The notes under the pieces: model-generated | Database searches by the model: none | What the model saw: only the letters and a program-made list of their open reading frames with translations | Told to the model about the DNA's origin: nothing | Assembly (NCBI RefSeq): GCF_003952365.1 | Contig: NZ_CP034443.1 | Span: forward strand, 799,001 to 863,000 | Source of the DNA: Mesorhizobium sp. M9A.F.Ca.ET.002.03.1.2 | GTDB lineage: Bacteria; Pseudomonadota; Alphaproteobacteria; Rhizobiales; Rhizobiaceae | DNA length: 64,000 nt | Reading direction: 5' to 3' | Part shown: positions 1-64,000 of the stretch, in pieces | Position numbering within the stretch: the stretch's first letter is position 1 | How the letters are laid out: each line of letters starts with the position of its first letter | Made by a program: the position numbers and the translations under genes

Positions 1-102
1 ACCGGCCCCGACGAAGTACAGGACGATTTGCAGGATGCCCAGCAACAGCCCCGCCAGCAACGGGTAGAGATAGAGCGCAGGTGCGTTGAGGAGGTCTGCC
101 AT
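1..102 (-). CDS. Membrane protein, cut by the window edge
   Basis: Reading the minus strand from an ATG at 102 gives 34 residues, MADLLNAPAL followed by a hydrophobic run, and then leaves the window. The start lies only 5 bases after the stop of the TnpB-N/PspA-like gene, so the two are almost certainly co-transcribed. PspA-family genes often sit beside genes for small membrane or NfeD/YqiJ-like proteins, and this could be one. Too little is visible to assign a family. Confidence 0.55.
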   Translation of the reverse strand, partial: MADLLNAPALYLYPLLAGLLLGILQIVLYFVGAG

Positions 103-107
103 CGGCG

Positions 108-1226
108 TTACTTCTCGCCCTTGAGTTCACTGCGAAGCGCGGCCAGCCGGTCGTCAATCCGCCGCTGGCGGCCAAATTCTTCGAGCTCGGCCAGATCATT
201 GTCGCGCGCCGTGCCGGCGGGCAGGTCGGTCAGCCGCGCCACGCTGGACAGGGCCGCCGCTATGCGATCTTCCGGCGCCGGCTTGCGAAAGCGACCCGTG
301 GCGGCGGTCGCGCCGGGCGCCTGCGCCTCGCGGGCGCGCCGCGCGATCTTCACCCGCTCCTCAGCGTCGCGACGCGCTGCGCTCGCTGCATTCAAGGCCC
401 CACGCGCTTCATCGATGCGTACATCCACGTCGTAGATCAACTTGTCGATGGAGGTAACCTGCGCGTCGATGTCGTCCTGTCGGCCGATGCCGGCGCGGGC
501 GAGATCCTCGCGGCCGTCTTGCAGCGCGATGCGAATGTTCTGATCCAGGCCCTCGCGCTCGGCGGTGAGGTCGCCCTTTTGCAGCGTGTAGCGCTTGCGC
601 TCGGCGATCAGCGCGGCAAGGTTGGACTTCAACTCGTCGGCGGCCTTGTCGATCTCGCGGATCGCCTGCTCGGCCACCGCCTCGGGAGCCTTCTTCTCCA
701 GACCGTCGATCACGGTCGTGACCAGGCCAGCGGCAAGGCGCGAAACGCGCCCAGAAATGGATTCGGTCTGCATCGCTTCGATCTCCCTATGTTGCATGTC
801 CGCCGAAAGCGGAACGGTGAGTGAATAGTATCCGCTCTCGCGCACGAGATGGGACAGTTGCGCCTTCTCTTGGCTGTCGGAATAGCCGGTGGCCAGAAAG
901 CCGGCGATCACCCGCCCCTCGACGGTGGAAATCGACACCTTGTCGACCCCTTTGAAGGACATGAGCTTATCGTCGAGTGGCAGACGGTCGAACGACCAGG
1001 CGCCGGAGGCGTATTCACGGATGCCGTTGGTGACGAGCCGCGCCGGCAGGCCAGTCTCCGCCCGGATCGCCTCATAGGCGAGTTTCTGCAGTTCGAAAGT
1101 ATTGGTGCGGTGGGCCGAGCCAGTGCGATCCAGAACGTCGTGCATGGCGGCATAGGCGGCGAATGTCGCCTCGACGTCGCGCTCGCCGGCTTGGTCCAGG
1201 ATCAGCTTGTAACGCGCTTTCTTCAT
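108..1226 (-). CDS. PspA/IM30-like coiled-coil protein with a TnpB-like N-terminal domain
   Basis: The 372-aa product has two parts. Residues 1-146 follow the order of the N-terminal domain of TnpB/IS605 OrfB proteins: ARYKLIL opening, an ELQKLAYEAIRAETGLPARL helix (residues 45-64), the DDKLMSFKGVDKVSISTVEGR segment (about 85-105) and a GYYSLTVPL strand (132-140), which in TnpB comes just before RuvC-I. No RuvC motifs follow. Residues 150-310 instead resemble PspA/IM30: an amphipathic start, long Ala/Glu/Arg/Lys-rich heptads and LQDGREDLARAGI, close to the 'RKGKEDLARAAL' turn of PspA. The C-terminus (310-372) is basic and probably disordered. The strong site GGAGGAA precedes the ATG. PspA proteins protect membranes under stress; what the TnpB-derived part does is unknown, with RNA or protein binding being possible. 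Domain identities are by eye. Confidence 0.85.
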   Translation of the reverse strand: MKKARYKLILDQAGERDVEATFAAYAAMHDVLDRTGSAHRTNTFELQKLAYEAIRAETGLPARLVTNGIREYASGAWSFDRLPLDDKLMSFKGVDKVSISTVEGRVIAGFLATGYSDSQEKAQLSHLVRESGYYSLTVPLSADMQHREIEAMQTESISGRVSRLAAGLVTTVIDGLEKKAPEAVAEQAIREIDKAADELKSNLAALIAERKRYTLQKGDLTAEREGLDQNIRIALQDGREDLARAGIGRQDDIDAQVTSIDKLIYDVDVRIDEARGALNAASAARRDAEERVKIARRAREAQAPGATAATGRFRKPAPEDRIAAALSSVARLTDLPAGTARDNDLAELEEFGRQRRIDDRLAALRSELKGEK

Positions 1227-1242
1227 TTTGTTCCTCCTACCT

Positions 1243-1261
1243 AATCACTTAAATAGTGATT
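1243..1261. promoter_or_regulatory. Palindromic operator candidate, proximal copy
   Basis: AATCACTTAAATAGTGATT has perfect 7-base arms around a 5-base centre. It sits 17 bases upstream of the ATG of the PspA-like gene and is matched by a second copy 37 bases further upstream. The regulator is unknown. Confidence 0.6.
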
Positions 1262-1279
1262 GCAGAGAATTCAAGGGTA

Positions 1280-1298
1280 AATCACCAAAATGGTGATT
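1280..1298. promoter_or_regulatory. Palindromic operator candidate, distal copy
   Basis: AATCACCAAAATGGTGATT again has perfect 7-base arms and shares AATCAC-N7-GTGATT with the proximal copy. The 37-base offset is about 3.5 helical turns. Two copies in one short promoter suggest cooperative binding by a dimeric regulator. Confidence 0.6.
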
Positions 1299-1764
1299 GA
1301 GCTATTGGAGGGGTTAATTGGGCGTGGAGATGACCCGAAAATTGCGCGATTGAAGATTGGTTGGCGATAAGGCCGCAGCAGCTGGCCGAAATGCAACCAT
1401 ACGACGTGTGGAGCCGATCGGCCGACCAGCGCGCAGTGCCGCCGGCAGTCAATGTTCCGTCTTTGGTGCCCCCATTGCCGTGGTCCACTTCATCAGTACA
1501 CGCCGCAAAGCCGCGGGCGGAAATGGCCGACGGGGCAATATCGGTGGAGGCGTGCGCATAGGAGAAGTATCCTTCGTGGCAGGCGCATGAACTTACCGTC
1601 TTGCATGTCCTGATGCCCCAGGCGCCGACCTCCTGGCGCTGGCTGCGCGCTAGGCAATGGCGACAGGGTCGGCGCGAACCGGCTCGCCAGTTCTTCCAGG
1701 CCACGGTCATTGTAGCGCGTGAGGGACCTTGCAACCGCTCTTGCGCGGTTGCGGCCGCGCCCGA
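1299..1764. other. Intergenic stretch without a convincing gene
   Basis: About 465 bases between the PspA-like promoter and the end of the sugar ABC operon. A minus-strand open frame spans most of it (1282-1734). It lacks the strong third-position GC of its neighbours, has no good ribosome site and resembles no family I know, so it may be a decayed gene or chance. A stem-loop at 1731-1752 is listed separately. Confidence 0.5.
1731..1752 (-). terminator. Stem-loop after the sugar ABC operon
   Basis: GCAACCGC and GCGGTTGC form an 8-bp perfect stem with a 6-base loop, 12 bases beyond the stop of the ATPase gene. No clear T-tract follows on the minus strand, so it may be an mRNA-stabilising hairpin rather than a strong terminator. 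Confidence 0.45.
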
Positions 1765-2823
<1,059 letters not shown>

Positions 2824-2864
2824 TGGATTTCTCCGGGAGAAAGGGTTCCAGCTAGACTGCGGCT

Positions 2865-3686
2865 TCAGCCGCCCTTGACCGCGCCGGCGGTCAATCCCGC
2901 GACGATCTGCTTTTGCGCGAACATGGTCAGGACCAGCACCGGCAGCGTCACCACCAGCGCCGCGGCAGCGAGCGGCCCCCAGCTCACCTGCTCGTAGGAG
3001 AGCATGTTGTAGACGGCGACCGGCAGCGTGCGCGTCTCGCGGCTGGCGAGCACCACGCCGAAGACGAAATTGTTCCACGAAAAGATAACGGACAGGATGA
3101 AGGCGACAACGATGCCCGGCCTGGCGATGGGCAGGGCGACCAGCCGGAACACCTGCCAGGAGCTGGCGCCGTCGATGTTGGCCGCCTCTTCCAGCTCCAT
3201 CGGCGTGGTCTCGAAATAGCCGATCATCACCCAGACCACGATCGGCACCGTCACCACCAGATGGATGATGATCTGCGGCCAGAGCGTGCCGAGAATCCCG
3301 ATCCATTGGAACAGCAAAAACAGCGGGATGAGATAGGATAGCCCCGGCGTCATGCGGGCGATCATGATGACGACCGCCGACCTTTCGGCCTTGAGCCGGG
3401 CTATGCCGTAGCCGGCCGGCACGCCGATCAGCAGCGCCAGCAACGTCGCCGTGCCGGTCACCAGAACCGAATTCCAGAGATAGAGCAGGAAATTGTTCTC
3501 TTCGAACACCTTTACATAGTTCGACCAGGCGAAACGTTCGGGGATCAGGATCGGCGGATAGGCGCCGTTGTCGATCTCGAATTTCAGCGAAAGCGAGATC
3601 ATCCAGAGGAAGAACAGGATCGCCGGCGAGACGATGACCAGAGCCGCGAAAAACAGGCCGATCTGGTTGAGCAGACGTGACCGCAT
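2865..3686 (-). CDS. Sugar ABC transporter permease (MalG type)
   Basis: A 273-aa inner-membrane protein with about six hydrophobic helices. The cytoplasmic EAA loop is clear ([20 protein letters not shown], about residues 164-183), the site that contacts the ATPase. Size and the position of the loop fit the MalG/UgpE side of the CUT1 family. Its ATG at 3686 directly follows the TAG stop of the partner permease, so translation is likely coupled. Confidence 0.92.
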
Positions 3687-4658
3687 CTATTTGCCCTCCG
3701 CGTCGATCCACAGCGAGCGCTGGCGCAGCATCAGGAGGATGAAGGACAGCGCCACGATAACGATGAAGAACACCACCGCCATGGCCGAGCCGTAGCCGAT
3801 GTCGTAGTAGGAGAAGGCGGTGTTGTAGAGATAGATGTTGATGGTTTCCGACGCCGTGCCCGGCCCGCCTTGGGTCATCGCATAGATGATGTCGAAGCTC
3901 TTCAGCGCATCGATGGTGCGGATGATCAACGCGATCATCAGGAACGGCGCGATCATCGGCAGAGTAAGGTAGCGGAATTGCTGCCAGGCATTGGCCCCGT
4001 CGATCTCCGCGCTCTCGAACGGCTCGCGCGGTACCGAGGCCAGCCCGCCCAGCACGATCAGCATCACCAGCGGCGTCCACTGCCAGGTCTCGACCGCAAC
4101 CAGCGAAGGGATGACCGTTTTGGCGTTGAATATCCATTCCTGCGCCGGGATGCCGACCAGCGACAAGAGGTAGTTGAGCACGCCGAGCTGGGGATGGAAC
4201 ATCATGGTCCAGACCAGCGCCACGGCCACGGGCGTTGCCATCATCGGCATCACGAAGACGCCGCGCAGCACGCCGCGCAGCGGAAACCTGGCGTCGAAGA
4301 TCAGGGCGGCGACAGTGCCGAAGAGCATCGGCGCTGCCACCGACAGGGAGGTGTAGGTCAATGTATGAACAAGGGATTCCCAGAATCGCGGGTCGCTGGC
4401 CAAACGGAGATAGTTTTCCATCCCGGCGAAGCTTCGCGACTGGCCGAGCGTCCAACGGTTGACACTCATCCAGAGCGTGAACGCCCAGGGAAAGATGATC
4501 ACGGCGCCGACGACGACGAGCGCCGGAACGACGAAGGGCCAGTAGTTGGGAGCCAGCCGGACCGACTGACTCTCCTCGATGGCCTGCGTCGTCGCCCCGG
4601 TGCGATCCGTCGTCACCTCGGTGCGATCCGCGGTGCGTTCTGGGGCGATGGCCGACAT
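3687..4658 (-). CDS. Sugar ABC transporter permease (MalF type)
   Basis: A 323-aa membrane protein with a polar N-terminal tail of about 35 residues and then about six membrane helices. The EAA loop reads [20 protein letters not shown]. It pairs with the MalG-type permease to form the channel. Its start overlaps the stop of the binding-protein gene by ATGA at 4658. The N-terminal tail is rich in Thr and Arg with a short repeat ([15 protein letters not shown]), which could be a low-complexity extension. Confidence 0.92.
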
Positions 4659-5995
4659 CAGCCCTGCTCGCTCCTGTCGAGAACCGGCTGGAACTGCGCG
4701 GTCGCCTTCTTCAGCTCGTCGGCGGGATCGGCGCCGGCAATCATGTTGGTCAACGCCACGCCGTAGACGTCACGGAACTCGGTGACCGGGATGATCACCG
4801 GCAGCGCCAGCCTGCTGATATTGCCGGACTGAACCACGGCATCGAGCCAGCTTGCCGGCATGGTGACGCCTTCGCGCACCTTGGGATCTTCCAGCACCGA
4901 CTTGCGGAAGGGTACGCCGGCGCCGGCCTGAAGCAGGCGCGCGCCCATGGCCGGGGACACCGCCCACTGACAGAAGAGATAGGCAGCTTCCTTCTTTTCG
5001 CTGGAGGCGGTCACACCGAGGCCGTCGCCGAACGTCCCGGAGGCATGCGCCTTGGGCCCCTTGGGCATGACGCCGTAGCCGACCTTGCCGACCACGCGCG
5101 ACTTCTCGGGATTTTCCATCGGCGGAGCAAAACCGACGCCATCGAACCACATTCCGATCTTGCCTTGCAGGAAGGCGGACTGCGCTTCGGCCCAGTTGAA
5201 GCCAGTGACGCCCGGAGGAGCGGACTTGGTCATCAGCCTCTGATAGAGAGCGGCGGCCTCGATCGCCTCGGGCGTTTCGGTGCGCAGCTTCCCCTGGTCG
5301 TCGAGCGGCGTCATGTCGTAGCCGAGCATCAGCGATGTCCACACCGGCGTGTTGGCATTCTTGAGGCCGCGGGCGACAAAACCGAACGTGTTGGTCGACG
5401 GATCGGTCAGCGCCTCAGCGGCGGCCACCAATTGCTCGAACGTTTCAGGGTATTTGAGGCCCTTGGCCTCGAACAGCTCCTTGTTCCAATAGACGATCCA
5501 GTAGTCCACCGAGAAAGGCAGCGAACGCAGCACGCCCTGGCCGTCCTTGGCGAAAAGCATGCCGGCCTCGGCGAAATCGCTTTCGACCAGCCCGGGATCG
5601 GTGAGCGTCGGGTCGGCGAGATAGCCTGATATGTCGGCCAGCCAGCCGCCCTTTTCGAACTGGCGCTTCTGCACGTGGTAGCTCAGATGCACGACATCGA
5701 AGCTCGGCTTGCCGGAGCTGAGCTCGATCACCGTCTTTTGCCGCTGCTGCTGTTCCGGCGTCGCTTCGGCACTGACCTTGATGCCGGTCAGCTCCTCGAA
5801 CTCGGCGAGATATTGCATGATGGTGTCGCTGCGCGGGCTTTTCACCAGATTGACGTCGAGAGTCGTGCCGGCAAAGCGCTTCCAGTCGACGCCGGCGGAA
5901 AAGCTCGGGCGAAGGCCCGCCAGGCCTGCGGCGGCGATCGCCGTGGTTCCTGCAAGGACTTGCCTTCTTGTTGGCTTGAACGGATTGGACGACAT
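4658..5995 (-). CDS. Sugar ABC transporter substrate-binding protein, Tat-type signal
   Basis: A 445-aa periplasmic binding protein of the MalE/UgpB group (family 1 extracellular solute-binding). The N-terminus [20 protein letters not shown] carries a twin-arginine motif before a hydrophobic segment ending near FSAG, so export by Tat is likely. The ATG at 5995 is preceded by GGGAGGAA at good spacing; an upstream in-frame start at 6052 has no such site. It is the first transporter gene after the GntR regulator. The sugar is unknown, but the linked DHDPS-family enzyme suggests a sugar acid or a deoxy-keto acid precursor. Confidence 0.9.
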
Positions 5996-6058
5996 TTCTT
6001 CCTCCCTTTGGTTGCTGTCGTTGTGCTTTGCATCGCGGCGGCCGCGAACCATACGTCC

Positions 6059-6718
6059 TCAGATCTGGAGCGCCAACCGGCGCGCATTGTCGATATGCCG
6101 GCTGATCGCCTCGACCGCCTTTTGCGGGTCGCGGCTCTCAAGCGCTTCGATCACTGTCAGGTGCTCGTGCATCACCGGCACGACGCGCCCGTCGATGCGG
6201 AAACGCTCCTGGTGGATCAGGCGGATCTTTACCGAATTGACCAGATAGGCCTTGGCGATGATCTCGTTGCCCAGCGCATCGATGAAGGTGTCGTGCATAG
6301 CCCAGTCGATGTTCTGGGCCTTGGCCTCCATTTCCGGCGTCGGCGCCTGCGACAACGCCTGAGCCAGCATGTCCTCATGTTCGCGCCGCAGGCGGGCGAG
6401 CTCGGAGTCGGAAGCGTTGACGGTGAACAGCGCCACCGCTTCGCGCTCCATGAACAATCGAAACTGGAAGGCCTCACGGATCAGGTTGATGTCGATATGG
6501 GCGATCTGCATGCCGCGCTGCGGGATGGTCGTCAAAAGCCCCTCGGCCTCGAGGCGCGGCACGATCTCGCGGATGGCGCCAAGCGGCAGCCCGGTAAAGG
6601 CGACCAGTTCGCGCTGCGACACGAACTGTCCCGGCCGCAGATCGCGGGCCAGCAGATGCCGCGTGAAGCTGGCATAAGCTTTTTCCCTGAGGGTGGCCGG
6701 TTCGCTGCTGTCGTCCAT
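6059..6718 (-). CDS. GntR-family transcriptional regulator, FCD/FadR subgroup
   Basis: A 219-aa DNA-binding protein. The winged helix-turn-helix lies at about residues 12-72 (REKAYASFTRHLLARDLRPG, then GAIREIVPRLEAEGLL), followed by an all-helical FCD ligand domain with the usual metal/acid-binding histidines (WAMHDTFIDALGN, VMHEHLTVIEAL, HIDNARR). It lies between the DHDPS-family gene and the transporter genes in the same direction, so it probably controls its own operon; the palindrome at 7672-7683 is a candidate site. The effector is probably a sugar acid or pathway intermediate. Confidence 0.88.
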   Translation of the reverse strand: MDDSSEPATLREKAYASFTRHLLARDLRPGQFVSQRELVAFTGLPLGAIREIVPRLEAEGLLTTIPQRGMQIAHIDINLIREAFQFRLFMEREAVALFTVNASDSELARLRREHEDMLAQALSQAPTPEMEAKAQNIDWAMHDTFIDALGNEIIAKAYLVNSVKIRLIHQERFRIDGRVVPVMHEHLTVIEALESRDPQKAVEAISRHIDNARRLALQI

Positions 6719-6742
6719 TTCAGCGCGCTTCTTCCTTGCCGG

Positions 6743-7633
6743 TCAGGCCGGCTCTGTCGCAAACAGCCGATCATAGGCGGCAGCAAGCTGTTGCCGCCCC
6801 TGCGAAGCGATCGGCTCCAGCGGCGGACGGACCGCCAGCCAGCCCTCGTCGCCGGTCTTGCGCGCCACCATGACCTTCACCGCCGGGATGACCGGATATT
6901 TGAGCAATTCGAGCACGAAGCTCTCGACGCGGGCATCGTCGCGCCCGTCCTCGGCCATGGCGCGGATTTCGCCGGTGACGAAATTGGCCATGCCGGAAAT
7001 GGCGCCCTGCCCGCCCTGGCGCACGCTTCTGGCCAGGTGCCGCTCGTCGCCGATCAGGATCACCAGGTCGCCATGAGCGCTTAGCAGCGCCTCGCTGTAG
7101 CTCCAGTCGCCCCCCGAATCCTTGACACCAGCGACCACGCCGGGGAAGGCCGCACGCAGCCTGCCGATCAGGGCAAGCGGGAGCGGCACCATGGTGACGG
7201 AAGGGATGTTATAAAGGAGGACGCCGCGAGCCAGTGGGCCGAGCCCGGCGAAGACGGCGGAAAACCATCCGAACAGCCCGTCCTCGCCGACATTCTTGAA
7301 GTAGCTCGGTGGAGCCAGCAGGATGTTGCGGACGCCGCACTGCAAGGCGTGTCGCGCCTGTTCGGCGGCGTCTTCGGCCGCATCGACCAGCACGCCGGCG
7401 ACGAGCTGATGTGCCGGAATGCCGGCGGCCAGCATGGCCTCGGTGACGATCCGCCGCTCTCGGGTGCCCACGGAGGCGCCTTCCCCGGTGGTGCCGAAGA
7501 GCGTTGCGCTGCTGCAGCCGGCGCCAAGGCAAGCCTGGGCGTGCGCAACCATGGGAGAGATGGCGATTTGCCCGGACGCATCAAAAGGCGTGGTGAGGGC
7601 AACCGAAAGACCAAAGCGCGAAGCCACTGCCAT
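6743..7633 (-). CDS. DHDPS/NAL-family lyase or dehydratase
   Basis: A 296-aa TIM-barrel enzyme of the dihydrodipicolinate synthase/N-acetylneuraminate lyase superfamily. The GTTGEGAS substrate loop (about residues 47-54), the tyrosine in LLYNIPS and the Schiff-base lysine in GVKDSGGD are all present. Since it heads a sugar-uptake operon, it is more likely to cleave or dehydrate a keto-deoxy sugar acid than to make lysine. ATG at 7633 is preferred over the TTG at 7642, which would place the GGAGAG site inside the gene. Confidence 0.87.
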   Translation of the reverse strand: MAVASRFGLSVALTTPFDASGQIAISPMVAHAQACLGAGCSSATLFGTTGEGASVGTRERRIVTEAMLAAGIPAHQLVAGVLVDAAEDAAEQARHALQCGVRNILLAPPSYFKNVGEDGLFGWFSAVFAGLGPLARGVLLYNIPSVTMVPLPLALIGRLRAAFPGVVAGVKDSGGDWSYSEALLSAHGDLVILIGDERHLARSVRQGGQGAISGMANFVTGEIRAMAEDGRDDARVESFVLELLKYPVIPAVKVMVARKTGDEGWLAVRPPLEPIASQGRQQLAAAYDRLFATEPA

Positions 7634-7671
7634 GCTCTCCAAAATATCAATCTGCGCGCAGTACTATCACG

Positions 7672-7683
7672 CTAACATGTTAG
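7672..7683. promoter_or_regulatory. GntR-type operator candidate
   Basis: CTAACATGTTAG is a perfect 12-base palindrome 38 bases upstream of the DHDPS-family start codon. Its length and position fit an operator for the FCD/GntR regulator encoded by the second gene of the operon. Confidence 0.5.
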
Positions 7684-7771
7684 TTGTAAATCGAAGCGGC
7701 GCCCTTTTTCGTCACATCGGACATACGCAAGGCGGATTTGGGCGAGTGCGGTCCTTCCGGCAGCGCAACCC

Positions 7772-9058
7772 CTACTGCCCCGTCGCGTCCGCGTAGATGT
7801 CGAGAACACCGGTGATGCTGCCGATCAGAAGGTCGTGCGCGACGGGCCTGACCCGGCCTGCCGCAACATCGGCATCGAGCAGCCCCAGATGCTGGCTGAT
7901 CAGAGGCCGGGGAATGTCCTTGTCGCCCAGCACGTTCAGCAGCTTGCGTGTTGCGTGCTGCGCGTCTGGCGTCGGCCAGTAGTAGCGGATGCGGTCGCTG
8001 AAGGAGAAATGCCGCTGCACGCGCTGCTCGTCCGGCGTGCCCGGATAGTATTTCTGCCAGTTGTCCGGCGACGCCAGCATGATGCGCTCCATCGCGACAG
8101 GCAGGCCTTCGCGCGAAGGGTCCGGCGCGAGCACATCGGCGATGTGGCTGAGCCCATACAGCGCTTCGCGAAGTGCGAAGGTCAGCCAGGGGCCGACCTT
8201 AAGGATGGCAAAACCGTCGCGAACGAGAGCGTTAAGCGCTTCGGCCGACTGGTAGTCGGTCGAATGCGCTTCAAAAACGAATTGCGGCATGCGGTCGAGC
8301 ACAGCCACCAGTTCGGTCGCCTTGGCCGGCGCATAGGGCACGATCTCGGTGTTGCCGAACTCGACGCCGGGCTGGACGACGACGCCGACCGAACGGGCAA
8401 AAGCGTCGTCGAGGCCGGCGCGGGAAAACGCTCGGGCGTGTATCTCCACGGTGCGCGAAGCATCGTCGGGCGCGGTCACATGCAGGTGGTCGAGCGCCTC
8501 CAGCGCGCCGCCCGGCACCGGCACTTCGGTGCCTATGACATAGACGGGTTTTTCGCCGCCTGCCCGCTCGACTGCCGCCTCGGCAATAGCCGCAAGTTCG
8601 GCCGCGCGTGCGGCAATCGTTTCGTCGGCAAGCACGGGAGGATCGTCGGCGCAGGCCATGCTCGTATCCAAATGCATCTTGGTGAAGCCGGCGCTCGCAT
8701 AGGCGTCGATCATCGCCGCAGCGTTCTTCATGGCGGCGGTAGCCGCCATGTGCTTCCACGGATTGGGTCCAAGATGGTCGCCGCCAAAAATCAGGCGATC
8801 GACGGGGAAGCCGACTTTCTGCGCACGCGCCTCGACGAAGCCGCGGAAGCCTGCCGGCGTCATCCCGGTATAGCCGCCCTCGTGGTTCACCTGATTGCAG
8901 GTGGCTTCGATCAGCACATCCGCGTTCCGCGCCACGCCGTGACGCAGGGCGGCCTCGATGACCAGCGGATGCGCCGAGCAGACCGAAGTGATGCCGCTTC
9001 TCTCGCCTGCGGCGCGCCTGGCCGCAATGTTTGCAAGCCTCCGCGTCGCGGCACTCAC
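7772..9058 (-). CDS. GatZ/KbaZ-family protein, probable D-tagatose-6-phosphate 4-epimerase
   Basis: A 428-aa TIM-barrel protein of the GatZ/KbaZ family (PF08013). Typical segments are ITSVCSAHPLVIEAAL, IEATCNQVNHEGGYTGMTP, GGDHLGPNPW and FEAHSTDYQ. Automated annotation usually calls this the non-catalytic subunit of tagatose-bisphosphate aldolase, but no KbaY/GatY partner is visible in the window. In Agrobacterium tumefaciens a PF08013 member beside a PfkB kinase was shown to epimerise D-tagatose 6-phosphate to D-fructose 6-phosphate, and the same pair occurs here. The start is GTG at 9058, overlapping the kinase TGA as GTGA; the frame is open further upstream but only inside the kinase gene. 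Confidence 0.85.
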   Translation of the reverse strand: MSAATRRLANIAARRAAGERSGITSVCSAHPLVIEAALRHGVARNADVLIEATCNQVNHEGGYTGMTPAGFRGFVEARAQKVGFPVDRLIFGGDHLGPNPWKHMAATAAMKNAAAMIDAYASAGFTKMHLDTSMACADDPPVLADETIAARAAELAAIAEAAVERAGGEKPVYVIGTEVPVPGGALEALDHLHVTAPDDASRTVEIHARAFSRAGLDDAFARSVGVVVQPGVEFGNTEIVPYAPAKATELVAVLDRMPQFVFEAHSTDYQSAEALNALVRDGFAILKVGPWLTFALREALYGLSHIADVLAPDPSREGLPVAMERIMLASPDNWQKYYPGTPDEQRVQRHFSFSDRIRYYWPTPDAQHATRKLLNVLGDKDIPRPLISQHLGLLDADVAAGRVRPVAHDLLIGSITGVLDIYADATGQ

Positions 9059-10002
9059 TGCGCGGTCTTCCCTGTGGCGATGAAGGCCTCGACCGCGGCA
9101 AGCGGGAAAATGCCTTCCATAGGCCCCTTGCGGGTGACGGCGAGCGCACCGCAGGCATTGGCGATCCACAGCGCCTCTACGGGAGCCGCCCCGCGCAGCC
9201 AGAACGAGACGAAGGCAGCACCGAAGCAATCACCCGCGCCTGTCGGATCGACCTCGTCGACGGCAAAGCCGGGCGAGGCGACCGCACCGTGGCGGTCATG
9301 ATAGACGGCGCCGGCGGCGCCTTTCTTCAGGACGATGCAGGACAGGCCACGGGCCAGCAATTCATCGATCGCGCCCTTCTCGTCCTTCGCGGATGAGAAC
9401 AGGAAGAGTTCCTCGCCACTCGGCAGGAAGATGTCGGCTCGCGAAAGCACGCGATCGAGCGCCCCGCGCATGCCGGACGCTGCCATGATCTCCCGGCGGA
9501 TGTTCGGATCGAAGGAAACTGTTCCTCCTTTGGCCTTGATAGTCTCGATCGCCGACAGCGCCACCGCGACGGCACGGTCGGAAAACAGCGACGAGCCCAT
9601 GACATGGACGTGATCGGCACCGGCCAGCAGCGTTGTCGCCGCCGCGTCGGTCTCGATCAGGCCGGAGGCGCTGTTGCGGATGTTGAAGACGAAGTGCCGG
9701 CTGGCGTCGGCCCGGTAGGTGACGAAAGCCGTGCCCGTCGCATGGCCCTCGTGAACCGCGATCGCCGACACGTCGGCGCCCAGCGCCCGCAGCCGCTCGA
9801 TGTTCAGCCTGCCGAAATCGTCGTCGCCGACGGCGCCGATGAGGCCGGCCGGCTGGCCGAGCGCCGCCGCCTGGCCGATGAAGATGGCGGGCGCGCCGGA
9901 AGGATAAGGCCCAAGCAGCGGACCAGGCTCAAGAAAACTCTGACCGATCCGTTCGGCCATGATCTCGACCAGAATCTCGCCGGCACTGACCAGCTTCTTC
10001 AT
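9055..10002 (-). CDS. PfkB-family sugar kinase, probable D-tagatose kinase
   Basis: A 315-aa ribokinase-like enzyme. It has the N-terminal GEILVEIM start, the central SFDPNIRRE segment and the C-terminal DPTGAGDCFGAAF signature, whose aspartate is the catalytic base. It is coupled by a GTGA overlap to the GatZ-family gene. In Agrobacterium this gene pair phosphorylates D-tagatose at C6, so that function is inferred here. ATG at 10002 sits about 9 bases from GGGAGGGA; an in-frame TTG at 10011 lies too close to that site. Confidence 0.85.
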   Translation of the reverse strand: MKKLVSAGEILVEIMAERIGQSFLEPGPLLGPYPSGAPAIFIGQAAALGQPAGLIGAVGDDDFGRLNIERLRALGADVSAIAVHEGHATGTAFVTYRADASRHFVFNIRNSASGLIETDAAATTLLAGADHVHVMGSSLFSDRAVAVALSAIETIKAKGGTVSFDPNIRREIMAASGMRGALDRVLSRADIFLPSGEELFLFSSAKDEKGAIDELLARGLSCIVLKKGAAGAVYHDRHGAVASPGFAVDEVDPTGAGDCFGAAFVSFWLRGAAPVEALWIANACGALAVTRKGPMEGIFPLAAVEAFIATGKTAQ

Positions 10003-10074
10003 CTTGCGCAATCCCTCCCGGCGTTTCGCCCGGCCTCGCGTCGGATGAACCGCACGAGCACTTTCCGAGTGATA

Positions 10075-10089
10075 CGAATTTCGAATTCG
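10075..10089. promoter_or_regulatory. Inverted repeat in the kinase/LacI divergent promoter
   Basis: CGAATT and AATTCG flank a TCG centre. It lies 73 bases upstream of the kinase start and may be an operator for the LacI-type protein encoded on the other strand. Support is by symmetry and position only. Confidence 0.35.
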
Positions 10090-10122
10090 CCCACTGGAAG
10101 TGAATACGGCTTGTGCTTTTTC

Positions 10123-10144
10123 GCGTCAATTAATAAATTTACGC
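10123..10144. promoter_or_regulatory. 22-base imperfect inverted repeat upstream of the lacI-type gene
   Basis: The site starts GCGTCAATT and ends AAATTTACGC, giving outward-facing half-sites GCGTCAA and TTTACGC. Those halves resemble the halves of the TTGACGCG-centred palindromes at 13493 and 23399, so one regulator may see all three. It lies in the 245-base divergent region between the kinase and LacI genes. Confidence 0.35.
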
Positions 10145-10247
10145 ATGGAAACTGTTGAAATTGTCTGTAAAATTTCGCCTTGCAGTCGCACGCTGGCGCA
10201 CCGTATGTAGGGACCGGGCAGCGCTAAGGACTAGCGCGAGGGATTCA

Positions 10248-11270
10248 ATGCCGATGACGCACAAGACGATGGAGGATTTCGCCCGCTCTTGCGGCGTCTC
10301 CAGGCCGACACTGTCGAAATATTTCGACGATCCGACCAGCGTCAAGCCGGCGACACGACAGCGGATCGAGGTGGCGCTGCGCTCGTCCGACTACCAGCCC
10401 AATCTCTTTGCGCGCAACCTGAACCGCAAGCGGACCCGCAGCATCGGCATCGTGGTGCCGACGGTCGCCGATCCCTTCTATTCCGAGATGGTCAGCCGCA
10501 TCGAACTCAGGCTGCGCGACGAGGGCTACTGGCCGATCGTGATCTCCTCGCACGGCTCGCGCGAACTCGAAGTGGAAGCGACGCGGACCATTCTTTCACT
10601 GAAAGTCTCCGGCGCGATGATCGCGCCGCTCGGCCTGCGCTCGGACCATCGAACGCTGGAGAAGCTGACGCAGGTCATGCCAGTCGTCTATTTCGACACC
10701 TATCTCGAAGGCGGCACGCCATTCGTCGGCAACAACAACAGCCAGAGCGTCTCGACCATCGTCGACTATCTCTGCCGGTCCGGCGACGCCCCGGTCTATT
10801 TCGACATCCCGCACGTCAACCACAACTCGCCAGAACGACTGAACAGCTATGTCGCCACCATGCAGCGGCTCGGCCATGAGCCTGTCATCATCGGCAACAC
10901 CGAAGATTATACGTGGGATTTCGAACGGATTGGCTATGAGCAGATGGAAAAAATGCTCGGCAATGGTGACCTGCCGGGCAAGACCATTCTGTGCGCCAAC
11001 GACCGTCTCGCCTTCGGCGTGATGGCGGCCGCCTACTCGCGAGGCCGCAAGGTCGGCCGCAAGGGCGATAGCGACCTGCGTGTCGCGGCCCATGACGACC
11101 ATCCGTTGAGCCGCTACACCTGCCCTGCCCTCACCACCATGGCGCAGGACTTCGCTTCGATGGCGGGCCGCAGCGTCGAGACGCTGCTGGCCTTGCTGGA
11201 CGAAGACGACGCAGCGGTTGCCCCCAAGGTCTATCTCGACGCTACGCTCGTCATGCGTCAATCGGCCTGA
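10248..11270 (+). CDS. LacI-family transcriptional regulator
   Basis: A 340-aa regulator. The helix-turn-helix is at residues 7-30 (TMEDFARSCGVSRPTLSKYF), with a hinge helix QPNLFARNLNRKRT and then a two-lobed periplasmic-binding-like domain (IGIVVPTVADPFYSEM onward). ATG at 10248 fits GAGGGA just upstream, and the protein then starts like other LacI proteins; the frame is open 31 codons further up without a ribosome site. It is divergent from the tagatose-type kinase operon, its most likely target. Its 3' end overlaps the convergent hydrolase gene by 13 bases. Confidence 0.88.
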   Translation: MPMTHKTMEDFARSCGVSRPTLSKYFDDPTSVKPATRQRIEVALRSSDYQPNLFARNLNRKRTRSIGIVVPTVADPFYSEMVSRIELRLRDEGYWPIVISSHGSRELEVEATRTILSLKVSGAMIAPLGLRSDHRTLEKLTQVMPVVYFDTYLEGGTPFVGNNNSQSVSTIVDYLCRSGDAPVYFDIPHVNHNSPERLNSYVATMQRLGHEPVIIGNTEDYTWDFERIGYEQMEKMLGNGDLPGKTILCANDRLAFGVMAAAYSRGRKVGRKGDSDLRVAAHDDHPLSRYTCPALTTMAQDFASMAGRSVETLLALLDEDDAAVAPKVYLDATLVMRQSA

Positions 11271-12238
11271 GCATCACCAAAGGCAGGATCGAAGCCGCGC
11301 CATGCGGCAACCGCCGCGCCGACCGCTTGCCGCGCCGCCGGGCCATGGCGTCCCATCGAAACGAAGCCGTGGATCTGGCCGGGCCAGCGCCGCAACACGA
11401 CCGGCACGCCGTCATCCACCAGACGCTTGGCATAAGCCTCGCCTTCGTCGGCGAGAATGTCATGACCGGCAATCGCGACAAAGGCCGGCGCTACACCAGC
11501 AAGGCTCTCGGCCTTGAGCGGCGACACGCGCCAGTCGCCGATGTCCCCGGCATCGCTGACGTAATGATCGCGAAACCAGGCCATGGTCGCCGATGTCAGA
11601 CCATAGCCGTCGGCAAAGCAGCGATAGCTGTCCGCCGCCTGCGAGGCGTCGGTGTTTGGATAGAACAGAAGCTGCGCGGTCGGCGGGCTCTTGTCGCCGC
11701 GCGCAAGCAGGCAAAGGACGGTAGCAAGATTGCCGCCGGCGCTGTCGCCGGCAACGGCGATCCGCCTCGCGTCGATCCCGAGATCGCTCTCACCGTCCTG
11801 CATGAAGGAAAGCACAGCAACGCAGTCCTCGATCGCCGCCGGAAATTTGTGCTCCGGCGCCAGCCGGTAGTCGGGACAGACGACGACGCAGGCCGTCATG
11901 TTGGCGAGCCATCGGCAGATCTCATCATGCGACTCGAGATTGCCGATCACCCAGCCGCCGCCATGCAAATAGAGCAGCGCGGGAGCATCGATCGCTGGCG
12001 CGTCGTGCCCGCGATAGATCCTGAGCGTCAACGGGCCGCCCGGGCCGGCGATGGTGCGCTCGGTCAGCGAAGCGATCGGCTCGCGCTCGCCCTGAAGTGC
12101 CGGAAAGTCTTCTTCATAGGCGCGGCGCGCCTCTTCTGGCGTGCCGGCCTCGAACGGTGGGGTTGCAGCTTCCCGGCCAAGGTCGAGCACATGCCGGGCT
12201 TCCGGGTCGAGCAAGGGCGAAAGTGATGTCGTCATCAT
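11258..12238 (-). CDS. Alpha/beta hydrolase, hormone-sensitive lipase type
   Basis: A 326-aa esterase-like enzyme. The HGGGW oxyanion motif (LYLHGGGWVIGN) and the nucleophile elbow GDSAGGN are clear, and the C-terminal GQIHGF provides the catalytic histidine. This is the HSL/AcrIV esterase family acting on short-chain or carbohydrate esters. ATG at 12238 follows GGAGGG, and 11 bases separate it from the stop of the upstream dehydrogenase gene, so the two form an operon. It might remove acyl groups from an imported sugar. Confidence 0.88.
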   Translation of the reverse strand: MMTTSLSPLLDPEARHVLDLGREAATPPFEAGTPEEARRAYEEDFPALQGEREPIASLTERTIAGPGGPLTLRIYRGHDAPAIDAPALLYLHGGGWVIGNLESHDEICRWLANMTACVVVCPDYRLAPEHKFPAAIEDCVAVLSFMQDGESDLGIDARRIAVAGDSAGGNLATVLCLLARGDKSPPTAQLLFYPNTDASQAADSYRCFADGYGLTSATMAWFRDHYVSDAGDIGDWRVSPLKAESLAGVAPAFVAIAGHDILADEGEAYAKRLVDDGVPVVLRRWPGQIHGFVSMGRHGPAARQAVGAAVAAWRGFDPAFGDAQAD

Positions 12239-12249
12239 AAGCCCTCCGA

Positions 12250-13398
12250 TCAGGCAAGCAGGCTGGCCGCTTCGTCCTCCTGGAGGAGCGGCGGCTGGTC
12301 GACCGTCCCGTTGACGGCGACGGACTCGCGGCTCTCTCCCGAAGCGAGGATCGCCTCCATGATCTCCAGCACATGAAGCGCAAGGTCGCCGGAGGCACGC
12401 GGCTTTCTTCCAGCCGTCAGCGCGCGCGAAAGATCGGCGACCCCGAGCATGCGGTAGTTGGCGCGGTCGGGTGTGGCAAAGGGCCAATTGCGCGCGCCGT
12501 AGAGTTCGCCCTCACTGGGGAAGTCGGCCCACTCGGCCCCACGTTCCGAAAGCGAGACAGTGCCGCCGAACGTGTCCGGATCGGGCAGCCTGAGCGAGCC
12601 TTCGGTCCCATGCAGCTCGATCGGGTGGTTGGAGTGCCTGAAGACGTCCCACGAGGCACCGAAGGTGACGGTGGCGCCCGAGCGGAACTCCAGCAGCGAC
12701 AGGATATTGGTCGGCGTGCCGACCTTGAAACTGGTGTTCCTGTAGGGACCTTCGGCGGTGATCAGCCGCTCTTCCTGGCCCCGTGTCGCCATCGCCATCA
12801 CGCGAGCCACCGGCCCGAGCAAATTGGCCAGCATCGTCAGGTAGTAGGGGCCCATGTCGAAGACCGGACCACCACCGGGCTGATAGTAGAATTGCGGATT
12901 GGGATGCCAATGCTCCATGCCGCGTCCCATCATGAAGGCGGTGCCGGTCACCGCGCGGCCGATAGCGCCCTCGTCCATCAAGCGGCGCGCCCGCCGTCCG
13001 GCGGCACCGAGGAACGTATCCGGGGCCGAGCCGAGCAGCAGTCCCCGCTCCGCAGCCTCTGCGACGAGGCGCCGGCCGTCCTTGGCCGAGGTCGCCAGCG
13101 GCTTTTCGGTGAAGACGTGCTTTCCCGCCGAAAGCGCTGAAAGCGAAATGTCGAAATGCGCCGCCGGGATGGTCAGGTTGAGGACGAGGTCGATCTCTGG
13201 ATCGGCCAGAAGCGCATCAACGCTGACCGCCCGGATGCCGTATTCGCTGGCGCGCAGCACCGCCATGTCGGGCGAAATGTCGGCGCAGGCGCGCAGTTCC
13301 ACCTCTCCGAACAGAGCCGCGTTGCGCAAATAGGTCATCGAGATGTTGCCGCATCCGATAACGCCGATGCCGAGCTTAGCCGCTGTTTTCCCTTGCAT
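12250..13398 (-). CDS. Gfo/Idh/MocA-family oxidoreductase
   Basis: A 382-aa NAD(P)-dependent dehydrogenase. The Rossmann motif GVIGCGNIS begins at about residue 12, and the catalytic EKP motif (HVFTEKPLATS) is present, followed by the alpha/beta domain with GGGPVFDMGPYYL. Such enzymes oxidise or reduce sugars, inositols or their acids. The start has GGGAGG at 8-9 bases. It is divergent from the binding-protein operon at 13572 and may be controlled from the same intergenic region. Confidence 0.9.
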   Translation of the reverse strand: MQGKTAAKLGIGVIGCGNISMTYLRNAALFGEVELRACADISPDMAVLRASEYGIRAVSVDALLADPEIDLVLNLTIPAAHFDISLSALSAGKHVFTEKPLATSAKDGRRLVAEAAERGLLLGSAPDTFLGAAGRRARRLMDEGAIGRAVTGTAFMMGRGMEHWHPNPQFYYQPGGGPVFDMGPYYLTMLANLLGPVARVMAMATRGQEERLITAEGPYRNTSFKVGTPTNILSLLEFRSGATVTFGASWDVFRHSNHPIELHGTEGSLRLPDPDTFGGTVSLSERGAEWADFPSEGELYGARNWPFATPDRANYRMLGVADLSRALTAGRKPRASGDLALHVLEIMEAILASGESRESVAVNGTVDQPPLLQEDEAASLLA

Positions 13399-13460
13399 TT
13401 TCTATTCCACCTCCCAACGCCGCAACATCCTGGCTGAACCCTTGCACCAGCAACGGATCA

Positions 13461-13571
13461 CATTCGAAAGCCGCTATACAGGATTTTAAATCTTGACGCG
13501 CGTAAAATTTTTATGGAACATGCGGAAATGCTGGCGCAACATCGGGAGGCTGCCGGCCCAAGGAGGAGAAA
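13461..13571 (+). promoter_or_regulatory. Promoter of the second sugar operon, original copy
   Basis: Contains TTGACG (-35, 13493-13498) and, 17 bases on, GAACAT as a weak -10, followed by the strong ribosome site AAGGAGGAG before the ATG at 13572. About 75 bases from 13461 are matched nearly base for base by the region upstream of the Rbs-type operon at 23366-23440, with only a few differences. Confidence 0.65.
13493..13506. promoter_or_regulatory. Operator candidate overlapping the -35 box
   Basis: TTGACGCGCGTAAA is a near-palindrome (TTkACGCGCGTmAA) covering the presumed -35 element, a layout expected for a repressor. A matching site is at 23399. Confidence 0.5.
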
Positions 13572-14918
13572 ATGACCGACATCAAAAAAGGGCCGGTCTC
13601 CGGCTCGAAGCCTGTTGCGCATGTGACGATCGCTGACCGCAGGCAATTTCTCATCGGCAGCGCCGGCCTGCTGGGTGCGGCGACACTTGGCATGGGCACA
13701 GGACTGGGCGTTCGCCGGGCACGCGCGCAGTCGCGGGCCGAGATCAGCTTCGCCAGCGCCGCCTTCTTCGGCAAGGAGACCTTCGGCGACCTGATTAAGG
13801 CCTTCAACGAATCGCAGGACCGCGTCCTGGTTAAGAACATCGAGCTGCCGCCGCCGAGTTCCTCGACGGAGGTCTACCAGGGCCTTGTCCAGCAGCTCGC
13901 CCGCCGCACCGGCACGCCTGACGTTTTCAGCCAGGATGTGATCTGGATCGCCGGCTTTGCCGCTGCCGGCTGGGCGCTGCCGCTCGACGAGTATTTTCCG
14001 GCGGACAAGCGCAGCGCCTACTTCTCCGGAACCCTCAACGCCTGCACCTATGAAGGCAAGCTGACCGCCCTTCCCTGGTTCATGGATTCGGGCATGTTCT
14101 ATTACCGCAAGGACGTGCTGGAAAAGCATGGCGGCAAGGTGCCGGAAAATTGGGCCGACATGGCGACCGTCGCCGCCGCCGCGCAGAAGGCCGGCGATGC
14201 GGATTTCGGCTATCTCTGGCAAGGCAAGCAGGCCGAGGTTCTGGTCTGCGACGCGGTCGAGATCATCACCTCCAACAACGGCGCGATCCTCGCGCCCGAC
14301 GGCAAGTCGTCGCTGATCAACCAGAAGGCGGCGGTCGATGCGATCCAGTTCCTGCACGACACCGTCAACGCGACCAAGATCAGCCCGCAGGACGTCCTGT
14401 CCTGGGACGAGGAGCCGTCGCGTCAGCCCTTCACCTCGGGCAAGGCGATGTTCATGCGCAATTGGTCCTATGTCTATCCGATCGCCCAGGACGCCAAGGC
14501 CTCCCAGGTGGTGGACAAGGTCGGCGTCGCGCCGCTTCCGGCCTTCCCCGGCGGCAAGAGCTCGGCCTGTCTCGGCGGCTACCAGCTCGGCGTCAATGCC
14601 AATTCGAAGCAGCGCGAAGCCGCGATCGAGTTGCTGACCTGGCTGTCGTCGACCGAAACGCAGCACCGCATCGCCTTGAACTTTGGTCTCGCACCGACCC
14701 GTCCGGCATTGTTCCAGGATGAGAAGATCAAGACCGAACAACCGTTCATGGCGAGCCTCGAAACGGTGTTCACCGGCGCCACCGCCCGGCCGATTACGCC
14801 CGAATATGCGAAGGTGACGCTGGCCTTGCAGTCGGGCATCTCCAAGGCGCTGGTGTCGGGCAACGTCCAGGCCGAGATGGACACGCTGGCTGCGCAAATC
14901 GACCAGATCGTCGGCTGA
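13572..14918 (+). CDS. Sugar ABC transporter substrate-binding protein, Tat-type signal
   Basis: A 448-aa periplasmic protein of the MalE/UgpB group. DRRQFLIGSAG near residue 24 is a twin-arginine motif, followed by a hydrophobic region and cleavage near ARAQ (about residue 53). The mature part shows the usual family segments, for example TSGKAMFMRNW and the C-terminal ALQSGISKAL. The strong ribosome site AGGAGGAG lies just upstream. It opens a ten-gene plus-strand operon that ends with the matching ATPase at 21997. Confidence 0.91.
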   Translation: MTDIKKGPVSGSKPVAHVTIADRRQFLIGSAGLLGAATLGMGTGLGVRRARAQSRAEISFASAAFFGKETFGDLIKAFNESQDRVLVKNIELPPPSSSTEVYQGLVQQLARRTGTPDVFSQDVIWIAGFAAAGWALPLDEYFPADKRSAYFSGTLNACTYEGKLTALPWFMDSGMFYYRKDVLEKHGGKVPENWADMATVAAAAQKAGDADFGYLWQGKQAEVLVCDAVEIITSNNGAILAPDGKSSLINQKAAVDAIQFLHDTVNATKISPQDVLSWDEEPSRQPFTSGKAMFMRNWSYVYPIAQDAKASQVVDKVGVAPLPAFPGGKSSACLGGYQLGVNANSKQREAAIELLTWLSSTETQHRIALNFGLAPTRPALFQDEKIKTEQPFMASLETVFTGATARPITPEYAKVTLALQSGISKALVSGNVQAEMDTLAAQIDQIVG

Positions 14919-14921
14919 ACC

Positions 14922-15851
14922 ATGATCGCGGCGGCCACTGTTTCTGGCATTGGCCGGCCGCGGCTTGGCAAGGCGCTTCCGGGTGCCATCTGGGCCTTTC
15001 TCCTGCTGACGCCGGCCTTCGTGTCGCTGGCGTCGGTTTCCTTTTATCCGATCGTCAACGGGCTGTATCTGTCGCTCACCAATACCTCGCTGATCACCCA
15101 GGAGAACGAGTTCTCGGGCTTCGCCAACTATGTGCAGCTGTGGGGCGACGCGCAGTTCTGGAATGCGTGGTGGCACACGATGTGGTTCACTGCGGCATCC
15201 ACGATACTGGAGACGGTCATCGGGCTCGGCATGGCGCTCATCCTGTGCGAGGCGTTCAAGGGACGCGGCCTGGTTCGCGCCGCCATGCTGGTCCCCTGGG
15301 CGATGCCCACCGTCGTCACCTCCAAGATGTTCGGCTGGCTGTTCGACGGCCAGAACGGCATCATCAACTACATCCTCCTGCATGCCGGACTGATCGACCA
15401 GAACATCAACTGGTACGGCTCCCCCGACACGGCGATGACCACCATCATCATCGCCGACGTCTGGAAGACCACGCCGTTCATGGCGCTTTTGCTTTTGACT
15501 GGGCTGCAGACAGTGCCCAATTCTCTGATCGAGGCGGCGCGCATGGACGGCGCCAAGGGCTGGATCACCTTCTGGCACATCCGCCTGCCGCTGCTCATGC
15601 CGACCTTGCTGATTGCCGGCCTGTTTCGCGCGCTCGACGCCTTTCGCGTCTTCGACCTCGTCTATGTGCTGACCGGCGGCGGCCCCGCCGATTCGACCGA
15701 GACGCTGTCGACGCTGTCCTACAAGGTGCTCTTCTCGACGCTGCAATTCGGCTATGGCTCGGCCGTATCGACGGCGATGTTCGTCACCGAAGGCATCATC
15801 GCTATTGTCTTCTGCCTCTATCTCGTGCGGCAGATCAGGAGGGCGCAATGA
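14922..15851 (+). CDS. Sugar ABC transporter permease (MalF type)
   Basis: A 309-aa membrane protein with about six helices. The EAA loop reads EAARMDGAKGWITFWHIRLP. Only 3 bases separate it from the binding-protein stop, and the next permease start overlaps its stop by ATGA. Confidence 0.92.
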   Translation: MIAAATVSGIGRPRLGKALPGAIWAFLLLTPAFVSLASVSFYPIVNGLYLSLTNTSLITQENEFSGFANYVQLWGDAQFWNAWWHTMWFTAASTILETVIGLGMALILCEAFKGRGLVRAAMLVPWAMPTVVTSKMFGWLFDGQNGIINYILLHAGLIDQNINWYGSPDTAMTTIIIADVWKTTPFMALLLLTGLQTVPNSLIEAARMDGAKGWITFWHIRLPLLMPTLLIAGLFRALDAFRVFDLVYVLTGGGPADSTETLSTLSYKVLFSTLQFGYGSAVSTAMFVTEGIIAIVFCLYLVRQIRRAQ

Positions 15852-16684
15852 AGGACACGCGCTCGCCGCTGCAGACCATCGCCATCTATCTTGGCGCCTT
15901 GCTGATCCTGGTCTGGTCCGGCGGCCCGTTCATCTGGCAGTTCTCGACATCGTTCCAGCTCGACAAGGCGCTGACGTCAGGCTCGCCGTCGCTGATCCCC
16001 GCCCCTTTCACGCTCGAGCACTACTACAATGCCTTTATCGAGAAAGAGCTACACCGCTATGTCTGGAACTCGCTCGTGGTCTCGCTGGCGACGACATTCC
16101 TGTGCCTGTTCGTCGGATCGCTGGCCGCGTTTGCTTTGTCGCGGCTCAACGTGAAGGGCCGCTTCGGCATTCTGATGGTCATCCTTTCGGTGTCGATGTT
16201 CCCTCAGATCGCGCTGGTCGGGCCGCTCTATCTGGTGGCAACCAATCTCGGCCTGCTCGATACCTACACCGCGCTGATCATCACCTACCTGGCGCTCGGT
16301 CTGCCGCTCGTCACCTGGGTGCTGTTCGGCTATTTCGAGACGCTGCCGCGCGAGATCGACGAGGCAGCGCGCATGGACGGCGTCAGCATTCCCGGCCTGC
16401 TCTGGCACATCATCCTGCCAATGTCGCTGCCGAGCCTGGTGACCACGGGCCTGCTCGCCTTCATCACCGCCTGGAACGAATTCCTGTTCGCCCTCGCCTT
16501 CACCTCCAACATCGATCGCCAGACGATCCCCGTCGGCATCGCCAACTTCACCAACCAATATTACGTGCCCTGGGGCGACATCGCCGCAGCCTCGGCGGTT
16601 GTCACCGTCCCCTTGATCGTGCTGGTGCTGTTCTTCCAGCGCCACATCATCGAAGGGCTGACCCAAGGTGGCATCAAGGAATGA
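15848..16684 (+). CDS. Sugar ABC transporter permease (MalG type)
   Basis: A 278-aa membrane protein. The EAA loop is EIDEAARMDGVSIPGLLWHI and the C-terminus ends with EGLTQGGIKE, typical of MalG-side permeases. The start at 15848 is fixed by the ATGA overlap with the partner permease; the frame is open far upstream but that part is only shadow sequence. Confidence 0.92.
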   Translation: MKDTRSPLQTIAIYLGALLILVWSGGPFIWQFSTSFQLDKALTSGSPSLIPAPFTLEHYYNAFIEKELHRYVWNSLVVSLATTFLCLFVGSLAAFALSRLNVKGRFGILMVILSVSMFPQIALVGPLYLVATNLGLLDTYTALIITYLALGLPLVTWVLFGYFETLPREIDEAARMDGVSIPGLLWHIILPMSLPSLVTTGLLAFITAWNEFLFALAFTSNIDRQTIPVGIANFTNQYYVPWGDIAAASAVVTVPLIVLVLFFQRHIIEGLTQGGIKE

Positions 16685-16688
16685 AAGG

Positions 16689-17510
16689 ATGACCGTGAAA
16701 GACCTGAAAGTCGGCTGCCAGACCTTTACCTGGGAAATGCTGGGAGACCGGTTTGCCGGCGGCCCCGACGACCTGTTGAAGGCGATCGCCGATGGCGGCT
16801 ATGCCGGCATCGAGATCACCGACACGATGATCGGCCGCTACGCCGGCAGGCCGGCGGAATTCGCCACGGCGTTGAAGTCGGCCGGCCTTACCCTCGTCTC
16901 CTTCGCCTTCGGCTCGAAGAGCGGCTTCACACTGCAGGACAGGATCGGCGCCGATCTGGAAACCGCGCAACGCTGGATCGATTTCGCCGCCGCGTTTCCC
17001 GGCGCGCTCGTCTCCTTCGGCTCGGCCACCGTCGTCTCCGACGGCCCGCGCGACGACAAGTTCGCCATTGCAGCCGAGTTCTATAACAGGGCCGGCGAAC
17101 TCGGCCACAAGGCCGGCGTCGACATCGCCGTCCATCCGAGCTCCCACCACAACACGCTGCTGTTCGATCGTGCCGACTACGACCGGATTTTTGGGCTGAT
17201 CGATCCGTCGCTCGTCGGCTGGGTGCCCGACACCGGTCACATCCTGCGCGGCCATGAAGACATGATCGACACGCTCACCACATACCGGGACCGCATCCGC
17301 TACATCCACCTGAAGGACGTCGATGCCGGCGGCACATGGGCCATGCTCGGCAAGGGTGTCTGCGATACGGCAAAGGTGATCGAGATCGCGAGTGCCGCGC
17401 CCAACTTCAACGGCTGGCTGGTGCTGGAAGAGGAATCCGAGACCGCTGCCGCCGATCCAGCCGCCGCGGTCAAGATCAACCGCCAGACCATGCGCGGCTA
17501 CGGCGCGTGA
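16689..17510 (+). CDS. Sugar phosphate isomerase/epimerase (IolE/Hyi-like TIM barrel)
   Basis: A 273-aa protein of the xylose-isomerase-like (AP endonuclease 2) superfamily. Metal-ligand segments are visible: YAGIEITD, VDIAVHPSSHH, GWVPDTGHILRG, IRYIHLKDVD and LVLEEESE. Relatives include inosose dehydratase, hydroxypyruvate isomerase and ketose 3-epimerases. In this operon it probably isomerises or epimerises the imported sugar. The ATG at 16689 is used, 4 bases after the permease stop. Confidence 0.85.
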   Translation: MTVKDLKVGCQTFTWEMLGDRFAGGPDDLLKAIADGGYAGIEITDTMIGRYAGRPAEFATALKSAGLTLVSFAFGSKSGFTLQDRIGADLETAQRWIDFAAAFPGALVSFGSATVVSDGPRDDKFAIAAEFYNRAGELGHKAGVDIAVHPSSHHNTLLFDRADYDRIFGLIDPSLVGWVPDTGHILRGHEDMIDTLTTYRDRIRYIHLKDVDAGGTWAMLGKGVCDTAKVIEIASAAPNFNGWLVLEEESETAAADPAAAVKINRQTMRGYGA

Positions 17511-17520
17511 GGAAGAGACC

Positions 17521-18597
17521 ATGATCCGGAAGCAAGACCGTCGCCTTCGTGTCGGCGTGCTCGGCTGCGGGCCGATCGCGCAGTTCGCCCATCTTGAATC
17601 CTGCGTGAAGGCGAGAAATGCCGACCTTTATGCGATCTGCGATGCCGCTCCAGACCTCTTGGCGCGCATGGGCGCGACCTATGAGCCCGAGAAGATGTAT
17701 GCCGACTACGACGAGATGCTCGCCGACCCGCAACTGGAGGCAGTGATCGTCGCGACCTCGGACGCCTATCACGTGCCGATGTCGGTCAAGGCGCTGGAGG
17801 CCGGCAAGCATGTGCTGTGTGAGAAGCCGATCGGCGTCTCGGTCGAAGAGGGCGAGATGCTCGCCGACGCGGTCAAACGCTCCGGCAAGATGCTGCAGGT
17901 CGGCCATATGAAGCGCTTCGACCCGGCGCTGGAAGCGGCGCGCGATTTCGTCCGCGACGAGATGGGCGAGATTCTGGCACTGAAGGCCTGGTATTGCGAC
18001 TCTACCCACCGCTATACCAACACCGACGCGGTCCAGCCGCTGCCGGTCACCAGCAAGCTGGCAAGGAAACCTGGCGGCAATCCGAAGGCCGATCTCCGGC
18101 AGTACTTCATGCTGGCGCACGGCTCACACCTCGTCGACACTGCGCGCTTCCTGTGCGGCGAAATCTCAGCCGTGCGTGCCCGCCTCAACGAGCGTTTCGG
18201 CGCCTATTGCTGGTTCGTCGAAACCGAATTCGCCAACGGAGCGCTTGGCCATCTCGACCTCACCGTGGCTGTGCGCATGGACTGGCACGAGGGTTTTCAG
18301 CTCTATGGCGAGAACGGCTCTGTGGTCGCGAAGACCTTCAATCCCTGGTATTTCCGGGCGAGCGAGGTCGACATCTTCCACGAGAAGGATGCCACATCGC
18401 GAAAACCGCTGGGCGCCGACGGCCATTTCTTCAGGCGCCAGCTCGAAGGTCTCGCCGACACGGTCCTCGATGGTGCGCCGCTACGCGGCGCCAATGTCGA
18501 GGACGGTCTCGCCTCGATCCGCGCCATGGTGGCGATTGCCCGCTCGGTGGAAACCGGCCAGCGCGTCGAGATCGCCACTGTCACGGGAGCGGTCTGA
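17521..18597 (+). CDS. Gfo/Idh/MocA-family oxidoreductase
   Basis: A 358-aa dehydrogenase. The Rossmann motif VGVLGCGPIAQ opens the protein after a short basic start, and HVLCEKPIGVS carries the catalytic Glu-Lys-Pro. GGNPKADLRQYFMLAHGSHLVD is the typical C-domain substrate segment. GAGGAAGAG precedes the ATG. It lies between two isomerase genes, with its stop overlapping the next start, suggesting a redox/isomerisation sequence on the same sugar. Confidence 0.9.
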   Translation: MIRKQDRRLRVGVLGCGPIAQFAHLESCVKARNADLYAICDAAPDLLARMGATYEPEKMYADYDEMLADPQLEAVIVATSDAYHVPMSVKALEAGKHVLCEKPIGVSVEEGEMLADAVKRSGKMLQVGHMKRFDPALEAARDFVRDEMGEILALKAWYCDSTHRYTNTDAVQPLPVTSKLARKPGGNPKADLRQYFMLAHGSHLVDTARFLCGEISAVRARLNERFGAYCWFVETEFANGALGHLDLTVAVRMDWHEGFQLYGENGSVVAKTFNPWYFRASEVDIFHEKDATSRKPLGADGHFFRRQLEGLADTVLDGAPLRGANVEDGLASIRAMVAIARSVETGQRVEIATVTGAV

Positions 18598-19415
18598 TGC
18601 AGGTCGGGGTGTTCGCCAAGACCTTCCCGGGAAGCGAACCGGCCAGCGTGCTGGCAGCGGTCCGCGACGCCGGATTTGCCGTCACCCAGTTCAACCTGGC
18701 CTGCGCCGGCCTGCCGTCGATGCCGGATGCGGTGCCGGACGACGCCATCAGCGCCATCGCGGCCGCGTCCGATGCCTCCGGCGTCGCCCTGGTGGTGCTG
18801 TCCGGCACCTACAACATGGCCCATCCCAACAAAGCGGTGCGCAATGACGGCCTGCGCCGGCTTGGCGTGGTCATCGAGGCAGCGGCAGCCCTTTCCGTTC
18901 CGTTGGTCACCCTGTGCACGGGAACACGCAACGCGGACGACCAGTGGGCGTATCACCCCGACAATGCCGACCCTGAAGCATGGGCCGACATGGCGGACGA
19001 GATGGAAAAGGCGCTCCAACTCGCAGAGCGTCACGGCGTCGATCTCGGCATCGAACCCGAACAGGCCAACATCGTCACCTCGGCGTCGGACGCGATGCGC
19101 CTCATCGCCGAGATGGGCTCGAAACGGCTGCGCATCGTGCTCGATCCGGCCAACCTGTTCGAGCGGGCGAGCCCCGCCGAAGCACGCGCCATCGTGGCCG
19201 CTGCGGTCGAGCACATAGCCGGCCATGTCGCCATGGCCCATGCCAAGGACCGTTTAGCCGATGGCCGCTTCACTACGGCCGGCCGGGGCGTTGTCGACTT
19301 TGCGGATTTTGTCGCCCGCCTCAAGGTATCAGGCTTTGACGGGCCGCTGATCACGCACGGGCTTTCGGCCGAGGAAGCGCCCGGGGTTGCCCGTTTCCTG
19401 AAGGGGCTGGTCTGA
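18597..19415 (+). CDS. Sugar phosphate isomerase/epimerase (TIM barrel)
   Basis: A 272-aa second member of the xylose-isomerase-like superfamily. Ligand segments are LVTLCTGTRN, DLGIEPEQANI, RIVLDPANLF and HVAMAHAKDR. The TGATG overlap at 18597 fixes the start. It differs clearly from the first isomerase in the operon, so the two likely do different steps. Confidence 0.83.
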   Translation: MQVGVFAKTFPGSEPASVLAAVRDAGFAVTQFNLACAGLPSMPDAVPDDAISAIAAASDASGVALVVLSGTYNMAHPNKAVRNDGLRRLGVVIEAAAALSVPLVTLCTGTRNADDQWAYHPDNADPEAWADMADEMEKALQLAERHGVDLGIEPEQANIVTSASDAMRLIAEMGSKRLRIVLDPANLFERASPAEARAIVAAAVEHIAGHVAMAHAKDRLADGRFTTAGRGVVDFADFVARLKVSGFDGPLITHGLSAEEAPGVARFLKGLV

Positions 19416-20248
19416 TGGCGCGGCTGGCCACTTTGCTTCGCCATGACGCCGCGCTTCAAATTTCCGACGACGGCGACGGGCTTCCCATCGTCTTTCAGCA
19501 CGGGCTGGGCGGTGGTGAGGCGCAGGTCGCCCAGGCTTTCCCTGTCGACGCAGCCTTTCGACGCATCACGCTGGAATGCCGCGGGCACGGCGCCTCCGGG
19601 CTGGGCAGCAGCCGTCCGTTCTCCCTGGGCATGTTCGCCGACGATGTTCTAGCAGCCACCGACCGGGCCGGCCTCGATCGGTTCGTCGCCGGCGGCATTT
19701 CCATGGGCGCTGCGATCGCATTGCGCCTCGCCTGCCGTCAGCCGGATCGCGTCGCTGGCCTGCTGCTGGTGCGGCCGGCCTGGATGTTCGAAAGCGCGCC
19801 TGACAACATGCGGCCCATCGCCGAGGTCGCCGATCTCATCCTCGATCACGGCCCCGGCAAGGCCAGGGCGATCTTCGAGCAATCGGAAACGGCCGCGCGC
19901 CTGAGGCGTGAAGCACCCGACAACCTTGCCTCGCTGTTCGGCTATTTCGACCGGCCGGATGCAGCAGCGTTCGCGCAGATCCTCGCCGACATTGCCGCCG
20001 ACGGACCGGGCGTTTCCAAGAGCGATGCCGCTGCCCTTGGCATTCCCACTCTGGTCATCGGCAACGCCATGGATGCGGTGCATCCGCTAACGATCGCCCA
20101 CACACTTGCCGCGGCCATCCCTGGCGCGGCCTTTGCCGAAATCACTCCCAAGGCGCTCGATAGCGACGGGCATTTCGCCGAGCTGCGGGTTGAGATTGCG
20201 ACCTTCCTTCACGCCAACTTCAACATTCGGAGCCTTGTTCCGTCATGA
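19415..20248 (+). CDS. Alpha/beta hydrolase
   Basis: A 277-aa protein with a classical alpha/beta hydrolase layout: FQHGLGGG oxyanion loop, GISMGAAIAL nucleophile elbow, DAVHP as the likely acid region and DSDGHFAEL with the catalytic histidine. It might open a lactone formed by the neighbouring dehydrogenase or cleave an ester, but neither can be shown from sequence. It is joined on both sides by overlaps (TGATG and ATGA). Confidence 0.85.
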   Translation: MARLATLLRHDAALQISDDGDGLPIVFQHGLGGGEAQVAQAFPVDAAFRRITLECRGHGASGLGSSRPFSLGMFADDVLAATDRAGLDRFVAGGISMGAAIALRLACRQPDRVAGLLLVRPAWMFESAPDNMRPIAEVADLILDHGPGKARAIFEQSETAARLRREAPDNLASLFGYFDRPDAAAFAQILADIAADGPGVSKSDAAALGIPTLVIGNAMDAVHPLTIAHTLAAAIPGAAFAEITPKALDSDGHFAELRVEIATFLHANFNIRSLVPS

Positions 20249-20967
20249 CGACCAAATCCCTGTCCGGCCCCGCTGCCATCGCCGCCTTACCGCGCAACCG
20301 GCTGCTCGGCGAGTTTTCCCTGTGGTCGGCCGATCTCGCCAATATGGAGCGCGACCTGCAGCGCATCGACGCTCACGTCGACCTGCATCACATCGACGTC
20401 GCGGACGCCCGTTTCACCCCCGGCTTCCTGTTCTTTCCGGATCTGGTGGCGCGGATCGCCAAACTGACGGCACAGCCGATCCATGTGCACCTGATGGTCG
20501 AGGCGGAGATCGTCGAGGAGCAGACGCGCCAGTTCATCGAGGCCGGCGCCGATCTCATCAGCGTCCATGCCGAAAACGGCGAAGCCGGCCTGCGCGCCGT
20601 GCGGCTGGCGCATGAGCTAGGCGCCGAGGCCGGCGTGGTGCTCAGGCTGGAGACGCCCGTCGTCGCAGTCACCCCCTTTCTGCCCGAAGTGGCATTCGTG
20701 ACGCTTCTGGGCACATCCATCGGCGTCAAGGGCCAGAGCTTGTCGGATCAGGCCTGCCCTCGCCTGATCGAGGCACGCGCACTGATGAGAAAAGCCGGTC
20801 GCGAGGCCGGCATCATCCTGGCTGCCGATGGCGGCATCCGTCACGAGACGGTGCCGCGCTTGCGCGCCGCCGGGGCCGAGACGGTGGTGCTCGGATCGCT
20901 GGCATTCGGCGACCCCGACCTTGCGCAACGCATGGCCTGGCTGCATGGGCTGAAGGTCGCCGCCTGA
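20245..20967 (+). CDS. Ribulose-phosphate 3-epimerase family protein (RPE/AlsE-like)
   Basis: A 240-aa TIM-barrel epimerase. Recognisable parts are GEFSLWSADLANME, LHHIDVADARFTPG, the metal-ligand VHLMVEAE, and LAADGGIRHETVP near the end, where RPE has 'VDGGV'. The divergence from core RPE and its place beside a ROK kinase recall AlsE, the D-allulose-6-phosphate 3-epimerase of the allose pathway. That pathway link is inference. Confidence 0.82.
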   Translation: MTTKSLSGPAAIAALPRNRLLGEFSLWSADLANMERDLQRIDAHVDLHHIDVADARFTPGFLFFPDLVARIAKLTAQPIHVHLMVEAEIVEEQTRQFIEAGADLISVHAENGEAGLRAVRLAHELGAEAGVVLRLETPVVAVTPFLPEVAFVTLLGTSIGVKGQSLSDQACPRLIEARALMRKAGREAGIILAADGGIRHETVPRLRAAGAETVVLGSLAFGDPDLAQRMAWLHGLKVAA

Positions 20968-22004
20968 TGAGCAAGATTGCGCTTGCCTTCGATCTTGGCG
21001 GCACGGAGCTGCGCGGCGCGCTGGTCGAGCGCGGCGGCCGCGTCGCCGCGCGCGTTTCGGCGCCGACGCTGTCCGGCGCGGGATCGGAAGCGGTGATCGG
21101 CCAGATTATTACCTTGGCCCGAACCCTGCTGGCGGAGCACCCGCAGGCAAAGGTCGCCGGTATCGGCATGTGTGCGCCGGGGCCGCTCGATCCCAAAGCG
21201 GGGATCGTCATCGGCCCGCCGACGCTGGCCGGCTGGCACGACGTGCCGCTGATCGACATTCTCGGCCGGCATTTCGGCCTGCCGGTGCGGCTGGAAAACG
21301 ACGCCAACGCGGCCGCTCTCGGTGAATGGCGCTTCGGCGCCGGTCAAGGCGCCGGATCGCTGGTCTTCGTCACCGTGTCGACCGGCATTGGCGGCGGGGT
21401 CGTCGCCGACGGCCACATCTATCACGGCAGACGCGGGCTTGCCGCCGAGATCGGCCATATGACCATCACCGGCGAAGGCGACCGCTGCTTCTGCGGCGCC
21501 GTCGGCTGCTTCGAAGCGGTCGCCTCCGGAACCGCGCTCGGGCGGCGTGCCACGGCGCTGACAGCGCCGGGCGATGGCTCGCTGCTCAGGCGCCTCTCGG
21601 CCGACGGCGACGTTTCGGCGAGGCACGTCGTCGAGGCCGCACGCGCCGGCGATGTCAGCGCGCTCGGACTGATCGAGGCGGAAGCCAGGTGGCTCGGAAT
21701 CGGCTTCACCAACCTGCTTCATCTCTATTCGCCGGACCTGATCGTCATGGGCGGCGGCTTGGCCAATGGTTTCGATCTGCTGGCTCCAGCCATCAGGGCA
21801 ACCGTCGAGCAGCGAGCCATGCCGGCCTACCGCGACGTACCGATCGTGCCGGCACGGCTCGGCGACCGCGCCGGGCTGATCGGCGCGGCCAGCCTCATTC
21901 TCTGGGAAGGCGAACCGGGCGCGCCGCTGGCCATGGCGCAAGACGAGGACAACAAACATGGCGCGACGGAACGCGCCGATGCCAGGGAGGCAGGCCATGG
22001 CTGA
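20967..22004 (+). CDS. ROK-family sugar kinase
   Basis: A 345-aa kinase. The N-terminal phosphate loop [14 protein letters not shown], the acidic [18 protein letters not shown] and the zinc motif [15 protein letters not shown] are all present, so an active kinase is likely (glucokinase, mannokinase or AlsK type). It starts at TGATG and runs 8 bases into the ATPase gene; the last 30 residues are polar and look like a tail formed by reading through the next ribosome site. Confidence 0.9.
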
Positions 22005-23088
22005 GCTCAAGCTGCGCGGTGCGCGCAAGTCCTACGGATCTGTCGAGATCATCAAGGGGATCGATCTCGACGTCGAGGACCGCGAATTCGTGGTCTTCGT
22101 CGGCCCGTCCGGCTGCGGCAAGTCCACACTGCTGCGCATGATCGCCGGCCTGGAGAAGATCACCGCCGGCGACCTTCTCATCGATGGCGTGCGCGCCAAC
22201 GACATCGATCCGTCCGAGCGCGGGCTTGCCATGGTGTTCCAGTCCTACGCGCTCTATCCGCATATGACGGTGGCCGAGAACATGGGCTTTGCGCTGAAGA
22301 TCGCCGGCATTTCCACCGCGGAAAAGGAACGCAAGGTGCGAGAGGCCGCCGAGGTGCTGCAGCTTTCGCATCTTCTCGACCGGCGGCCGAAGGCGCTTTC
22401 GGGCGGCCAGCGCCAGCGTGTCGCCATCGGCCGCGCCATCGTGCGCAATCCCAAAGTGTTCCTGTTCGACGAGCCGTTGTCCAATCTCGACGCAGCCTTG
22501 CGGGTCAGCATGCGGCTCGAGCTGATGCGCCTGCACGAACATCTGGCCGCAACCATGATCTATGTCACCCACGACCAGACCGAGGCCATGACTATGGCCG
22601 ACAAGATCGTGGTGCTGAACGGCGGCTCGATCGAGCAGGTCGGCTCGCCGCTCGAACTCTACAACAGGCCGGCAAACATTTTCGTCGCCGGCTTCATCGG
22701 TTCACCGAAGATGAACCTGCTGACGCTGAAGTTGGCCTCGACCGGCCCCGAAGGCGTCACTGTAACCTTGCCGGACGGTCAGGCGCTTACCGTGCCGGTC
22801 GCAGCGGGCGCAACCAAACCGGGTGACGGGCTACTGCTCGGCATGCGACCGGAGCATCTCCGCATCTCGGCCAACGGACGGTTCAAGGGGCAAGCCGTGC
22901 TGGCGGAGCGGCTGGGCAGCCTGACCATCCTGCATGTCGAGATTGCACCCGACATCACGCTGGTCGTCCAGGCCGAAGGCGGCGACAGGACGCCGCTGCA
23001 CAGCCCGATCGCGCTCGACATTTCTCCCTCGGTTTGCCACCTGTTTCACCCGGATGGCCCGGCATTGGCGCCGCTGCACCCGGCCTGA
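21997..23088 (+). CDS. Sugar ABC transporter ATPase (UgpC/MalK type)
   Basis: A 363-aa ATPase with Walker [10 protein letters not shown], signature [14 protein letters not shown], Walker [13 protein letters not shown], the switch [11 protein letters not shown] and a C-terminal TOBE domain ([10 protein letters not shown]). The ATG at 21997 is preceded by GGGAGG; an in-frame ATG at 21958 lies inside the kinase gene. It closes the operon and serves the permeases at 14922-16684. Confidence 0.93.
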
Positions 23089-23117
23089 GTTTCCGTAGCA
23101 CGGCAGAAACGCCCTTC

Positions 23118-23327
23118 CTTCGTCATTCCAGGGCGGAGCAGGAGGAAGCGACGTCGCGAAGACCCTAGAATCCATGCCGTGACATCGAAGCGTCACGGCG
23201 GCGCGGAATGAATGCCGGCGTGTCTGCCGCCGATGTCCCGCAAGGTTCTGTATCGCTGAAGCGTTTGGAGGGAACGGCAGGATCCTCGGGTCTGCGCGTC
23301 CGCTTCCTCCCGCTCCCGAGGACGAAG
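23118..23327. repeat. Long imperfect inverted repeat element
   Basis: The arms at 23118-23173 and 23280-23327 are imperfect reverse complements: CTTCGTC at one end, GACGAAG at the other, and AGGAGGAAGCG against CGCTTCCTCC inside. Between them is a 7-bp stem, CCGTGAC/GTCACGG (23178-23199). Elements of this look recur between genes in mesorhizobial genomes. It may also stop transcription from the operon to its left. Confidence 0.6.
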
Positions 23328-23365
23328 AAAACGGCGCTGTGCCCCCAATCCATGCCGCACCGCAG

Positions 23366-23470
23366 CACATCAAAAGCCGCTGCACACCATTTTAATTCTT
23401 GACGCGTGTCAAATTTTTCTAAAACATGCGCAAAAGCTGACAGGCATCGGTCAGCGCTCTGGGAGGAGAA
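23366..23470 (+). promoter_or_regulatory. Promoter of the Rbs-type operon, duplicated copy
   Basis: Nearly the same sequence as at 13461: AAAGCCGCT, then TTTTAA, TCTTGACGCG, AATTTTT, AACATGCG and finally GGGAGGAG. -35 is TTGACG (23399) and the weak -10 is AAACAT 17 bases on. The likeness continues into the following codons, listed as the next entry. Confidence 0.65.
23399..23412. promoter_or_regulatory. Operator candidate overlapping the -35 box
   Basis: TTGACGCGTGTCAA has perfect TTGAC/GTCAA arms. It covers the -35 element and matches the site at 13493, so the two operons are probably repressed together. Confidence 0.55.
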
Positions 23471-23500
23471 ATGCCTGACACGAAAAACGGCCCCAACCGG
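23471..23500 (+). pseudogene. Remnant of the start of a duplicated binding-protein gene
   Basis: After GGGAGGAG, the codons read M-P-D-T-K-N-G-P, against M-T-D-I-K-K-G-P at the start of the binding-protein gene at 13572. Likeness fades after about nine codons. The frame remains open to 24241, out of frame across the Rbs-type binding-protein gene, so if it is translated ribosomes would run over the real start at 23640. Best read as a relic carried with a copied promoter. Confidence 0.55.
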
Positions 23501-23639
23501 GTCCTGAATCTGCAAGCCGCACGGCGGTCGACGATCTGTCTGCGGTCGCAAGCGTCGGGTTGGCCGGGCCGCACAGGCATTCCGTTCGTCGAGAAACGAG
23601 CAGATACGACGCAACCGACAATTAGGAGGAGGACGAAAC

Positions 23640-24629
23640 ATGCGCATGTTCAATGGCCTGACGCTGGGCGCAGGTCTGCTTGCAACCGTGATTTCAATGC
23701 CGGCCCATGCCGAAGACGCGGCGAAGGTCGCTGCCATCGTCAAGGGCCTCGACAATCCGTTCTTCCAGTACATGCAGAAGGGCATCGAAGAGCAGGCCAA
23801 GGCCGACGGTGTCGGCGTCACTGTCCAGGCTGCCGCCAACATGGGCGACGCAACCGGACAGGCCGATCGCCTGACCGCCATGGCCATGCAGGATTTCGAT
23901 TGCTATCTGGTCAATCCGATCAGCGTCTCCAACCTCGTCCAGGCGCTTGTTCCCGTCGCCCAGAAGAACAAGCCGATCGTCAACATCGACAGCACCATCG
24001 ACGCCGAGCAGGCCAAGGCCGCGGGCTTCGCCATCTCGACCTATATCGGTACCGACAACGTCGCCGCCGGCGCGCTGGCCGGCGAGGAGATGCTGAAGCT
24101 GGTTCCGAACGGCTCCAAGGTCGCCCTGGTGGCCGGTATCGTCGGCGACGTCGGCAGCAACGCCCGTATCAAAGGCTTCAAGCAGGCCGTCGAAGGCAAG
24201 CTCGAAGTCGTGGTGATGGTCAGTGCCGACTGGGACCGTGAGAAGGCGCTCACCGCGGCCACCGATATCCTGGCCGCGCATCCCGATCTCGCCGGCTTCT
24301 TCGCCGCCAACGACATCATGGCGCTCGGCGTCGGGCGCGCAGTGCAAACCTCGGGCAAGGACGTCAAGGTGATTGGCCTCGACGGCATCGTCGATGCGCT
24401 GAAATCGGTCGCGGCCGGCGAACTCTCCGCCACCGTCGCCCAGTATCCCTATGTCGTCGGCGCCATGGGCGTGGAGGCCTGCAAGGCGGCGGCCATAGGC
24501 AAGGAGCTGCCCGCCAATGTGCCGGCGCCGGTGCTCCTGATCAACAAGGACAATGCCGAAGCCTCGCTGAAGAACTTCCCGCGCCCGGGCGGCGACTATC
24601 CCGATCCCTTCCGCGAGATGCTGAAGTGA
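23640..24629 (+). CDS. Sugar ABC transporter substrate-binding protein (RbsB type)
   Basis: A 329-aa periplasmic protein of the ribose/galactose-binding group. It has a Sec signal (MRMFNGLTLGAGLLATVIS, cleavage near AHAE), then VAAIVKGLDNPFFQYMQKGI typical of RbsB, DCYLVNPIS, and DLAGFFAANDIMALG. The ribosome site AGGAGGAGG is strong. The fold differs from the two MalE-type binding proteins in the window, so this importer likely takes up a free monosaccharide or polyol. Confidence 0.92.
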   Translation: MRMFNGLTLGAGLLATVISMPAHAEDAAKVAAIVKGLDNPFFQYMQKGIEEQAKADGVGVTVQAAANMGDATGQADRLTAMAMQDFDCYLVNPISVSNLVQALVPVAQKNKPIVNIDSTIDAEQAKAAGFAISTYIGTDNVAAGALAGEEMLKLVPNGSKVALVAGIVGDVGSNARIKGFKQAVEGKLEVVVMVSADWDREKALTAATDILAAHPDLAGFFAANDIMALGVGRAVQTSGKDVKVIGLDGIVDALKSVAAGELSATVAQYPYVVGAMGVEACKAAAIGKELPANVPAPVLLINKDNAEASLKNFPRPGGDYPDPFREMLK

Positions 24630-25623
24630 GCATTCCCAGTCAAAACGCGCCCGTGCCTGCCGCGGGCGCGGCGGAGGAGAGCCGCCCCTCCCTGTCGGCT
24701 CTCCTCCTGGATCCTTCCTTCTGGGCCGACTGGGCATCGGTCGTCGGCCTTGTCGGCCTCGTCATCGTCTTCGGCATCGCCCAGCCGGTCTTTCTCAGCA
24801 TCGCCAATTTGCAGGCCCTGCTCTTGGCAGCAGCGATCCTGGTCGTGCTGTCGATCGGCCAGACCTTCGTCGTGGCGACCGCCGGCATCGACCTCTCGCT
24901 GGCTGCCGCGGTCATGTTTGGCGCCATCATCCTCGGCCTCGTCAACGCCGCCGGCTGGGGCATCTTCCTCGCCTGTATGCTGGCTGTTCTTGCCACCAGC
25001 GCGGTGGGTTTCCTCAACGGCGTCCTGATTACCGCCGGCAAAATTCCAGACTTCGTGGTGACGCTCGGCACGCTCTCGGGCATCACCGGGCTCGGCCTCA
25101 TCCTGTCGGGCGGCGAGCCGACGATGGTCGGCTCCACCTTCCTGCTCAAGCTAGCCTCCGGCTCCTTCGGACCGTTCGGCTATCCCGTCTGGGTCGCGAT
25201 CGCAGCGGTCATCGTCGCGCATATCGCGCTCTACCACACCCGCTTCGGCGTGCATCTGCTGGCCACCGGCGGCCAGGTCGAAAGCGCCGGCGCGCTCGGC
25301 ATCCGCACCAACCGGGTCAAGATCGCCGCCTACACGATATCAGGATTCTGCGCCGGCATCGCCGCGCTGCTTCTGGTGGCGCGCATCGGCTCGGCCGAAC
25401 CGCAGATCAACACCAGCCTGCTGCTCAATTCGGTGGCGGCAGTCGTCTTGGGAGGCGTCAGCCTGTTTGGCGGACGCGCCAGCATTCTTGGGCCGGCAAT
25501 CGGGGCGCTGATGCTCACCGCGCTCGTCAATGGACTGACCCTGCTCAGCGTTTCGGCCTTCTACCAACCGCTCGCCGTGGGCGCCATCGTGGTGCTGGCC
25601 GCCCTGATCATGCGGTACCAGAA

Positions 25624-25627
<4 letters not shown>
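24626..25627 (+). CDS. Sugar ABC transporter permease (RbsC type)
   Basis: A 333-aa membrane protein of the branched-chain/ribose permease family with about eight to ten hydrophobic segments. Typical pieces are VATAGIDLSLAA, GKIPDFVVTLGTL and VLGGVSLFGGRASI. It starts with GTG at 24626, overlapping the preceding TGA as GTGA, and ends overlapping the ATPase start as ATGA. Confidence 0.92.
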
Positions 25628-26387
<760 letters not shown>

Positions 26388-26388
<1 letters not shown>

Positions 26389-26407
26389 AAACGATACGGC
26401 TCGTTTC
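26388..26407. promoter_or_regulatory. Inverted repeat between ATPase and dehydrogenase genes
   Basis: GAAACGA and TCGTTTC form perfect 7-base arms around TACGGC. It begins at the last base of the ATPase stop codon and lies 28 bases before the next start. It could be an internal operator or an RNA hairpin setting relative expression. Confidence 0.4.
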
Positions 26408-26434
26408 GATTGAACGATTGGAAAGGGAGTTGCA

Positions 26435-27520
26435 GTGGCGGTGATCCGTGTCGGACTTGTGGGACTTGGAGAGGTCGCTCAGTCGATCCATCTGCCGGTG
26501 CTGAGCGATCAGCGTGACCGCTGGCTGATCGCTGGCGTCTATGACGTTTCGCCGAGCCTCGTGGCTTTGTGCCGCTCCGAATATCCAACTGCCGCAGCCT
26601 TCGATTCAGCCGAGGCGCTGATCAATTCGCCGGATATCGACGCGGTTTTCATCCTCTCATCCGACGAGACCCACAGCCGCTTCGTGCGTGCCGCCGTCCA
26701 TGCGAACAAGCATGTGCTGCTGGAGAAACCCGCTTGCTTGACGGTGCGCGAGATCGACGAGCTTCTGGCGCTGACGCCGAACTACGCCAAGACGATCTTC
26801 GTCGGTTATATGCGCCGCTATGCTCCTGCCTATCTGGCGGCGATAGAGGAACTGCCTGATTTCGCCGACATCACCCATGTCCGCATCTTCGATCTGATTT
26901 CCGAAGGCCGGCATTTCCTGAAAAAGAGCCAGAACATCCTTTATCCCAGGGATATCGACCCGGCGCTGCTGGAGCGTGGCGCCAAGGAGCGCGACATGCT
27001 TATACGTGAAGTGGTGGGCACCGATGCACCGGCCGATCTGGTGCGCGCCTATCGCGGGCTGACGGCCCTCTCCTCCCACCACATCTCCGCCATGCGGGGA
27101 CTGCTCGGCGAACCGGTTCGCGTGCTCGCTGCGCACCGTACCAATGGCGGCGTCAACACCAGCGTAACCTTCGACTATGGACATTTCGCCTGCTGCTACG
27201 ACGCGGTCGTCGACGATCTCGGCCTGTTCGACGCCATGATCGAGGTGCGCTCGAGCACCAAAAGGATCCGCATCATCTACGACACGCCCTATATCCGCAG
27301 CCTGCCGACGCAGCTCGAAGTGACGGAAGCCGGACCGCTTGGCCCGGTGACCAGGACCTTCGGGCCGCTCTATGGCGATGCCTTCTCGAATGAACTTGAA
27401 ACCTTCCACCGCCACATCACGGACGGCACCAGGCCGCTGACGGACCTGGCCGATTCGCGCCGCGACCTGGCGCTGATGGCCGAGATCATCGAGCGGATGA
27501 AGGAGACTGACGGCCGCTGA
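26435..27520 (+). CDS. Gfo/Idh/MocA-family oxidoreductase
   Basis: A 361-aa dehydrogenase. VGLVGLGEVAQ is the Rossmann motif and HVLLEKPACLT the catalytic EKP. The start is GTG at 26435 with GAAAGGGAG upstream. Unlike the other two in this window, it has a long insertion around ILYPRDIDPALLERGAKERD, which may shape a different substrate pocket. It is the last gene of the Rbs-type operon. Confidence 0.88.
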   Translation: MAVIRVGLVGLGEVAQSIHLPVLSDQRDRWLIAGVYDVSPSLVALCRSEYPTAAAFDSAEALINSPDIDAVFILSSDETHSRFVRAAVHANKHVLLEKPACLTVREIDELLALTPNYAKTIFVGYMRRYAPAYLAAIEELPDFADITHVRIFDLISEGRHFLKKSQNILYPRDIDPALLERGAKERDMLIREVVGTDAPADLVRAYRGLTALSSHHISAMRGLLGEPVRVLAAHRTNGGVNTSVTFDYGHFACCYDAVVDDLGLFDAMIEVRSSTKRIRIIYDTPYIRSLPTQLEVTEAGPLGPVTRTFGPLYGDAFSNELETFHRHITDGTRPLTDLADSRRDLALMAEIIERMKETDGR

Positions 27521-27529
27521 GGCTAAGCC

Positions 27530-27557
27530 GGCATTCGCGGGTTGCCCCACGAATGCC
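27530..27557 (+). terminator. Stem-loop after the Rbs-type operon
   Basis: GGCATTCG and CGAATGCC form an 8-bp stem with a 12-base loop, 10 bases after the stop codon. No T-run follows directly, so termination is plausible but not certain. Confidence 0.45.
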
Positions 27558-27628
27558 CGCTTAGATTCCTTTGTTTGTCGCAGGTTCTCATCGCAAAACC
27601 GTGGGACACTTTTGCGGAACCTGCTTAG

Positions 27629-27919
27629 CTACTTCCCGCAATGGTGATCGTTGATCTTGTTCAGCGCATTCGCGTCCGGCCCTGTCCGATGATAGGAGCA
27701 GGCTCCGGCGGCCGTCGTGACCAATTGCTGGTCATAGTAGCGCGGGCCGCCGAACAGGACGTCGATGATATCGCCATCGGCGGGAACATAGCGTTCGGAT
27801 TGAACCCGGGGGTCGCGGTGCCGGTTGTCGCGGTGCTTGTCGCCCGCGAAGGCCGAGGCCGATATGCTGCAGCCTATCGCGAGAGCGAGCGCGCGGATCG
27901 CAAAGCGTTTTGTCGTCAT
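27629..27919 (-). CDS. Small secreted protein of unknown function
   Basis: A 96-aa product with a clear signal peptide (MTTKRFAIRALALAIGCSIS, cleavage near AFAGD). The mature part is basic and histidine-rich (DKHRDNRHRDPR), followed by YVPADGDIIDVLFGG and two cysteines. Rhizobial genomes hold many such small periplasmic proteins. The ATG at 27919 follows AAGGGGA; an upstream in-frame start would precede that site. Confidence 0.65.
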   Translation of the reverse strand: MTTKRFAIRALALAIGCSISASAFAGDKHRDNRHRDPRVQSERYVPADGDIIDVLFGGPRYYDQQLVTTAAGACSYHRTGPDANALNKINDHHCGK

Positions 27920-28099
27920 CGGCAATCCCCTTCTGCCGTTCAACTCTCACAATACATCCAAAATCGCCAGCCGGGCAAAAGTTCCCTGAGCGGCCTCCAA
28001 ACATTTGAGACGCCACAAAGTCCTGCCCTCTTGGCCGCGCAGTTTGGCGGGACTGATCCTTTAACGCCGGTTATGAGAGCTGCCATTATTGCCGGTCGT

Positions 28100-28480
28100 T
28101 TACAGCCCCTTGTCACCCGCCATCTGGTAGGCCGCCCAGAACACGGCCAGGGCGGCGATCTGCCCAAGCGCAACGGCCGGCCAAATCTTGTCGATCGCGG
28201 GATCGATCCACTTCTGCGGCCCAAATGAAATCAACGCCAGGATGGCGGCAAGGATTGATAAGAACATCCCCTCACGCTTCACCGCACCGCTTCTGAGAAA
28301 CAACGCCGCACAGGCGACGGCAATCGCTGCCGACAAAAATGGGGCGAGGCCAAACAGCGGGATCGAGAGCGGCGGATGAGGTTCTGTTCGCGTGAACAGC
28401 GAACACAGCATGAGGAGTTGCAACACGATCAAAATAATCAAAGCGGCCGAGCCATAGCGTTTCGCACCGACTGTTTTCAT
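28100..28480 (-). CDS. Four-helix inner-membrane protein of unknown function
   Basis: A 126-aa protein with four hydrophobic segments (around residues 11-30, 42-63, 71-87 and 99-119) and short loops. No family is recognised. The ATG at 28480 follows AGAGGA. It is divergent from a TetR-type gene, and the shared promoter holds a palindrome, so it is probably that repressor's target. Confidence 0.7.
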   Translation of the reverse strand: MKTVGAKRYGSAALIILIVLQLLMLCSLFTRTEPHPPLSIPLFGLAPFLSAAIAVACAALFLRSGAVKREGMFLSILAAILALISFGPQKWIDPAIDKIWPAVALGQIAALAVFWAAYQMAGDKGL

Positions 28481-28503
28481 GTCATCGTCCTCTTGATACA
28501 CGA

Positions 28504-28537
28504 ATGTACGATTTGATCGAACAGTACATGTATGTAC
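28504..28537. promoter_or_regulatory. Operator region of the divergent TetR/membrane-protein pair
   Basis: GTACAT-GT-ATGTAC (28524-28537) is a perfect-arm inverted repeat, and a third half-site ATGTAC lies at 28504. All are between the two divergent genes. This is a typical layout for a TetR-type repressor acting on itself and its neighbour. Confidence 0.6.
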
Positions 28538-28566
28538 ACTTTTGTCAATGCATCCGGGAGTGGCAG

Positions 28567-29175
28567 GTGAAGGCGGAAAGACGAGAACGGAGAAAACGCG
28601 AGATTATGGAAGTCGCCTATACGCTGCTTTCGACGAGCGGCTTCAAAGCAACGTCCATGCTGTCCATTGCAAAGCAGGCCGGCACCTCAAACGGCACCCT
28701 CTACGCATGGTTCGGCTCCAAGGAGGGCCTCTTTGCGGCGATGGTCGAGGAGAATGCAAGCGGGGCAGCCCAGCTCCTTCGGGCGTCGCTGCAAGATGAC
28801 GCCGATCTTGGCGTGACCCTGGAGCGATTTGGCCACGTTCTTTTGCGTATGGTAACCGGCGAAAAAGCCATTCTGATCAACCGGGCGGCGGCAGAAGACG
28901 CAGCCAAGACAGGGCTCATCGGCAAGGCCTTGGCTCACGCGGGGCGGGACGCGATTGTATCCTTGCTGACGGCCATTTTGGAGAAGGGCCGGGAAAACGG
29001 TGTCCTTGCTTTCGACGACGTGGGTGTCGTGACGGAAACCTACATTGGACTGCTGATCGGCGATCTGCAGATACGCCGTGCGATCGGCGCGATTTCCGAA
29101 CCTGACGACGCAGCAATTGTTCTACGCGCTGAACGGGCGAAGAAGTACCTGTTGGCTTTGTTCGGCACAAAGTAG
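28567..29175 (+). CDS. TetR-family transcriptional regulator
   Basis: A 202-aa regulator. After a basic start (KAERRERRKREIMEVAYTLL), the helix-turn-helix reads SMLSIAKQAGTSNGTLYAWF followed by GSKEGLF; the rest is an all-helical ligand domain. GTG at 28567 is chosen because it leads straight into the TetR domain and lies downstream of the operator; an in-frame ATG at 28504 sits within the operator. It probably controls the divergent membrane protein. Confidence 0.85.
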   Translation: MKAERRERRKREIMEVAYTLLSTSGFKATSMLSIAKQAGTSNGTLYAWFGSKEGLFAAMVEENASGAAQLLRASLQDDADLGVTLERFGHVLLRMVTGEKAILINRAAAEDAAKTGLIGKALAHAGRDAIVSLLTAILEKGRENGVLAFDDVGVVTETYIGLLIGDLQIRRAIGAISEPDDAAIVLRAERAKKYLLALFGTK

Positions 29176-29221
29176 CGAACTTGCTGGCCGCATCCACCCG
29201 CGGTCAAGCCCGAGGGCATGC

Positions 29222-29758
29222 TTATCCCGCAATCTCCAGCAAGGAGGATACCAGCAGCCGACGTTCGTCCTGTGAAAGGACATCCGAGTCGAAAAGGTTC
29301 ATACTGCGAAGCCCTTCGATGGCGAGATAGCAGATCAGCAGCGCCTTGAGGTCCGGCGTCTCTTCCTTGAGCCGCTCGAAAACCTGCCGCCTGAACGATT
29401 TTATCGGCGTCAGGAAATCGGGATCCTCGGCGATCGCCGAAAATATCCAGGAGGCCGACGGTTTCGATTCCTCGGCATGTTCGGCCGAAAGCTTGATATA
29501 GGTCGCAAGCGGGCTTTCGCTGCTGACGCCGGCTGTGCGGGCGGACTCCAGCGCCTGCTCGAAGGCGCGCAGGTAGTCCTCCACCAGCGCCTGCATCAGT
29601 TTCGCCTTGGTCGGGAAATTGTACAACAAGCCGCCTTTCGACACGCCAGCACGGCTGGCGATGGCGTCCAGCGACAGGCTGCCTGGTCCTGTCTCGCGTG
29701 CCACATCGGCGGCGGCGGCGAGTATCCTTTCGCGCGAATTTGCTCTGCGAGCTTTCAT
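29222..29758 (-). CDS. TetR-family repressor of the RND efflux genes
   Basis: A 178-aa regulator. The N-terminal domain reads RANSRERILAAAADVARETG, with helix-turn-helix DAIASRAGVSKGGLLYNFP and TKAKLMQAL, followed by a TetR C-terminal domain of the TetR_C_37 kind. It is divergent from the membrane-fusion and RND genes, a standard layout for an efflux repressor. ATG at 29758 follows AGAGGGA; the preceding TTG is less likely. Confidence 0.87.
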   Translation of the reverse strand: MKARRANSRERILAAAADVARETGPGSLSLDAIASRAGVSKGGLLYNFPTKAKLMQALVEDYLRAFEQALESARTAGVSSESPLATYIKLSAEHAEESKPSASWIFSAIAEDPDFLTPIKSFRRQVFERLKEETPDLKALLICYLAIEGLRSMNLFDSDVLSQDERRLLVSSLLEIAG

Positions 29759-29790
29759 CAATCCCTCTCAATACATTAGCCTAGACCCAA

Positions 29791-29819
29791 TTGACAAGAC
29801 CGTCCAGACGGTACAGTAA
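29791..29819 (+). promoter_or_regulatory. RND operon promoter with TetR operator
   Basis: TTGACA at 29791 is a perfect -35; CAGTAA 17 bases on is a possible -10. Between them lies ACCGTC-CA-GACGGT (29799-29812), a perfect-arm palindrome, so bound repressor would block polymerase directly. Confidence 0.6.
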
Positions 29820-29907
29820 GACCGCCATCATTTGAAATCGGGACCTGGCATGGATATGTGTTCCGATACCCGACCGTTACACCGGTCGCCGGCCGAGGGG
29901 ATTGTTT

Positions 29908-31173
29908 GTGATCAAGCGCTTCATCATCGCCTTCATTCTGCTCGTACTGGTGTGCGGCGGCATCATCGGTTTCAATCTGTTCCGCGACAATGCGATCCAG
30001 CAATTCTTCGCTACGATGAAGCCGCCGGCTGCGACCGTGTCGACGACAATCGTCAAGCCAACGGACTGGACGCCGGGCGTCGAGGCGATCGGCACGGTCA
30101 GCGCGGTCAGCGGCGTCGATCTGACCGTCGAAACCGCCGGCATCGTCAAGGACATCCTGTTTCATGCCAATCAGAAGGTTGGAGCCGACGCGGTTCTCCT
30201 TCAGCTCGACGATGCCGTCGAACGCGCCGACCTCGAGGCGGCGAGGGCGCAAGCCGCGCTCGACCAGACGGCGCAGGCGCGCGCCATCGAACTGCAGCGA
30301 CGCGGCGTCGGCTCGGATGTGACGCTTGACACGGCGCGGGCGACGGCCACGGCCTCCGCCTCGCAGGTGACAAAATTGCAAGCGGTGCTCGACCAGAAGC
30401 AGTTGACAGCGCCCTTTGGCGGCACAGTGGGCATTCCCAGGATCGATCTCGGCCAGTATCTCACACCCGGCACTTCCGTGGTAACCCTGCAGGATCTGGA
30501 GACGATGCGGGTCGATTTCTCGATCCCCGAACAGCAGCTTCCGCTGCTGAAGATCGACCAGACGGTGCGGCTGGGCATCGGCGACGGCGAGATGCCGTTC
30601 GCCGGCGCCATCCGCGGTATCGACCCCAAGATCGACCCAACCAGCCGGCTGGTGACGATCAGGGCCGAGGTCGCCAATCCCGAAGGCAAGCTGACCCCTG
30701 GCCAGTTCGTGCAGGTGCGCGTCGAATTGCCCGAGGAAAACAACGTACTGACGGTGCCGCAGACCGCGCTGACCTCCAGCCTCTATGGCGATTTCGTCTT
30801 CGTGGTGCGCCCGGCGAAGCCGGCCGCAGCCAATGGCGCCGCCCCTGCTGCTGCGGCGACGCCGGAAGAAAAGCCCGCCACGGATGCCGTGAAACCCGCA
30901 GCGGAAGCGCCCGCGGCAAAACCCGAGGAAAAGCCAGCTGCCGCCGCCGCCGAACCGGCAGCGGAAGAACAGAAACCGCAGCTCGTGCTCGCCCAGGTGT
31001 TCGTCAAGCCCGGCCGCCGCAACGCCGGCCTGGTTGAGATCCTGGAAGGCATCGCGCCCGGCGACGAAGTCGTCACCGCCGGCCAGAACCGGCTCTCCAA
31101 CGGTATGTCCGTTGCTGTCGACAACACGATCGACCCGACCAAGCCGGCGAACCAGCAGGCGGCCCAGCAATGA
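29908..31173 (+). CDS. RND efflux periplasmic adaptor (membrane fusion protein)
   Basis: A 421-aa adaptor linking the inner-membrane pump to an outer-membrane channel. It has one N-terminal membrane segment (IIAFILLVLVCGGIIGF), a barrel-sandwich/lipoyl domain (TVSAVSGVDLTVETAGIV), a short helical hairpin rich in Ala/Gln, and the beta-barrel segment (GTVGIPRIDLGQYL). Unusually, about 60 residues rich in Ala, Pro, Glu and Lys (DNA about 30805-30980) are inserted in the membrane-proximal domain before LVLAQVFVKPGRR. GTG at 29908 lies 7 bases after GAGGGG; TTG at 29902 is too close. Confidence 0.9.
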   Translation: MIKRFIIAFILLVLVCGGIIGFNLFRDNAIQQFFATMKPPAATVSTTIVKPTDWTPGVEAIGTVSAVSGVDLTVETAGIVKDILFHANQKVGADAVLLQLDDAVERADLEAARAQAALDQTAQARAIELQRRGVGSDVTLDTARATATASASQVTKLQAVLDQKQLTAPFGGTVGIPRIDLGQYLTPGTSVVTLQDLETMRVDFSIPEQQLPLLKIDQTVRLGIGDGEMPFAGAIRGIDPKIDPTSRLVTIRAEVANPEGKLTPGQFVQVRVELPEENNVLTVPQTALTSSLYGDFVFVVRPAKPAAANGAAPAAAATPEEKPATDAVKPAAEAPAAKPEEKPAAAAAEPAAEEQKPQLVLAQVFVKPGRRNAGLVEILEGIAPGDEVVTAGQNRLSNGMSVAVDNTIDPTKPANQQAAQQ

Positions 31174-34100
31174 GCTTTTCCGACATCTTCATCCGCCGTC
31201 CGGTCCTTTCGACCGTGCTCGCCTTGATGATCCTGCTTCTGGGTTTCCAGGGCATCTTCAACCTTTCGATCCGGCAGTATCCGGAGGTTGAAGAAACGGC
31301 CATCACGATCACCACGGCCTATCCCGGCGCCAGCGCCGACCTGATCCAGGGGTTCATTTCCGCGCCGATCGCCCGTGCCGTCGCTTCGACCGAAAACATC
31401 GATTATGTCACGTCGGCGAGCCGGCCGTCCTCCAGCACCGTGACGGTGCAGATGAAACTCGGCTCCGACCCCGACATCGCGCTGAACGAGGTCTTGTCGA
31501 AGGTACAAGGCGTACGCGGCGATCTGCCGGACGAGGCCGAGGACCCGGTGATCGTCAAGGGCACCGGCGATCAGTTCGCGATGATGTATATCTCGATGCA
31601 GAATCCGAACATGACGCCGGAACAGCTCACCGAATATATCGAGCGCGTCGTGCGGCCGCGCATGTCGACGGTCGAGGGTGTCGCCGATGTGCAGATCTTC
31701 GGCGCCGCCGAATATTCGATGCGCGTCTGGATCGACCCGATCAAACTGGCGGCGCGCGGCGTGACGGCGGCGGAAGTGCTGACCGCCATCAATGAGTCGA
31801 ATTTCCTCTCCGCCCCCGGCAACACCGAAAACGAATATGTGGTTTCCTCGATCACCGTGCGCTCGACGCTGCAGACGCCGGAGGCTTTCGCCGCCCTTCC
31901 GCTCCGCTCGAACGACGGTAATGTAGTGAGACTGCGCGACGTGGCGCGCGTCGAACTCGGCGCGGCGAACACCGACACCAGGGTCACTTTCAACGGCAAG
32001 CCCGGCATCTTTCTCGCCATCTTCCCGACGCCGGCCGCCAATCCACTGTCGACAGCGCAGGCGATCCACGACATCGTGCCGACGATCCAGGAGACGCTGC
32101 CGCTCGGCATGACGATCGAGATCGTCTACGATTCGACCGAGCAGATCAGCGCGTCGATCGAGGAGGTGTTCAAGACCATCGGCGAGGCGGTCGCCATCGT
32201 CATCGTCGTCATCCTGCTCTTCCTCGGCTCTTTCCGCTCGGTGCTGATGCCGATCGTGACCATTCCGCTGTCGCTGATCGGCGTCTGCTTCCTGCTGTTT
32301 TCGGTGGGCTATTCGATCAACCTTTTGTCGTTGCTGGCCATGGTGCTGGCGATCGGCCTCGTCGTCGACGACGCCATCGTGGTGGTGGAGAACATTCACC
32401 GCCACATGGAAGAAGAAGGCATGTCGGCGATGCAGGCGGCGTTCAACGGCATGCGCGAGATCTCGTCCGCCGTCGTCGCCATGACGATAACGCTGGCCGC
32501 CGTGTTCGCGCCGCTGGCCTTCACCGGCGGCCTGACCGGCGCATTGTTTCGCGAATTCGCGATGACGCTTGCCGGCTCGGTTGTGCTTTCGGGTGTCGTC
32601 GCCCTCACAATCACGCCGATGATGTCGGCGCGCATCCTGAAGGCCGGTTCGCACAGCCGCTTCCAGCGCATTGTCGACAACACGTTCGGGCGCGTCGAAA
32701 ACGTCTATGAGCGGCTGGTCAGCGGCTCGTTGAAATATCGCCCGGTGACGCTGATGATCGTCATCGCACTGGTCGCCACCACCGGCTTCATGTTCACCAA
32801 GACCTCAAGTGAACTGGCGCCGGAAGAGGACCAGGGTTTCCTGCTTTCGCTGGTGACCGCGCCGCGCTACGCGACGTCGGACTATACCGAGACCTATGTG
32901 AACCAGATTCTCGGGCTGGTGAACGATATCCCCGAAACCAGGGCACGGTTCTCGGCGGTCGCCTTCGGCGGCGGCCAGACGAACAGTGCTTTCGTCGGCT
33001 TCGCGTTCAAGGACTGGGCCGAGCGTACGCGCAGTTCGAAGCAACTTCAGGAGGACATCACGGGTCGCCTTGCCAAGGTGGCGGGCGTCGAGGCTTTCGT
33101 CTTCGCACCCCCGACGCTGCCCGGCTCCGGCGGCGGCTTGCCGATAACGATGGTCGTGCGCTCCACCGGCGACGCCTCCCAGGTGTATGAGGCGGCCGAG
33201 GAGATCAAGAACAAGGCGCAGGCCTCCGGCCGCTTCTTGGTCGTGCAGAATTCGATGACCTTCGACGCGCCGCAAGTGACGGTGACGATCGACCGCGACC
33301 GCGCGGCGGCGCTCAACCTGCCGATCGCCGACATCGGCCGGACGCTGACCCTCTTGGTCGGCGGCAACAAGGTGGCGCAATTCGATCGTGAATCCAACAG
33401 CTACGACATCATCCCGCAGGTGCCGCAGAACTTCCGCGACAACCCCGAAAAGCTGGCCGAGTATTTCGTGCGCAGCGCGTCGGGCGAGATGGTGCCGCTC
33501 TCGGCGGTGGTAAAGATTTCGACCAATGCCTCGCCGGCCGCAATCGAGCAGTTCAACCAGTTGAACTCAGCCACGATTTCCGCTCTGCCATTGCCCACCG
33601 TCACCACCGGCGAGGGGCTGAAGACCATCGAGGATCTCGCCAGGGAGAGCCTGCCCGAGACGTTCTTCATCGACTATACCGGCCAGTCCAGGCAGGAGAA
33701 GGAGCAGGGCAACACGATCCTCATCGCCTTCGCTGCGGCCGTCCTCGTCATCTATCTGGTGCTGGCGGCGCAGTTCGAAAGCTTCCGCGATCCGTTTATC
33801 ATCATGATGTCGGTGCCGCTGTCGATCTTCGGCGCGATCGTGCCGCTCAATCTGGGGCTGGGAACGCTCAACATCTACACACAGGTCGGTCTGATCACGC
33901 TGATCGGCCTGATCACCAAGCACGGCATTCTTCTGGTCGAGTTCGCCAACCAGCAGCGCGAGCTCCACGGGATGCGCCGACGCGATGCGATCATCGCCTC
34001 GGCCAAGGTGCGGCTGCGGCCGATCCTGATGACGACGGCGGCGATGGCGCTCGGCGTGGTGCCGCTGATCATCTCCAGCGGCGCCGGCGCCGCGGCGCGC

Positions 34101-34256
34101 TATTCGATGGGCCTGGTGATCTTCACCGGCATTCTGGTGGGAACTATGTTCACCCTGTTCGTGGTGCCGATGTTCTACACCTTCATCGCCAGCAAGGACC
34201 TGCCGCATCACGCCGAGAAGCCGGACCCGAAGCTGATGCCGGTGGTGCAGGACTGA
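31170..34256 (+). CDS. RND multidrug efflux transporter (HAE1 family)
   Basis: A 1028-aa proton-driven pump with the usual twelve-helix plan: a first helix (VLSTVLALMILLLGF), a large periplasmic loop, a helix cluster (340-560), a second loop and a last helix cluster. The proton-relay aspartate pair is in GLVVDDAIVVVENIH. The length and PGASADLIQGFISAPI region fit the MexF/AcrB side of the family. Its ATG overlaps the adaptor stop (ATGA). No outer-membrane channel gene follows, so a shared TolC-type protein is presumably used. Confidence 0.94.
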   Translation: MSFSDIFIRRPVLSTVLALMILLLGFQGIFNLSIRQYPEVEETAITITTAYPGASADLIQGFISAPIARAVASTENIDYVTSASRPSSSTVTVQMKLGSDPDIALNEVLSKVQGVRGDLPDEAEDPVIVKGTGDQFAMMYISMQNPNMTPEQLTEYIERVVRPRMSTVEGVADVQIFGAAEYSMRVWIDPIKLAARGVTAAEVLTAINESNFLSAPGNTENEYVVSSITVRSTLQTPEAFAALPLRSNDGNVVRLRDVARVELGAANTDTRVTFNGKPGIFLAIFPTPAANPLSTAQAIHDIVPTIQETLPLGMTIEIVYDSTEQISASIEEVFKTIGEAVAIVIVVILLFLGSFRSVLMPIVTIPLSLIGVCFLLFSVGYSINLLSLLAMVLAIGLVVDDAIVVVENIHRHMEEEGMSAMQAAFNGMREISSAVVAMTITLAAVFAPLAFTGGLTGALFREFAMTLAGSVVLSGVVALTITPMMSARILKAGSHSRFQRIVDNTFGRVENVYERLVSGSLKYRPVTLMIVIALVATTGFMFTKTSSELAPEEDQGFLLSLVTAPRYATSDYTETYVNQILGLVNDIPETRARFSAVAFGGGQTNSAFVGFAFKDWAERTRSSKQLQEDITGRLAKVAGVEAFVFAPPTLPGSGGGLPITMVVRSTGDASQVYEAAEEIKNKAQASGRFLVVQNSMTFDAPQVTVTIDRDRAAALNLPIADIGRTLTLLVGGNKVAQFDRESNSYDIIPQVPQNFRDNPEKLAEYFVRSASGEMVPLSAVVKISTNASPAAIEQFNQLNSATISALPLPTVTTGEGLKTIEDLARESLPETFFIDYTGQSRQEKEQGNTILIAFAAAVLVIYLVLAAQFESFRDPFIIMMSVPLSIFGAIVPLNLGLGTLNIYTQVGLITLIGLITKHGILLVEFANQQRELHGMRRRDAIIASAKVRLRPILMTTAAMALGVVPLIISSGAGAAARYSMGLVIFTGILVGTMFTLFVVPMFYTFIASKDLPHHAEKPDPKLMPVVQD

Positions 34257-34260
34257 TAGC

Positions 34261-34287
34261 AAAAAGGCCGGAAATTCCGGCCTTTTT
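34261..34287. terminator. Bidirectional rho-independent terminator
   Basis: AAAAAGGCCGG, a 5-base loop and CCGGCCTTTTT form a strong GC stem flanked by A and T runs. It lies 4 bases after the RND stop and also faces the convergent L,D-transpeptidase gene. Confidence 0.85.
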
Positions 34288-34345
34288 CATAATGTTGAAG
34301 CACAGCATTCCGCCGATGTCGGTCACGACCACTTCAAAACACCGC

Positions 34346-34807
34346 TTACTTGACGATGACGATCCGGGTGTTGGCCGGGCCGAAGACCTCGACAAGCTGG
34401 TAGAAATCGGCGGCATTGTCCGGATGCAGCCGCACGCAGCCATGTGAGGCCGGCTGTCCCAGGCGCTTGACGGCATTGGTCGCATGCACGGCGTAGCCGC
34501 CCTTGAAGAAGACCGAATGCGGCATCGGCGCGTTGTCGTATTTCTTCGAATACCACATCTGGTGCATGCGGGTCGGCCTGAACGAACCGGTCGGCGTGAC
34601 ATACCCCCTAGCGCCGGTCGAGACCTTCCAGGCGAAGGTCGGCCGGCCGTCGACCAGGACTTCCATGGTCTGCTGCGAAAGCGAGACCCGCGCCACGATC
34701 TTGTTGGCAGCTTGCGCAGCGCCATTGCCGGCGCCGAGGAGAAGGGCCGCACCCGTCAGGGCGGCCGCGGTGATATGGATGAGCTTGGCGGAAATGGTAG
34801 TGCGCAT
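34346..34807 (-). CDS. L,D-transpeptidase (ErfK/YbiS/YcfS/YnhG type)
   Basis: A 153-aa periplasmic enzyme that cross-links peptidoglycan or attaches proteins to it. It has a signal peptide (MRTTISAKLIHITAAALTG, cleavage near AQAAN) and one YkuD domain. The catalytic motif is complete: HATNAVKRLGQPASHGCVRL, with the histidine and the cysteine of SHGCVR. The ATG at 34807 follows AGGGGGA; the frame is open for a further 218 codons, but without coding character. Confidence 0.92.
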   Translation of the reverse strand: MRTTISAKLIHITAAALTGAALLLGAGNGAAQAANKIVARVSLSQQTMEVLVDGRPTFAWKVSTGARGYVTPTGSFRPTRMHQMWYSKKYDNAPMPHSVFFKGGYAVHATNAVKRLGQPASHGCVRLHPDNAADFYQLVEVFGPANTRIVIVK

Positions 34808-35424
34808 GATGTCCCCCTGTTTGCCGGACATGGCCGGTTCCAATTCGATGACCGGCTTATCGTTGGCGCGTGTTTCGAACCGATTTCGCAGGATATGCGT
34901 TTCTGTTTCGAATCTGTTTCCTATGGTTAACGCAAGCGGCCCGCTTGGTACAGATCTTTCGAAGTGGCACCCGAAGCAAACAGCGCTGGCTGCCGTTGGG
35001 CTGGCAAACGGAAGATGCCAGCTAACTTTAAGCGAAAACTCGCTTTTTCCCTCATATGAAAAGAAATCGACCTCGCTCGAAACCAACCTGCAACAAAGCG
35101 CGGCGTGGGGCGGCATGACACGGATACAGGCCAGCCGCAGATTTGACCCAACGGAAACAGCTGGCGCCAAACGAAAGATGGCACGAAATTGAAAGCGGTC
35201 CTGTTTCCCGCCACGGTCTGGATCTTTTCCAGCCTGCGCGTCAACCGGCTCAAGGCCCTCTGGCGGGTCGGTTTTGGGCTGAAGCAGATGCGCGGCCCCT
35301 CCGGCAACTTGCAGCCGAGAGGACCGAAGGCCCGCGCCGCGACGGGGGGCTCCGCTGGCGGCGCGGGCACTTCGGGAGGTATCCCGAAGCATGGACGTAT
35401 ATCTGAATTTGGGGAGTGGATAAG
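34808..35424. other. Intergenic stretch without a convincing gene
   Basis: About 615 bases. Several overlapping open frames on both strands exist, but none has both a ribosome site and a family resemblance. A plus-strand frame from a TTG near 35189 encodes a short hydrophobic start (KAVLFPATVWIFSSL) and then low-complexity sequence; I do not accept it. The promoter of the L,D-transpeptidase gene must lie near 34830-34930, which is less GC-rich. Confidence 0.5.
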
Positions 35425-35601
35425 ATGAACACGAAATTTGCAGCTTCGGTGCTTTCCGCACTGCTCTATGCGCAGGGCCTGCTCGGCTTTGCCGGCCTTG
35501 TCACCGTGCTTCTGAAGGATCGCGCCCAGGCGACCGAATTCGTCATTGCCAGCGAGATGGGACCCAGCGAAGTGCCGTCAGGTCCGTTCGTGGTGCGTTG
35601 A
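35425..35601 (+). CDS. Small membrane-anchored protein of unknown function
   Basis: A 58-aa product: MNTKFAASVLSALLYAQGLL begins a hydrophobic N-terminal segment of about 30 residues, then a short polar tail. The ATG is 8 bases after GGGGAG. The spacing and hydrophobic start argue for a real gene, but no family is recognised. Confidence 0.5.
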   Translation: MNTKFAASVLSALLYAQGLLGFAGLVTVLLKDRAQATEFVIASEMGPSEVPSGPFVVR

Positions 35602-35660
35602 GCGCCACGGCCTGTGGACAGCAGGTGGCCACCCTGCTCTCAATCCGCGATGAACTACCC

Positions 35661-36347
35661 TCAATCGCCGAACTGCGTCGGCGGATCGAACCGGTAGCCC
35701 GCACCACGTATGGTGGTGATGGTTTCGGTGTCGAGCTTGCGGCGCAGCCGCACAATGCGCGAATCGATCGAGCGATCGAAGGCATCGGCATTCTCGGCGG
35801 GCGCGGCGGCAATGATGTCGTCGCGCGTCAAGACCTTTCGCGGACTGGCCAGGAACAATCTGAGCAGCGCCACCTGACCCGGCGACAATTGTTCTTCGGT
35901 GCCGGAGCGATGCATGACCATGGCCGACCGCAGGTCGACCGTCGCGTTCTCCAGCACCACCAATTCCCCGGCACTCCTGCCGCGCCGTGTCAGCAGGCCG
36001 CCGATACGGGCTGCGAGTTCCCTGACGTTGAGCGGGCTCTCGACAACGTCGGCGGCGCCGAGTTCAAGCGCCAGCACCTTGTCGACGAGATCGGCCGGCC
36101 GGCAGATCAGGATGAAATCCGGCCCGTCCTCGCCGCCATGGCGCCTGAGCAGATCACGCCCTTCCGCCTGACTGAGGCTGTCGCCAACGACGACGACATC
36201 GATGCCCTTTTCGGAAAGCAAGGATTCGGCTTCCCACGGCTGCCGCACCGCGCGCACGTCATGACCGCGCCGTTCGAGATGGTCGGCGAGATCGGCCGCG
36301 ACCACTTCGGCGACCGAAATAAGCGCGATGATGGATCGTGCAGCCAT
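35661..36347 (-). CDS. OmpR-type DNA-binding protein with a degenerate receiver
   Basis: A 228-aa protein with a receiver-like domain (about 1-120) and a winged-helix effector domain (about 125-225; SPGQVALLRLFLASPRKVLT, then RIVRLRRKL and TIRGAGYRF). The receiver lacks key residues: the acidic pair after strand 1 is absent (ALISVAEVV), the phospho-acceptor position in DVVVVGDSL is Gly rather than Asp, and the Lys of the usual K-P motif is Ser (VVESPLN). It is thus probably not phosphorylated in the usual way. It is divergent from a complete OmpR-type regulator. Confidence 0.85.
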   Translation of the reverse strand: MAARSIIALISVAEVVAADLADHLERRGHDVRAVRQPWEAESLLSEKGIDVVVVGDSLSQAEGRDLLRRHGGEDGPDFILICRPADLVDKVLALELGAADVVESPLNVRELAARIGGLLTRRGRSAGELVVLENATVDLRSAMVMHRSGTEEQLSPGQVALLRLFLASPRKVLTRDDIIAAAPAENADAFDRSIDSRIVRLRRKLDTETITTIRGAGYRFDPPTQFGD

Positions 36348-36443
36348 CTTTTCCCATCCCCTGCAACCGGCAACCCAAGATGAGTGCTGGACATGATGTT
36401 TATACCCAATCTACTTTCCGCTGAAAGCGGGAGCGAGAGCATA

Positions 36444-37175
36444 GTGCAGGCACGAATTATCGTCGTCGAGGACGAGCCCGATCTGAGGGACGCGGTCGCC
36501 GAGTATCTCGGCGCCAGCGGCTACGATGTCGCTACAGCCGAAAGTGCCGCCGCCGCGCGAACCGTGCTGGAAACGCAGTCGTTTCATTTGGCCATCCTCG
36601 ACATCGCGATGCCCGGCGAGGACGGCCTGTCGCTCGGCCGCTGGCTGCGCTCGAAAATGCCGATCGGCATCATCTATGCCACCGCCGCCGGAACCGCGCT
36701 CGACCGTATCGTCGGGCTGGAGCTTGGCGCCGACGACTACGTCGTCAAGCCTTATGAGTTGCGCGAGGTGCTGGCGAGGGTCCGCAGCGTGTTGCGCCGC
36801 GTTCCGCAGCCGACCGAGCCGCAGGGTGCCAAGGCCGAAACGACTGCCAAGCGCCGTTTCATGAGCTTCGGCTCCTTCCATGCCGATCTCGACGGCAGGT
36901 TCGTGACCGGCGCCGACGGAACGGTCGTCGACCTGGCCAAGAGCGAATTCGACGTGCTGGAGGTTTTCCTGACACGCGCCAACCGGCTGTTGACGCGTAC
37001 GGCGATCTCCGAGGCGATCGGCTTCGTGGAAGACTCCGAATCGTCACGCGCCGTCGACATCCGCATCATGCGGCTGAGAAAGAAGATCGAGGCGGACCCG
37101 GCCAATCCGAAATTCCTGCGCACGGTGCGCGGCGAGGGCTATATCTTCTCGCTGCCCACCGGCGAAAGTAACTGA
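36444..37175 (+). CDS. Two-component response regulator, OmpR/PhoB type
   Basis: A 243-aa regulator with a complete receiver: acidic pair VVEDEPD, phospho-acceptor D53 in AILDIAMPGEDG, conserved Thr/Ala in YATAAG and Lys in VVKPYEL. The effector domain has the winged helix with SEFDVLEVFLTRANRLLTRT and RTVRGEGYIF at the end. The start is taken as GTG at 36444, since the domain begins there and GGGAG lies upstream; the frame is open to 36384. The next gene is a histidine kinase in the same direction, its likely partner. Confidence 0.88.
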   Translation: MQARIIVVEDEPDLRDAVAEYLGASGYDVATAESAAAARTVLETQSFHLAILDIAMPGEDGLSLGRWLRSKMPIGIIYATAAGTALDRIVGLELGADDYVVKPYELREVLARVRSVLRRVPQPTEPQGAKAETTAKRRFMSFGSFHADLDGRFVTGADGTVVDLAKSEFDVLEVFLTRANRLLTRTAISEAIGFVEDSESSRAVDIRIMRLRKKIEADPANPKFLRTVRGEGYIFSLPTGESN

Positions 37176-37250
37176 GCCGGGCGACCGACTGGTATCCGTC
37201 CAGCCAGGGTGTCACTCTGGCTTGGTACGACTCTGAAATAACGGCTGACC

Positions 37251-39338
37251 ATGACGGCTGAAGCAGCACGCACCGATATGCAGAGCGTCAGGCAGGGCGC
37301 GGCGATGGCGGCCGTCCGTGTCGTTCGCCAGCTCCGGGAAGCTGGCGACTGGCAGCGCGAAATGGACAGCATCCTTGAAACGCTCTGCGGGGCCATGGAT
37401 TGCCAGCGCGGCATCCTGTTTCGGCTGCGCGAACTGCCCGGCCAGGGCTTTGCCCAGTCGGTCGCGGCCCACTGGATCGACCCCAGATTTGGCGGCGAGT
37501 TGGCAGCGCCGACGGTCATCATGCAGTCGGTCGTCAATTCGGACCCGCTGCTGGAACGGTTGGCGGAGGATGAGCGGCAAGGCAAGATCTTCGCCGGACA
37601 CACGCGCGACCTCGAAGGCTTTCTCAGAACCGATTTCGAAAAGCAGCACATCAAGTCGTTTCTGTCGGTGTCGGTCTTTGCGCATGGCCATCTGTGGGGC
37701 ACGCTGGCGGTCAACGACTGCGTGAACGAGCGCGAATGGACCGAGGAGGAAGAGGCGACCCTGCACATCGTAGCGCTGGCCATCGGCGACGCCATCGAGA
37801 GATCGCTTTCCGACGCCCATGCCAGCGAAGTGATCCGCCGCACCATGCTGCAGGCCTCTCTCGATGCGATCATCGTCATCGATGAAACCGGCTCGATCAT
37901 CGAATTCAATCCGGCCGCCGAAAAGATGTTCGGCTACCGGCGCAGCGACATCCTCGGCAAGGACCTGCTCGACACCGTCGTTCCGGAGTATTATCGCAAG
38001 GGCTACGTGTCCGGTGCTGAATACATGTCGGGCCGCGGCGCGCCGATGGTTGGCCAGCGGCTGGAGACTGTCACCCAGAACGCGGCTGGCGAGGTCTTTC
38101 CGATCGAACTGACGGCGACCGAGATGCGGGTCGCCGACCGCCGCCTGATCTTCGGCTCGATCCGCGACTTGCGCGACAAGCTCCGCGCCGAGGAGGAGAT
38201 CGGCCGCCAGCGCGAAAAGCTGCATCAGAACGAGAAGATGGCCGCCATGGGCTCGCTGCTCGCCGGCGTGTCGCATGAACTCAACAACCCGCTTGCGGTG
38301 GTCGTCGCCCAATCGACACTGTTGCATGAATTCGCTTCCGACCCGCAGACCAAGGTGCGCGCCGAAAAGGTGCGAGCTGCCGCCGAGCGCTGCGGCCGTA
38401 TCGTCAAGAGCTTCCTCTCGATGGTCCGCCTGCATCCCGAGACGCAGGCCGAGACCGACCTCAACCAGGTGGTCCGCGCGGCACTCGAAGTGACCGCCTA
38501 CGGCGCCAGGTCAAGCGGCATCATCATCGACACCGATTTCGCCAACGGTCCGCTTCTGGCCTTGGCCGATGCCGACCATGTGACGCAGGTGGCCGCCAAT
38601 TTCCTCATCAACAGCCAGCACGCTTTGGCAGGCGTTGCCGGCGACCGGCTGATCAAGGTCCGTACGTTTCGCGGCGACCGCGGCAATCCCGGATTCTCGG
38701 TCGAGGACAACGGGCCAGGCGTGCCGGAAGCGATACGCTCCCGCATCTTCGAGTCCTACTTTACCACCAAGCCGGTCGGCGTCGGCACCGGCATCGGCCT
38801 GTCGATCTCGAAATCGATCATCGAACGGCACAAGGGCAATGTCTGGTTCGAGGAGGTTCTGCCGAGGGGGGCGCGTTTCGTCGTCCAGTTGCCGGCGATC
38901 GCCGCCGGCGCCGCCACCGCCGGCGACAGCCCGGCGCGCTCGAGCGGATTGCGTCACGCGCTGATCATCGACGACGAGCCGGATGTTGCCGCCTCGCTCT
39001 CCGACATTCTGGAATTGATGGGCATCAAGTCGCGGATCGTGCCCGCCTGGACATCGGCCGCCGCGACCTTGACCGGCTACATTCCGCCGGACATCGTCTT
39101 TTCCGATCTGCGCATGCCCGGCACCAGCGGCATCGCCATTTATAGCGAACTGCTCGCCGAAAAGCCGGATCTGGCGCGGCGCTTCGTACTGGTCACCGGC
39201 GATCTGATCGGCGCGAAAGCCGAGATCGAGGCATTGCCCGCACCACAGCGGCCGCAGATCCTGGAAAAGCCGTTCAGCACGCTGGATGTGCGCGGCGTGC
39301 TCTCGGCCATTGCCGATCAGGTCGCGTTGGGCAGGTAG
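37251..39338 (+). CDS. Hybrid sensor histidine kinase (GAF-PAS-HisKA-HATPase-REC)
   Basis: A 695-aa soluble kinase without membrane helices. Order: GAF (about 25-180), PAS (about 197-320; ASLDAIIVIDETGSIIEFNP), HisKA with His342 in LLAGVSHELNNPLAVV, HATPase (about 416-547; N box AANFLINSQHAL, VEDNGPGVPE, GTGIGLSISKSI) and a C-terminal receiver (about 567-690; IIDDEPD, D619 in FSDLRMPG, Lys in LEKPF). Since it has no sensor outside the cell, it probably senses a cytoplasmic ligand, gas or redox state. It lies 75 bases after the complete response regulator gene. Confidence 0.92.
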   Translation: MTAEAARTDMQSVRQGAAMAAVRVVRQLREAGDWQREMDSILETLCGAMDCQRGILFRLRELPGQGFAQSVAAHWIDPRFGGELAAPTVIMQSVVNSDPLLERLAEDERQGKIFAGHTRDLEGFLRTDFEKQHIKSFLSVSVFAHGHLWGTLAVNDCVNEREWTEEEEATLHIVALAIGDAIERSLSDAHASEVIRRTMLQASLDAIIVIDETGSIIEFNPAAEKMFGYRRSDILGKDLLDTVVPEYYRKGYVSGAEYMSGRGAPMVGQRLETVTQNAAGEVFPIELTATEMRVADRRLIFGSIRDLRDKLRAEEEIGRQREKLHQNEKMAAMGSLLAGVSHELNNPLAVVVAQSTLLHEFASDPQTKVRAEKVRAAAERCGRIVKSFLSMVRLHPETQAETDLNQVVRAALEVTAYGARSSGIIIDTDFANGPLLALADADHVTQVAANFLINSQHALAGVAGDRLIKVRTFRGDRGNPGFSVEDNGPGVPEAIRSRIFESYFTTKPVGVGTGIGLSISKSIIERHKGNVWFEEVLPRGARFVVQLPAIAAGAATAGDSPARSSGLRHALIIDDEPDVAASLSDILELMGIKSRIVPAWTSAAATLTGYIPPDIVFSDLRMPGTSGIAIYSELLAEKPDLARRFVLVTGDLIGAKAEIEALPAPQRPQILEKPFSTLDVRGVLSAIADQVALGR

Positions 39339-39352
39339 AGCCCAAAGAAAAA

Positions 39353-39405
39353 GCTCCCGACCGACGATGCGGCGGGAGCCTGACTGAGCGCTGGAGGACG
39401 CTCAG
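39353..39405. terminator. Double stem-loop between convergent genes
   Basis: GCTCCCG/CGGGAGC (39353-39379) and CTGAGCG/CGCTCAG (39384-39405) are two perfect 7-bp stems in the gap between the hybrid kinase and the convergent small gene. A run of A (39415-39420) inside the end of the minus-strand gene gives T in that direction. Confidence 0.6.
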
Positions 39406-39412
39406 GGAGCTG

Positions 39413-39823
39413 TCAAAAAACGTTCGGCGTATTGGTCAGCGGTGCGGCGTTGGCAATGGTGCGGACCACGCGAGCCTTGTGAATGCCGGCTTGCTCGGCG
39501 ATGACGCGCAGACAGTCCGCGCTCTCGGCGCCCCAGGCTTGCCCTTTGCAGGCAAAATCGATCTCCGGCATCGGCAGGCGCGCGGTCTTAGTCGTGGTCG
39601 GCGCGCCGTCGACGATGTTTGCTGGCGGGTTCAATGAAACGAAGGCTGGACCAACCGTCGGCGCGAACGCCATGCCGACGAATGCGGCGGCGCCCAGCAT
39701 CACGAACAACGCCATCGGATGGTCGTTTGCGCGCCGGCGCAGCGCCAGCCTCGGCCGCCGGTCGTTGCGCTCAGGCGCCTGCAGGCGGCGGTCGTTATAA
39801 GCAGTCTGGATTTTCATATGCAT
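39413..39823 (-). CDS. Single-pass membrane protein of unknown function
   Basis: A 136-aa protein: a basic N-terminal tail (about 35 residues, DRRPRLALRRRAND), one membrane segment (MALFVMLGAAAFVGMAF), then a periplasmic part with two cysteines (DFACKGQAWGAESADCLRVI). That last segment is of a kind common in small rhizobial envelope proteins. ATG at 39823 lies about 5 bases after AAGGGGA. Confidence 0.7.
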   Translation of the reverse strand: MHMKIQTAYNDRRLQAPERNDRRPRLALRRRANDHPMALFVMLGAAAFVGMAFAPTVGPAFVSLNPPANIVDGAPTTTKTARLPMPEIDFACKGQAWGAESADCLRVIAEQAGIHKARVVRTIANAAPLTNTPNVF

Positions 39824-40284
39824 CACCGTCCCCTTCGTTAGTTTTCCTTTGCACTTGAAACGAACTTAGTCGCACCTTGTAACCGGCCAGCGATGCTGCG
39901 TATCCGGCCATGTAACAGGCAGGAAACCAACGTCTCTTGGGCGCTCTCGGTCAAAATCGGTCACAAATCGGGCAAGAAGGTCGCTTCGTGCTTGCCGACC
40001 GCGGCGAGAAAAGGCGAGCCAACCCGCGCATCATCGGTAGGTCTCCGAAACAGGGCGGTGCAGGGCGCCTATCTGTCTACCTGGAGAGTCCTGTTTCCAC
40101 GCAGCCTTCCATCGCTCAAGCCGAGATGGGATGCCGATGCGAACCTTGGGCTAACACACGGAATTTTCGGGATTTCTCAAGCCCTGAGCATTTGAAACTC
40201 CAACCAAGAACGCTGGGCGATTTTGCATCAGAAATCATTCATATTCACACAAGCCATTGCATTTAAATGATAAATATGATCTTA
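39824..40284. other. Intergenic stretch without a gene
   Basis: About 460 bases between the small membrane-protein gene and the Rieske gene. GC content falls markedly from about 40150 on. Two short plus-strand frames near 39893-40266 have no ribosome sites or family likeness. The AT-rich end is probably the Rieske promoter. Confidence 0.55.
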
Positions 40285-40300
40285 TTGAATAATCGTTCAA
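40285..40300. promoter_or_regulatory. BetI-like box 1, Rieske promoter
   Basis: TTGAATAATCGTTCAA: TTGAA and TTCAA arms around 6 bases, 17 bases upstream of the Rieske start. In reverse it reads TTGAACGATTATTCAA, matching boxes 2 and 3 at the outer and inner positions. Confidence 0.7.
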
Positions 40301-40317
40301 CAAGAGAAGAGCCACTC

Positions 40318-41520
40318 ATGAACCCGCACTTCCGTGACGTGGCGATCCCCAACGAATGGGACCGGCGGGGTCTGCCGGGCTGGAGTTATCATTCCGACGC
40401 CCTGCTCGAACTCGAGAAAGAATACGTCTTCCGCAACCACTGGCAGATCGCCGGCCATGCCTCCGACCTGCCGAATACCGGCGACTATCTGACCATGGAT
40501 GTGGTCGGCGAGCGGGCACTGATCGTGCGCGGCAAGGACGGCGTCGTGCGCGCCTTCAACAACATGTGCCGCCATCGCGGCAGCCGCGTCGTCGCCGGCA
40601 GCCAGGGCACCTGCAGGAACGCTCTGGTCTGTCCTTTCCATGGCTGGGTCTACAACCTCGACGGCACGCTTCGCGGTGCTGCCCGTCCACGCTCCTTCCC
40701 CGATCTCGACAAGACCGAATTCGGCCTGACGCCGCTCGATCTCGAAATCTGGATGGGCTTCATCTTCATCCGCTTCCGCAAGGGCGGCCCGCAGCCGTCG
40801 GTGGCCGAGCTCTTGAAGCCGATCGAGGCCGAGATCGCCCACTATGGTGTCGCCGAGATGCTGCCGTCCTGGGGCGTCTGGACCCAGAAGAGCCCGGTCA
40901 ATTGGAAGTCGGTGCGCGACGTCGACAACGAAGGCTACCACGTCGCCATGGCGCATCCCGCGTTGCAGGATCTTTACGGCGCGACCTATTTCGATGAGCC
41001 GTTCATCAACGGCGTGTCACGCTCCTTCGCCACCTACAACCCGCACGCCGGTCGGCGCTGGAGCGTCGGGCAGTACATCAAGATCGCACCCGAAGCGACG
41101 CATCTGCCGGAGCACCTGCGCAAGGCTTGGATCTACTACGGCATCTTCCCGAACAATGTCCTGTCGGTCATGCCGGAATCTGTGCAGTTCTATCAGGAAT
41201 TCCCGCTGTCGACCGGCGAGACGCTGTTGCGCGGCGCCATCTACCGCTATCGCGACGAAACCAGGGAGCAGGCGGCGGCACGTTATCTCTCCTACCGTAT
41301 CGATCGCGACACCATGAAGGAGGACGTGCAGCTTTCCGTGTGGTCGAACGAATCCATGCTGTCCGAGGCCTTCGAGGGTTTTTATCTCTCGGACCTCGAA
41401 TATGGCGTACGTACCCACCACGATCATTTGCGCAAGCAAATCCCCGTGCTCGGGCTGGAGACGACACCCGAGGAAAAGGATATGTGGGCCCTGAACGAGG
41501 CGCTGCGGTCGCGGGGGTAG
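40318..41520 (+). CDS. Rieske non-heme iron oxygenase, alpha subunit
   Basis: A 400-aa oxygenase. The Rieske 2Fe-2S ligands are C84-R-H86 in CRHRG and C105-P-F-H108 in CPFHGW; the catalytic iron site shows DNEGYHVAMAH with His208 and His213. This family includes choline, glycine betaine, stachydrine and carnitine oxygenases, which remove or oxidise N-methyl groups, besides aromatic dioxygenases. The BetI-like box and amine-related neighbours favour an N-methylated substrate. No dedicated reductase is encoded nearby. ATG at 40318 follows AGAGAAGAG; the frame is open to 40267, but that part spans the operator. Confidence 0.9.
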   Translation: MNPHFRDVAIPNEWDRRGLPGWSYHSDALLELEKEYVFRNHWQIAGHASDLPNTGDYLTMDVVGERALIVRGKDGVVRAFNNMCRHRGSRVVAGSQGTCRNALVCPFHGWVYNLDGTLRGAARPRSFPDLDKTEFGLTPLDLEIWMGFIFIRFRKGGPQPSVAELLKPIEAEIAHYGVAEMLPSWGVWTQKSPVNWKSVRDVDNEGYHVAMAHPALQDLYGATYFDEPFINGVSRSFATYNPHAGRRWSVGQYIKIAPEATHLPEHLRKAWIYYGIFPNNVLSVMPESVQFYQEFPLSTGETLLRGAIYRYRDETREQAAARYLSYRIDRDTMKEDVQLSVWSNESMLSEAFEGFYLSDLEYGVRTHHDHLRKQIPVLGLETTPEEKDMWALNEALRSRG

Positions 41521-41542
41521 GAAGCGAGACTGCGCAGCTGCC

Positions 41543-41567
41543 AATCTCCCCCTCAAGCGGGGAGATT
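41543..41567. terminator. Stem-loop between convergent Rieske and aminotransferase genes
   Basis: AATCTCCCC and GGGGAGATT form a 9-bp perfect stem with a 7-base loop, in a 55-base gap between two convergent stops. Similar CTCCCC/GGGGAG hairpins are common between rhizobial genes. Confidence 0.6.
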
Positions 41568-41575
41568 CGCCCGCC

Positions 41576-42994
41576 TCATCCCCGCCACACGCCCTCTTTC
41601 CGCAAGTCGTCCATCGTCCGCGAAATGCCCTCGCGCAGGATCGACACCATGTCGTCGATCTGGTCGCGCGTGATAATCAGCGGCGGCGACATCACGCACA
41701 TGTTGATCAGCGGCCGGACCAGCAGGCCAAGCTCATGGCAATGCGCATCGATGCGCTTGCCGACATCCTTGTCGAGCTGCAGCGGATCTTTGCTTTCGCG
41801 ATCGGCGACGCATTCGACGCAGCCCATCAGTCCCAGGCCGCGCACCTCGCCGATCAGCGGCAGTTGCTCGAGCGTCTTCAGTTGTGCCTGAAAATAGGGC
41901 GCGACGTCGCGCGTGTGGGCGAGCACGCTTTCTTCCAGGATATCGAGGTTCTTCAGCGCCACGGCGCAGCCGACCGGATGGCTGGTGTAGGTCAGCCCAT
42001 GGCCGAACATGGCGTCCGGATGGTTTGAGCGGCGCAGTTCCTCGAGCAGCCGTTCCGAGATGATGACGCCGCCAAGCGGGAAATAGCCCGACGTGACGCC
42101 CTTGGCGAAGGTGATCATGTCCGGGTCGATGCCGAACATATCGCCGGAAGCAAAGACATGGCCGAGCCGGCCGAAGGCGGTCACCACCTCGTCGGAAATA
42201 TAGAGAATGTCGTTGTCGCGGCAGACTTCGCGGATCCGCTTGAGATAGCCGTCCGGGGGCACGACGACGCCTCCCGATGCCTGCACCGGCTCACCGACGA
42301 AAGCACCGATCCGCTCAGTGCCGACGCGGGCGACCGTATCGCGGAACTCATCGACCAGGGCATCGGTGAAAGCGGCAATACTCGTGCCTTTCGGGCGGCG
42401 GAACGGATCGGGCGACGACAGCTTGACCACCAGATCGTCGGCGCCGTCCATCCAGTCGCGATCCCGCGGACGCCCGTTGAGCGAGGCCGACAGATAGGTC
42501 GAGCCATGATAGGCGCCGCCCCTGCTCACAATCAGCTTCTTCTCCGGACGGCCGCGCACATTGTTGTAGAACTGCATGAAGCGAAGCGCCGTCTCCACGG
42601 CCGAGGAGCCGCCCGTGGTGAAGAAGACATGGCTGAGATCACCAGGCGCATGACCGGCGATGCGCATGGCGAGTTCCGCGGAAGGCGCGTTCATCGTATA
42701 CCACGGCGTGTTGTAGGACAGCGCCATCGCCTGGTCGTACATCACCCGCGCCAGCTCCTCGCGGCGGTGGCCGATATTGATGCACCACATGCCGGCCGGC
42801 CCGTCGATTAGCCTTTTGCCAGCGCCGTCCATGATGTAGATGCCATCGCCTTGGCCGATCAGGGTGCGCGCCTCGTTGCCGACTGAGCCGGCGAACGGCC
42901 AGGGCTGGACAAGGTGGCGCTTGGCCAGTTCGACCGCATCGGCGTTGTCAGTCCCAGCCGTTTCAGTCGCCCTTAGATCTCTTGCAGCCGCCAT
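41576..42994 (-). CDS. Class III aminotransferase (omega-amino acid/polyamine type)
   Basis: A 472-aa PLP enzyme. FFTTGGSSAVETALRF is the cofactor phosphate region, ILYISDEVVTAFGRLG holds the PLP-binding aspartate, and the lysine is in MITFAKGVTSGYFPLGG. It belongs with putrescine/beta-alanine-pyruvate type transaminases. The start at 42994 is preceded by GAGGCG; the longer in-frame start at 43081 would touch the BetI-like box, leaving no room for a leader. It points away from the transporter genes and shares their regulatory region. Confidence 0.88.
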   Translation of the reverse strand: MAAARDLRATETAGTDNADAVELAKRHLVQPWPFAGSVGNEARTLIGQGDGIYIMDGAGKRLIDGPAGMWCINIGHRREELARVMYDQAMALSYNTPWYTMNAPSAELAMRIAGHAPGDLSHVFFTTGGSSAVETALRFMQFYNNVRGRPEKKLIVSRGGAYHGSTYLSASLNGRPRDRDWMDGADDLVVKLSSPDPFRRPKGTSIAAFTDALVDEFRDTVARVGTERIGAFVGEPVQASGGVVVPPDGYLKRIREVCRDNDILYISDEVVTAFGRLGHVFASGDMFGIDPDMITFAKGVTSGYFPLGGVIISERLLEELRRSNHPDAMFGHGLTYTSHPVGCAVALKNLDILEESVLAHTRDVAPYFQAQLKTLEQLPLIGEVRGLGLMGCVECVADRESKDPLQLDKDVGKRIDAHCHELGLLVRPLINMCVMSPPLIITRDQIDDMVSILREGISRTMDDLRKEGVWRG

Positions 42995-43082
42995 CGTCGC
43001 CTCGCATCGTTTCGTCGCAAATTTCATCGGACACGAAGCGCGGCGCCAAACACCGGAAAAATCGGCTTTCTTTTGCGTCATT

Positions 43083-43098
43083 TTGAATGTCCGTTCAA
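43083..43098. promoter_or_regulatory. BetI-like box 2, aminotransferase/transporter promoter
   Basis: TTGAATGTCCGTTCAA: perfect TTGAA/TTCAA arms. It lies 89 bases upstream of the aminotransferase start and in the divergent region shared with the ABC importer. Read in reverse, TTGAACGGACATTCAA. Confidence 0.72.
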
Positions 43099-43256
43099 TC
43101 AATATTGCAGAAATAGCGCTTGATTTCAATCCGCGGATGCGCGCATGATGAAAGAAAGCTGGCAAGCTGGGAGAGCGATCGGCAAAGTACCATTGGCTTT
43201 GCGTTCGATCGCGCTCCAAGCATAAAATTGGGAACAAGCGCCGGCACTGGAGCAAC

Positions 43257-43276
43257 GTGCGTCCAATTGGACGCAC
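43257..43276. promoter_or_regulatory. Perfect 20-base palindrome upstream of the amine importer
   Basis: GTGCGTCCAATTGGACGCAC is fully self-complementary. It lies 141 bases before the first permease start and between divergent operons. It has no likeness to the BetI-like boxes, so a second regulator probably acts here. Confidence 0.55.
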
Positions 43277-43416
43277 AAAGTAGGCTCTGGCACTTTGAAT
43301 CTACGCATCGTGCTTTTCGGGCCGATGCGCTAGCCAATGGGACGCCGCATGGCAGGACAATCCGCGCCAGCAACCGAGATCACGGCCGGGGCCCTGCAAA
43401 TGATAGCGGCCTTGCA

Positions 43417-44334
43417 ATGACGGCGGCTGCGGAAGGGTCGCCCGCGTTCGGCATGACGCGGGCTAAGCGAAACGCCCTTCTGCAGTCCGAACCCGTCCAG
43501 GGCTTCGCCCTGATCAGCCCGACCTTTCTCTACGCGCTCATACTTCTGGTCCTGCCGATCCTGGTGGTCATCGCGCATTCCTTCTGGACGCAGAACTACC
43601 TCACCATCGATCGCACCTTCACGCTGGAAAACTACCGCGCCGCGCTGACCGAGCCAATCTATCGCGACCTGCTCTGGCGCTCGCTCTACATCGCGCTGAT
43701 GGTGAGCTTCTTCACCGTGGCCCTCGCCTACCCGATCGCCTACTTCATTTCGTTCCATGGCGGCCGCCACAAGAGTCTGTGGCTGTTCCTGATCACCATC
43801 CCGTTCTGGACCAGCTACCTGCTGCGCGTCATGTCATGGAAGGTCATTCTCGGCTACAATGGCGTGCTCAATTCCGGCCTGATGGGCCTTGGCGTCATCG
43901 ACGAGCCGTCGACGGCGCTGCTCTACAACTCGAGCGCCGTCATCATCACCCTGACTCATGCCTGGGCGGCCTTCGCCATCCTGCCGATCTTCGTGTCGCT
44001 GGAAAAGGTCGACCGCACGCTGGTCGAGGCGGCCACGGACCTCGGCGACGGTCCCATCCGTTCCTTCCTGCGCGTGACGCTGCCGCTGTCGGCGCCCGGC
44101 ATAATCTCGGCGGCGCTGATCGTCATGATCCCGACGGTCGGCGACTATGTCACGCCGAAACTTGTCGGCGGCAAGGACGGCGTCATGATCGCCAACGCCA
44201 TCCAGGCACAGTTCGGCAAGGCCTCGAACTGGCCGCTGGGTGCAGCACTCTCCGTCACCACCATGCTGATCGTGACGCTGATGGCTGGCGCCACCGTGGT
44301 GGTCATCCGCGCGGCCCAGAGGCTGGCGCGATGA
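43417..44334 (+). CDS. Polyamine-type ABC transporter permease (PotB type)
   Basis: A 305-aa membrane protein with six hydrophobic segments. The EAA loop reads LVEAATDLGDGPIRSFLRVT, typical of the spermidine/putrescine group. The first 25 residues are polar. ATG at 43417 is taken as the start; the frame is open a further 99 codons, including across the 20-base palindrome, which argues against that part being coding. It forms a channel with the PotC-type partner. Confidence 0.9.
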   Translation: MTAAAEGSPAFGMTRAKRNALLQSEPVQGFALISPTFLYALILLVLPILVVIAHSFWTQNYLTIDRTFTLENYRAALTEPIYRDLLWRSLYIALMVSFFTVALAYPIAYFISFHGGRHKSLWLFLITIPFWTSYLLRVMSWKVILGYNGVLNSGLMGLGVIDEPSTALLYNSSAVIITLTHAWAAFAILPIFVSLEKVDRTLVEAATDLGDGPIRSFLRVTLPLSAPGIISAALIVMIPTVGDYVTPKLVGGKDGVMIANAIQAQFGKASNWPLGAALSVTTMLIVTLMAGATVVVIRAAQRLAR

Positions 44335-44344
44335 GGCTGACGCG

Positions 44345-45169
44345 ATGACGACAATGCGGCGCTTCCTGGCCAGCGGCTGGCTGTCGGCCTATGCGTTCCT
44401 CTATGTCGTGTTCCTCTATCTGCCAGTCGTCTTCCTGCCGATCTTTTCGGTCAACACCGCCGCGACGCCGAAATTCCCGCTCTCCGGCTTCACGCTCAAA
44501 TGGTACGAGGACCTGCCGCGCACGCCGGCACTGCTTGACGCCACCTGGAACAGCCTGGTCGTCGGCGTGTCGGCCTCCATCCTGTCCACCGTGCTTGGCA
44601 TCCTCGCCGCCCGCTCGATCACGCGCTACCGCTACCCCGGTCGCCGCGCCATCAACGGCCTGATCATGGCGCCGCTGGTGCTGCCCGAAATCATCGTCGC
44701 CATCTCCCTGCTCTTGGTGATACTGCAACTGGGTTTGAGCCTGTCGCTGTTCACCATCGTGCTTGGCCATGTCCTGGTCTGCATCCCCTATTCGATCACC
44801 GTGCTGACCGCCGGCTTCGAGGGCTTCGACCGCAGCCTGGAGGAGGCCTCCGCCGATCTCGGCGAGAGCGCCTTCGGCACGTTTCGGCGGGTGACGCTGC
44901 CGATGGTGGCGCCGGCGATCATCTCCAGCCTGCTCGTCTGCTTCACCATTTCGCTCGATGAGTTCATCATCGCTTTCTTCCTGACCGGCACCGACGCGAC
45001 GCTGCCGATCTACATCTGGGGCCAATTGCGCTTTGCATCGAAGCTGCCCGGCGTGCTGGCGCTGGGCACGCTCTTGCTGGTTGCCTCCTTCCTGCTGTTG
45101 ACCATCGCCGAAATCCTGCGCCGCAGCGCGGCCAGACGCACCCGGAACGAGGGAGGCCTCCATGCCTGA
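44345..45169 (+). CDS. Polyamine-type ABC transporter permease (PotC type)
   Basis: A 274-aa membrane protein. The EAA loop is LEEASADLGESAFGTFRRVT, again in the Pot group, followed by FTISLDEFIIAFFLTG, a segment typical of PotC. It lies 10 bases after the partner's stop and overlaps the ATPase start by 8 bases. Confidence 0.92.
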   Translation: MTTMRRFLASGWLSAYAFLYVVFLYLPVVFLPIFSVNTAATPKFPLSGFTLKWYEDLPRTPALLDATWNSLVVGVSASILSTVLGILAARSITRYRYPGRRAINGLIMAPLVLPEIIVAISLLLVILQLGLSLSLFTIVLGHVLVCIPYSITVLTAGFEGFDRSLEEASADLGESAFGTFRRVTLPMVAPAIISSLLVCFTISLDEFIIAFFLTGTDATLPIYIWGQLRFASKLPGVLALGTLLLVASFLLLTIAEILRRSAARRTRNEGGLHA

Positions 45170-46295
45170 GCGGCCCCAAGCCGAACGACCCCAACTCGAA
45201 CGACCCCAACTCGAACGGCCAATGATCGAGATCCGCAACGTCACCCGCAGCTATGGTTCGTTCAAGGCGCTGGACGACGCCTCGCTGGTTATCAAGGAGG
45301 GCGAATTCTTTTCGCTGCTCGGCCCGTCCGGCTGCGGCAAGACCACGCTGTTGCGCATGATCGCCGGCTTCGACAATCCGACCAGCGGTTTGATCTCGGT
45401 CGACGGCCAGTCGATGCAGGGCATCCCCGCCAATCGCCGGCCGACCAACATGGTATTCCAGAGCTATGCGATCTTCCCGCATCTCAATGTCGAGCAGAAC
45501 GTGGCCTATGGGTTGAAGCGGCTGAAGCTGGCAGGATCGGAAGAAAAACGCCGCGTCGAGGAGGCGCTGGCCCAGGTCTCGCTGACCGGCCTTGGCAAAC
45601 GCCTCGCCACCGAGCTTTCCGGCGGCCAGCGGCAGCGCGTGGCACTGGCCCGTGCGCTGGTGATGCGCCCCAAGGTGCTTCTGCTCGACGAGCCGCTGTC
45701 GGCGCTCGACAAGAAGCTGCGCGAGCAGATGCAGGTCGAACTGCGTCGCCTGCAGCAGGCGGTCGGCATCACCTTCGTCCTGGTCACGCATGACCAGTAT
45801 GAGGCGCTGGCGATGTCGGATCGCATCGCCGTGATGTTCGGCGGCAGGATCGCGCAGGTTGCATCGCCCAAGGAGATCTACCAGCGGCCGGTCAACCGCC
45901 AGGTCGCCGACTTCCTCGGCGGCATGAATTTCGTCAAGGCCGAGATCGTCGAGGAGAACGGCGCTTCGCTCGTTGTCGACACGCTGGGCTTCGGCCGCGT
46001 CAAGACCGACAAGCCGAAGGCTTTCGTCCGCGATGGCCGGGCCGCCACGCTCGGCATCCGTCCTGAGCGTCTGCGCGTGTTGTGGGACAACGCCACGGCG
46101 AAGTTCGAGGTGTCTGGTAAGGTCGTCGAGCGCCATTACTTCGGCGAGATCACCCATCTGATCGTCGAGATACCGGGATTGGAAAAGCCGCTGTCGGTAA
46201 CCGAAACCAACGATTTCGGCGCCGATGACATCCCCGTCGGCACCTCGGTCCGCCTCGCCTACGACCCCGATGCGCTGGTGGCGATGGCGGATTGA
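45162..46295 (+). CDS. Polyamine-type ABC transporter ATPase (PotA type) with repeated N-terminus
   Basis: A 377-aa ATPase: Walker A GPSGCGKTT, signature [14 protein letters not shown], Walker B VLLLDEPLSALD, switch VTHDQYEALAM and a C-terminal TOBE domain. The first 20 residues are an extension made of ERPQx repeats, encoded by four 15-base units (45171-45230). The ATG at 45162 has GGGAGG just upstream, while the domain's own likely start, the Met at 45222, has no ribosome site, so the repeat is probably translated. Its 3' end overlaps the convergent amine oxidase gene by 37 bases. Confidence 0.92.
   Translation: MPERPQAERPQLERPQLERPMIEIRNVTRSYGSFKALDDASLVIKEGEFFSLLGPSGCGKTTLLRMIAGFDNPTSGLISVDGQSMQGIPANRRPTNMVFQSYAIFPHLNVEQNVAYGLKRLKLAGSEEKRRVEEALAQVSLTGLGKRLATELSGGQRQRVALARALVMRPKVLLLDEPLSALDKKLREQMQVELRRLQQAVGITFVLVTHDQYEALAMSDRIAVMFGGRIAQVASPKEIYQRPVNRQVADFLGGMNFVKAEIVEENGASLVVDTLGFGRVKTDKPKAFVRDGRAATLGIRPERLRVLWDNATAKFEVSGKVVERHYFGEITHLIVEIPGLEKPLSVTETNDFGADDIPVGTSVRLAYDPDALVAMAD
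45171..45230 (+). repeat. 15-base tandem repeat inside the PotA-type gene
   Basis: Four units start at 45171, 45186, 45201 and 45216; the second and third are identical (CGACCCCAACTCGAA) and the outer two diverge. Being a multiple of three, changes in copy number would keep the frame. Confidence 0.8.
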
Positions 46296-47569
46296 AATCC
46301 CCGGATGATCTTTCCTGCAGCAATGCGCCCCGCAACAACAGCACCTTCGATGTAGCCCGGGAATGACGGCGACAGTTCCGACGAGGCAAAATGCACCGGT
46401 GGTGCGCCGGCCAGGACTATCCGTTCGGCATCGGTTGCCGTCGCATCGACGATAAGATCGCTGTAGCCGCCGCCGCTCCAGCGATCGTCCGTCCAGTCGC
46501 GATAGCTGAGATCGAGCATGTTGGCGGCCTCGGCGCCGAGCGCCTCCTCCAGCCTCGTCGTCACCTCAGCGCGCAACGCCGCGTCGCCGAGCTCACGCCA
46601 GCTCAGGGCCAGCGGCCCGCCGACGAAGACGACCAGCGCGGCATGGTCGCTGTCCTTGCTGACGTCGCAGGCAAACAGCCCTGGCAGATCGCGCCACATC
46701 ACCACGCCGCTCAAGCCCTTGTCGCGCCAGAAGGCGCTGGAATAACGCGCCAGCACCTTGATCACCGCGCCGCTTTGCCAAACGCCGAGCGCCCTTCCCA
46801 GGCCAGCCGGCAGTGGCGGTGCAAAGTCCAGTTTCGAGGCCGTCATCGGCGGCACGGCGACCAGTGCCATCCGTGCTTCGATCGAGCCCGTCGCCGTGAC
46901 CAGGCTAACCCCTTCCGGCCGGTGCTCGATGGTCTCAACCGGCGTGCTCAGCCGCACACGATCGCCAAGATCGCTGGCCAGATCGTCCGCCAGCGACTGC
47001 ATGGTTTCGCGCACGAAATATTGCAGCTCCGACCCCTCGTTGGTGATGCGGCGATCATTGTCGATCAGGTGCCACAGCGGCAGTTTTTCGAGCCCTTGGC
47101 ACCACAGCCCTTCGATCATCGAACGGAAAGCAGCCTTGGCCTCGTCAGGATCGGTCTGGCGATCGAGCCAGGCGGCGACGGTCAATCCGGCAATGGCCGG
47201 ATCGTCCGGCGCAACCGCGTTCATGCGGTCGCGGATCGCCATGGAGGCCTCGTAGGTTCGCTCGGCTTGCCGCGCGCTCATCCGCGGCTGGGTGACGAAT
47301 TCCCCCTCGACATAGGTCTCGACCAGTGTCTTGCCGCTCGCCTGCAGCAGCGCCATCAGTTCCGGCATATCCTCGCACAGGAACTGGCCGCCGCTGTCGA
47401 ACCGTTGGCCGAGCCCGTTTCGCCCGGACTCCACGCGCCCGCCGACACGATCGCGCGCTTCGAGCAGCACGAAATCGATACCGGCCTTCTTCAGTTCATG
47501 CGCAGCCGACAGGCCGGTGAAGCCGGCGCCGACGATGACGACGTCGGTTCTTTCGATCCCGCTCTTCAA
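46259..47569 (-). CDS. Flavin monoamine oxidase-type amine oxidase
   Basis: A 436-aa FAD enzyme. VVIVGAGFTGLSAAHELKKAG binds the ADP part of FAD, ARDRVGGRV is the typical second motif, and the C-terminal PSFPGYIEGAVVAGRIAAG closes the flavin site. It likely oxidises a primary or secondary amine to an aldehyde, releasing H2O2. The start is TTG at 47569, overlapping the preceding TGA as TTGA; no ATG or GTG lies nearer the first strand. It is the last gene of a minus-strand group with the binding protein and probably BetI-like and methyltransferase genes. Confidence 0.87.
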   Translation of the reverse strand: MKSGIERTDVVIVGAGFTGLSAAHELKKAGIDFVLLEARDRVGGRVESGRNGLGQRFDSGGQFLCEDMPELMALLQASGKTLVETYVEGEFVTQPRMSARQAERTYEASMAIRDRMNAVAPDDPAIAGLTVAAWLDRQTDPDEAKAAFRSMIEGLWCQGLEKLPLWHLIDNDRRITNEGSELQYFVRETMQSLADDLASDLGDRVRLSTPVETIEHRPEGVSLVTATGSIEARMALVAVPPMTASKLDFAPPLPAGLGRALGVWQSGAVIKVLARYSSAFWRDKGLSGVVMWRDLPGLFACDVSKDSDHAALVVFVGGPLALSWRELGDAALRAEVTTRLEEALGAEAANMLDLSYRDWTDDRWSGGGYSDLIVDATATDAERIVLAGAPPVHFASSELSPSFPGYIEGAVVAGRIAAGKIIRGFQSAIATSASGS

Positions 47570-48648
47570 TAGCCGGCCTTGATCTTCTCGAACTCCTCGA
47601 TCATCCGCTGCTTGAGCTCCGAGGGCACCGGCGACTGGAACAGCGTCTTGTCGACGAATTTCTGCACGTCGTCGTAGCCCTTTTCCCTCAGCATAGCCTG
47701 ATCGACACCGGCCATGCCCTTGGCGTTGGCCTGGCCGTAACCCCAGTCCGTGACAAGGACCTTGGCGACTTCGGGATCGTTGATTGCGTTCAGATAGTCA
47801 TAGGCCTTGTCGGTGTTGCCCGGCGCGTCCTTGAACAGCACGTAGCCGCAGACCCAGGTCGAAATGCCTTCGTCCGTGTCCTTCTTGGCCTTGATCGGCA
47901 CGCCGGCGGCGACCGACTGCACCGTCGCGTCGTTCCACGCCCAGGCAAGGTCAACCTCGCCGCCGCCCAATTGCTGGACGATGTCGGTGCTGTCGGTCCA
48001 GTAGGCGCGGACATTCTTGTGCACCTGGCGCAGGAAGTCGGACGCCTGCTTGAACTGGTCATCCGTCATCTTGGTCCAGTCCTTGAGGCCGATCGCCAGC
48101 GAGGCCAGCGCATAGGCGTCGTCGACATTGTCGCCGATAGAGACCCTGCCCTCGAACTTGGGATCGGCGAAGGCCTTCAGCGAACGGACATCCTTTTCGT
48201 CCACCTTGTCGGAATTGTAGGTGAGCTGCGTGTTGCCCCAGTCCCAGGGCATGAACCAGGCCTTGCCGTCAGCGGTGGTGGCGAGATCCTTCATCGCCAT
48301 GATGCCGGGATTGAGGTCGCTCCAACCGGATATCTTCGAGGTGTCGAGCGGTTGCAGCAGACCCGCCTCGCGCCATTTCACCACGCTTTGCGAACAGGGA
48401 TGGCCGAGATCGGCCTTGAAGCCGGAGCGGGCCTTTTCGAATGCCTCGTCCTCGTCGCCAAAGAAGGTGAAGGTCGGCGAGTCGCCATTCTTCTCGACGT
48501 ATTTCTGGTGGAAACCGGGGTCCTCGTAGCCGGACCAGTCGAACACGATCAGGTCCTTGTCCGCGGCAACCGCAAGCGCTGCGACTGAGGCCGCCAGCGT
48601 TCCTGCCAGCGCCAATGTCAATGTCAGGCGTCGGGTCATGGTCTTCAT
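47566..48648 (-). CDS. Polyamine-type ABC transporter substrate-binding protein (PotD type)
   Basis: A 360-aa periplasmic protein with a Sec signal (LTLTLALAGTLAASVAALAV, cleavage near AADKD) and PotD-like features: LIVFDWSGYED, WFMPWDWGNTQLTYN, LAWAWNDATVQ. It should deliver substrate to the permeases encoded on the other strand at 43417-45169, so the importer is split over two operons. The ATG at 48648 starts the signal peptide; an earlier in-frame ATG at 48681 would add a charged tail and overlap the previous gene's stop. Confidence 0.9.
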   Translation of the reverse strand: MKTMTRRLTLTLALAGTLAASVAALAVAADKDLIVFDWSGYEDPGFHQKYVEKNGDSPTFTFFGDEDEAFEKARSGFKADLGHPCSQSVVKWREAGLLQPLDTSKISGWSDLNPGIMAMKDLATTADGKAWFMPWDWGNTQLTYNSDKVDEKDVRSLKAFADPKFEGRVSIGDNVDDAYALASLAIGLKDWTKMTDDQFKQASDFLRQVHKNVRAYWTDSTDIVQQLGGGEVDLAWAWNDATVQSVAAGVPIKAKKDTDEGISTWVCGYVLFKDAPGNTDKAYDYLNAINDPEVAKVLVTDWGYGQANAKGMAGVDQAMLREKGYDDVQKFVDKTLFQSPVPSELKQRMIEEFEKIKAGY

Positions 48649-48677
48649 TGCTGTTCCATCCTCTTTTTTTGATTGTT

Positions 48678-49385
48678 TCATGCCGTCTTGGGGCCGCTGG
48701 CCCATGGATAATGCCTTGGAAATGCAGCCGACAGGAATTCGTTGGCCGACTGCAACGCTGTCTCGCGGGTGGTGTCCTCGGTGCCCATCATCAGGCGCAG
48801 CCACAGCCCCTCCAGCAAGGCACAGAGCGCCAGCGCCATGACGTGCGGCTCGAAGGCATAGCCGCCGCTTTGCTTGAGCGTCGCGCAAAGGTCGATGAAG
48901 ACGTTCTGATAGGCCGCGTCGCGCGCGCCGCACAGCGCCTGATAGGTCGGGCGCGACTTGGCCTCGCCCCAGAAGGCGCACCAGGCGGCCAGCTTGCGCT
49001 TGTTGCAGATTGAACGGTCGAAATCGGCGGCGACCAGAGCCCGCAGTTGGCGGGCGGGATCATCGCCAGCCTTGGTGAGCGCAGCGCGCCAGTGTGCGGC
49101 ATATTCATCGGCCATATATTGCAGCGTGGCGACGAGCAGCTTCTCCTTGCTCTCGAAGTGAAAATTGACGATCCCGCGCGACAGGCCGGCGCCATCGGCG
49201 ACATCGGCCATCGTCGTCTCCGAATAGCCGCGCTTGGCCAGCGAATCGATTGTCGCCTCGATCAGCTGAAGCTGCCTGACTTCCTTCGACGCCTTGCGGC
49301 CGCGTTTTTCGGGCTCGTTTTTCCGCGTTGATTCAAGGAGGGCGTCCCTGGCTTCAGCTTTCATGGGCGTGATGGTCTCCAGCAT
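48678..49385 (-). CDS. BetI-like TetR-family repressor
   Basis: A 235-aa regulator. The first 30 residues are a charged tail; then KEVRQLQLIEATIDSLAKRG and the helix-turn-helix MADVADGAGLSRGIVNFHF. The ligand domain shares order and wording with BetI: LRALVAADFDRSICNKRKLAAWCAFWGEA and LLEGLWLRLM. BetI represses choline-to-betaine genes and is relieved by choline. The three TTGAA-N6-TTCAA boxes in this region are its probable operators. ATG at 49385 is listed; 49364 is a possible alternative. Confidence 0.88.
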   Translation of the reverse strand: MLETITPMKAEARDALLESTRKNEPEKRGRKASKEVRQLQLIEATIDSLAKRGYSETTMADVADGAGLSRGIVNFHFESKEKLLVATLQYMADEYAAHWRAALTKAGDDPARQLRALVAADFDRSICNKRKLAAWCAFWGEAKSRPTYQALCGARDAAYQNVFIDLCATLKQSGGYAFEPHVMALALCALLEGLWLRLMMGTEDTTRETALQSANEFLSAAFPRHYPWASGPKTA

Positions 49386-49391
49386 CGCCGG

Positions 49392-50186
49392 CTATCCAAC
49401 CGGCTTTCGACCGCGAAGATGAGTGGGACGGTGCTCGCCACTGTCAAGAACCTTCTGCATGGCTTTCCAGGTTCGTATGTTCTTGTCGACATAGGCCGGC
49501 CCGACCGCAGCCGCGACCGTCGGGTAGAGCGGTCCCTTGAGGCGCCTCAATTCCTCTCGCGCGACGTCGCGATACCAGGGATTGCGGTCGCGCACGGTGA
49601 TGTCGGCAAAGCCTGCCCGGCGCATCGCTTGCGTATAGCGCGCCGGTGACGCCATGGCGAAGGAAAGGCCCTCGGCGGCGATATAGGCCTTCATGTCAGG
49701 TGAAGGCTCGCCATCATGCGAGATCATCCAGTTCGATGCCGCGAAGACACCGCCCGGCTTCAGCACACGGAAGATCTCGGCAAACAAGGCATCCTTGTCG
49801 GATATATGCAGCAGCGCATCCTTGGAGAACACGACATCGAAGGAGCTGTCGGCGAAGGGCAACGGTCCCGGCGGCGTCTGAACGAAGTTGGCGCGATCGG
49901 AAAGCCCGCGTGTTACAGCCCTTTGCCTGGCCATCTCGATCACCGGTCGCTCGACATCGCAGCCAGTGGCGTGGGCAGCACCGTGACGCTCGACCAGATG
50001 CAGCGTGATGCCGCCGGAGCCGCAGCCTATGTCGAGGATCGCCCTACCGTTGAGCTTGAGCCCTTCGACCACCCGGTCGACCTCATCCGGCCCGCCGGGC
50101 GACAGATAGCCGTCACCCCACAGCGCCTCGAGGAAGCGGATGGCGGTATCGTCATATTCCGGCTCGGCGTCCGCTGTTTCGACCAT
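49392..50186 (-). CDS. SAM-dependent methyltransferase, N-methyltransferase-like
   Basis: A 264-aa class I methyltransferase. [18 protein letters not shown] is the SAM-binding motif [20 protein letters not shown] motif II and [14 protein letters not shown] motif III. The opening, [20 protein letters not shown], recalls phosphoethanolamine and sarcosine/dimethylglycine N-methyltransferases. A methyltransferase among demethylating genes is odd: it may recycle methyl groups, make a compatible solute, or work on a demethylated intermediate. Its stop is 6 bases before the BetI-like start, so they are co-transcribed. Confidence 0.87.
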
Positions 50187-50260
50187 CAGACCTCAGTCCC
50201 AAGCCCATACCGAATGTCGGCAAAGCCTAGCGCATGTCAGCGAAAACGCAACACTGTTTG

Positions 50261-50276
50261 TTGAACATTCATTCAA
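50261..50276. promoter_or_regulatory. BetI-like box 3, methyltransferase/flavoprotein divergent promoter
   Basis: TTGAACATTCATTCAA: perfect TTGAA/TTCAA arms. It lies 74 bases upstream of the methyltransferase start and 98 bases upstream of the flavoprotein start, placed to control both, and through the first the repressor gene itself. Confidence 0.75.
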
Positions 50277-50374
50277 TATGGCTGGACATAGTGGCCGCTG
50301 CCATGCGAAATTTCACGCACCTCGCAGCAGATCGCGCGAAATCAGGGTCGGGCAGAAATGAGGGTTGGGCCACG

Positions 50375-51994
50375 ATGAAAGCCTGGGATGCGATCGTCAT
50401 CGGCGGCGGGCATAACGGTCTGGTCAATGCCTGCTACCTGCAGCGCGCCGGGCTCGACGTGCTGGTCGTAGAAAAGAACGGTTGGGTCGGCGGCGCTGCC
50501 ACCAGCAGGGAATTGACGCCGGGTTTCCTGTATTCCAACTGCTCCTATGTCTGCTCCTTGTTCCGTCCCGAGATCATGCGAGACCTCGAACTGCCGCGTT
50601 TCGGGCTGCAGGTGATCTCCTATGAAGGCGGCGCGGTGTTCACCCGCGACGGCGACTATCTCGCCAACTACCGCGATCACGATGCCCACCGGCGCGAATT
50701 CGCACGCTTTTCCAGGCGTGACGCCGAGGCTTATGACCGCTACGCCCGCGACGTGACGCGGCAATGCCGCTTCATCCAGCCGCTCTTGATGCGCACAGCA
50801 CCCGACCCGACCAGTTTTCGGCCACGCGACCTTGGCGAACTCCTCTATCTCGGCAGAAAGTTCGCCGGGCTATCCGCGGAGGAAATGGCGCTGACGCTGC
50901 GCTTCTGGACCATGTCGATCTCGGACTTCCTCGACGAGTATTTCGAGACCGATGTCATCAAGGCGAATTTCGCGCTGTCCGGCATCATCGGCACCGCGCT
51001 GGGCCCGATGTCGCCGGGCACCGCCTATGTGCTGCTGCATCATTATATGGGCGAGGTCGATGGCTCCGTCGGCGCCTGGGGTTATGCGCGCGGCGGCATG
51101 GGCGCGGTCACCAAGGCGCTCGCGGCGAGCTTCCAGGCCTCCGGCGGAACCATCCGCACCGGCGCCGAGGTTGATCATGTGCTGGTCCGGCGCGGCAAGG
51201 CCAGGGGTGTGGTGCTGGCCGGCGGCGAGGAGATTTATGGCAAGCTCGTCGTTTCCAATGCCGACGTGAAACGCACCTTCCTCAAACTGGTCGAGGAAAA
51301 GGAATTGCCCGACATCTTCCTGCGCCGGGTCAGGAACTTCAAGATCCGCGGCTCGTCGGGCAAGGTCAATATCGCGCTGGATTCGCTGCCCGAATTCCCG
51401 GCGCTGCCGAAGGATTCGCCGGTCTATCGCGGCGATATGCATTTCACCGACTCGGTGGAACGCATGGAGCGCGCCTATGACGACTGGAAGGCCGGGCGCT
51501 GGTCGGCCGACCCTTTCCTGGACATGATGATCCCGACGACGCTCGACCCGACCATGGCCTCGCCCGGCAAGCATTTCATGAGCTGCTTCGTTCAATATGC
51601 GCCACCCAACGTGAACGGCCGCGAGTGGACCGATGCCGACCGCGATGGTTTCGCCGAAAGCGTGATTGCCCAGATATCAGCTTATTCGCCCGGCTTCCGC
51701 GATCGCATCGTCCATATGGAGGTGCGCACGCCGCGTGAGATCGAGGCCGAGGTCGGCCTCACCGAAGGCAATATCTTCCAGGGCGAACTGACCTTCGACC
51801 AGCTTCTGTTCAACCGCCCGGTGCCGGGCTACGCGCAATATCGTTCGCCGGTCGGCGGGCTTTATATGTGCGGCTCCTCGACCCATCCCGGCGGCGGCGT
51901 CATGGGGGCACCCGGCCGCAATGCGGCAGCCGAAATCCTGCGCGACCTCGCCAGGCCAAAGCAGCATATGAGCCCGGCCCATGATATCATTTGA
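50375..51994 (+). CDS. FAD-dependent oxidoreductase, phytoene-desaturase/PYROXD2-like
   Basis: A 539-aa flavoprotein. WDAIVIGGGHNGLVNACYL is the dinucleotide fold, VVEKNGWVGGAA the second motif and GGLYMCGSSTHPGGGVMGAP the C-terminal FAD motif of the CrtI/PYROXD2 group. There are no carotenoid genes here; similar proteins occur in amine and betaine clusters, where their substrates are undefined. ATG at 50375 begins the domain; in-frame sequence further up spans the BetI-like box. It overlaps the next, related gene by 14 bases. Confidence 0.88.
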   Translation: MKAWDAIVIGGGHNGLVNACYLQRAGLDVLVVEKNGWVGGAATSRELTPGFLYSNCSYVCSLFRPEIMRDLELPRFGLQVISYEGGAVFTRDGDYLANYRDHDAHRREFARFSRRDAEAYDRYARDVTRQCRFIQPLLMRTAPDPTSFRPRDLGELLYLGRKFAGLSAEEMALTLRFWTMSISDFLDEYFETDVIKANFALSGIIGTALGPMSPGTAYVLLHHYMGEVDGSVGAWGYARGGMGAVTKALAASFQASGGTIRTGAEVDHVLVRRGKARGVVLAGGEEIYGKLVVSNADVKRTFLKLVEEKELPDIFLRRVRNFKIRGSSGKVNIALDSLPEFPALPKDSPVYRGDMHFTDSVERMERAYDDWKAGRWSADPFLDMMIPTTLDPTMASPGKHFMSCFVQYAPPNVNGREWTDADRDGFAESVIAQISAYSPGFRDRIVHMEVRTPREIEAEVGLTEGNIFQGELTFDQLLFNRPVPGYAQYRSPVGGLYMCGSSTHPGGGVMGAPGRNAAAEILRDLARPKQHMSPAHDII

Positions 51995-53543
51995 CGCAAT
52001 CGTCATTGGTGGTGGCCACAATGGCCTCGTCTCGGCCGCCGTTCTGGCTAAGAGCGGCCGCAAGGTGCTGGTGCTGGAAGCCGCCGACGATGTCGGCGGC
52101 GCGGCGCGCACCGAGGCATTCGCGCCGGGCTTTCGCGTCTCATCCATCGCTCATCTGCTGAACCGCCTGCATCCCGATGTGGTGAAGACGCTGGAACTGG
52201 AAAGGCACGGGCTGGACATTGCGCGCAGCGGCTTCGTGCCGTCCGTGGCGCTGTCGAAGGACGGCCCGCCACTTGTCCTGCACGGCGCCTATGGCGAGAT
52301 GCTGACCGGCGCCACTTCCACCGAGCAGATCGCCTGGAGGGAACTGCGTGCGCAACTGTTGCGCTATGCCGGCATCCTGAAGCCGTTCCTTGCGCGACGG
52401 CCACCCGATCTCAGCGGCATGTCGCTGCTTGAGGCGGCATCGCTCGGTCAGACCGGGCTGGCATTGAAGAAGCTCGGCAAGGAGGACATGCGCGATTTCC
52501 TGCGTGTGCTGCTGATGAACGTCGCCGACCTTCTCGACGAGCAGCTTGCCGACATCAGGCTGAAGGGCCTGCTCGCCTTCGATGCCACGCTCGGCAGTCA
52601 TCTCGGCCCACGCTCGCCGACCTCGCTGCTTGGTCTCTACTATCGGCTGGCCGGGGAAACTGGTGGTGTCGCTGGCGCCCAGACGCTGCCGAAGGGCGGC
52701 ATGGGCGCGGTCGCCGCCGCTATCCGTGCAGCGGCGGAAAGGACCGGCGCTGTGATCCGAACAGCGGCACCCGTGGCGAAGATCATTGTCGAAAAGGGCC
52801 GCGCCGTCGGCATTGCACTCGACAATGGCGAGGAAATTCGAGCCAGAACGATCGTCTCCGCCATCAATCCGGCGACCACTGTCCTCGACCTTGTCGGGCC
52901 ACACGAGATCGACACCGGCTTTGTCCGCAAGGTGAAAAACATCCGCATGAAGGGCGATGCGGCAAAGCTTCATCTGGCACTCGACCGGCAGCCTGAATTC
53001 ACCGGCGTCGATGCCGCGGGCCACAAAGGTCGTCTGGTCATCGCGCCCTCGCCCGATCATGTCGAGCGCGCCTTCAACCCATCGAAATACGGCGAGTTCT
53101 CGCCCGAACCGGTAATGGAGATCACGCTGCCCAGCCTTGCCGATCCGTCGCTGACGCCCGATGCCTGTGTGCTGTCGGCCGTGGTGCAATACGCGCCCTA
53201 TGCACTCAAGGAAGGCTGGGGCGACGGCAGGCCGAAGTTCCTCAAGGCGATCATGGCCCAGCTCGAAACCTATGCGCCCGGGATCGGCAAGACAGTGCGC
53301 CATGCCGAGTTGCTGACACCGGCCGACATCGAGGCACGCTACCGGATGCCGGGCGGTCACTGGCACCACGGCGAACTGCAGGCCGACCAGATGCTGATGT
53401 CGCGTCCCGTCTCAGGCTGGTCAGGCTATGACACGCCGGTCGAAGGGCTGTTCCTCGCCGGCGCCGGCTCGCATCCTGGCGGCGGCGTTTCCGGCGCGCC
53501 CGGCTTGAATGCCGCGCGGCGCATCATCGCGATGAAGGGGTAG
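51981..53543 (+). CDS. FAD-dependent oxidoreductase, paralogue of the preceding gene
   Basis: A 520-aa flavoprotein with the same architecture: FDAIVIGGGHNGLVSAAVL, VLEAADDVGGAARTE and GLFLAGAGSHPGGGVSGAPG. Despite the shared order of motifs the two are well diverged, so the pair may form a heteromer or oxidise successive intermediates. The 14-base overlap with its neighbour points to coupled translation. Confidence 0.88.
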   Translation: MISFDAIVIGGGHNGLVSAAVLAKSGRKVLVLEAADDVGGAARTEAFAPGFRVSSIAHLLNRLHPDVVKTLELERHGLDIARSGFVPSVALSKDGPPLVLHGAYGEMLTGATSTEQIAWRELRAQLLRYAGILKPFLARRPPDLSGMSLLEAASLGQTGLALKKLGKEDMRDFLRVLLMNVADLLDEQLADIRLKGLLAFDATLGSHLGPRSPTSLLGLYYRLAGETGGVAGAQTLPKGGMGAVAAAIRAAAERTGAVIRTAAPVAKIIVEKGRAVGIALDNGEEIRARTIVSAINPATTVLDLVGPHEIDTGFVRKVKNIRMKGDAAKLHLALDRQPEFTGVDAAGHKGRLVIAPSPDHVERAFNPSKYGEFSPEPVMEITLPSLADPSLTPDACVLSAVVQYAPYALKEGWGDGRPKFLKAIMAQLETYAPGIGKTVRHAELLTPADIEARYRMPGGHWHHGELQADQMLMSRPVSGWSGYDTPVEGLFLAGAGSHPGGGVSGAPGLNAARRIIAMKG

Positions 53544-53546
53544 GTC

Positions 53547-53600
53547 ATGATTGTTCATTTCGACAAGGCCGCGCTCTGCGGCGAAGGAACGTCGTCATGA
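53547..53600 (+). CDS. Possible 17-codon coupling peptide before the GcvT-like gene
   Basis: An ATG 3 bases after the flavoprotein stop opens 17 codons (MIVHFDKAALCGEGTSS) whose TGA overlaps the GcvT-like start as ATGA. GAAGGGG lies upstream. It might pass ribosomes on to the next gene, whose own ribosome site is weak (GAAGGA). It may equally be chance. Confidence 0.3.
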   Translation: MIVHFDKAALCGEGTSS

Positions 53601-54844
53601 CCCGCCAGCTCAACATCAACCCTTCGGCCCGTAATATTGCCCAATCCCATTTCCGCACCTTGCGGCGCGGCACGCCGTTCCAACCGCGCATCGATGCGCT
53701 GGCCAGGACCAACGACTGGTACAATTGGGCCGGCTACCGTGCCCCGCATTCGCTGTGGGACGAGGAGCTCGAATATTTCGCCATCCGCAGCCAGGCGGCC
53801 TTGTTCGACATCTCGCCGATGACGAAATACCGCATCGCCGGGCCGGACGCCGAGGCCTTCCTCAATCGCGTCACGTTGCGCGACGTAACCAAGCTGAAGT
53901 CGGGCCGCGTCCACTACACCGCCTGGTGCGACGACGAGGGTTTCGTCCTCGACGACGGCACGTTGTTCCGCCTGTCGCCGACGCGGTTCCGGCTGTGCTC
54001 GCAAGAACGGCATCTGCCCTGGTTGCTCGACAGCGCCATAGGTTTCGATGTGACGGTCGAAGAAGAAACCGAAGCCGTCGCCGGTCTGGCATTGCAAGGA
54101 CCGACCGCCTTCGCCGTGCTGCGCGATGCCGGTTTCGCCGGCATCGAAAATCTGAAGGTCTTCGACCTCGCCGACTTCCCACATGACGGCAGCCCCCAGG
54201 GAAACAGCCAAGTCACCATCTCGCGCACCGGTTTCACCGGCGATCTCGGCTACGAACTGTTCGTGCCGCCTGAGCAGGCACTCAGCCTTTGGGACCGGCT
54301 GATGGCGGCTGGCGAATTACGCGGTATCCGTGCCATCGGCTACACGGCGCTCAACCGCGCCCGGCTCGAAGCCGGCTTGATCGTCGCCAATTCCGACTTC
54401 GTCACCTCCGAGCACGCCATCCGCGCCGACCGCTTGCGCATGCCGGACGAAATCGGTCTCGGTTTCATGGTCGACCTCGAGAAAGGCCATTTCAACGGCC
54501 GCCGCGCCATCCTCGAAGCTCGCGCCAGACGCAGGCTGCGGCATGTGCTGGTCGGGCTGGAAATCGAAGGCAACATTCCGGCCGAGCATGCCATCGTCTA
54601 CTACAGGAAAAGCCGGGAGGTCGGGCTGATCAGCGCCGCCATGTGGTCGCCGATGGCCAAGCGCAACATCGCCATCGCCTCGCTAACGCGACCGTTCGGC
54701 GATACGATCGTCGACGACCTCTGGGTCGAAATCTACGCCATGCGCGAGTTGCAGTACCAGAAGCTGATGAAGCGGGCCAAGGTGGTGCCGCGACCCTTCA
54801 TCCGGCTCGACCGCCGCACCGCCGATCCACCGGCGGATTTCTGA
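53597..54844 (+). CDS. GcvT-like aminomethyltransferase, folate-dependent
   Basis: A 415-aa protein of the GcvT/DMGO/DmdA superfamily. Segments include AALFDISPMTKYRIAGPDAEAF (in part), GFVLDDGTLFRLSPTRF, VTISRTGFTGDLGYELF, ALNRARLEAGL and the C-terminal barrel. The family moves one-carbon units from methylamine groups or sulfonium compounds to tetrahydrofolate. In this cluster it probably takes the methyl or methylene carbon set free by the flavoproteins. It is not part of a glycine cleavage operon. Confidence 0.9.
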   Translation: MTRQLNINPSARNIAQSHFRTLRRGTPFQPRIDALARTNDWYNWAGYRAPHSLWDEELEYFAIRSQAALFDISPMTKYRIAGPDAEAFLNRVTLRDVTKLKSGRVHYTAWCDDEGFVLDDGTLFRLSPTRFRLCSQERHLPWLLDSAIGFDVTVEEETEAVAGLALQGPTAFAVLRDAGFAGIENLKVFDLADFPHDGSPQGNSQVTISRTGFTGDLGYELFVPPEQALSLWDRLMAAGELRGIRAIGYTALNRARLEAGLIVANSDFVTSEHAIRADRLRMPDEIGLGFMVDLEKGHFNGRRAILEARARRRLRHVLVGLEIEGNIPAEHAIVYYRKSREVGLISAAMWSPMAKRNIAIASLTRPFGDTIVDDLWVEIYAMRELQYQKLMKRAKVVPRPFIRLDRRTADPPADF

Positions 54845-54846
54845 CC

Positions 54847-55107
54847 ATGACCGACGAGACAGACAAGCCCGACGTCGATGGCGAGACCACCGAACAGTGG
54901 GAACTGATCAACACGCCGCTCGGCGAAAAATGGTCGGGCCGCACGCGCTACGCAGCCGCCATGTTCTTCTACAAGCACGGCGAGATGAGTGCCGAAGCAC
55001 TGGAAGTCTACCGAATCTGCGCCCGGTTGGATTCGGAAAATCCGCTGCCGATCATCCGTGACCGCGGCGTCGGCCAGGACTGGCTGAGGCGTATGGGTTT
55101 CGAATAA
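54847..55107 (+). CDS. Small conserved-looking protein of the amine cluster
   Basis: An 86-aa soluble protein 2 bases after the GcvT-like stop. It is acidic at its start (TDETDKPDVDGETTEQWELI) and then contains GEKWSGRTRYAAAMFFYKHG and VYRICARLDSENPLPIIRD. There is no signal peptide, membrane segment or metal motif. Tight spacing implies co-translation with the GcvT-like enzyme; it could be a subunit or accessory factor. No family is recognised. Confidence 0.75.
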   Translation: MTDETDKPDVDGETTEQWELINTPLGEKWSGRTRYAAAMFFYKHGEMSAEALEVYRICARLDSENPLPIIRDRGVGQDWLRRMGFE

Positions 55108-55125
55108 CCGAACAGGCGGTTGCCC

Positions 55126-56184
55126 CTACCCTATGGTCTTTTCCAATACGCTGATCCAGTTGCGGTAGGCGATCTTCTCGATCAGCGCGCGCCCGAAGCC
55201 GCGCGCGGCGAACGCATCGAGCAGCTTCGGCAGGCCGGTGACATCGCCGATCACAGCCGGGATCATGGCGCCGTCGAAATCGGACCCGAGGCCGACGCCG
55301 TCTTCGCCCAGTGCCTGCAGCAAGGAATCGACATGCCGAACCATGATGTCGAGACTGGTATCGGCATTCATCCTGCCATCTTCGCGCAGGAACCCGGTGG
55401 CGAAATTCAAGCCGACCATGCCACCCGACTCGCGGATCGCGCCGAGCTGCCATTCGGTGAGATTGCGGGAATGCCCGCAGATCGCGTGGACATTGGAATG
55501 GGTCGCGACCAGTGGCGCGTCGCTGATTGCGGCGACGTCACGAAACCCCTTTTCGTTGAGGTGCGAAAGATCGACCATGATGCCGAGTTGGTTGCAGGCC
55601 TTGACCAGCGCCTTGCCGGCATCGGTCAGGCCCGGCCCAGTGTCGGGCGTCGACGGAAAGCGAAACGGCACGCCGTGGCCGAAGGCGTTCGGACGGCTCC
55701 AGACGATGCCCAGCGAGCGCAGGCCCGCAGCGTGCAGCACGTCGAGCATCGTCAGCTCTGGATCGATCGCCTCGACGCCTTCGATGTGGAACACTGCCGC
55801 GATCGACCCTTGTGCCATCGCGTTTCGCACGTCGCCGGCGCTCCGGCAGACGGTGAGTGCCGACGCCCGCTCCAGCCTGAACAGGATCGAGGCCATGGCG
55901 ATGGTGGAGGGAAGCGCGTCGGCGCGGGTAAGTTCGGACGGCAAGGGCTCGTTGTCGCTTGGCGCCGGTGGCACCGCGCTGCGCCTGGATTTCTCGACCG
56001 GCGGCGGGAAAATCGCGAACATGCCGCCGGCAAAGCCGCCCTTTTTCGCCCGCGGCAGGTCGATGTGACCACCCGGTGTTCCCTCGATGAACAGCTTTTC
56101 GACATCCGCGTCTTTCGACTGATAGAGCCTGAGCAGCGTGTCGTTGTGGCCGTCGAAGACGGGAACGCGATCGGTTTCGGTCAT
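55126..56184 (-). CDS. Membrane dipeptidase (renal dipeptidase family M19)
   Basis: A 352-aa zinc hydrolase. VFDGHNDTLLR gives the first metal ligands, VFHIEGVEAI the bridging Glu region, DLSHLNEKGF and VATHSNVHAICGHSRNLT the following His ligands, and GLGSDFDGAM the closing motif. These enzymes cleave dipeptides, including D-amino acid ones. No signal peptide is seen, so it is probably cytoplasmic. It is convergent with the amine cluster and may be unrelated to it. ATG at 56184 is preferred, though its ribosome site is poor. Confidence 0.88.
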   Translation of the reverse strand: MTETDRVPVFDGHNDTLLRLYQSKDADVEKLFIEGTPGGHIDLPRAKKGGFAGGMFAIFPPPVEKSRRSAVPPAPSDNEPLPSELTRADALPSTIAMASILFRLERASALTVCRSAGDVRNAMAQGSIAAVFHIEGVEAIDPELTMLDVLHAAGLRSLGIVWSRPNAFGHGVPFRFPSTPDTGPGLTDAGKALVKACNQLGIMVDLSHLNEKGFRDVAAISDAPLVATHSNVHAICGHSRNLTEWQLGAIRESGGMVGLNFATGFLREDGRMNADTSLDIMVRHVDSLLQALGEDGVGLGSDFDGAMIPAVIGDVTGLPKLLDAFAARGFGRALIEKIAYRNWISVLEKTIG

Positions 56185-56236
56185 CAGGGGGTCATTCGGT
56201 TCGATTGGTCGGGCAGGCGGCGGCAAGCCAGCTGCG

Positions 56237-56304
56237 GGCAAGATACCTACTTAGGCAAGACACTACCCACTAGGCAAGACACCTACCCACTAGGCAAAGA
56301 CAGG
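56237..56304. repeat. Degenerate short tandem repeat
   Basis: Units beginning GGCAAGA start at 56237, 56254, 56273 and 56293, about 17-20 bases each; the third is GGCAAGACACCTACCCACTA. The unit length drifts by single bases. A related piece (GCCAAGACACGTGGGGTAGG) recurs near 56367. It lies between the dipeptidase and acetyltransferase operons, just upstream of the dipeptidase gene. Confidence 0.7.
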
Positions 56305-56388
56305 CGATCTGCGCAAATGCCATGCCGATGCTCTGGCGGCTGCCCGACCTCAACCGTGATCGCACGCCAAGACACGTGGGGTAGGATC

Positions 56389-56688
56389 CTATTGCTTCAG
56401 CACGTCTGCCCATTCCTGGTGACGACGGAACTGGGCGTTGGCGAACGGGCAGAGTGGGATGATCTTCTTGCCCGCCGCGCGCGCGTCCTCAACGGCGCGG
56501 GTGACGAGGCGAAGCCCCGCACCCTGGCCGCGAAACGCATCCGGCACGTCGGTATGATCGATGATGATCTGGTGCTCGCCGATCTTGGTGAAAGTCATCT
56601 CCGCCTCGGCGCCATCGGGTCCACGCAAGAGATAACGGCCCTTGGAACCGCGATCCTCCAGTTCGATCTCCGGCAATTGGTCAGGCAT
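56389..56688 (-). CDS. GNAT-type N-acetyltransferase, short YjdJ/NATD1 form
   Basis: A 99-aa protein. The short GNAT core is seen: HQIIIDHTDVPDAFRGQGAG with the acetyl-CoA loop R-G-Q-G-A-G, then LVTRAVEDARAAGKKIIPLC and FANAQFRRHQEW. This subgroup acetylates unknown small molecules or proteins. It lies 3 bases after the hydrolase stop and ends the operon. Confidence 0.85.
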   Translation of the reverse strand: MPDQLPEIELEDRGSKGRYLLRGPDGAEAEMTFTKIGEHQIIIDHTDVPDAFRGQGAGLRLVTRAVEDARAAGKKIIPLCPFANAQFRRHQEWADVLKQ

Positions 56689-56691
56689 TGC

Positions 56692-57315
56692 TTACGCTCC
56701 TTCTACCGGCGTAGCGGACAGGAATCGCCGCGCCGCCTCGATCTCGTTCGACCGCACCTCATGGCCGCCGTCGTGCCACTCCACTGTGACATCGGCGCCA
56801 TCGGCACGCAAATAGGCCTCCAGCCGCGACGTCAGGTTGGGCGGGCAGATCGGATCACGCTTGCCTGCCGTGACCAGGATGCGGCGGCCGGCGAGGCTTC
56901 CCTCGATCTCCGGCTCGAACGGGATCAGCGGGTGCATCAGCACCGCCGCGTCGAACAGCGAGGGCGCCGCGAACACCACCGAGGCCAGGATGTTGGCGCC
57001 GTTGGAATAGCCGAGACCAAGCACCGACGAAGGCTTTGCCGCCTCGACATGCGACGTGACGAAGCCAACCATCTTGTTCGTCGCACGCGCCAGGTCGCCC
57101 ATATCGTAGACGCCCTCGCCGGTGCGGCGGAAGAAGCGCGCAGCACCTTGTTCCGAGACATCGCCGCGCGGCGAGACGATGGTCGCTTGCGGCGCGAGAT
57201 CGCGCCCGAGCGACGGAAGCTGGCTCTCGTCGGCCCCGGTGCCGTGGAAGACGAAGAGCAGTGGTCCGCCCGGCGAACCGGGCAGCACCTTGTGGATGTA
57301 AGCGTCTTTACTCAT
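56692..57315 (-). CDS. Phospholipase/carboxylesterase-type hydrolase (MhqD-like)
   Basis: A 207-aa alpha/beta hydrolase: VFHGTGADESQ oxyanion loop, LGLGYSNGANILAS nucleophile (G-Y-S-N-G), DPICPP acid and HDGGHEV histidine. In Bacillus, MhqD-type hydrolases pair with ring-cleaving MhqO/E dioxygenases in quinone and hydroquinone resistance; the same pair is adjacent here. Confidence 0.85.
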   Translation of the reverse strand: MSKDAYIHKVLPGSPGGPLLFVFHGTGADESQLPSLGRDLAPQATIVSPRGDVSEQGAARFFRRTGEGVYDMGDLARATNKMVGFVTSHVEAAKPSSVLGLGYSNGANILASVVFAAPSLFDAAVLMHPLIPFEPEIEGSLAGRRILVTAGKRDPICPPNLTSRLEAYLRADGADVTVEWHDGGHEVRSNEIEAARRFLSATPVEGA

Positions 57316-57416
57316 GACCTGATCCTTGATGCATGCCGCGCAAAAGTGCGCAGCGGTTTTGCGATAACGACATGCTAAAAGCGGCGTCGCCCAATCTCAT
57401 CGAACGCGATGCGCTT

Positions 57417-58349
57417 TTAGTCTTCCAGCTTCTGCAGATGCTGTTCGAGATAGGGCCTGAGATGCTGGTGCTGCGACGGCAGCTTCAGCGCCTCGCCGAG
57501 ATGGGCGGTGTCCTCGTCTCGGTCGAAGCCCGGTTCGTTGGTGGCGACTTCGAACAGCACGCCGCCCGGCGTGCGGAAATAGATCGCCCAGAAGTAGTCG
57601 CGGTCGATCACTGGCGTCACCTGATAACCCGTGTCCGTCAGCGCCTTGCGCACTTCGAGCTGCTTGGCTCGATTTTCGACGGCGAAGGCGACGTGGTGGA
57701 CGGAGCCAGCGCCGAGATCGGCAAAAGCAGCGCCCGGCAGCGATTCGATGTCGACGACATTGGCGCCATTGCCGTTCTTCACCGCCAGCCGTTTTACATT
57801 GCCGGATGTGTCGACTTCCTCATAGCCCATGAATTTCAGCAGCTCTTCCGTGGCGCCGCCATCCCTCAATCTGAGCGAAACCGAATGAAAGCCGCGGATC
57901 GCCTCGTCGGAGGGCACTCTGCCCTTCGCCCACGGCGCTCTGGTGTCCGCCTTGTTCTCGACCAGCGCAAAACCATCGCCGTCGGGGCCGGCGAAGGCGA
58001 GACGCTTCTCCCCGAAGGCCTCTTCGCGCGAAAGGCCCGTCACGCCTTCATCGGCAAAACGCTTTTCCCAATAGGCGAGCGTGCCTTCGGGTACCGAATA
58101 GACCGTGGTACCGACTTCGCCGACGCCATGGCGGCCCTTGCCGATGTTGGGGAACGGAAAATAGGTCATCACCGAACCGGGCGTGCCGATCTCGTCAGCA
58201 TAGTAGAGATGGTAGACATCCGGCGCGTCGAAATTGACGGTTTTCTTGACCCGGCGCAGGCCGAGCTTCCTGGTGAAGAATTCATTGTTCTGGCGTGCAT
58301 CCTTCGCCATCGAGGTGACGTGATGCAGGCCTTTGATCTGGTTGAGCAT
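57417..58349 (-). CDS. Ring-cleaving dioxygenase, VOC family (MhqO-like)
   Basis: A 310-aa extradiol-type dioxygenase with two VOC domains (about 5-140 and 150-290). GLHHVTSMAKDARQNNEFF opens the first and SVHHVAFAVENRAKQLEV the second; FRTPGGVLFEVATNEPGF carries the metal-ligand Glu. This matches MhqA/E/O proteins, which open hydroquinone-type rings. The ATG at 58349 follows GGAAGGAG. It leads an operon with the hydrolase (101 bases later) and acetyltransferase. Confidence 0.87.
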   Translation of the reverse strand: MLNQIKGLHHVTSMAKDARQNNEFFTRKLGLRRVKKTVNFDAPDVYHLYYADEIGTPGSVMTYFPFPNIGKGRHGVGEVGTTVYSVPEGTLAYWEKRFADEGVTGLSREEAFGEKRLAFAGPDGDGFALVENKADTRAPWAKGRVPSDEAIRGFHSVSLRLRDGGATEELLKFMGYEEVDTSGNVKRLAVKNGNGANVVDIESLPGAAFADLGAGSVHHVAFAVENRAKQLEVRKALTDTGYQVTPVIDRDYFWAIYFRTPGGVLFEVATNEPGFDRDEDTAHLGEALKLPSQHQHLRPYLEQHLQKLED

Positions 58350-58549
58350 CTTTCTGCTCCTTCCTTGTCCTGTGCGGCCCATGCCGCTGTCCACGCCAAT
58401 ATGAGGACCCGCCAGCCGGCGGCAAAGGCCGCAAACACAGAATGGACTGTGCTCTAGGAGTGAACAATAAAACGGCTGTCGTTCACTATTTGGCGAAACC
58501 TTCTGCTTGCGTCGCCGCAAAAATTCGGCTCCATGAGCGGCACGCTTCA

Positions 58550-60163
58550 ATGAAGATACAACGATCGGGAAGGATACAGCGATTGGCCGGAAAAGGCAGG
58601 CGCCCGAACATTCTCCTGATCACCTGCGACCAGTGGCGCGGCGACTGCCTGTCGGCTGTCGATCATCCGGTGGTGCGGACTCCGAACGTCGACGCGCTCG
58701 CTGCCGAGGGCGTACTGTTCAGAAAACACTATGGCGGGGCGGCGCCCTGCTCGCCGGCGCGCGCCTGCCTCTACACCGGCCTTTACCAGATGAACAACCG
58801 CGTTTGCCGCAATGGCACGCCGCTCGACGCCCGCCACGGCAACATCGCGCTTTCGTTGCGCGGCCTCGGCTATGATCCGACGCTGTTCGGCTACACCGAC
58901 GTGTCGCCCGATCCGCGCGCTCTGGCGCCAGGCGACCCGCGGCTGAAAAGCTACGAAGGCGTGCTGCCCGGCTTCACCGTGCGCCAACTCCTGCCGGAGC
59001 ACCAGAAACCATGGCTGTCCTGGCTCAAGGCGCGCGGCGTCGATACCGGCACCGGCTTTCCCGACATCCATCGCCCGGCGAACGAGATCCATGGCGGCGG
59101 GATGGAAGGCGCGGTGACCGACGCGCCGCCCGTCTACTCGAAGGACGAAACCCCTGCCGCTTTCCTGACCGGCGAATTCGTTCGCTGGCTTGGCGAACAG
59201 GAGCGTGACACGCCATGGTTCGCGCATCTTTCCTTCATCAGCCCGCATCCGCCCTTCATCGTGCCGGAGCCTTACAACACGATGTATGATCCGGCCGACG
59301 GTACAGCCTTTCGCCGCGCCGCGAGCTGGCAGGCCGAGGCGGAAAGTCACCCCTACCTTGCCTATGATCTTGACCAGCAGGAGCGGGCAAAATTCCGCCC
59401 CGGCGACGAAGGCAAGGTGCGCGGCTGGAGCGACGACGATTTTCGCCGCATCCGCGCGCTCTATTACGGCATGATCTCGGAGGTCGATGCGCAGCTTGGC
59501 CGCATCTGGCAAGCGGTCAAGGCAGCGGATGCCTGGGACGACACCATCATCGTACTGACCTCCGACCATGCCGAGATGATGGGCGACCATTTCATGCTGG
59601 GCAAGGGCGGCTTCTTCGACGGCAGTTTTCATATCCCGCTGATCATCCGCGACCCGCGCCGCCGCAAAGCGGCCGGCGCCGGCGTCGACCGCTTCACCGA
59701 GGCGGTGGACATAGCGCCGACATTGCTCGATCTGCTTGGCGAGGAAACGCCGCCGCATCTCGACGGACAATCGCTGAAGCCGTTCCTGGATGCCAGGGAG
59801 CCGGACAACTGGCGCGAGGCCGCGCATTGGGAGTTCGATTTCCGCTCGATTGCCGACGGTCACGCCGAGCGCCATTTCGGCATCGGTCCGCGCCAGTGCA
59901 ATCTGGCCGTCATCCGCACGAAAGAATTCAAATATGTCCATTTCGGCGGCGGCCTGCCGCCGCTGCTTTTCGACCTCGAGAGGGATCGAGACGAACTGAC
60001 CAATATCGCCGCCGACCCGGCCTATCTGCGCGCCCGGCTGGAGCTTGCCGAAAGGCTGCTTGCCTGGCGGGCCGAACATCTCGACCAGTCGCTGGCGCTT
60101 GCCGAACTGACCGAGGATGGCGTCGCCGGCCACGTCGCAGGCCTGCTACCTTTCCAGCCATGA
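58550..60163 (+). CDS. Phosphonate monoester hydrolase/sulfatase family enzyme
   Basis: A 537-aa alkaline-phosphatase-superfamily enzyme. NILLITCDQWRGD supplies metal ligand Asp27; C67 in CSPARACLYTG is the cysteine converted to formylglycine (C-x-P-x-R); HPPFIVPEPYN and TSDHAEMMGDHFMLGK complete the site. The sequence around GLYQMNNRVCRNGTPLDARH and YKYVHF/LPPLLFDL follows the rhizobial phosphonate monoester hydrolase more closely than classical arylsulfatases. It has no signal peptide. ATG at 58550 is preferred to in-frame starts up to 58442. Confidence 0.88.
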   Translation: MKIQRSGRIQRLAGKGRRPNILLITCDQWRGDCLSAVDHPVVRTPNVDALAAEGVLFRKHYGGAAPCSPARACLYTGLYQMNNRVCRNGTPLDARHGNIALSLRGLGYDPTLFGYTDVSPDPRALAPGDPRLKSYEGVLPGFTVRQLLPEHQKPWLSWLKARGVDTGTGFPDIHRPANEIHGGGMEGAVTDAPPVYSKDETPAAFLTGEFVRWLGEQERDTPWFAHLSFISPHPPFIVPEPYNTMYDPADGTAFRRAASWQAEAESHPYLAYDLDQQERAKFRPGDEGKVRGWSDDDFRRIRALYYGMISEVDAQLGRIWQAVKAADAWDDTIIVLTSDHAEMMGDHFMLGKGGFFDGSFHIPLIIRDPRRRKAAGAGVDRFTEAVDIAPTLLDLLGEETPPHLDGQSLKPFLDAREPDNWREAAHWEFDFRSIADGHAERHFGIGPRQCNLAVIRTKEFKYVHFGGGLPPLLFDLERDRDELTNIAADPAYLRARLELAERLLAWRAEHLDQSLALAELTEDGVAGHVAGLLPFQP

Positions 60164-60165
60164 AG

Positions 60166-60197
60166 AAGGCCCGCGCCGTTGCCGGCGCGGGCCTTTC
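60166..60197. terminator. Bidirectional terminator hairpin
   Basis: GGCCCGCGCCG (60168-60178), loop TTGC, CGGCGCGGGCC (60183-60193), flanked by AA and TTTCTT. It lies a few bases after the hydrolase stop and 18 bases from the end of the convergent PRC-barrel gene. Confidence 0.8.
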
Positions 60198-60214
60198 TTC
60201 GTCGGTGGAGCGAA

Positions 60215-61636
60215 CTAGCGCATGATCATGCGCTGCTCGTCGCGCTTCTCGGCATAGCTGCCCTTGTCGTAGGCGACCTGCGCCTCGAGCTGCTCCTTGG
60301 TGAAGGTCGTGTACAAGTACGTCTTGCCGTCCTTGTCCGTCATGAATTTGAGGTTGTCCATGCCGACCGCCACTTCCTTCTCGCCAACGCCGAGGAAGCC
60401 GCCGACGTCGATAATGACGGCATCGACCTTCTTGTCGCCCGTCAGCACGATGTCGCCAATCTCGCCGACATTGACATCATTGGCGCCATAAACGGTGGTT
60501 CCAACCAGGTCCTCGGACCGGATCTCGTCGACCGGCATTTCGGTCAGTGCCGACTTGTCGATCGCCGCGGTCTGCGTCTGATCGGGGGCGTCAGGCGTTG
60601 CAGCAGCCGGAGCCTCGGCTGTCTTGTCCGCCGGGGCGGGAGCAGCGGTATCAGGCGTTGCCGCCGGAGCCTCCGCCGTCTGATCCGCCGGCGCTGGAGC
60701 CGGAGCCTCGGCCGTCTGGTCCGCCGGGGTGACGGCAGGGGTGGTCGTCACCGGCTGAGGCGCCGCCGCGTCATTGGATGCGGTGGTCGCCGGGGCGGGA
60801 TCATAAGGCTTGCGGTCGAAATCCGGCAACGCCTCCAGTTCCTCCTTCGTGGTCTGGGCAACGAGCCAGCGATCGCCGTTCTTCTCGGCCCACTGGGCCT
60901 TGTCGAACTGATAGGCTGCGTTCTTTTCGCCGATGCCAAGGAAGCCGCCGACGCCAATGATCAGCGACTCGGCCTTGCCATCCTTGGCCAGGACGATGTC
61001 GTTCACGTCGCCGATGTTCTGAGCGTCGTCGCCGGTGCCGTTGTAAACGGTTTCGCCGACGATGTTGGTGGCAAGATTGCCGTCGGCGCGCTTCACGGGC
61101 TCGGCCGGAGCCGCCGGGGGTTCGGCCGGAGCCGCCGGAGCGTTCTGTGCGGTAGTATCGGTTGAGCCAGCAGGGGCGGCAGGAGCCGTGGCCGTGGTGT
61201 CGGTGGCCGCAGGAGCCGGATCATAGGGCTTGCGGTCGAAGTCCGGCTGAGCCGTCAACTCATCCTTTGTCGTTTTGGCGATCAGCCAACGATCGCCGTT
61301 CCGTTCGGCCCATTCCAGCTTGTCGTAGTCGAAAGCGACGTTCTTGGCGCCGACGCCAAGGAAGCCGCCAACGCCGATGACGATGGATTTTGCCTGGCCG
61401 TTTTCATCGAAGACGACATCGCTCACCATGCCGATGTTCTCGGCGTCGTCGCCTGTGCCGTTATAGACCGATTCACCAATGATGTTGGTGACAAGGCTGC
61501 CCTCGGCGCGCTGCACGACCGGTGCAGCTTCCTGAGTGGCAGGCGGCGCTGGGGCCGGAGTTGTCTCCGATTGCGCATAAGCGCCTGTTGCGATCAGCAT
61601 TGTGAGTGCGGTCGTGGCTAAAAGGGTGCGTACCAT
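60215..61636 (-). CDS. Exported protein with three PRC-barrel domains
   Basis: A 473-aa periplasmic protein: signal peptide (MVRTLLATTALTMLIATGAY, cleavage after YAQ), then three PRC-barrel modules at about 43-130, 190-275 and 370-455. The first two share NIIGESVYNGTGDD/NIVGETVYNGTGDD, a VIGVGGFLG strand and WAERNGDRW, so they come from a recent duplication; the third is more diverged (VIIDVGGFLGVGEK). Linkers are rich in Ala, Pro, Thr and hold repeats such as ADQTAEAPAPA. ATG at 61636 follows GAGGAGA. An EcfG-type promoter lies upstream. Confidence 0.9.
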   Translation of the reverse strand: MVRTLLATTALTMLIATGAYAQSETTPAPAPPATQEAAPVVQRAEGSLVTNIIGESVYNGTGDDAENIGMVSDVVFDENGQAKSIVIGVGGFLGVGAKNVAFDYDKLEWAERNGDRWLIAKTTKDELTAQPDFDRKPYDPAPAATDTTATAPAAPAGSTDTTAQNAPAAPAEPPAAPAEPVKRADGNLATNIVGETVYNGTGDDAQNIGDVNDIVLAKDGKAESLIIGVGGFLGIGEKNAAYQFDKAQWAEKNGDRWLVAQTTKEELEALPDFDRKPYDPAPATTASNDAAAPQPVTTTPAVTPADQTAEAPAPAPADQTAEAPAATPDTAAPAPADKTAEAPAAATPDAPDQTQTAAIDKSALTEMPVDEIRSEDLVGTTVYGANDVNVGEIGDIVLTGDKKVDAVIIDVGGFLGVGEKEVAVGMDNLKFMTDKDGKTYLYTTFTKEQLEAQVAYDKGSYAEKRDEQRMIMR

Positions 61637-61712
61637 GATCATCTCTCCTCGTGATTTCATGTGCGCCGCGCCCAATTGAGCCATGGAAAGATCGGGCGCA
61701 GCGTCTTCACAT

Positions 61713-61728
61713 GTCACAACGTTGTGAC
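61713..61728. promoter_or_regulatory. Perfect 16-base palindrome over the PRC-barrel promoter
   Basis: GTCACAACGTTGTGAC is fully self-complementary. It covers the -10 element (CGTT on the minus strand) of the PRC-barrel gene's EcfG-type promoter, so a bound regulator could switch stress induction off. Confidence 0.5.
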
Positions 61729-61742
61729 CACGCCGTTGTTCC
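61718..61742 (-). promoter_or_regulatory. EcfG-type promoter of the PRC-barrel gene
   Basis: On the minus strand GGAAC (61742-61738), 16 bases, CGTT (61721-61718), the consensus for the alphaproteobacterial general-stress sigma factor EcfG. The start codon is 82 bases downstream. Confidence 0.7.
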
Positions 61743-61840
61743 GAAACACCATGGCGAACGCCGCAAAAATCCGTCTAAATCGCGCTTATGCATGCATTCC
61801 ACCGGCAAAACCGCGCTCCTGTATTTTCGTCAGAGCTTAC

Positions 61841-61865
61841 GGAACCTTTTTTTAACCGCCCCGTT
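61841..61865 (+). promoter_or_regulatory. EcfG-type promoter of the lipid kinase gene
   Basis: GGAAC (61841-61845), 16 bases, CGTT (61862-61865). The ATG is 68 bases downstream with the ribosome site GGAGAGGGG. Confidence 0.72.
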
Positions 61866-61933
61866 TCAGCCTGTGGCTGGGTTTGTCCCGGCCAATGGTT
61901 GCCCATGGTTGCCAAGAAAAAACGGAGAGGGGT

Positions 61934-62854
61934 ATGCGATTTGCGGCGGTGCTGAACCAGGAGGGCGGCACCTTGCGAACGATTGATCTTTTCGCCTTCT
62001 CGGACCAGATGCGCCGGACGTTGGAGGCAGCAGGTCATTGCATCGACATCGACGTCGTTGCCGGCAAGGATATCGTCGCAACGCTGGACAGCGTCGCTTC
62101 GAAGCCCGGCATCGACATCGTGCTGGCCGGCGGTGGCGACGGCACCATTTCGGCCGCAGCGGCCAGGTTGATGGGCAGGAAAACGGCGCTTGCCATATTG
62201 CCGGCCGGCACGATGAACCTGTTCGCGCGCGGGCTCGGCATCCCGCAGACCCTTGACGCGGCGGTGAAGTCCTTTGCCGACGGCGAGGTCATCGCAGTTG
62301 ATATGGCAACCGCCAACGGCCGACCTTTCGTACATCAGTTCTCGATCGGCATGCATGCCAGGATGGTCCAGCTTCGCCAAAACATGGAGTTTGGCTCGCG
62401 GCTGGGGAAGATGCGGGCCTCGGTACGGGCTGCCTGGGCGACGATCAAGAACCCGTCGGCAATGAAAGTGACGCTGACAATCGGCGAAACCGAAATTATG
62501 ACGCGCACCACCGGCATCGGCGTCACCAACAATCTGTTCGGTGAGGGTCACCTGCCCTATGCCGACAATCCCGCCGGCGGCGTGCTCGGCATTTATATCA
62601 CAGTGGCGCGGCAGCGTGGCGAACTGGTCCGGTTCCTCTTCGATATGGCGCGCGGCAAATGGCGCGACAGCGGGCATGTCGAAATCCACCAGGCCAACCG
62701 GGTCGTTTTGAAAATCCACTCGGCAGCCAAGCGATTCCGCGCCGTCTTGGATGGTGAACTGATCAGGCTTGACCGCGAAACGACGCTCGAAATCCATCCC
62801 GGCGCGCTAAATGTTCTCGTCCCGGCGCGCGCTGCCCAAGCGAAGGCCGCGTGA
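61934..62854 (+). CDS. Diacylglycerol/sphingosine kinase-family lipid kinase
   Basis: A 306-aa kinase of the DagK catalytic (YegS/LCB5) family. VLAGGGDGTISAAA is the nucleotide motif (G-G-G-D-G-T), ILPAGTMNLFARGLGIP the next conserved block, and VTNNLFGEGHLPYADNPAGG the acidic lid. It probably phosphorylates a membrane lipid. ATG at 61934 is preferred over the in-frame start at 61883, having a good ribosome site. The EcfG-type promoter suggests stress induction, as for its divergent PRC-barrel neighbour. Confidence 0.9.
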   Translation: MRFAAVLNQEGGTLRTIDLFAFSDQMRRTLEAAGHCIDIDVVAGKDIVATLDSVASKPGIDIVLAGGGDGTISAAAARLMGRKTALAILPAGTMNLFARGLGIPQTLDAAVKSFADGEVIAVDMATANGRPFVHQFSIGMHARMVQLRQNMEFGSRLGKMRASVRAAWATIKNPSAMKVTLTIGETEIMTRTTGIGVTNNLFGEGHLPYADNPAGGVLGIYITVARQRGELVRFLFDMARGKWRDSGHVEIHQANRVVLKIHSAAKRFRAVLDGELIRLDRETTLEIHPGALNVLVPARAAQAKAA

Positions 62855-62883
62855 TGCGGCCCGCCACGGTCGATCGTCGGGCT

Positions 62884-63084
62884 TCAGCCTTGGGGAATCT
62901 CGCCCTGTTCGTTCCTGGGGAGCTCGCCCTGTTCGGTAGGCGGCGTCTTGTCTATCATGTTGCCGTAAATCTCCGCGATGCCCCAGGCGATAAACGCCAA
63001 AAGCAGCGCGGCGATCAAGATACGGAGAGTGTGCCACCCCCAGCGTCCCTGGCGGGCTTTGTCTTCAGGAACGATCTTGGGCAT
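62884..63084 (-). CDS. Small single-pass membrane protein
   Basis: A 66-aa protein: basic N-terminus (MPKIVPEDKARQGRWGWHTL), one membrane segment (LRILIAALLLAFIAWGIAEI) and a polar tail with two near-repeats, TEQGELPRN and NEQGEIPQG. The ATG at 63084 follows GGAGG. An EcfG-type promoter precedes it, so it is probably stress-induced. Function unknown. Confidence 0.75.
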   Translation of the reverse strand: MPKIVPEDKARQGRWGWHTLRILIAALLLAFIAWGIAEIYGNMIDKTPPTEQGELPRNEQGEIPQG

Positions 63085-63141
63085 GATGGGCCTCCATGTC
63101 GTTTGGCGCCAGCGGGCGCGGCTGGCAAAACGTGCTTGGGT

Positions 63142-63166
63142 AACGGTTCCTCAAGGCGAAGGTTCC
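63142..63166 (-). promoter_or_regulatory. EcfG-type promoter of the small membrane-protein gene
   Basis: On the minus strand GGAAC (63166-63162), 16 bases, CGTT (63145-63142). The start codon is 57 bases downstream. Confidence 0.7.
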
Positions 63167-63229
63167 GGTTTCAGAGCCAGGCAGCCGGCCTGGCGCGATT
63201 GGCTGCAAGCCGATGAATTTGGGGGGCTT

Positions 63230-64000
63230 GTGGATAGCCGGGTAGAGAAAAAGCCAAATCTGCCGGTCGATGTCCTTAGCGTGCTAAGGGCGCAGGATCG
63301 ACTTGCCGTACTCCACGGTCTCGATGCACTCGACACGGCGGCCGATCCTGACTTCGACCATATCAGTGGGCTCGCCGCCGCGGCCATGCAGGTGCCTATC
63401 GCGCTGGTGACACTGCTCGACGTCGAGCGGCAATGGTACAAATCCTGTGTCGGCCTGGATGAGACCGAGGCCGCCACCGATACATCTTTCTGCGCCCATG
63501 CCATTGCCGCCGGCGACGAGCCGATGGTGGTGACCGATGCGACCGCGGACACACGTTTCAGCGCCAGCCCTCTGGTCACCGGCAAGCACCATGTCCGTTT
63601 CTATGCCGGTGCGGCGATTGTGGTGGCCGGCGCCCGGATCGGCACGCTCTGCGTCTTCGACCGGAAGCCGCGCGCGTCCCCGTCTGCCGCCGAACTCGGA
63701 CAGTTGACGGCGCTCGCCAGTCTCGCCGCCAGCCTGTTCGCATTGAAGGACGCCACCCGCAACGGCGCCAGCGCCGCAGCGGCGCTGGCGCGCGAGGAAA
63801 AGCGGCGCGCCATCGCGCTCGATGCCGCCTCGCTCGCCAGCTGGGCATGGGATATCCACACCGATATGATCGAATGCGATGTCCGGCTGTCCGAGCTGTT
63901 CGGCTTGCCGCGCTCGAACCGGCTGAGGGCGCGAGACATCGTTGCCGCCATCGACCCGCGCGACGTCTACCAGACCGAGACGCACTTTCGCGACGCGCTG
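63230..64000 (+). CDS. GAF-PAS sensor protein, cut by the window edge
   Basis: At least 257 codons, open at the right edge. Residues 25-165 form a GAF domain (LHGLDALDTAADPDFDHISG, VTLLDVERQWYKSCVGL, SFCAHAIAAGDEPMVV, IGTLCVFDRKPR). A PAS domain begins near residue 190 (ALDAASLASWAWDIHTDMIE). The rest is probably a histidine kinase output, as in rhizobial sensors of this layout. GTG at 63230, after GGGGGG, is the chosen start; the frame is open to an ATG at 63086, which would abut the divergent gene and run through its promoter. Confidence 0.78.
   Translation, partial: MDSRVEKKPNLPVDVLSVLRAQDRLAVLHGLDALDTAADPDFDHISGLAAAAMQVPIALVTLLDVERQWYKSCVGLDETEAATDTSFCAHAIAAGDEPMVVTDATADTRFSASPLVTGKHHVRFYAGAAIVVAGARIGTLCVFDRKPRASPSAAELGQLTALASLAASLFALKDATRNGASAAAALAREEKRRAIALDAASLASWAWDIHTDMIECDVRLSELFGLPRSNRLRARDIVAAIDPRDVYQTETHFRDAL

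Follow-up and report, generated by a model that had tools for sequence, protein, structure and literature searches.

Organization of the locus

The window, a stretch of 64,000 nucleotides from Mesorhizobium sp. M9A.F.Ca.ET.002.03.1.2 (contig NZ_CP034443.1), begins within an operon whose first gene encodes an exapted TnpB guide lobe (WED-REC, without RuvC and without zinc finger) joined to a PspA/IM30 coiled coil. The fusion gene is followed, after a gap of 5 bp, by yqiJ (NfeD-like; PF21001, PF07290) and then by a flotillin gene (PF15975, PF01145), the latter two lying mostly or wholly beyond the window. The features of the locus are the following:

108..1226, minus strand: fusion gene, TnpB WED-REC lobe plus PspA/IM30 coiled coil; ATG start, 372 aa
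789..1226, minus strand: TnpB-type WED-REC lobe, residues 1-146 (hhalign, predicted structure)
1005..1043, minus strand: third REC helix, residues 62-74, with residues 63 and 66, which vary most with the operator sequence (two evolutionary changes only)
321..749, minus strand: PspA_IM30 match, residues 160-302 (PF04012)
1231..1238, minus strand: ribosome-binding site AGGAGGAA, read from the sequence
1..102, minus strand: start of yqiJ (NfeD-like membrane protein), 5 bp past the fusion gene
1243..1261, no strand: proximal palindrome AATCAC-N7-GTGATT (read from the sequence, pattern search)
1270..1275, minus strand: -35-like CTTGAA between both palindromes, assigned by eye
1280..1298, no strand: distal palindrome AATCAC-N7-GTGATT, 37 bp from the proximal one (read from the sequence, pattern search)

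The match to PF04012 at residues 160-302 has an E-value of 1.4e-9, better than the curated cut-off, and bears out the PspA coiled coil that the original prediction had placed behind the lobe. The family is present in 36 of 36 fusion representatives (Pfam scan, E<=10). The rest of the window's genome displays no second PF04012 match and no PF07282 match. In the predicted structure, the lobe consists of a strand (2-9), three helices (12-35, 43-58 and 62-74) and six strands across residues 81-139, and the chain past the final strand (133-139) is helical. PF01385 and PF07282 (RuvC, TNB zinc finger) give no match in the fusion protein, whose chain runs on into PspA; the catalytic half of TnpB is therefore missing, as had been proposed. 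When the predicted full-length model was compared to the PDB, the match list was taken up by coiled coils.

On the other side of the operator pair, about 480 bp without any obvious gene (1282-1764) precede an ABC-transporter operon. Judged by eye from the translated open reading frames, positions 1765-7642 encode the ATPase, two permeases and binding protein of a carbohydrate ABC transporter, together with a regulator resembling GntR and a product resembling dihydrodipicolinate synthase, an apparently ordinary arrangement.

Origin of the N-terminal lobe

Single-sequence scans for TnpB families find none in the fusion protein (Pfam at E<=10, NCBIfam at E<=1), and the lobe is therefore overlooked by routine annotation. 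Residues 1-149 were compared to 72,556 plasmid records using tblastn (E<=10), which returned matches in 26 of them. Eleven are the same fusions, ten being annotated as PspA/IM30 and one as a hypothetical protein. Ten of the 15 non-fusion records are annotated as TnpB or transposase, the best being a Rhodovastum TnpB (E 2e-5). The remaining ones comprise an unannotated Geobacillus stretch, in which the lobe was matched again in a second comparison, a stand-alone lobe from Thermobacillus (E 2e-7) and three other or chance matches.

Profile methods, for which the TnpB set was drawn mostly from one clade around the Rhodovastum protein, gave concordant results: a TnpB-only HMM recovers every one of the 36 fusion representatives, with E-values of 3.5e-14 to 5.9e-4, the reverse HMM built from the fusions recovers 116 of 116 targets (114 TnpBs and two stand-alone lobes), and hhalign of the lobe to TnpB yields 99.2% and an E-value of 1.6e-19 over 145 columns, versus 0.15% in a control with the PspA half. 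On 3,917 decoy ORFs, minus the 81 fusion genes among them, the best E-value of the TnpB-only HMM is 0.8. The structural matches of the predicted lobe model are dominated by TnpB/Cas12 kin (49 of 50 entries), which was the comparison suggested in the original prediction. The TnpB N-terminal domain proposed for residues 1-146 is thus upheld by tblastn, two-way HMMs, hhalign and structure alike, and the resemblance is far beyond chance. A chance or convergent likeness would agree with the failure of single-sequence family scans to see TnpB, but it is ruled out by the hhalign result, by the two-way profile homology over the whole domain and by the structural matches, and its probability is negligible.

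Other origins were considered as well. A search of 50,697 phage records with residues 1-149 yielded only two matches, both with an E-value of 6 and both to a single coat protein, and a phage origin was rejected on that basis. A better-fitting family other than TnpB for residues 1-146 was discarded after the Pfam scan of 36 members (E<=10), which gave PF04012 throughout; 84 families were matched in all, and the 25 of 84 listed are by name largely coiled-coil families, with positions given for the first member only.

Sixteen residues are common to at least 90% of 99 fusions and at least 80% of 112 TnpBs of the same, mostly one-clade set: L8, T21, L32, L46, A50, Y51, R55, L60, D85, K92, G93, T101, G104, R105, Y115 and L127. 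The TnpB segment YKRDKxIQP is absent from 99 of 99 fusions, and the lobe carries a mean net charge of -1.6 in the 99 fusions versus +3.2 in the 112 TnpBs. The scaffold appears to have been kept and the nucleic-acid surface to have been rebuilt.

Distribution and conservation of the operon

A protein search returned 156 homologues (the best 120 of 156 being listed); when residues 1-160 of a Rhizobium member served as the query, 516 were returned (the best 120 of 516 being listed). The full fusion was found in 24 of 397 genomes of the order, in one of the nine genomes of the window's genus within that order sample, and in six of 385 genomes of the class. Its distribution is widespread yet patchy. 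For the analysis of gene order, 80 loci were retained of 186 found in named genomes, and yqiJ and flotillin lie downstream of the fusion in all 80; a constant membrane neighbour, for which a check had been proposed, was thereby confirmed. In the eight loci listed, the ORFs common to half or more of the 80 loci all fall inside the three-gene stretch, which leaves no further regulator gene as a conserved neighbour of the operon. Pattern searching of the 80 upstream regions, some of which have start codons placed too far upstream, gave no match to a sigma54 site, and control of the sigma54/PspF type was rejected on these grounds.

A palindrome in the presumed promoter

The two 19-bp palindromes upstream of the window's fusion gene are the sole exact matches in 6.4 Mb. 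Such a pair, with a spacing of 35-38 bp, is kept in six of six Mesorhizobium-type loci despite differing flanking DNA. The other fused loci display a single palindrome of the same geometry with different letters: the half-site reads AAAGCAC in most Rhizobium and Bradyrhizobium and AAGTGAC in Microvirga, further forms being AAAGGAC, AAAGGAT/GTCCTTT, AATGAC and AAAGTAT/GTACTTT. The letters therefore vary by clade at constant geometry. A strict test detects the promoter palindrome in 80 of 81 fused loci versus 10 of 1807 random stretches, and the single miss (L094) carries a degenerate copy. With a laxer score, which favours a core of AC-GT preceded by TTG, a palindrome was picked in 113 of 113 loci, a set that, like the 46 fused loci mentioned below, contains some genomes twice (G037, G410, G334, G144, G080) and may contain other repeats. 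The weakest real score is reached by 35 of 870 random stretches and the tenth percentile by none. Since a TTGA/TTGT box stands in front of the palindrome in 100 of the 113 loci (3 or 4 bp away in 94, 12 bp in 6), the palindrome fills the spacer of the presumed promoter, whose boxes were assigned by pattern.

With up to one mismatch, the AAAGCAC form occurs once only, at the operon promoter, in five of the six fused genomes searched; in the sixth (G144) this form is absent and the AAAGGAC form is present. A reversed-pattern control produced 0 to 2 matches per genome. Uniqueness of the site is weak evidence, because chance matches to so long a palindrome are few anyway, and says only that no large regulon shares it.

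Normalised mutual information with base 5 of the half-site is highest for residue 63 of the third REC helix (0.66), followed by residue 66 of the same helix (0.41), the next residue reaching 0.28. In 35 representatives, R63 goes with C in 27 and Q63 with G in seven and with T in one; in the 113 loci, R63 is found with C in 97 and with T in one, and Q63 with G in 13 and with T in two. On a tree computed with nine alignment columns around the helix left out, at an assumed offset, there are two changes at residue 63, three at base 5 and one independent pair on well-supported branches. As the tree allows only so few changes, the covariation is suggestive and no statistical proof, and it is confounded with ancestry. 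Position 63 is Gln in 99% of 112 TnpBs and Gln or Asn in 13 more diverse ones. According to the accessible parts of PMC10097598, a REC glutamine of ISDra2 TnpB, Q80, contacts the TAM, and position 63 of the fusion may be its equivalent.

Unfused operons and their upstream gene

Unfused PspA-YqiJ-flotillin operons share the three downstream partners and the gene order of the fused ones but carry a separate small upstream gene instead of the fused TnpB lobe. This gene encodes 172-210 aa and ends at most about 30 bp from pspA or overlaps it (for example L117:4226-4786). The N-terminus of its product reads SVRV..EDA.F(L/I)A ... TPS(E/D)K(I/L)RA(I/L)(I/L) and, by eye, looks like a ribbon-helix-helix (RHH) protein; sequence searches gave no Pfam or PDB match. 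An HMM built from seven upstream proteins, which are themselves among the genes counted, detected the gene in 25 of 26 such unfused loci (these loci representing 17 genomes, 16 of them positive) and in nine of ten genomes outside its building set, versus none of 46 fused loci and none of 16 PspA genes outside such operons. The RHH-like gene and the fused lobe are thus mutually exclusive across unfused and fused operons, which is most simply explained by the fused lobe having taken over from a separate upstream regulator. Apart from one unrelated site in L122, the unfused loci examined contain no AC-N7-GT palindrome of this form.

Proposed mechanism

The association of the fusion with a palindrome in its presumed promoter suggests that the borrowed TnpB half now controls the fusion protein's own genes, and the regulatory module envisaged in the original prediction is the role favoured by the evidence. 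On balance, the lobe is probably the DNA-binding regulator of its own operon, binding the promoter palindrome, blocking transcription and being released when the PspA half goes to the membrane. The lobe, as a dimer or larger oligomer, would bind the palindrome probably without a guide RNA and with residues 62-74 of the REC helix, and once bound would block transcription of the operon, acting by repression rather than activation. Attraction of the PspA half to damaged membrane or to YqiJ/flotillin microdomains would cause the lobe to leave the operator, and the operon would be induced. There is an even chance that the lobe has been freed from guide RNA and nuclease altogether and serves as a transcription-factor domain, its REC helix recognizing the palindromic operator in a sequence-specific manner. 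As the lobe is fused directly to an ESCRT-III-like sensor of membrane damage, one chain would then, with the same even odds, combine the functions of sensor, effector and repressor.

Judged from the sequence, the negative mean charge and the lost basic TnpB segment would be unusual in a DNA binder and speak against a regulator. They would fit a lobe that serves as a protein-interaction platform, for instance for YqiJ or flotillin, the palindrome being read by a repressor encoded elsewhere. The constancy of the operon partners, and a covariation that rests on two events only, point the same way. Such a separate repressor is conceivable but rather unlikely, as the loci listed show no further conserved gene next to the operon, the genomes tested hold no further sites of the same form, and the lobe stands in place of the RHH-like gene. 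That the lobe still binds RNA, be it a guide or some other transcript, and directs PspA by means of it is improbable. Ancestry would favour it, the guide RNA of TnpB being bound by RuvC together with WED in the available portion of PMC10097598, and many core residues are retained. RuvC is however absent, the charge of the lobe has dropped, YKRDKxIQP is lost, and a palindrome flanked by -35- and -10-like boxes speaks for DNA. An Rfam scan of the operon gave no sign of a guide-RNA element, returning only a tRNA and sub-threshold matches; omegaRNAs are poorly covered by Rfam. The original interpretation is therefore retained for the architecture, the membrane neighbour and the regulatory role, and its RNA-binding membrane protector is not supported, a lobe that binds DNA being the likelier reading.

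TnpB is the ancestor of CRISPR-Cas12, and one half of it thus persists without RuvC as a stress-protein domain conserved across many rhizobia. Should the lobe read DNA without RNA, it would bear on the origin of TAM/PAM reading and constitute a new class of DNA-binding domain.

Relation to known systems

In E. coli, PspA inhibits a separate sigma54 activator, PspF, and thereby couples membrane stress to the expression of its own operon. The fusion would resemble this system in that PspA itself provides the coupling; it differs in that the fusion loci show no sigma54 site by pattern search and that the proposed DNA reader is located within the PspA chain. A DNA reader welded to a membrane sensor would be a route to PspA control without PspF. 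TldR proteins retain the rest of TnpB, including an inactive RuvC, and require a guide RNA. They share with the fusion a descent from TnpB, the lack of DNA cutting and transcriptional regulation, the last being proposed for the fusion; the excerpts available of PMC13418256 introduce them as TnpB-derived RNA-guided transcription factors. Unlike TldR, the fusion has PspA in place of the second TnpB half, without any RuvC-type family match, and its proposed target is a single palindrome at its own promoter.

Searches of the open-access literature revealed no paper that connects TnpB to PspA/IM30. The single one containing both words concerns pneumococcal vesicles, and its PspA is presumably a different protein. 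Surveys of PspA systems describe band-7/flotillin and YqiJ or NfeD partners, membrane partners of the same kind as those of the fusion, but no TnpB-type domain in the available sections of PMC11237479 and PMC9239133; in PMC11237479, 'transposase' and 'rhizobi' each have 0 occurrences. In the accessible part of a Rhizobium tropici transcriptome study (PMC5936775), a 'PspA' gene is up-regulated, with values of 4.87 in the list for acid adaptation and 4.42 following acid shock, as is an adjoining locus tag (4.46). A search of the plasmid collection for this 'PspA' gene was negative; the fusion is carried by two other R. tropici strains (L078, L081), which suggests that the acid-induced 'PspA' is the fusion as well. 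Induction of both neighbours, as far as that part of the study reports it, fits the proposed mechanism.

Stand-alone and truncated lobes

A 'hypothetical protein' of Allomeiothermus silvanus pMESIL01 (L106:2486-3013) is a TnpB lobe stopping just past the RuvC-I motif and looks like a truncated TnpB. Stand-alone WED-REC lobes without RuvC are encoded by Thermobacillus composti pTHECO01 (176 aa, L016:3998-4528) and by a Paenibacillus rhizovicinus plasmid (180 aa, L105:3989-4531). The two are 53% identical and are both located on large plasmids, and they possibly form a second RuvC-less TnpB-lobe family. These lobes of Paenibacillaceae plasmids may represent a second escape from guide RNA and nuclease. 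The Paenibacillus gene lies directly behind a replication-relaxation gene, near a SAF-domain gene and a T2SS/T4P ATPase gene.
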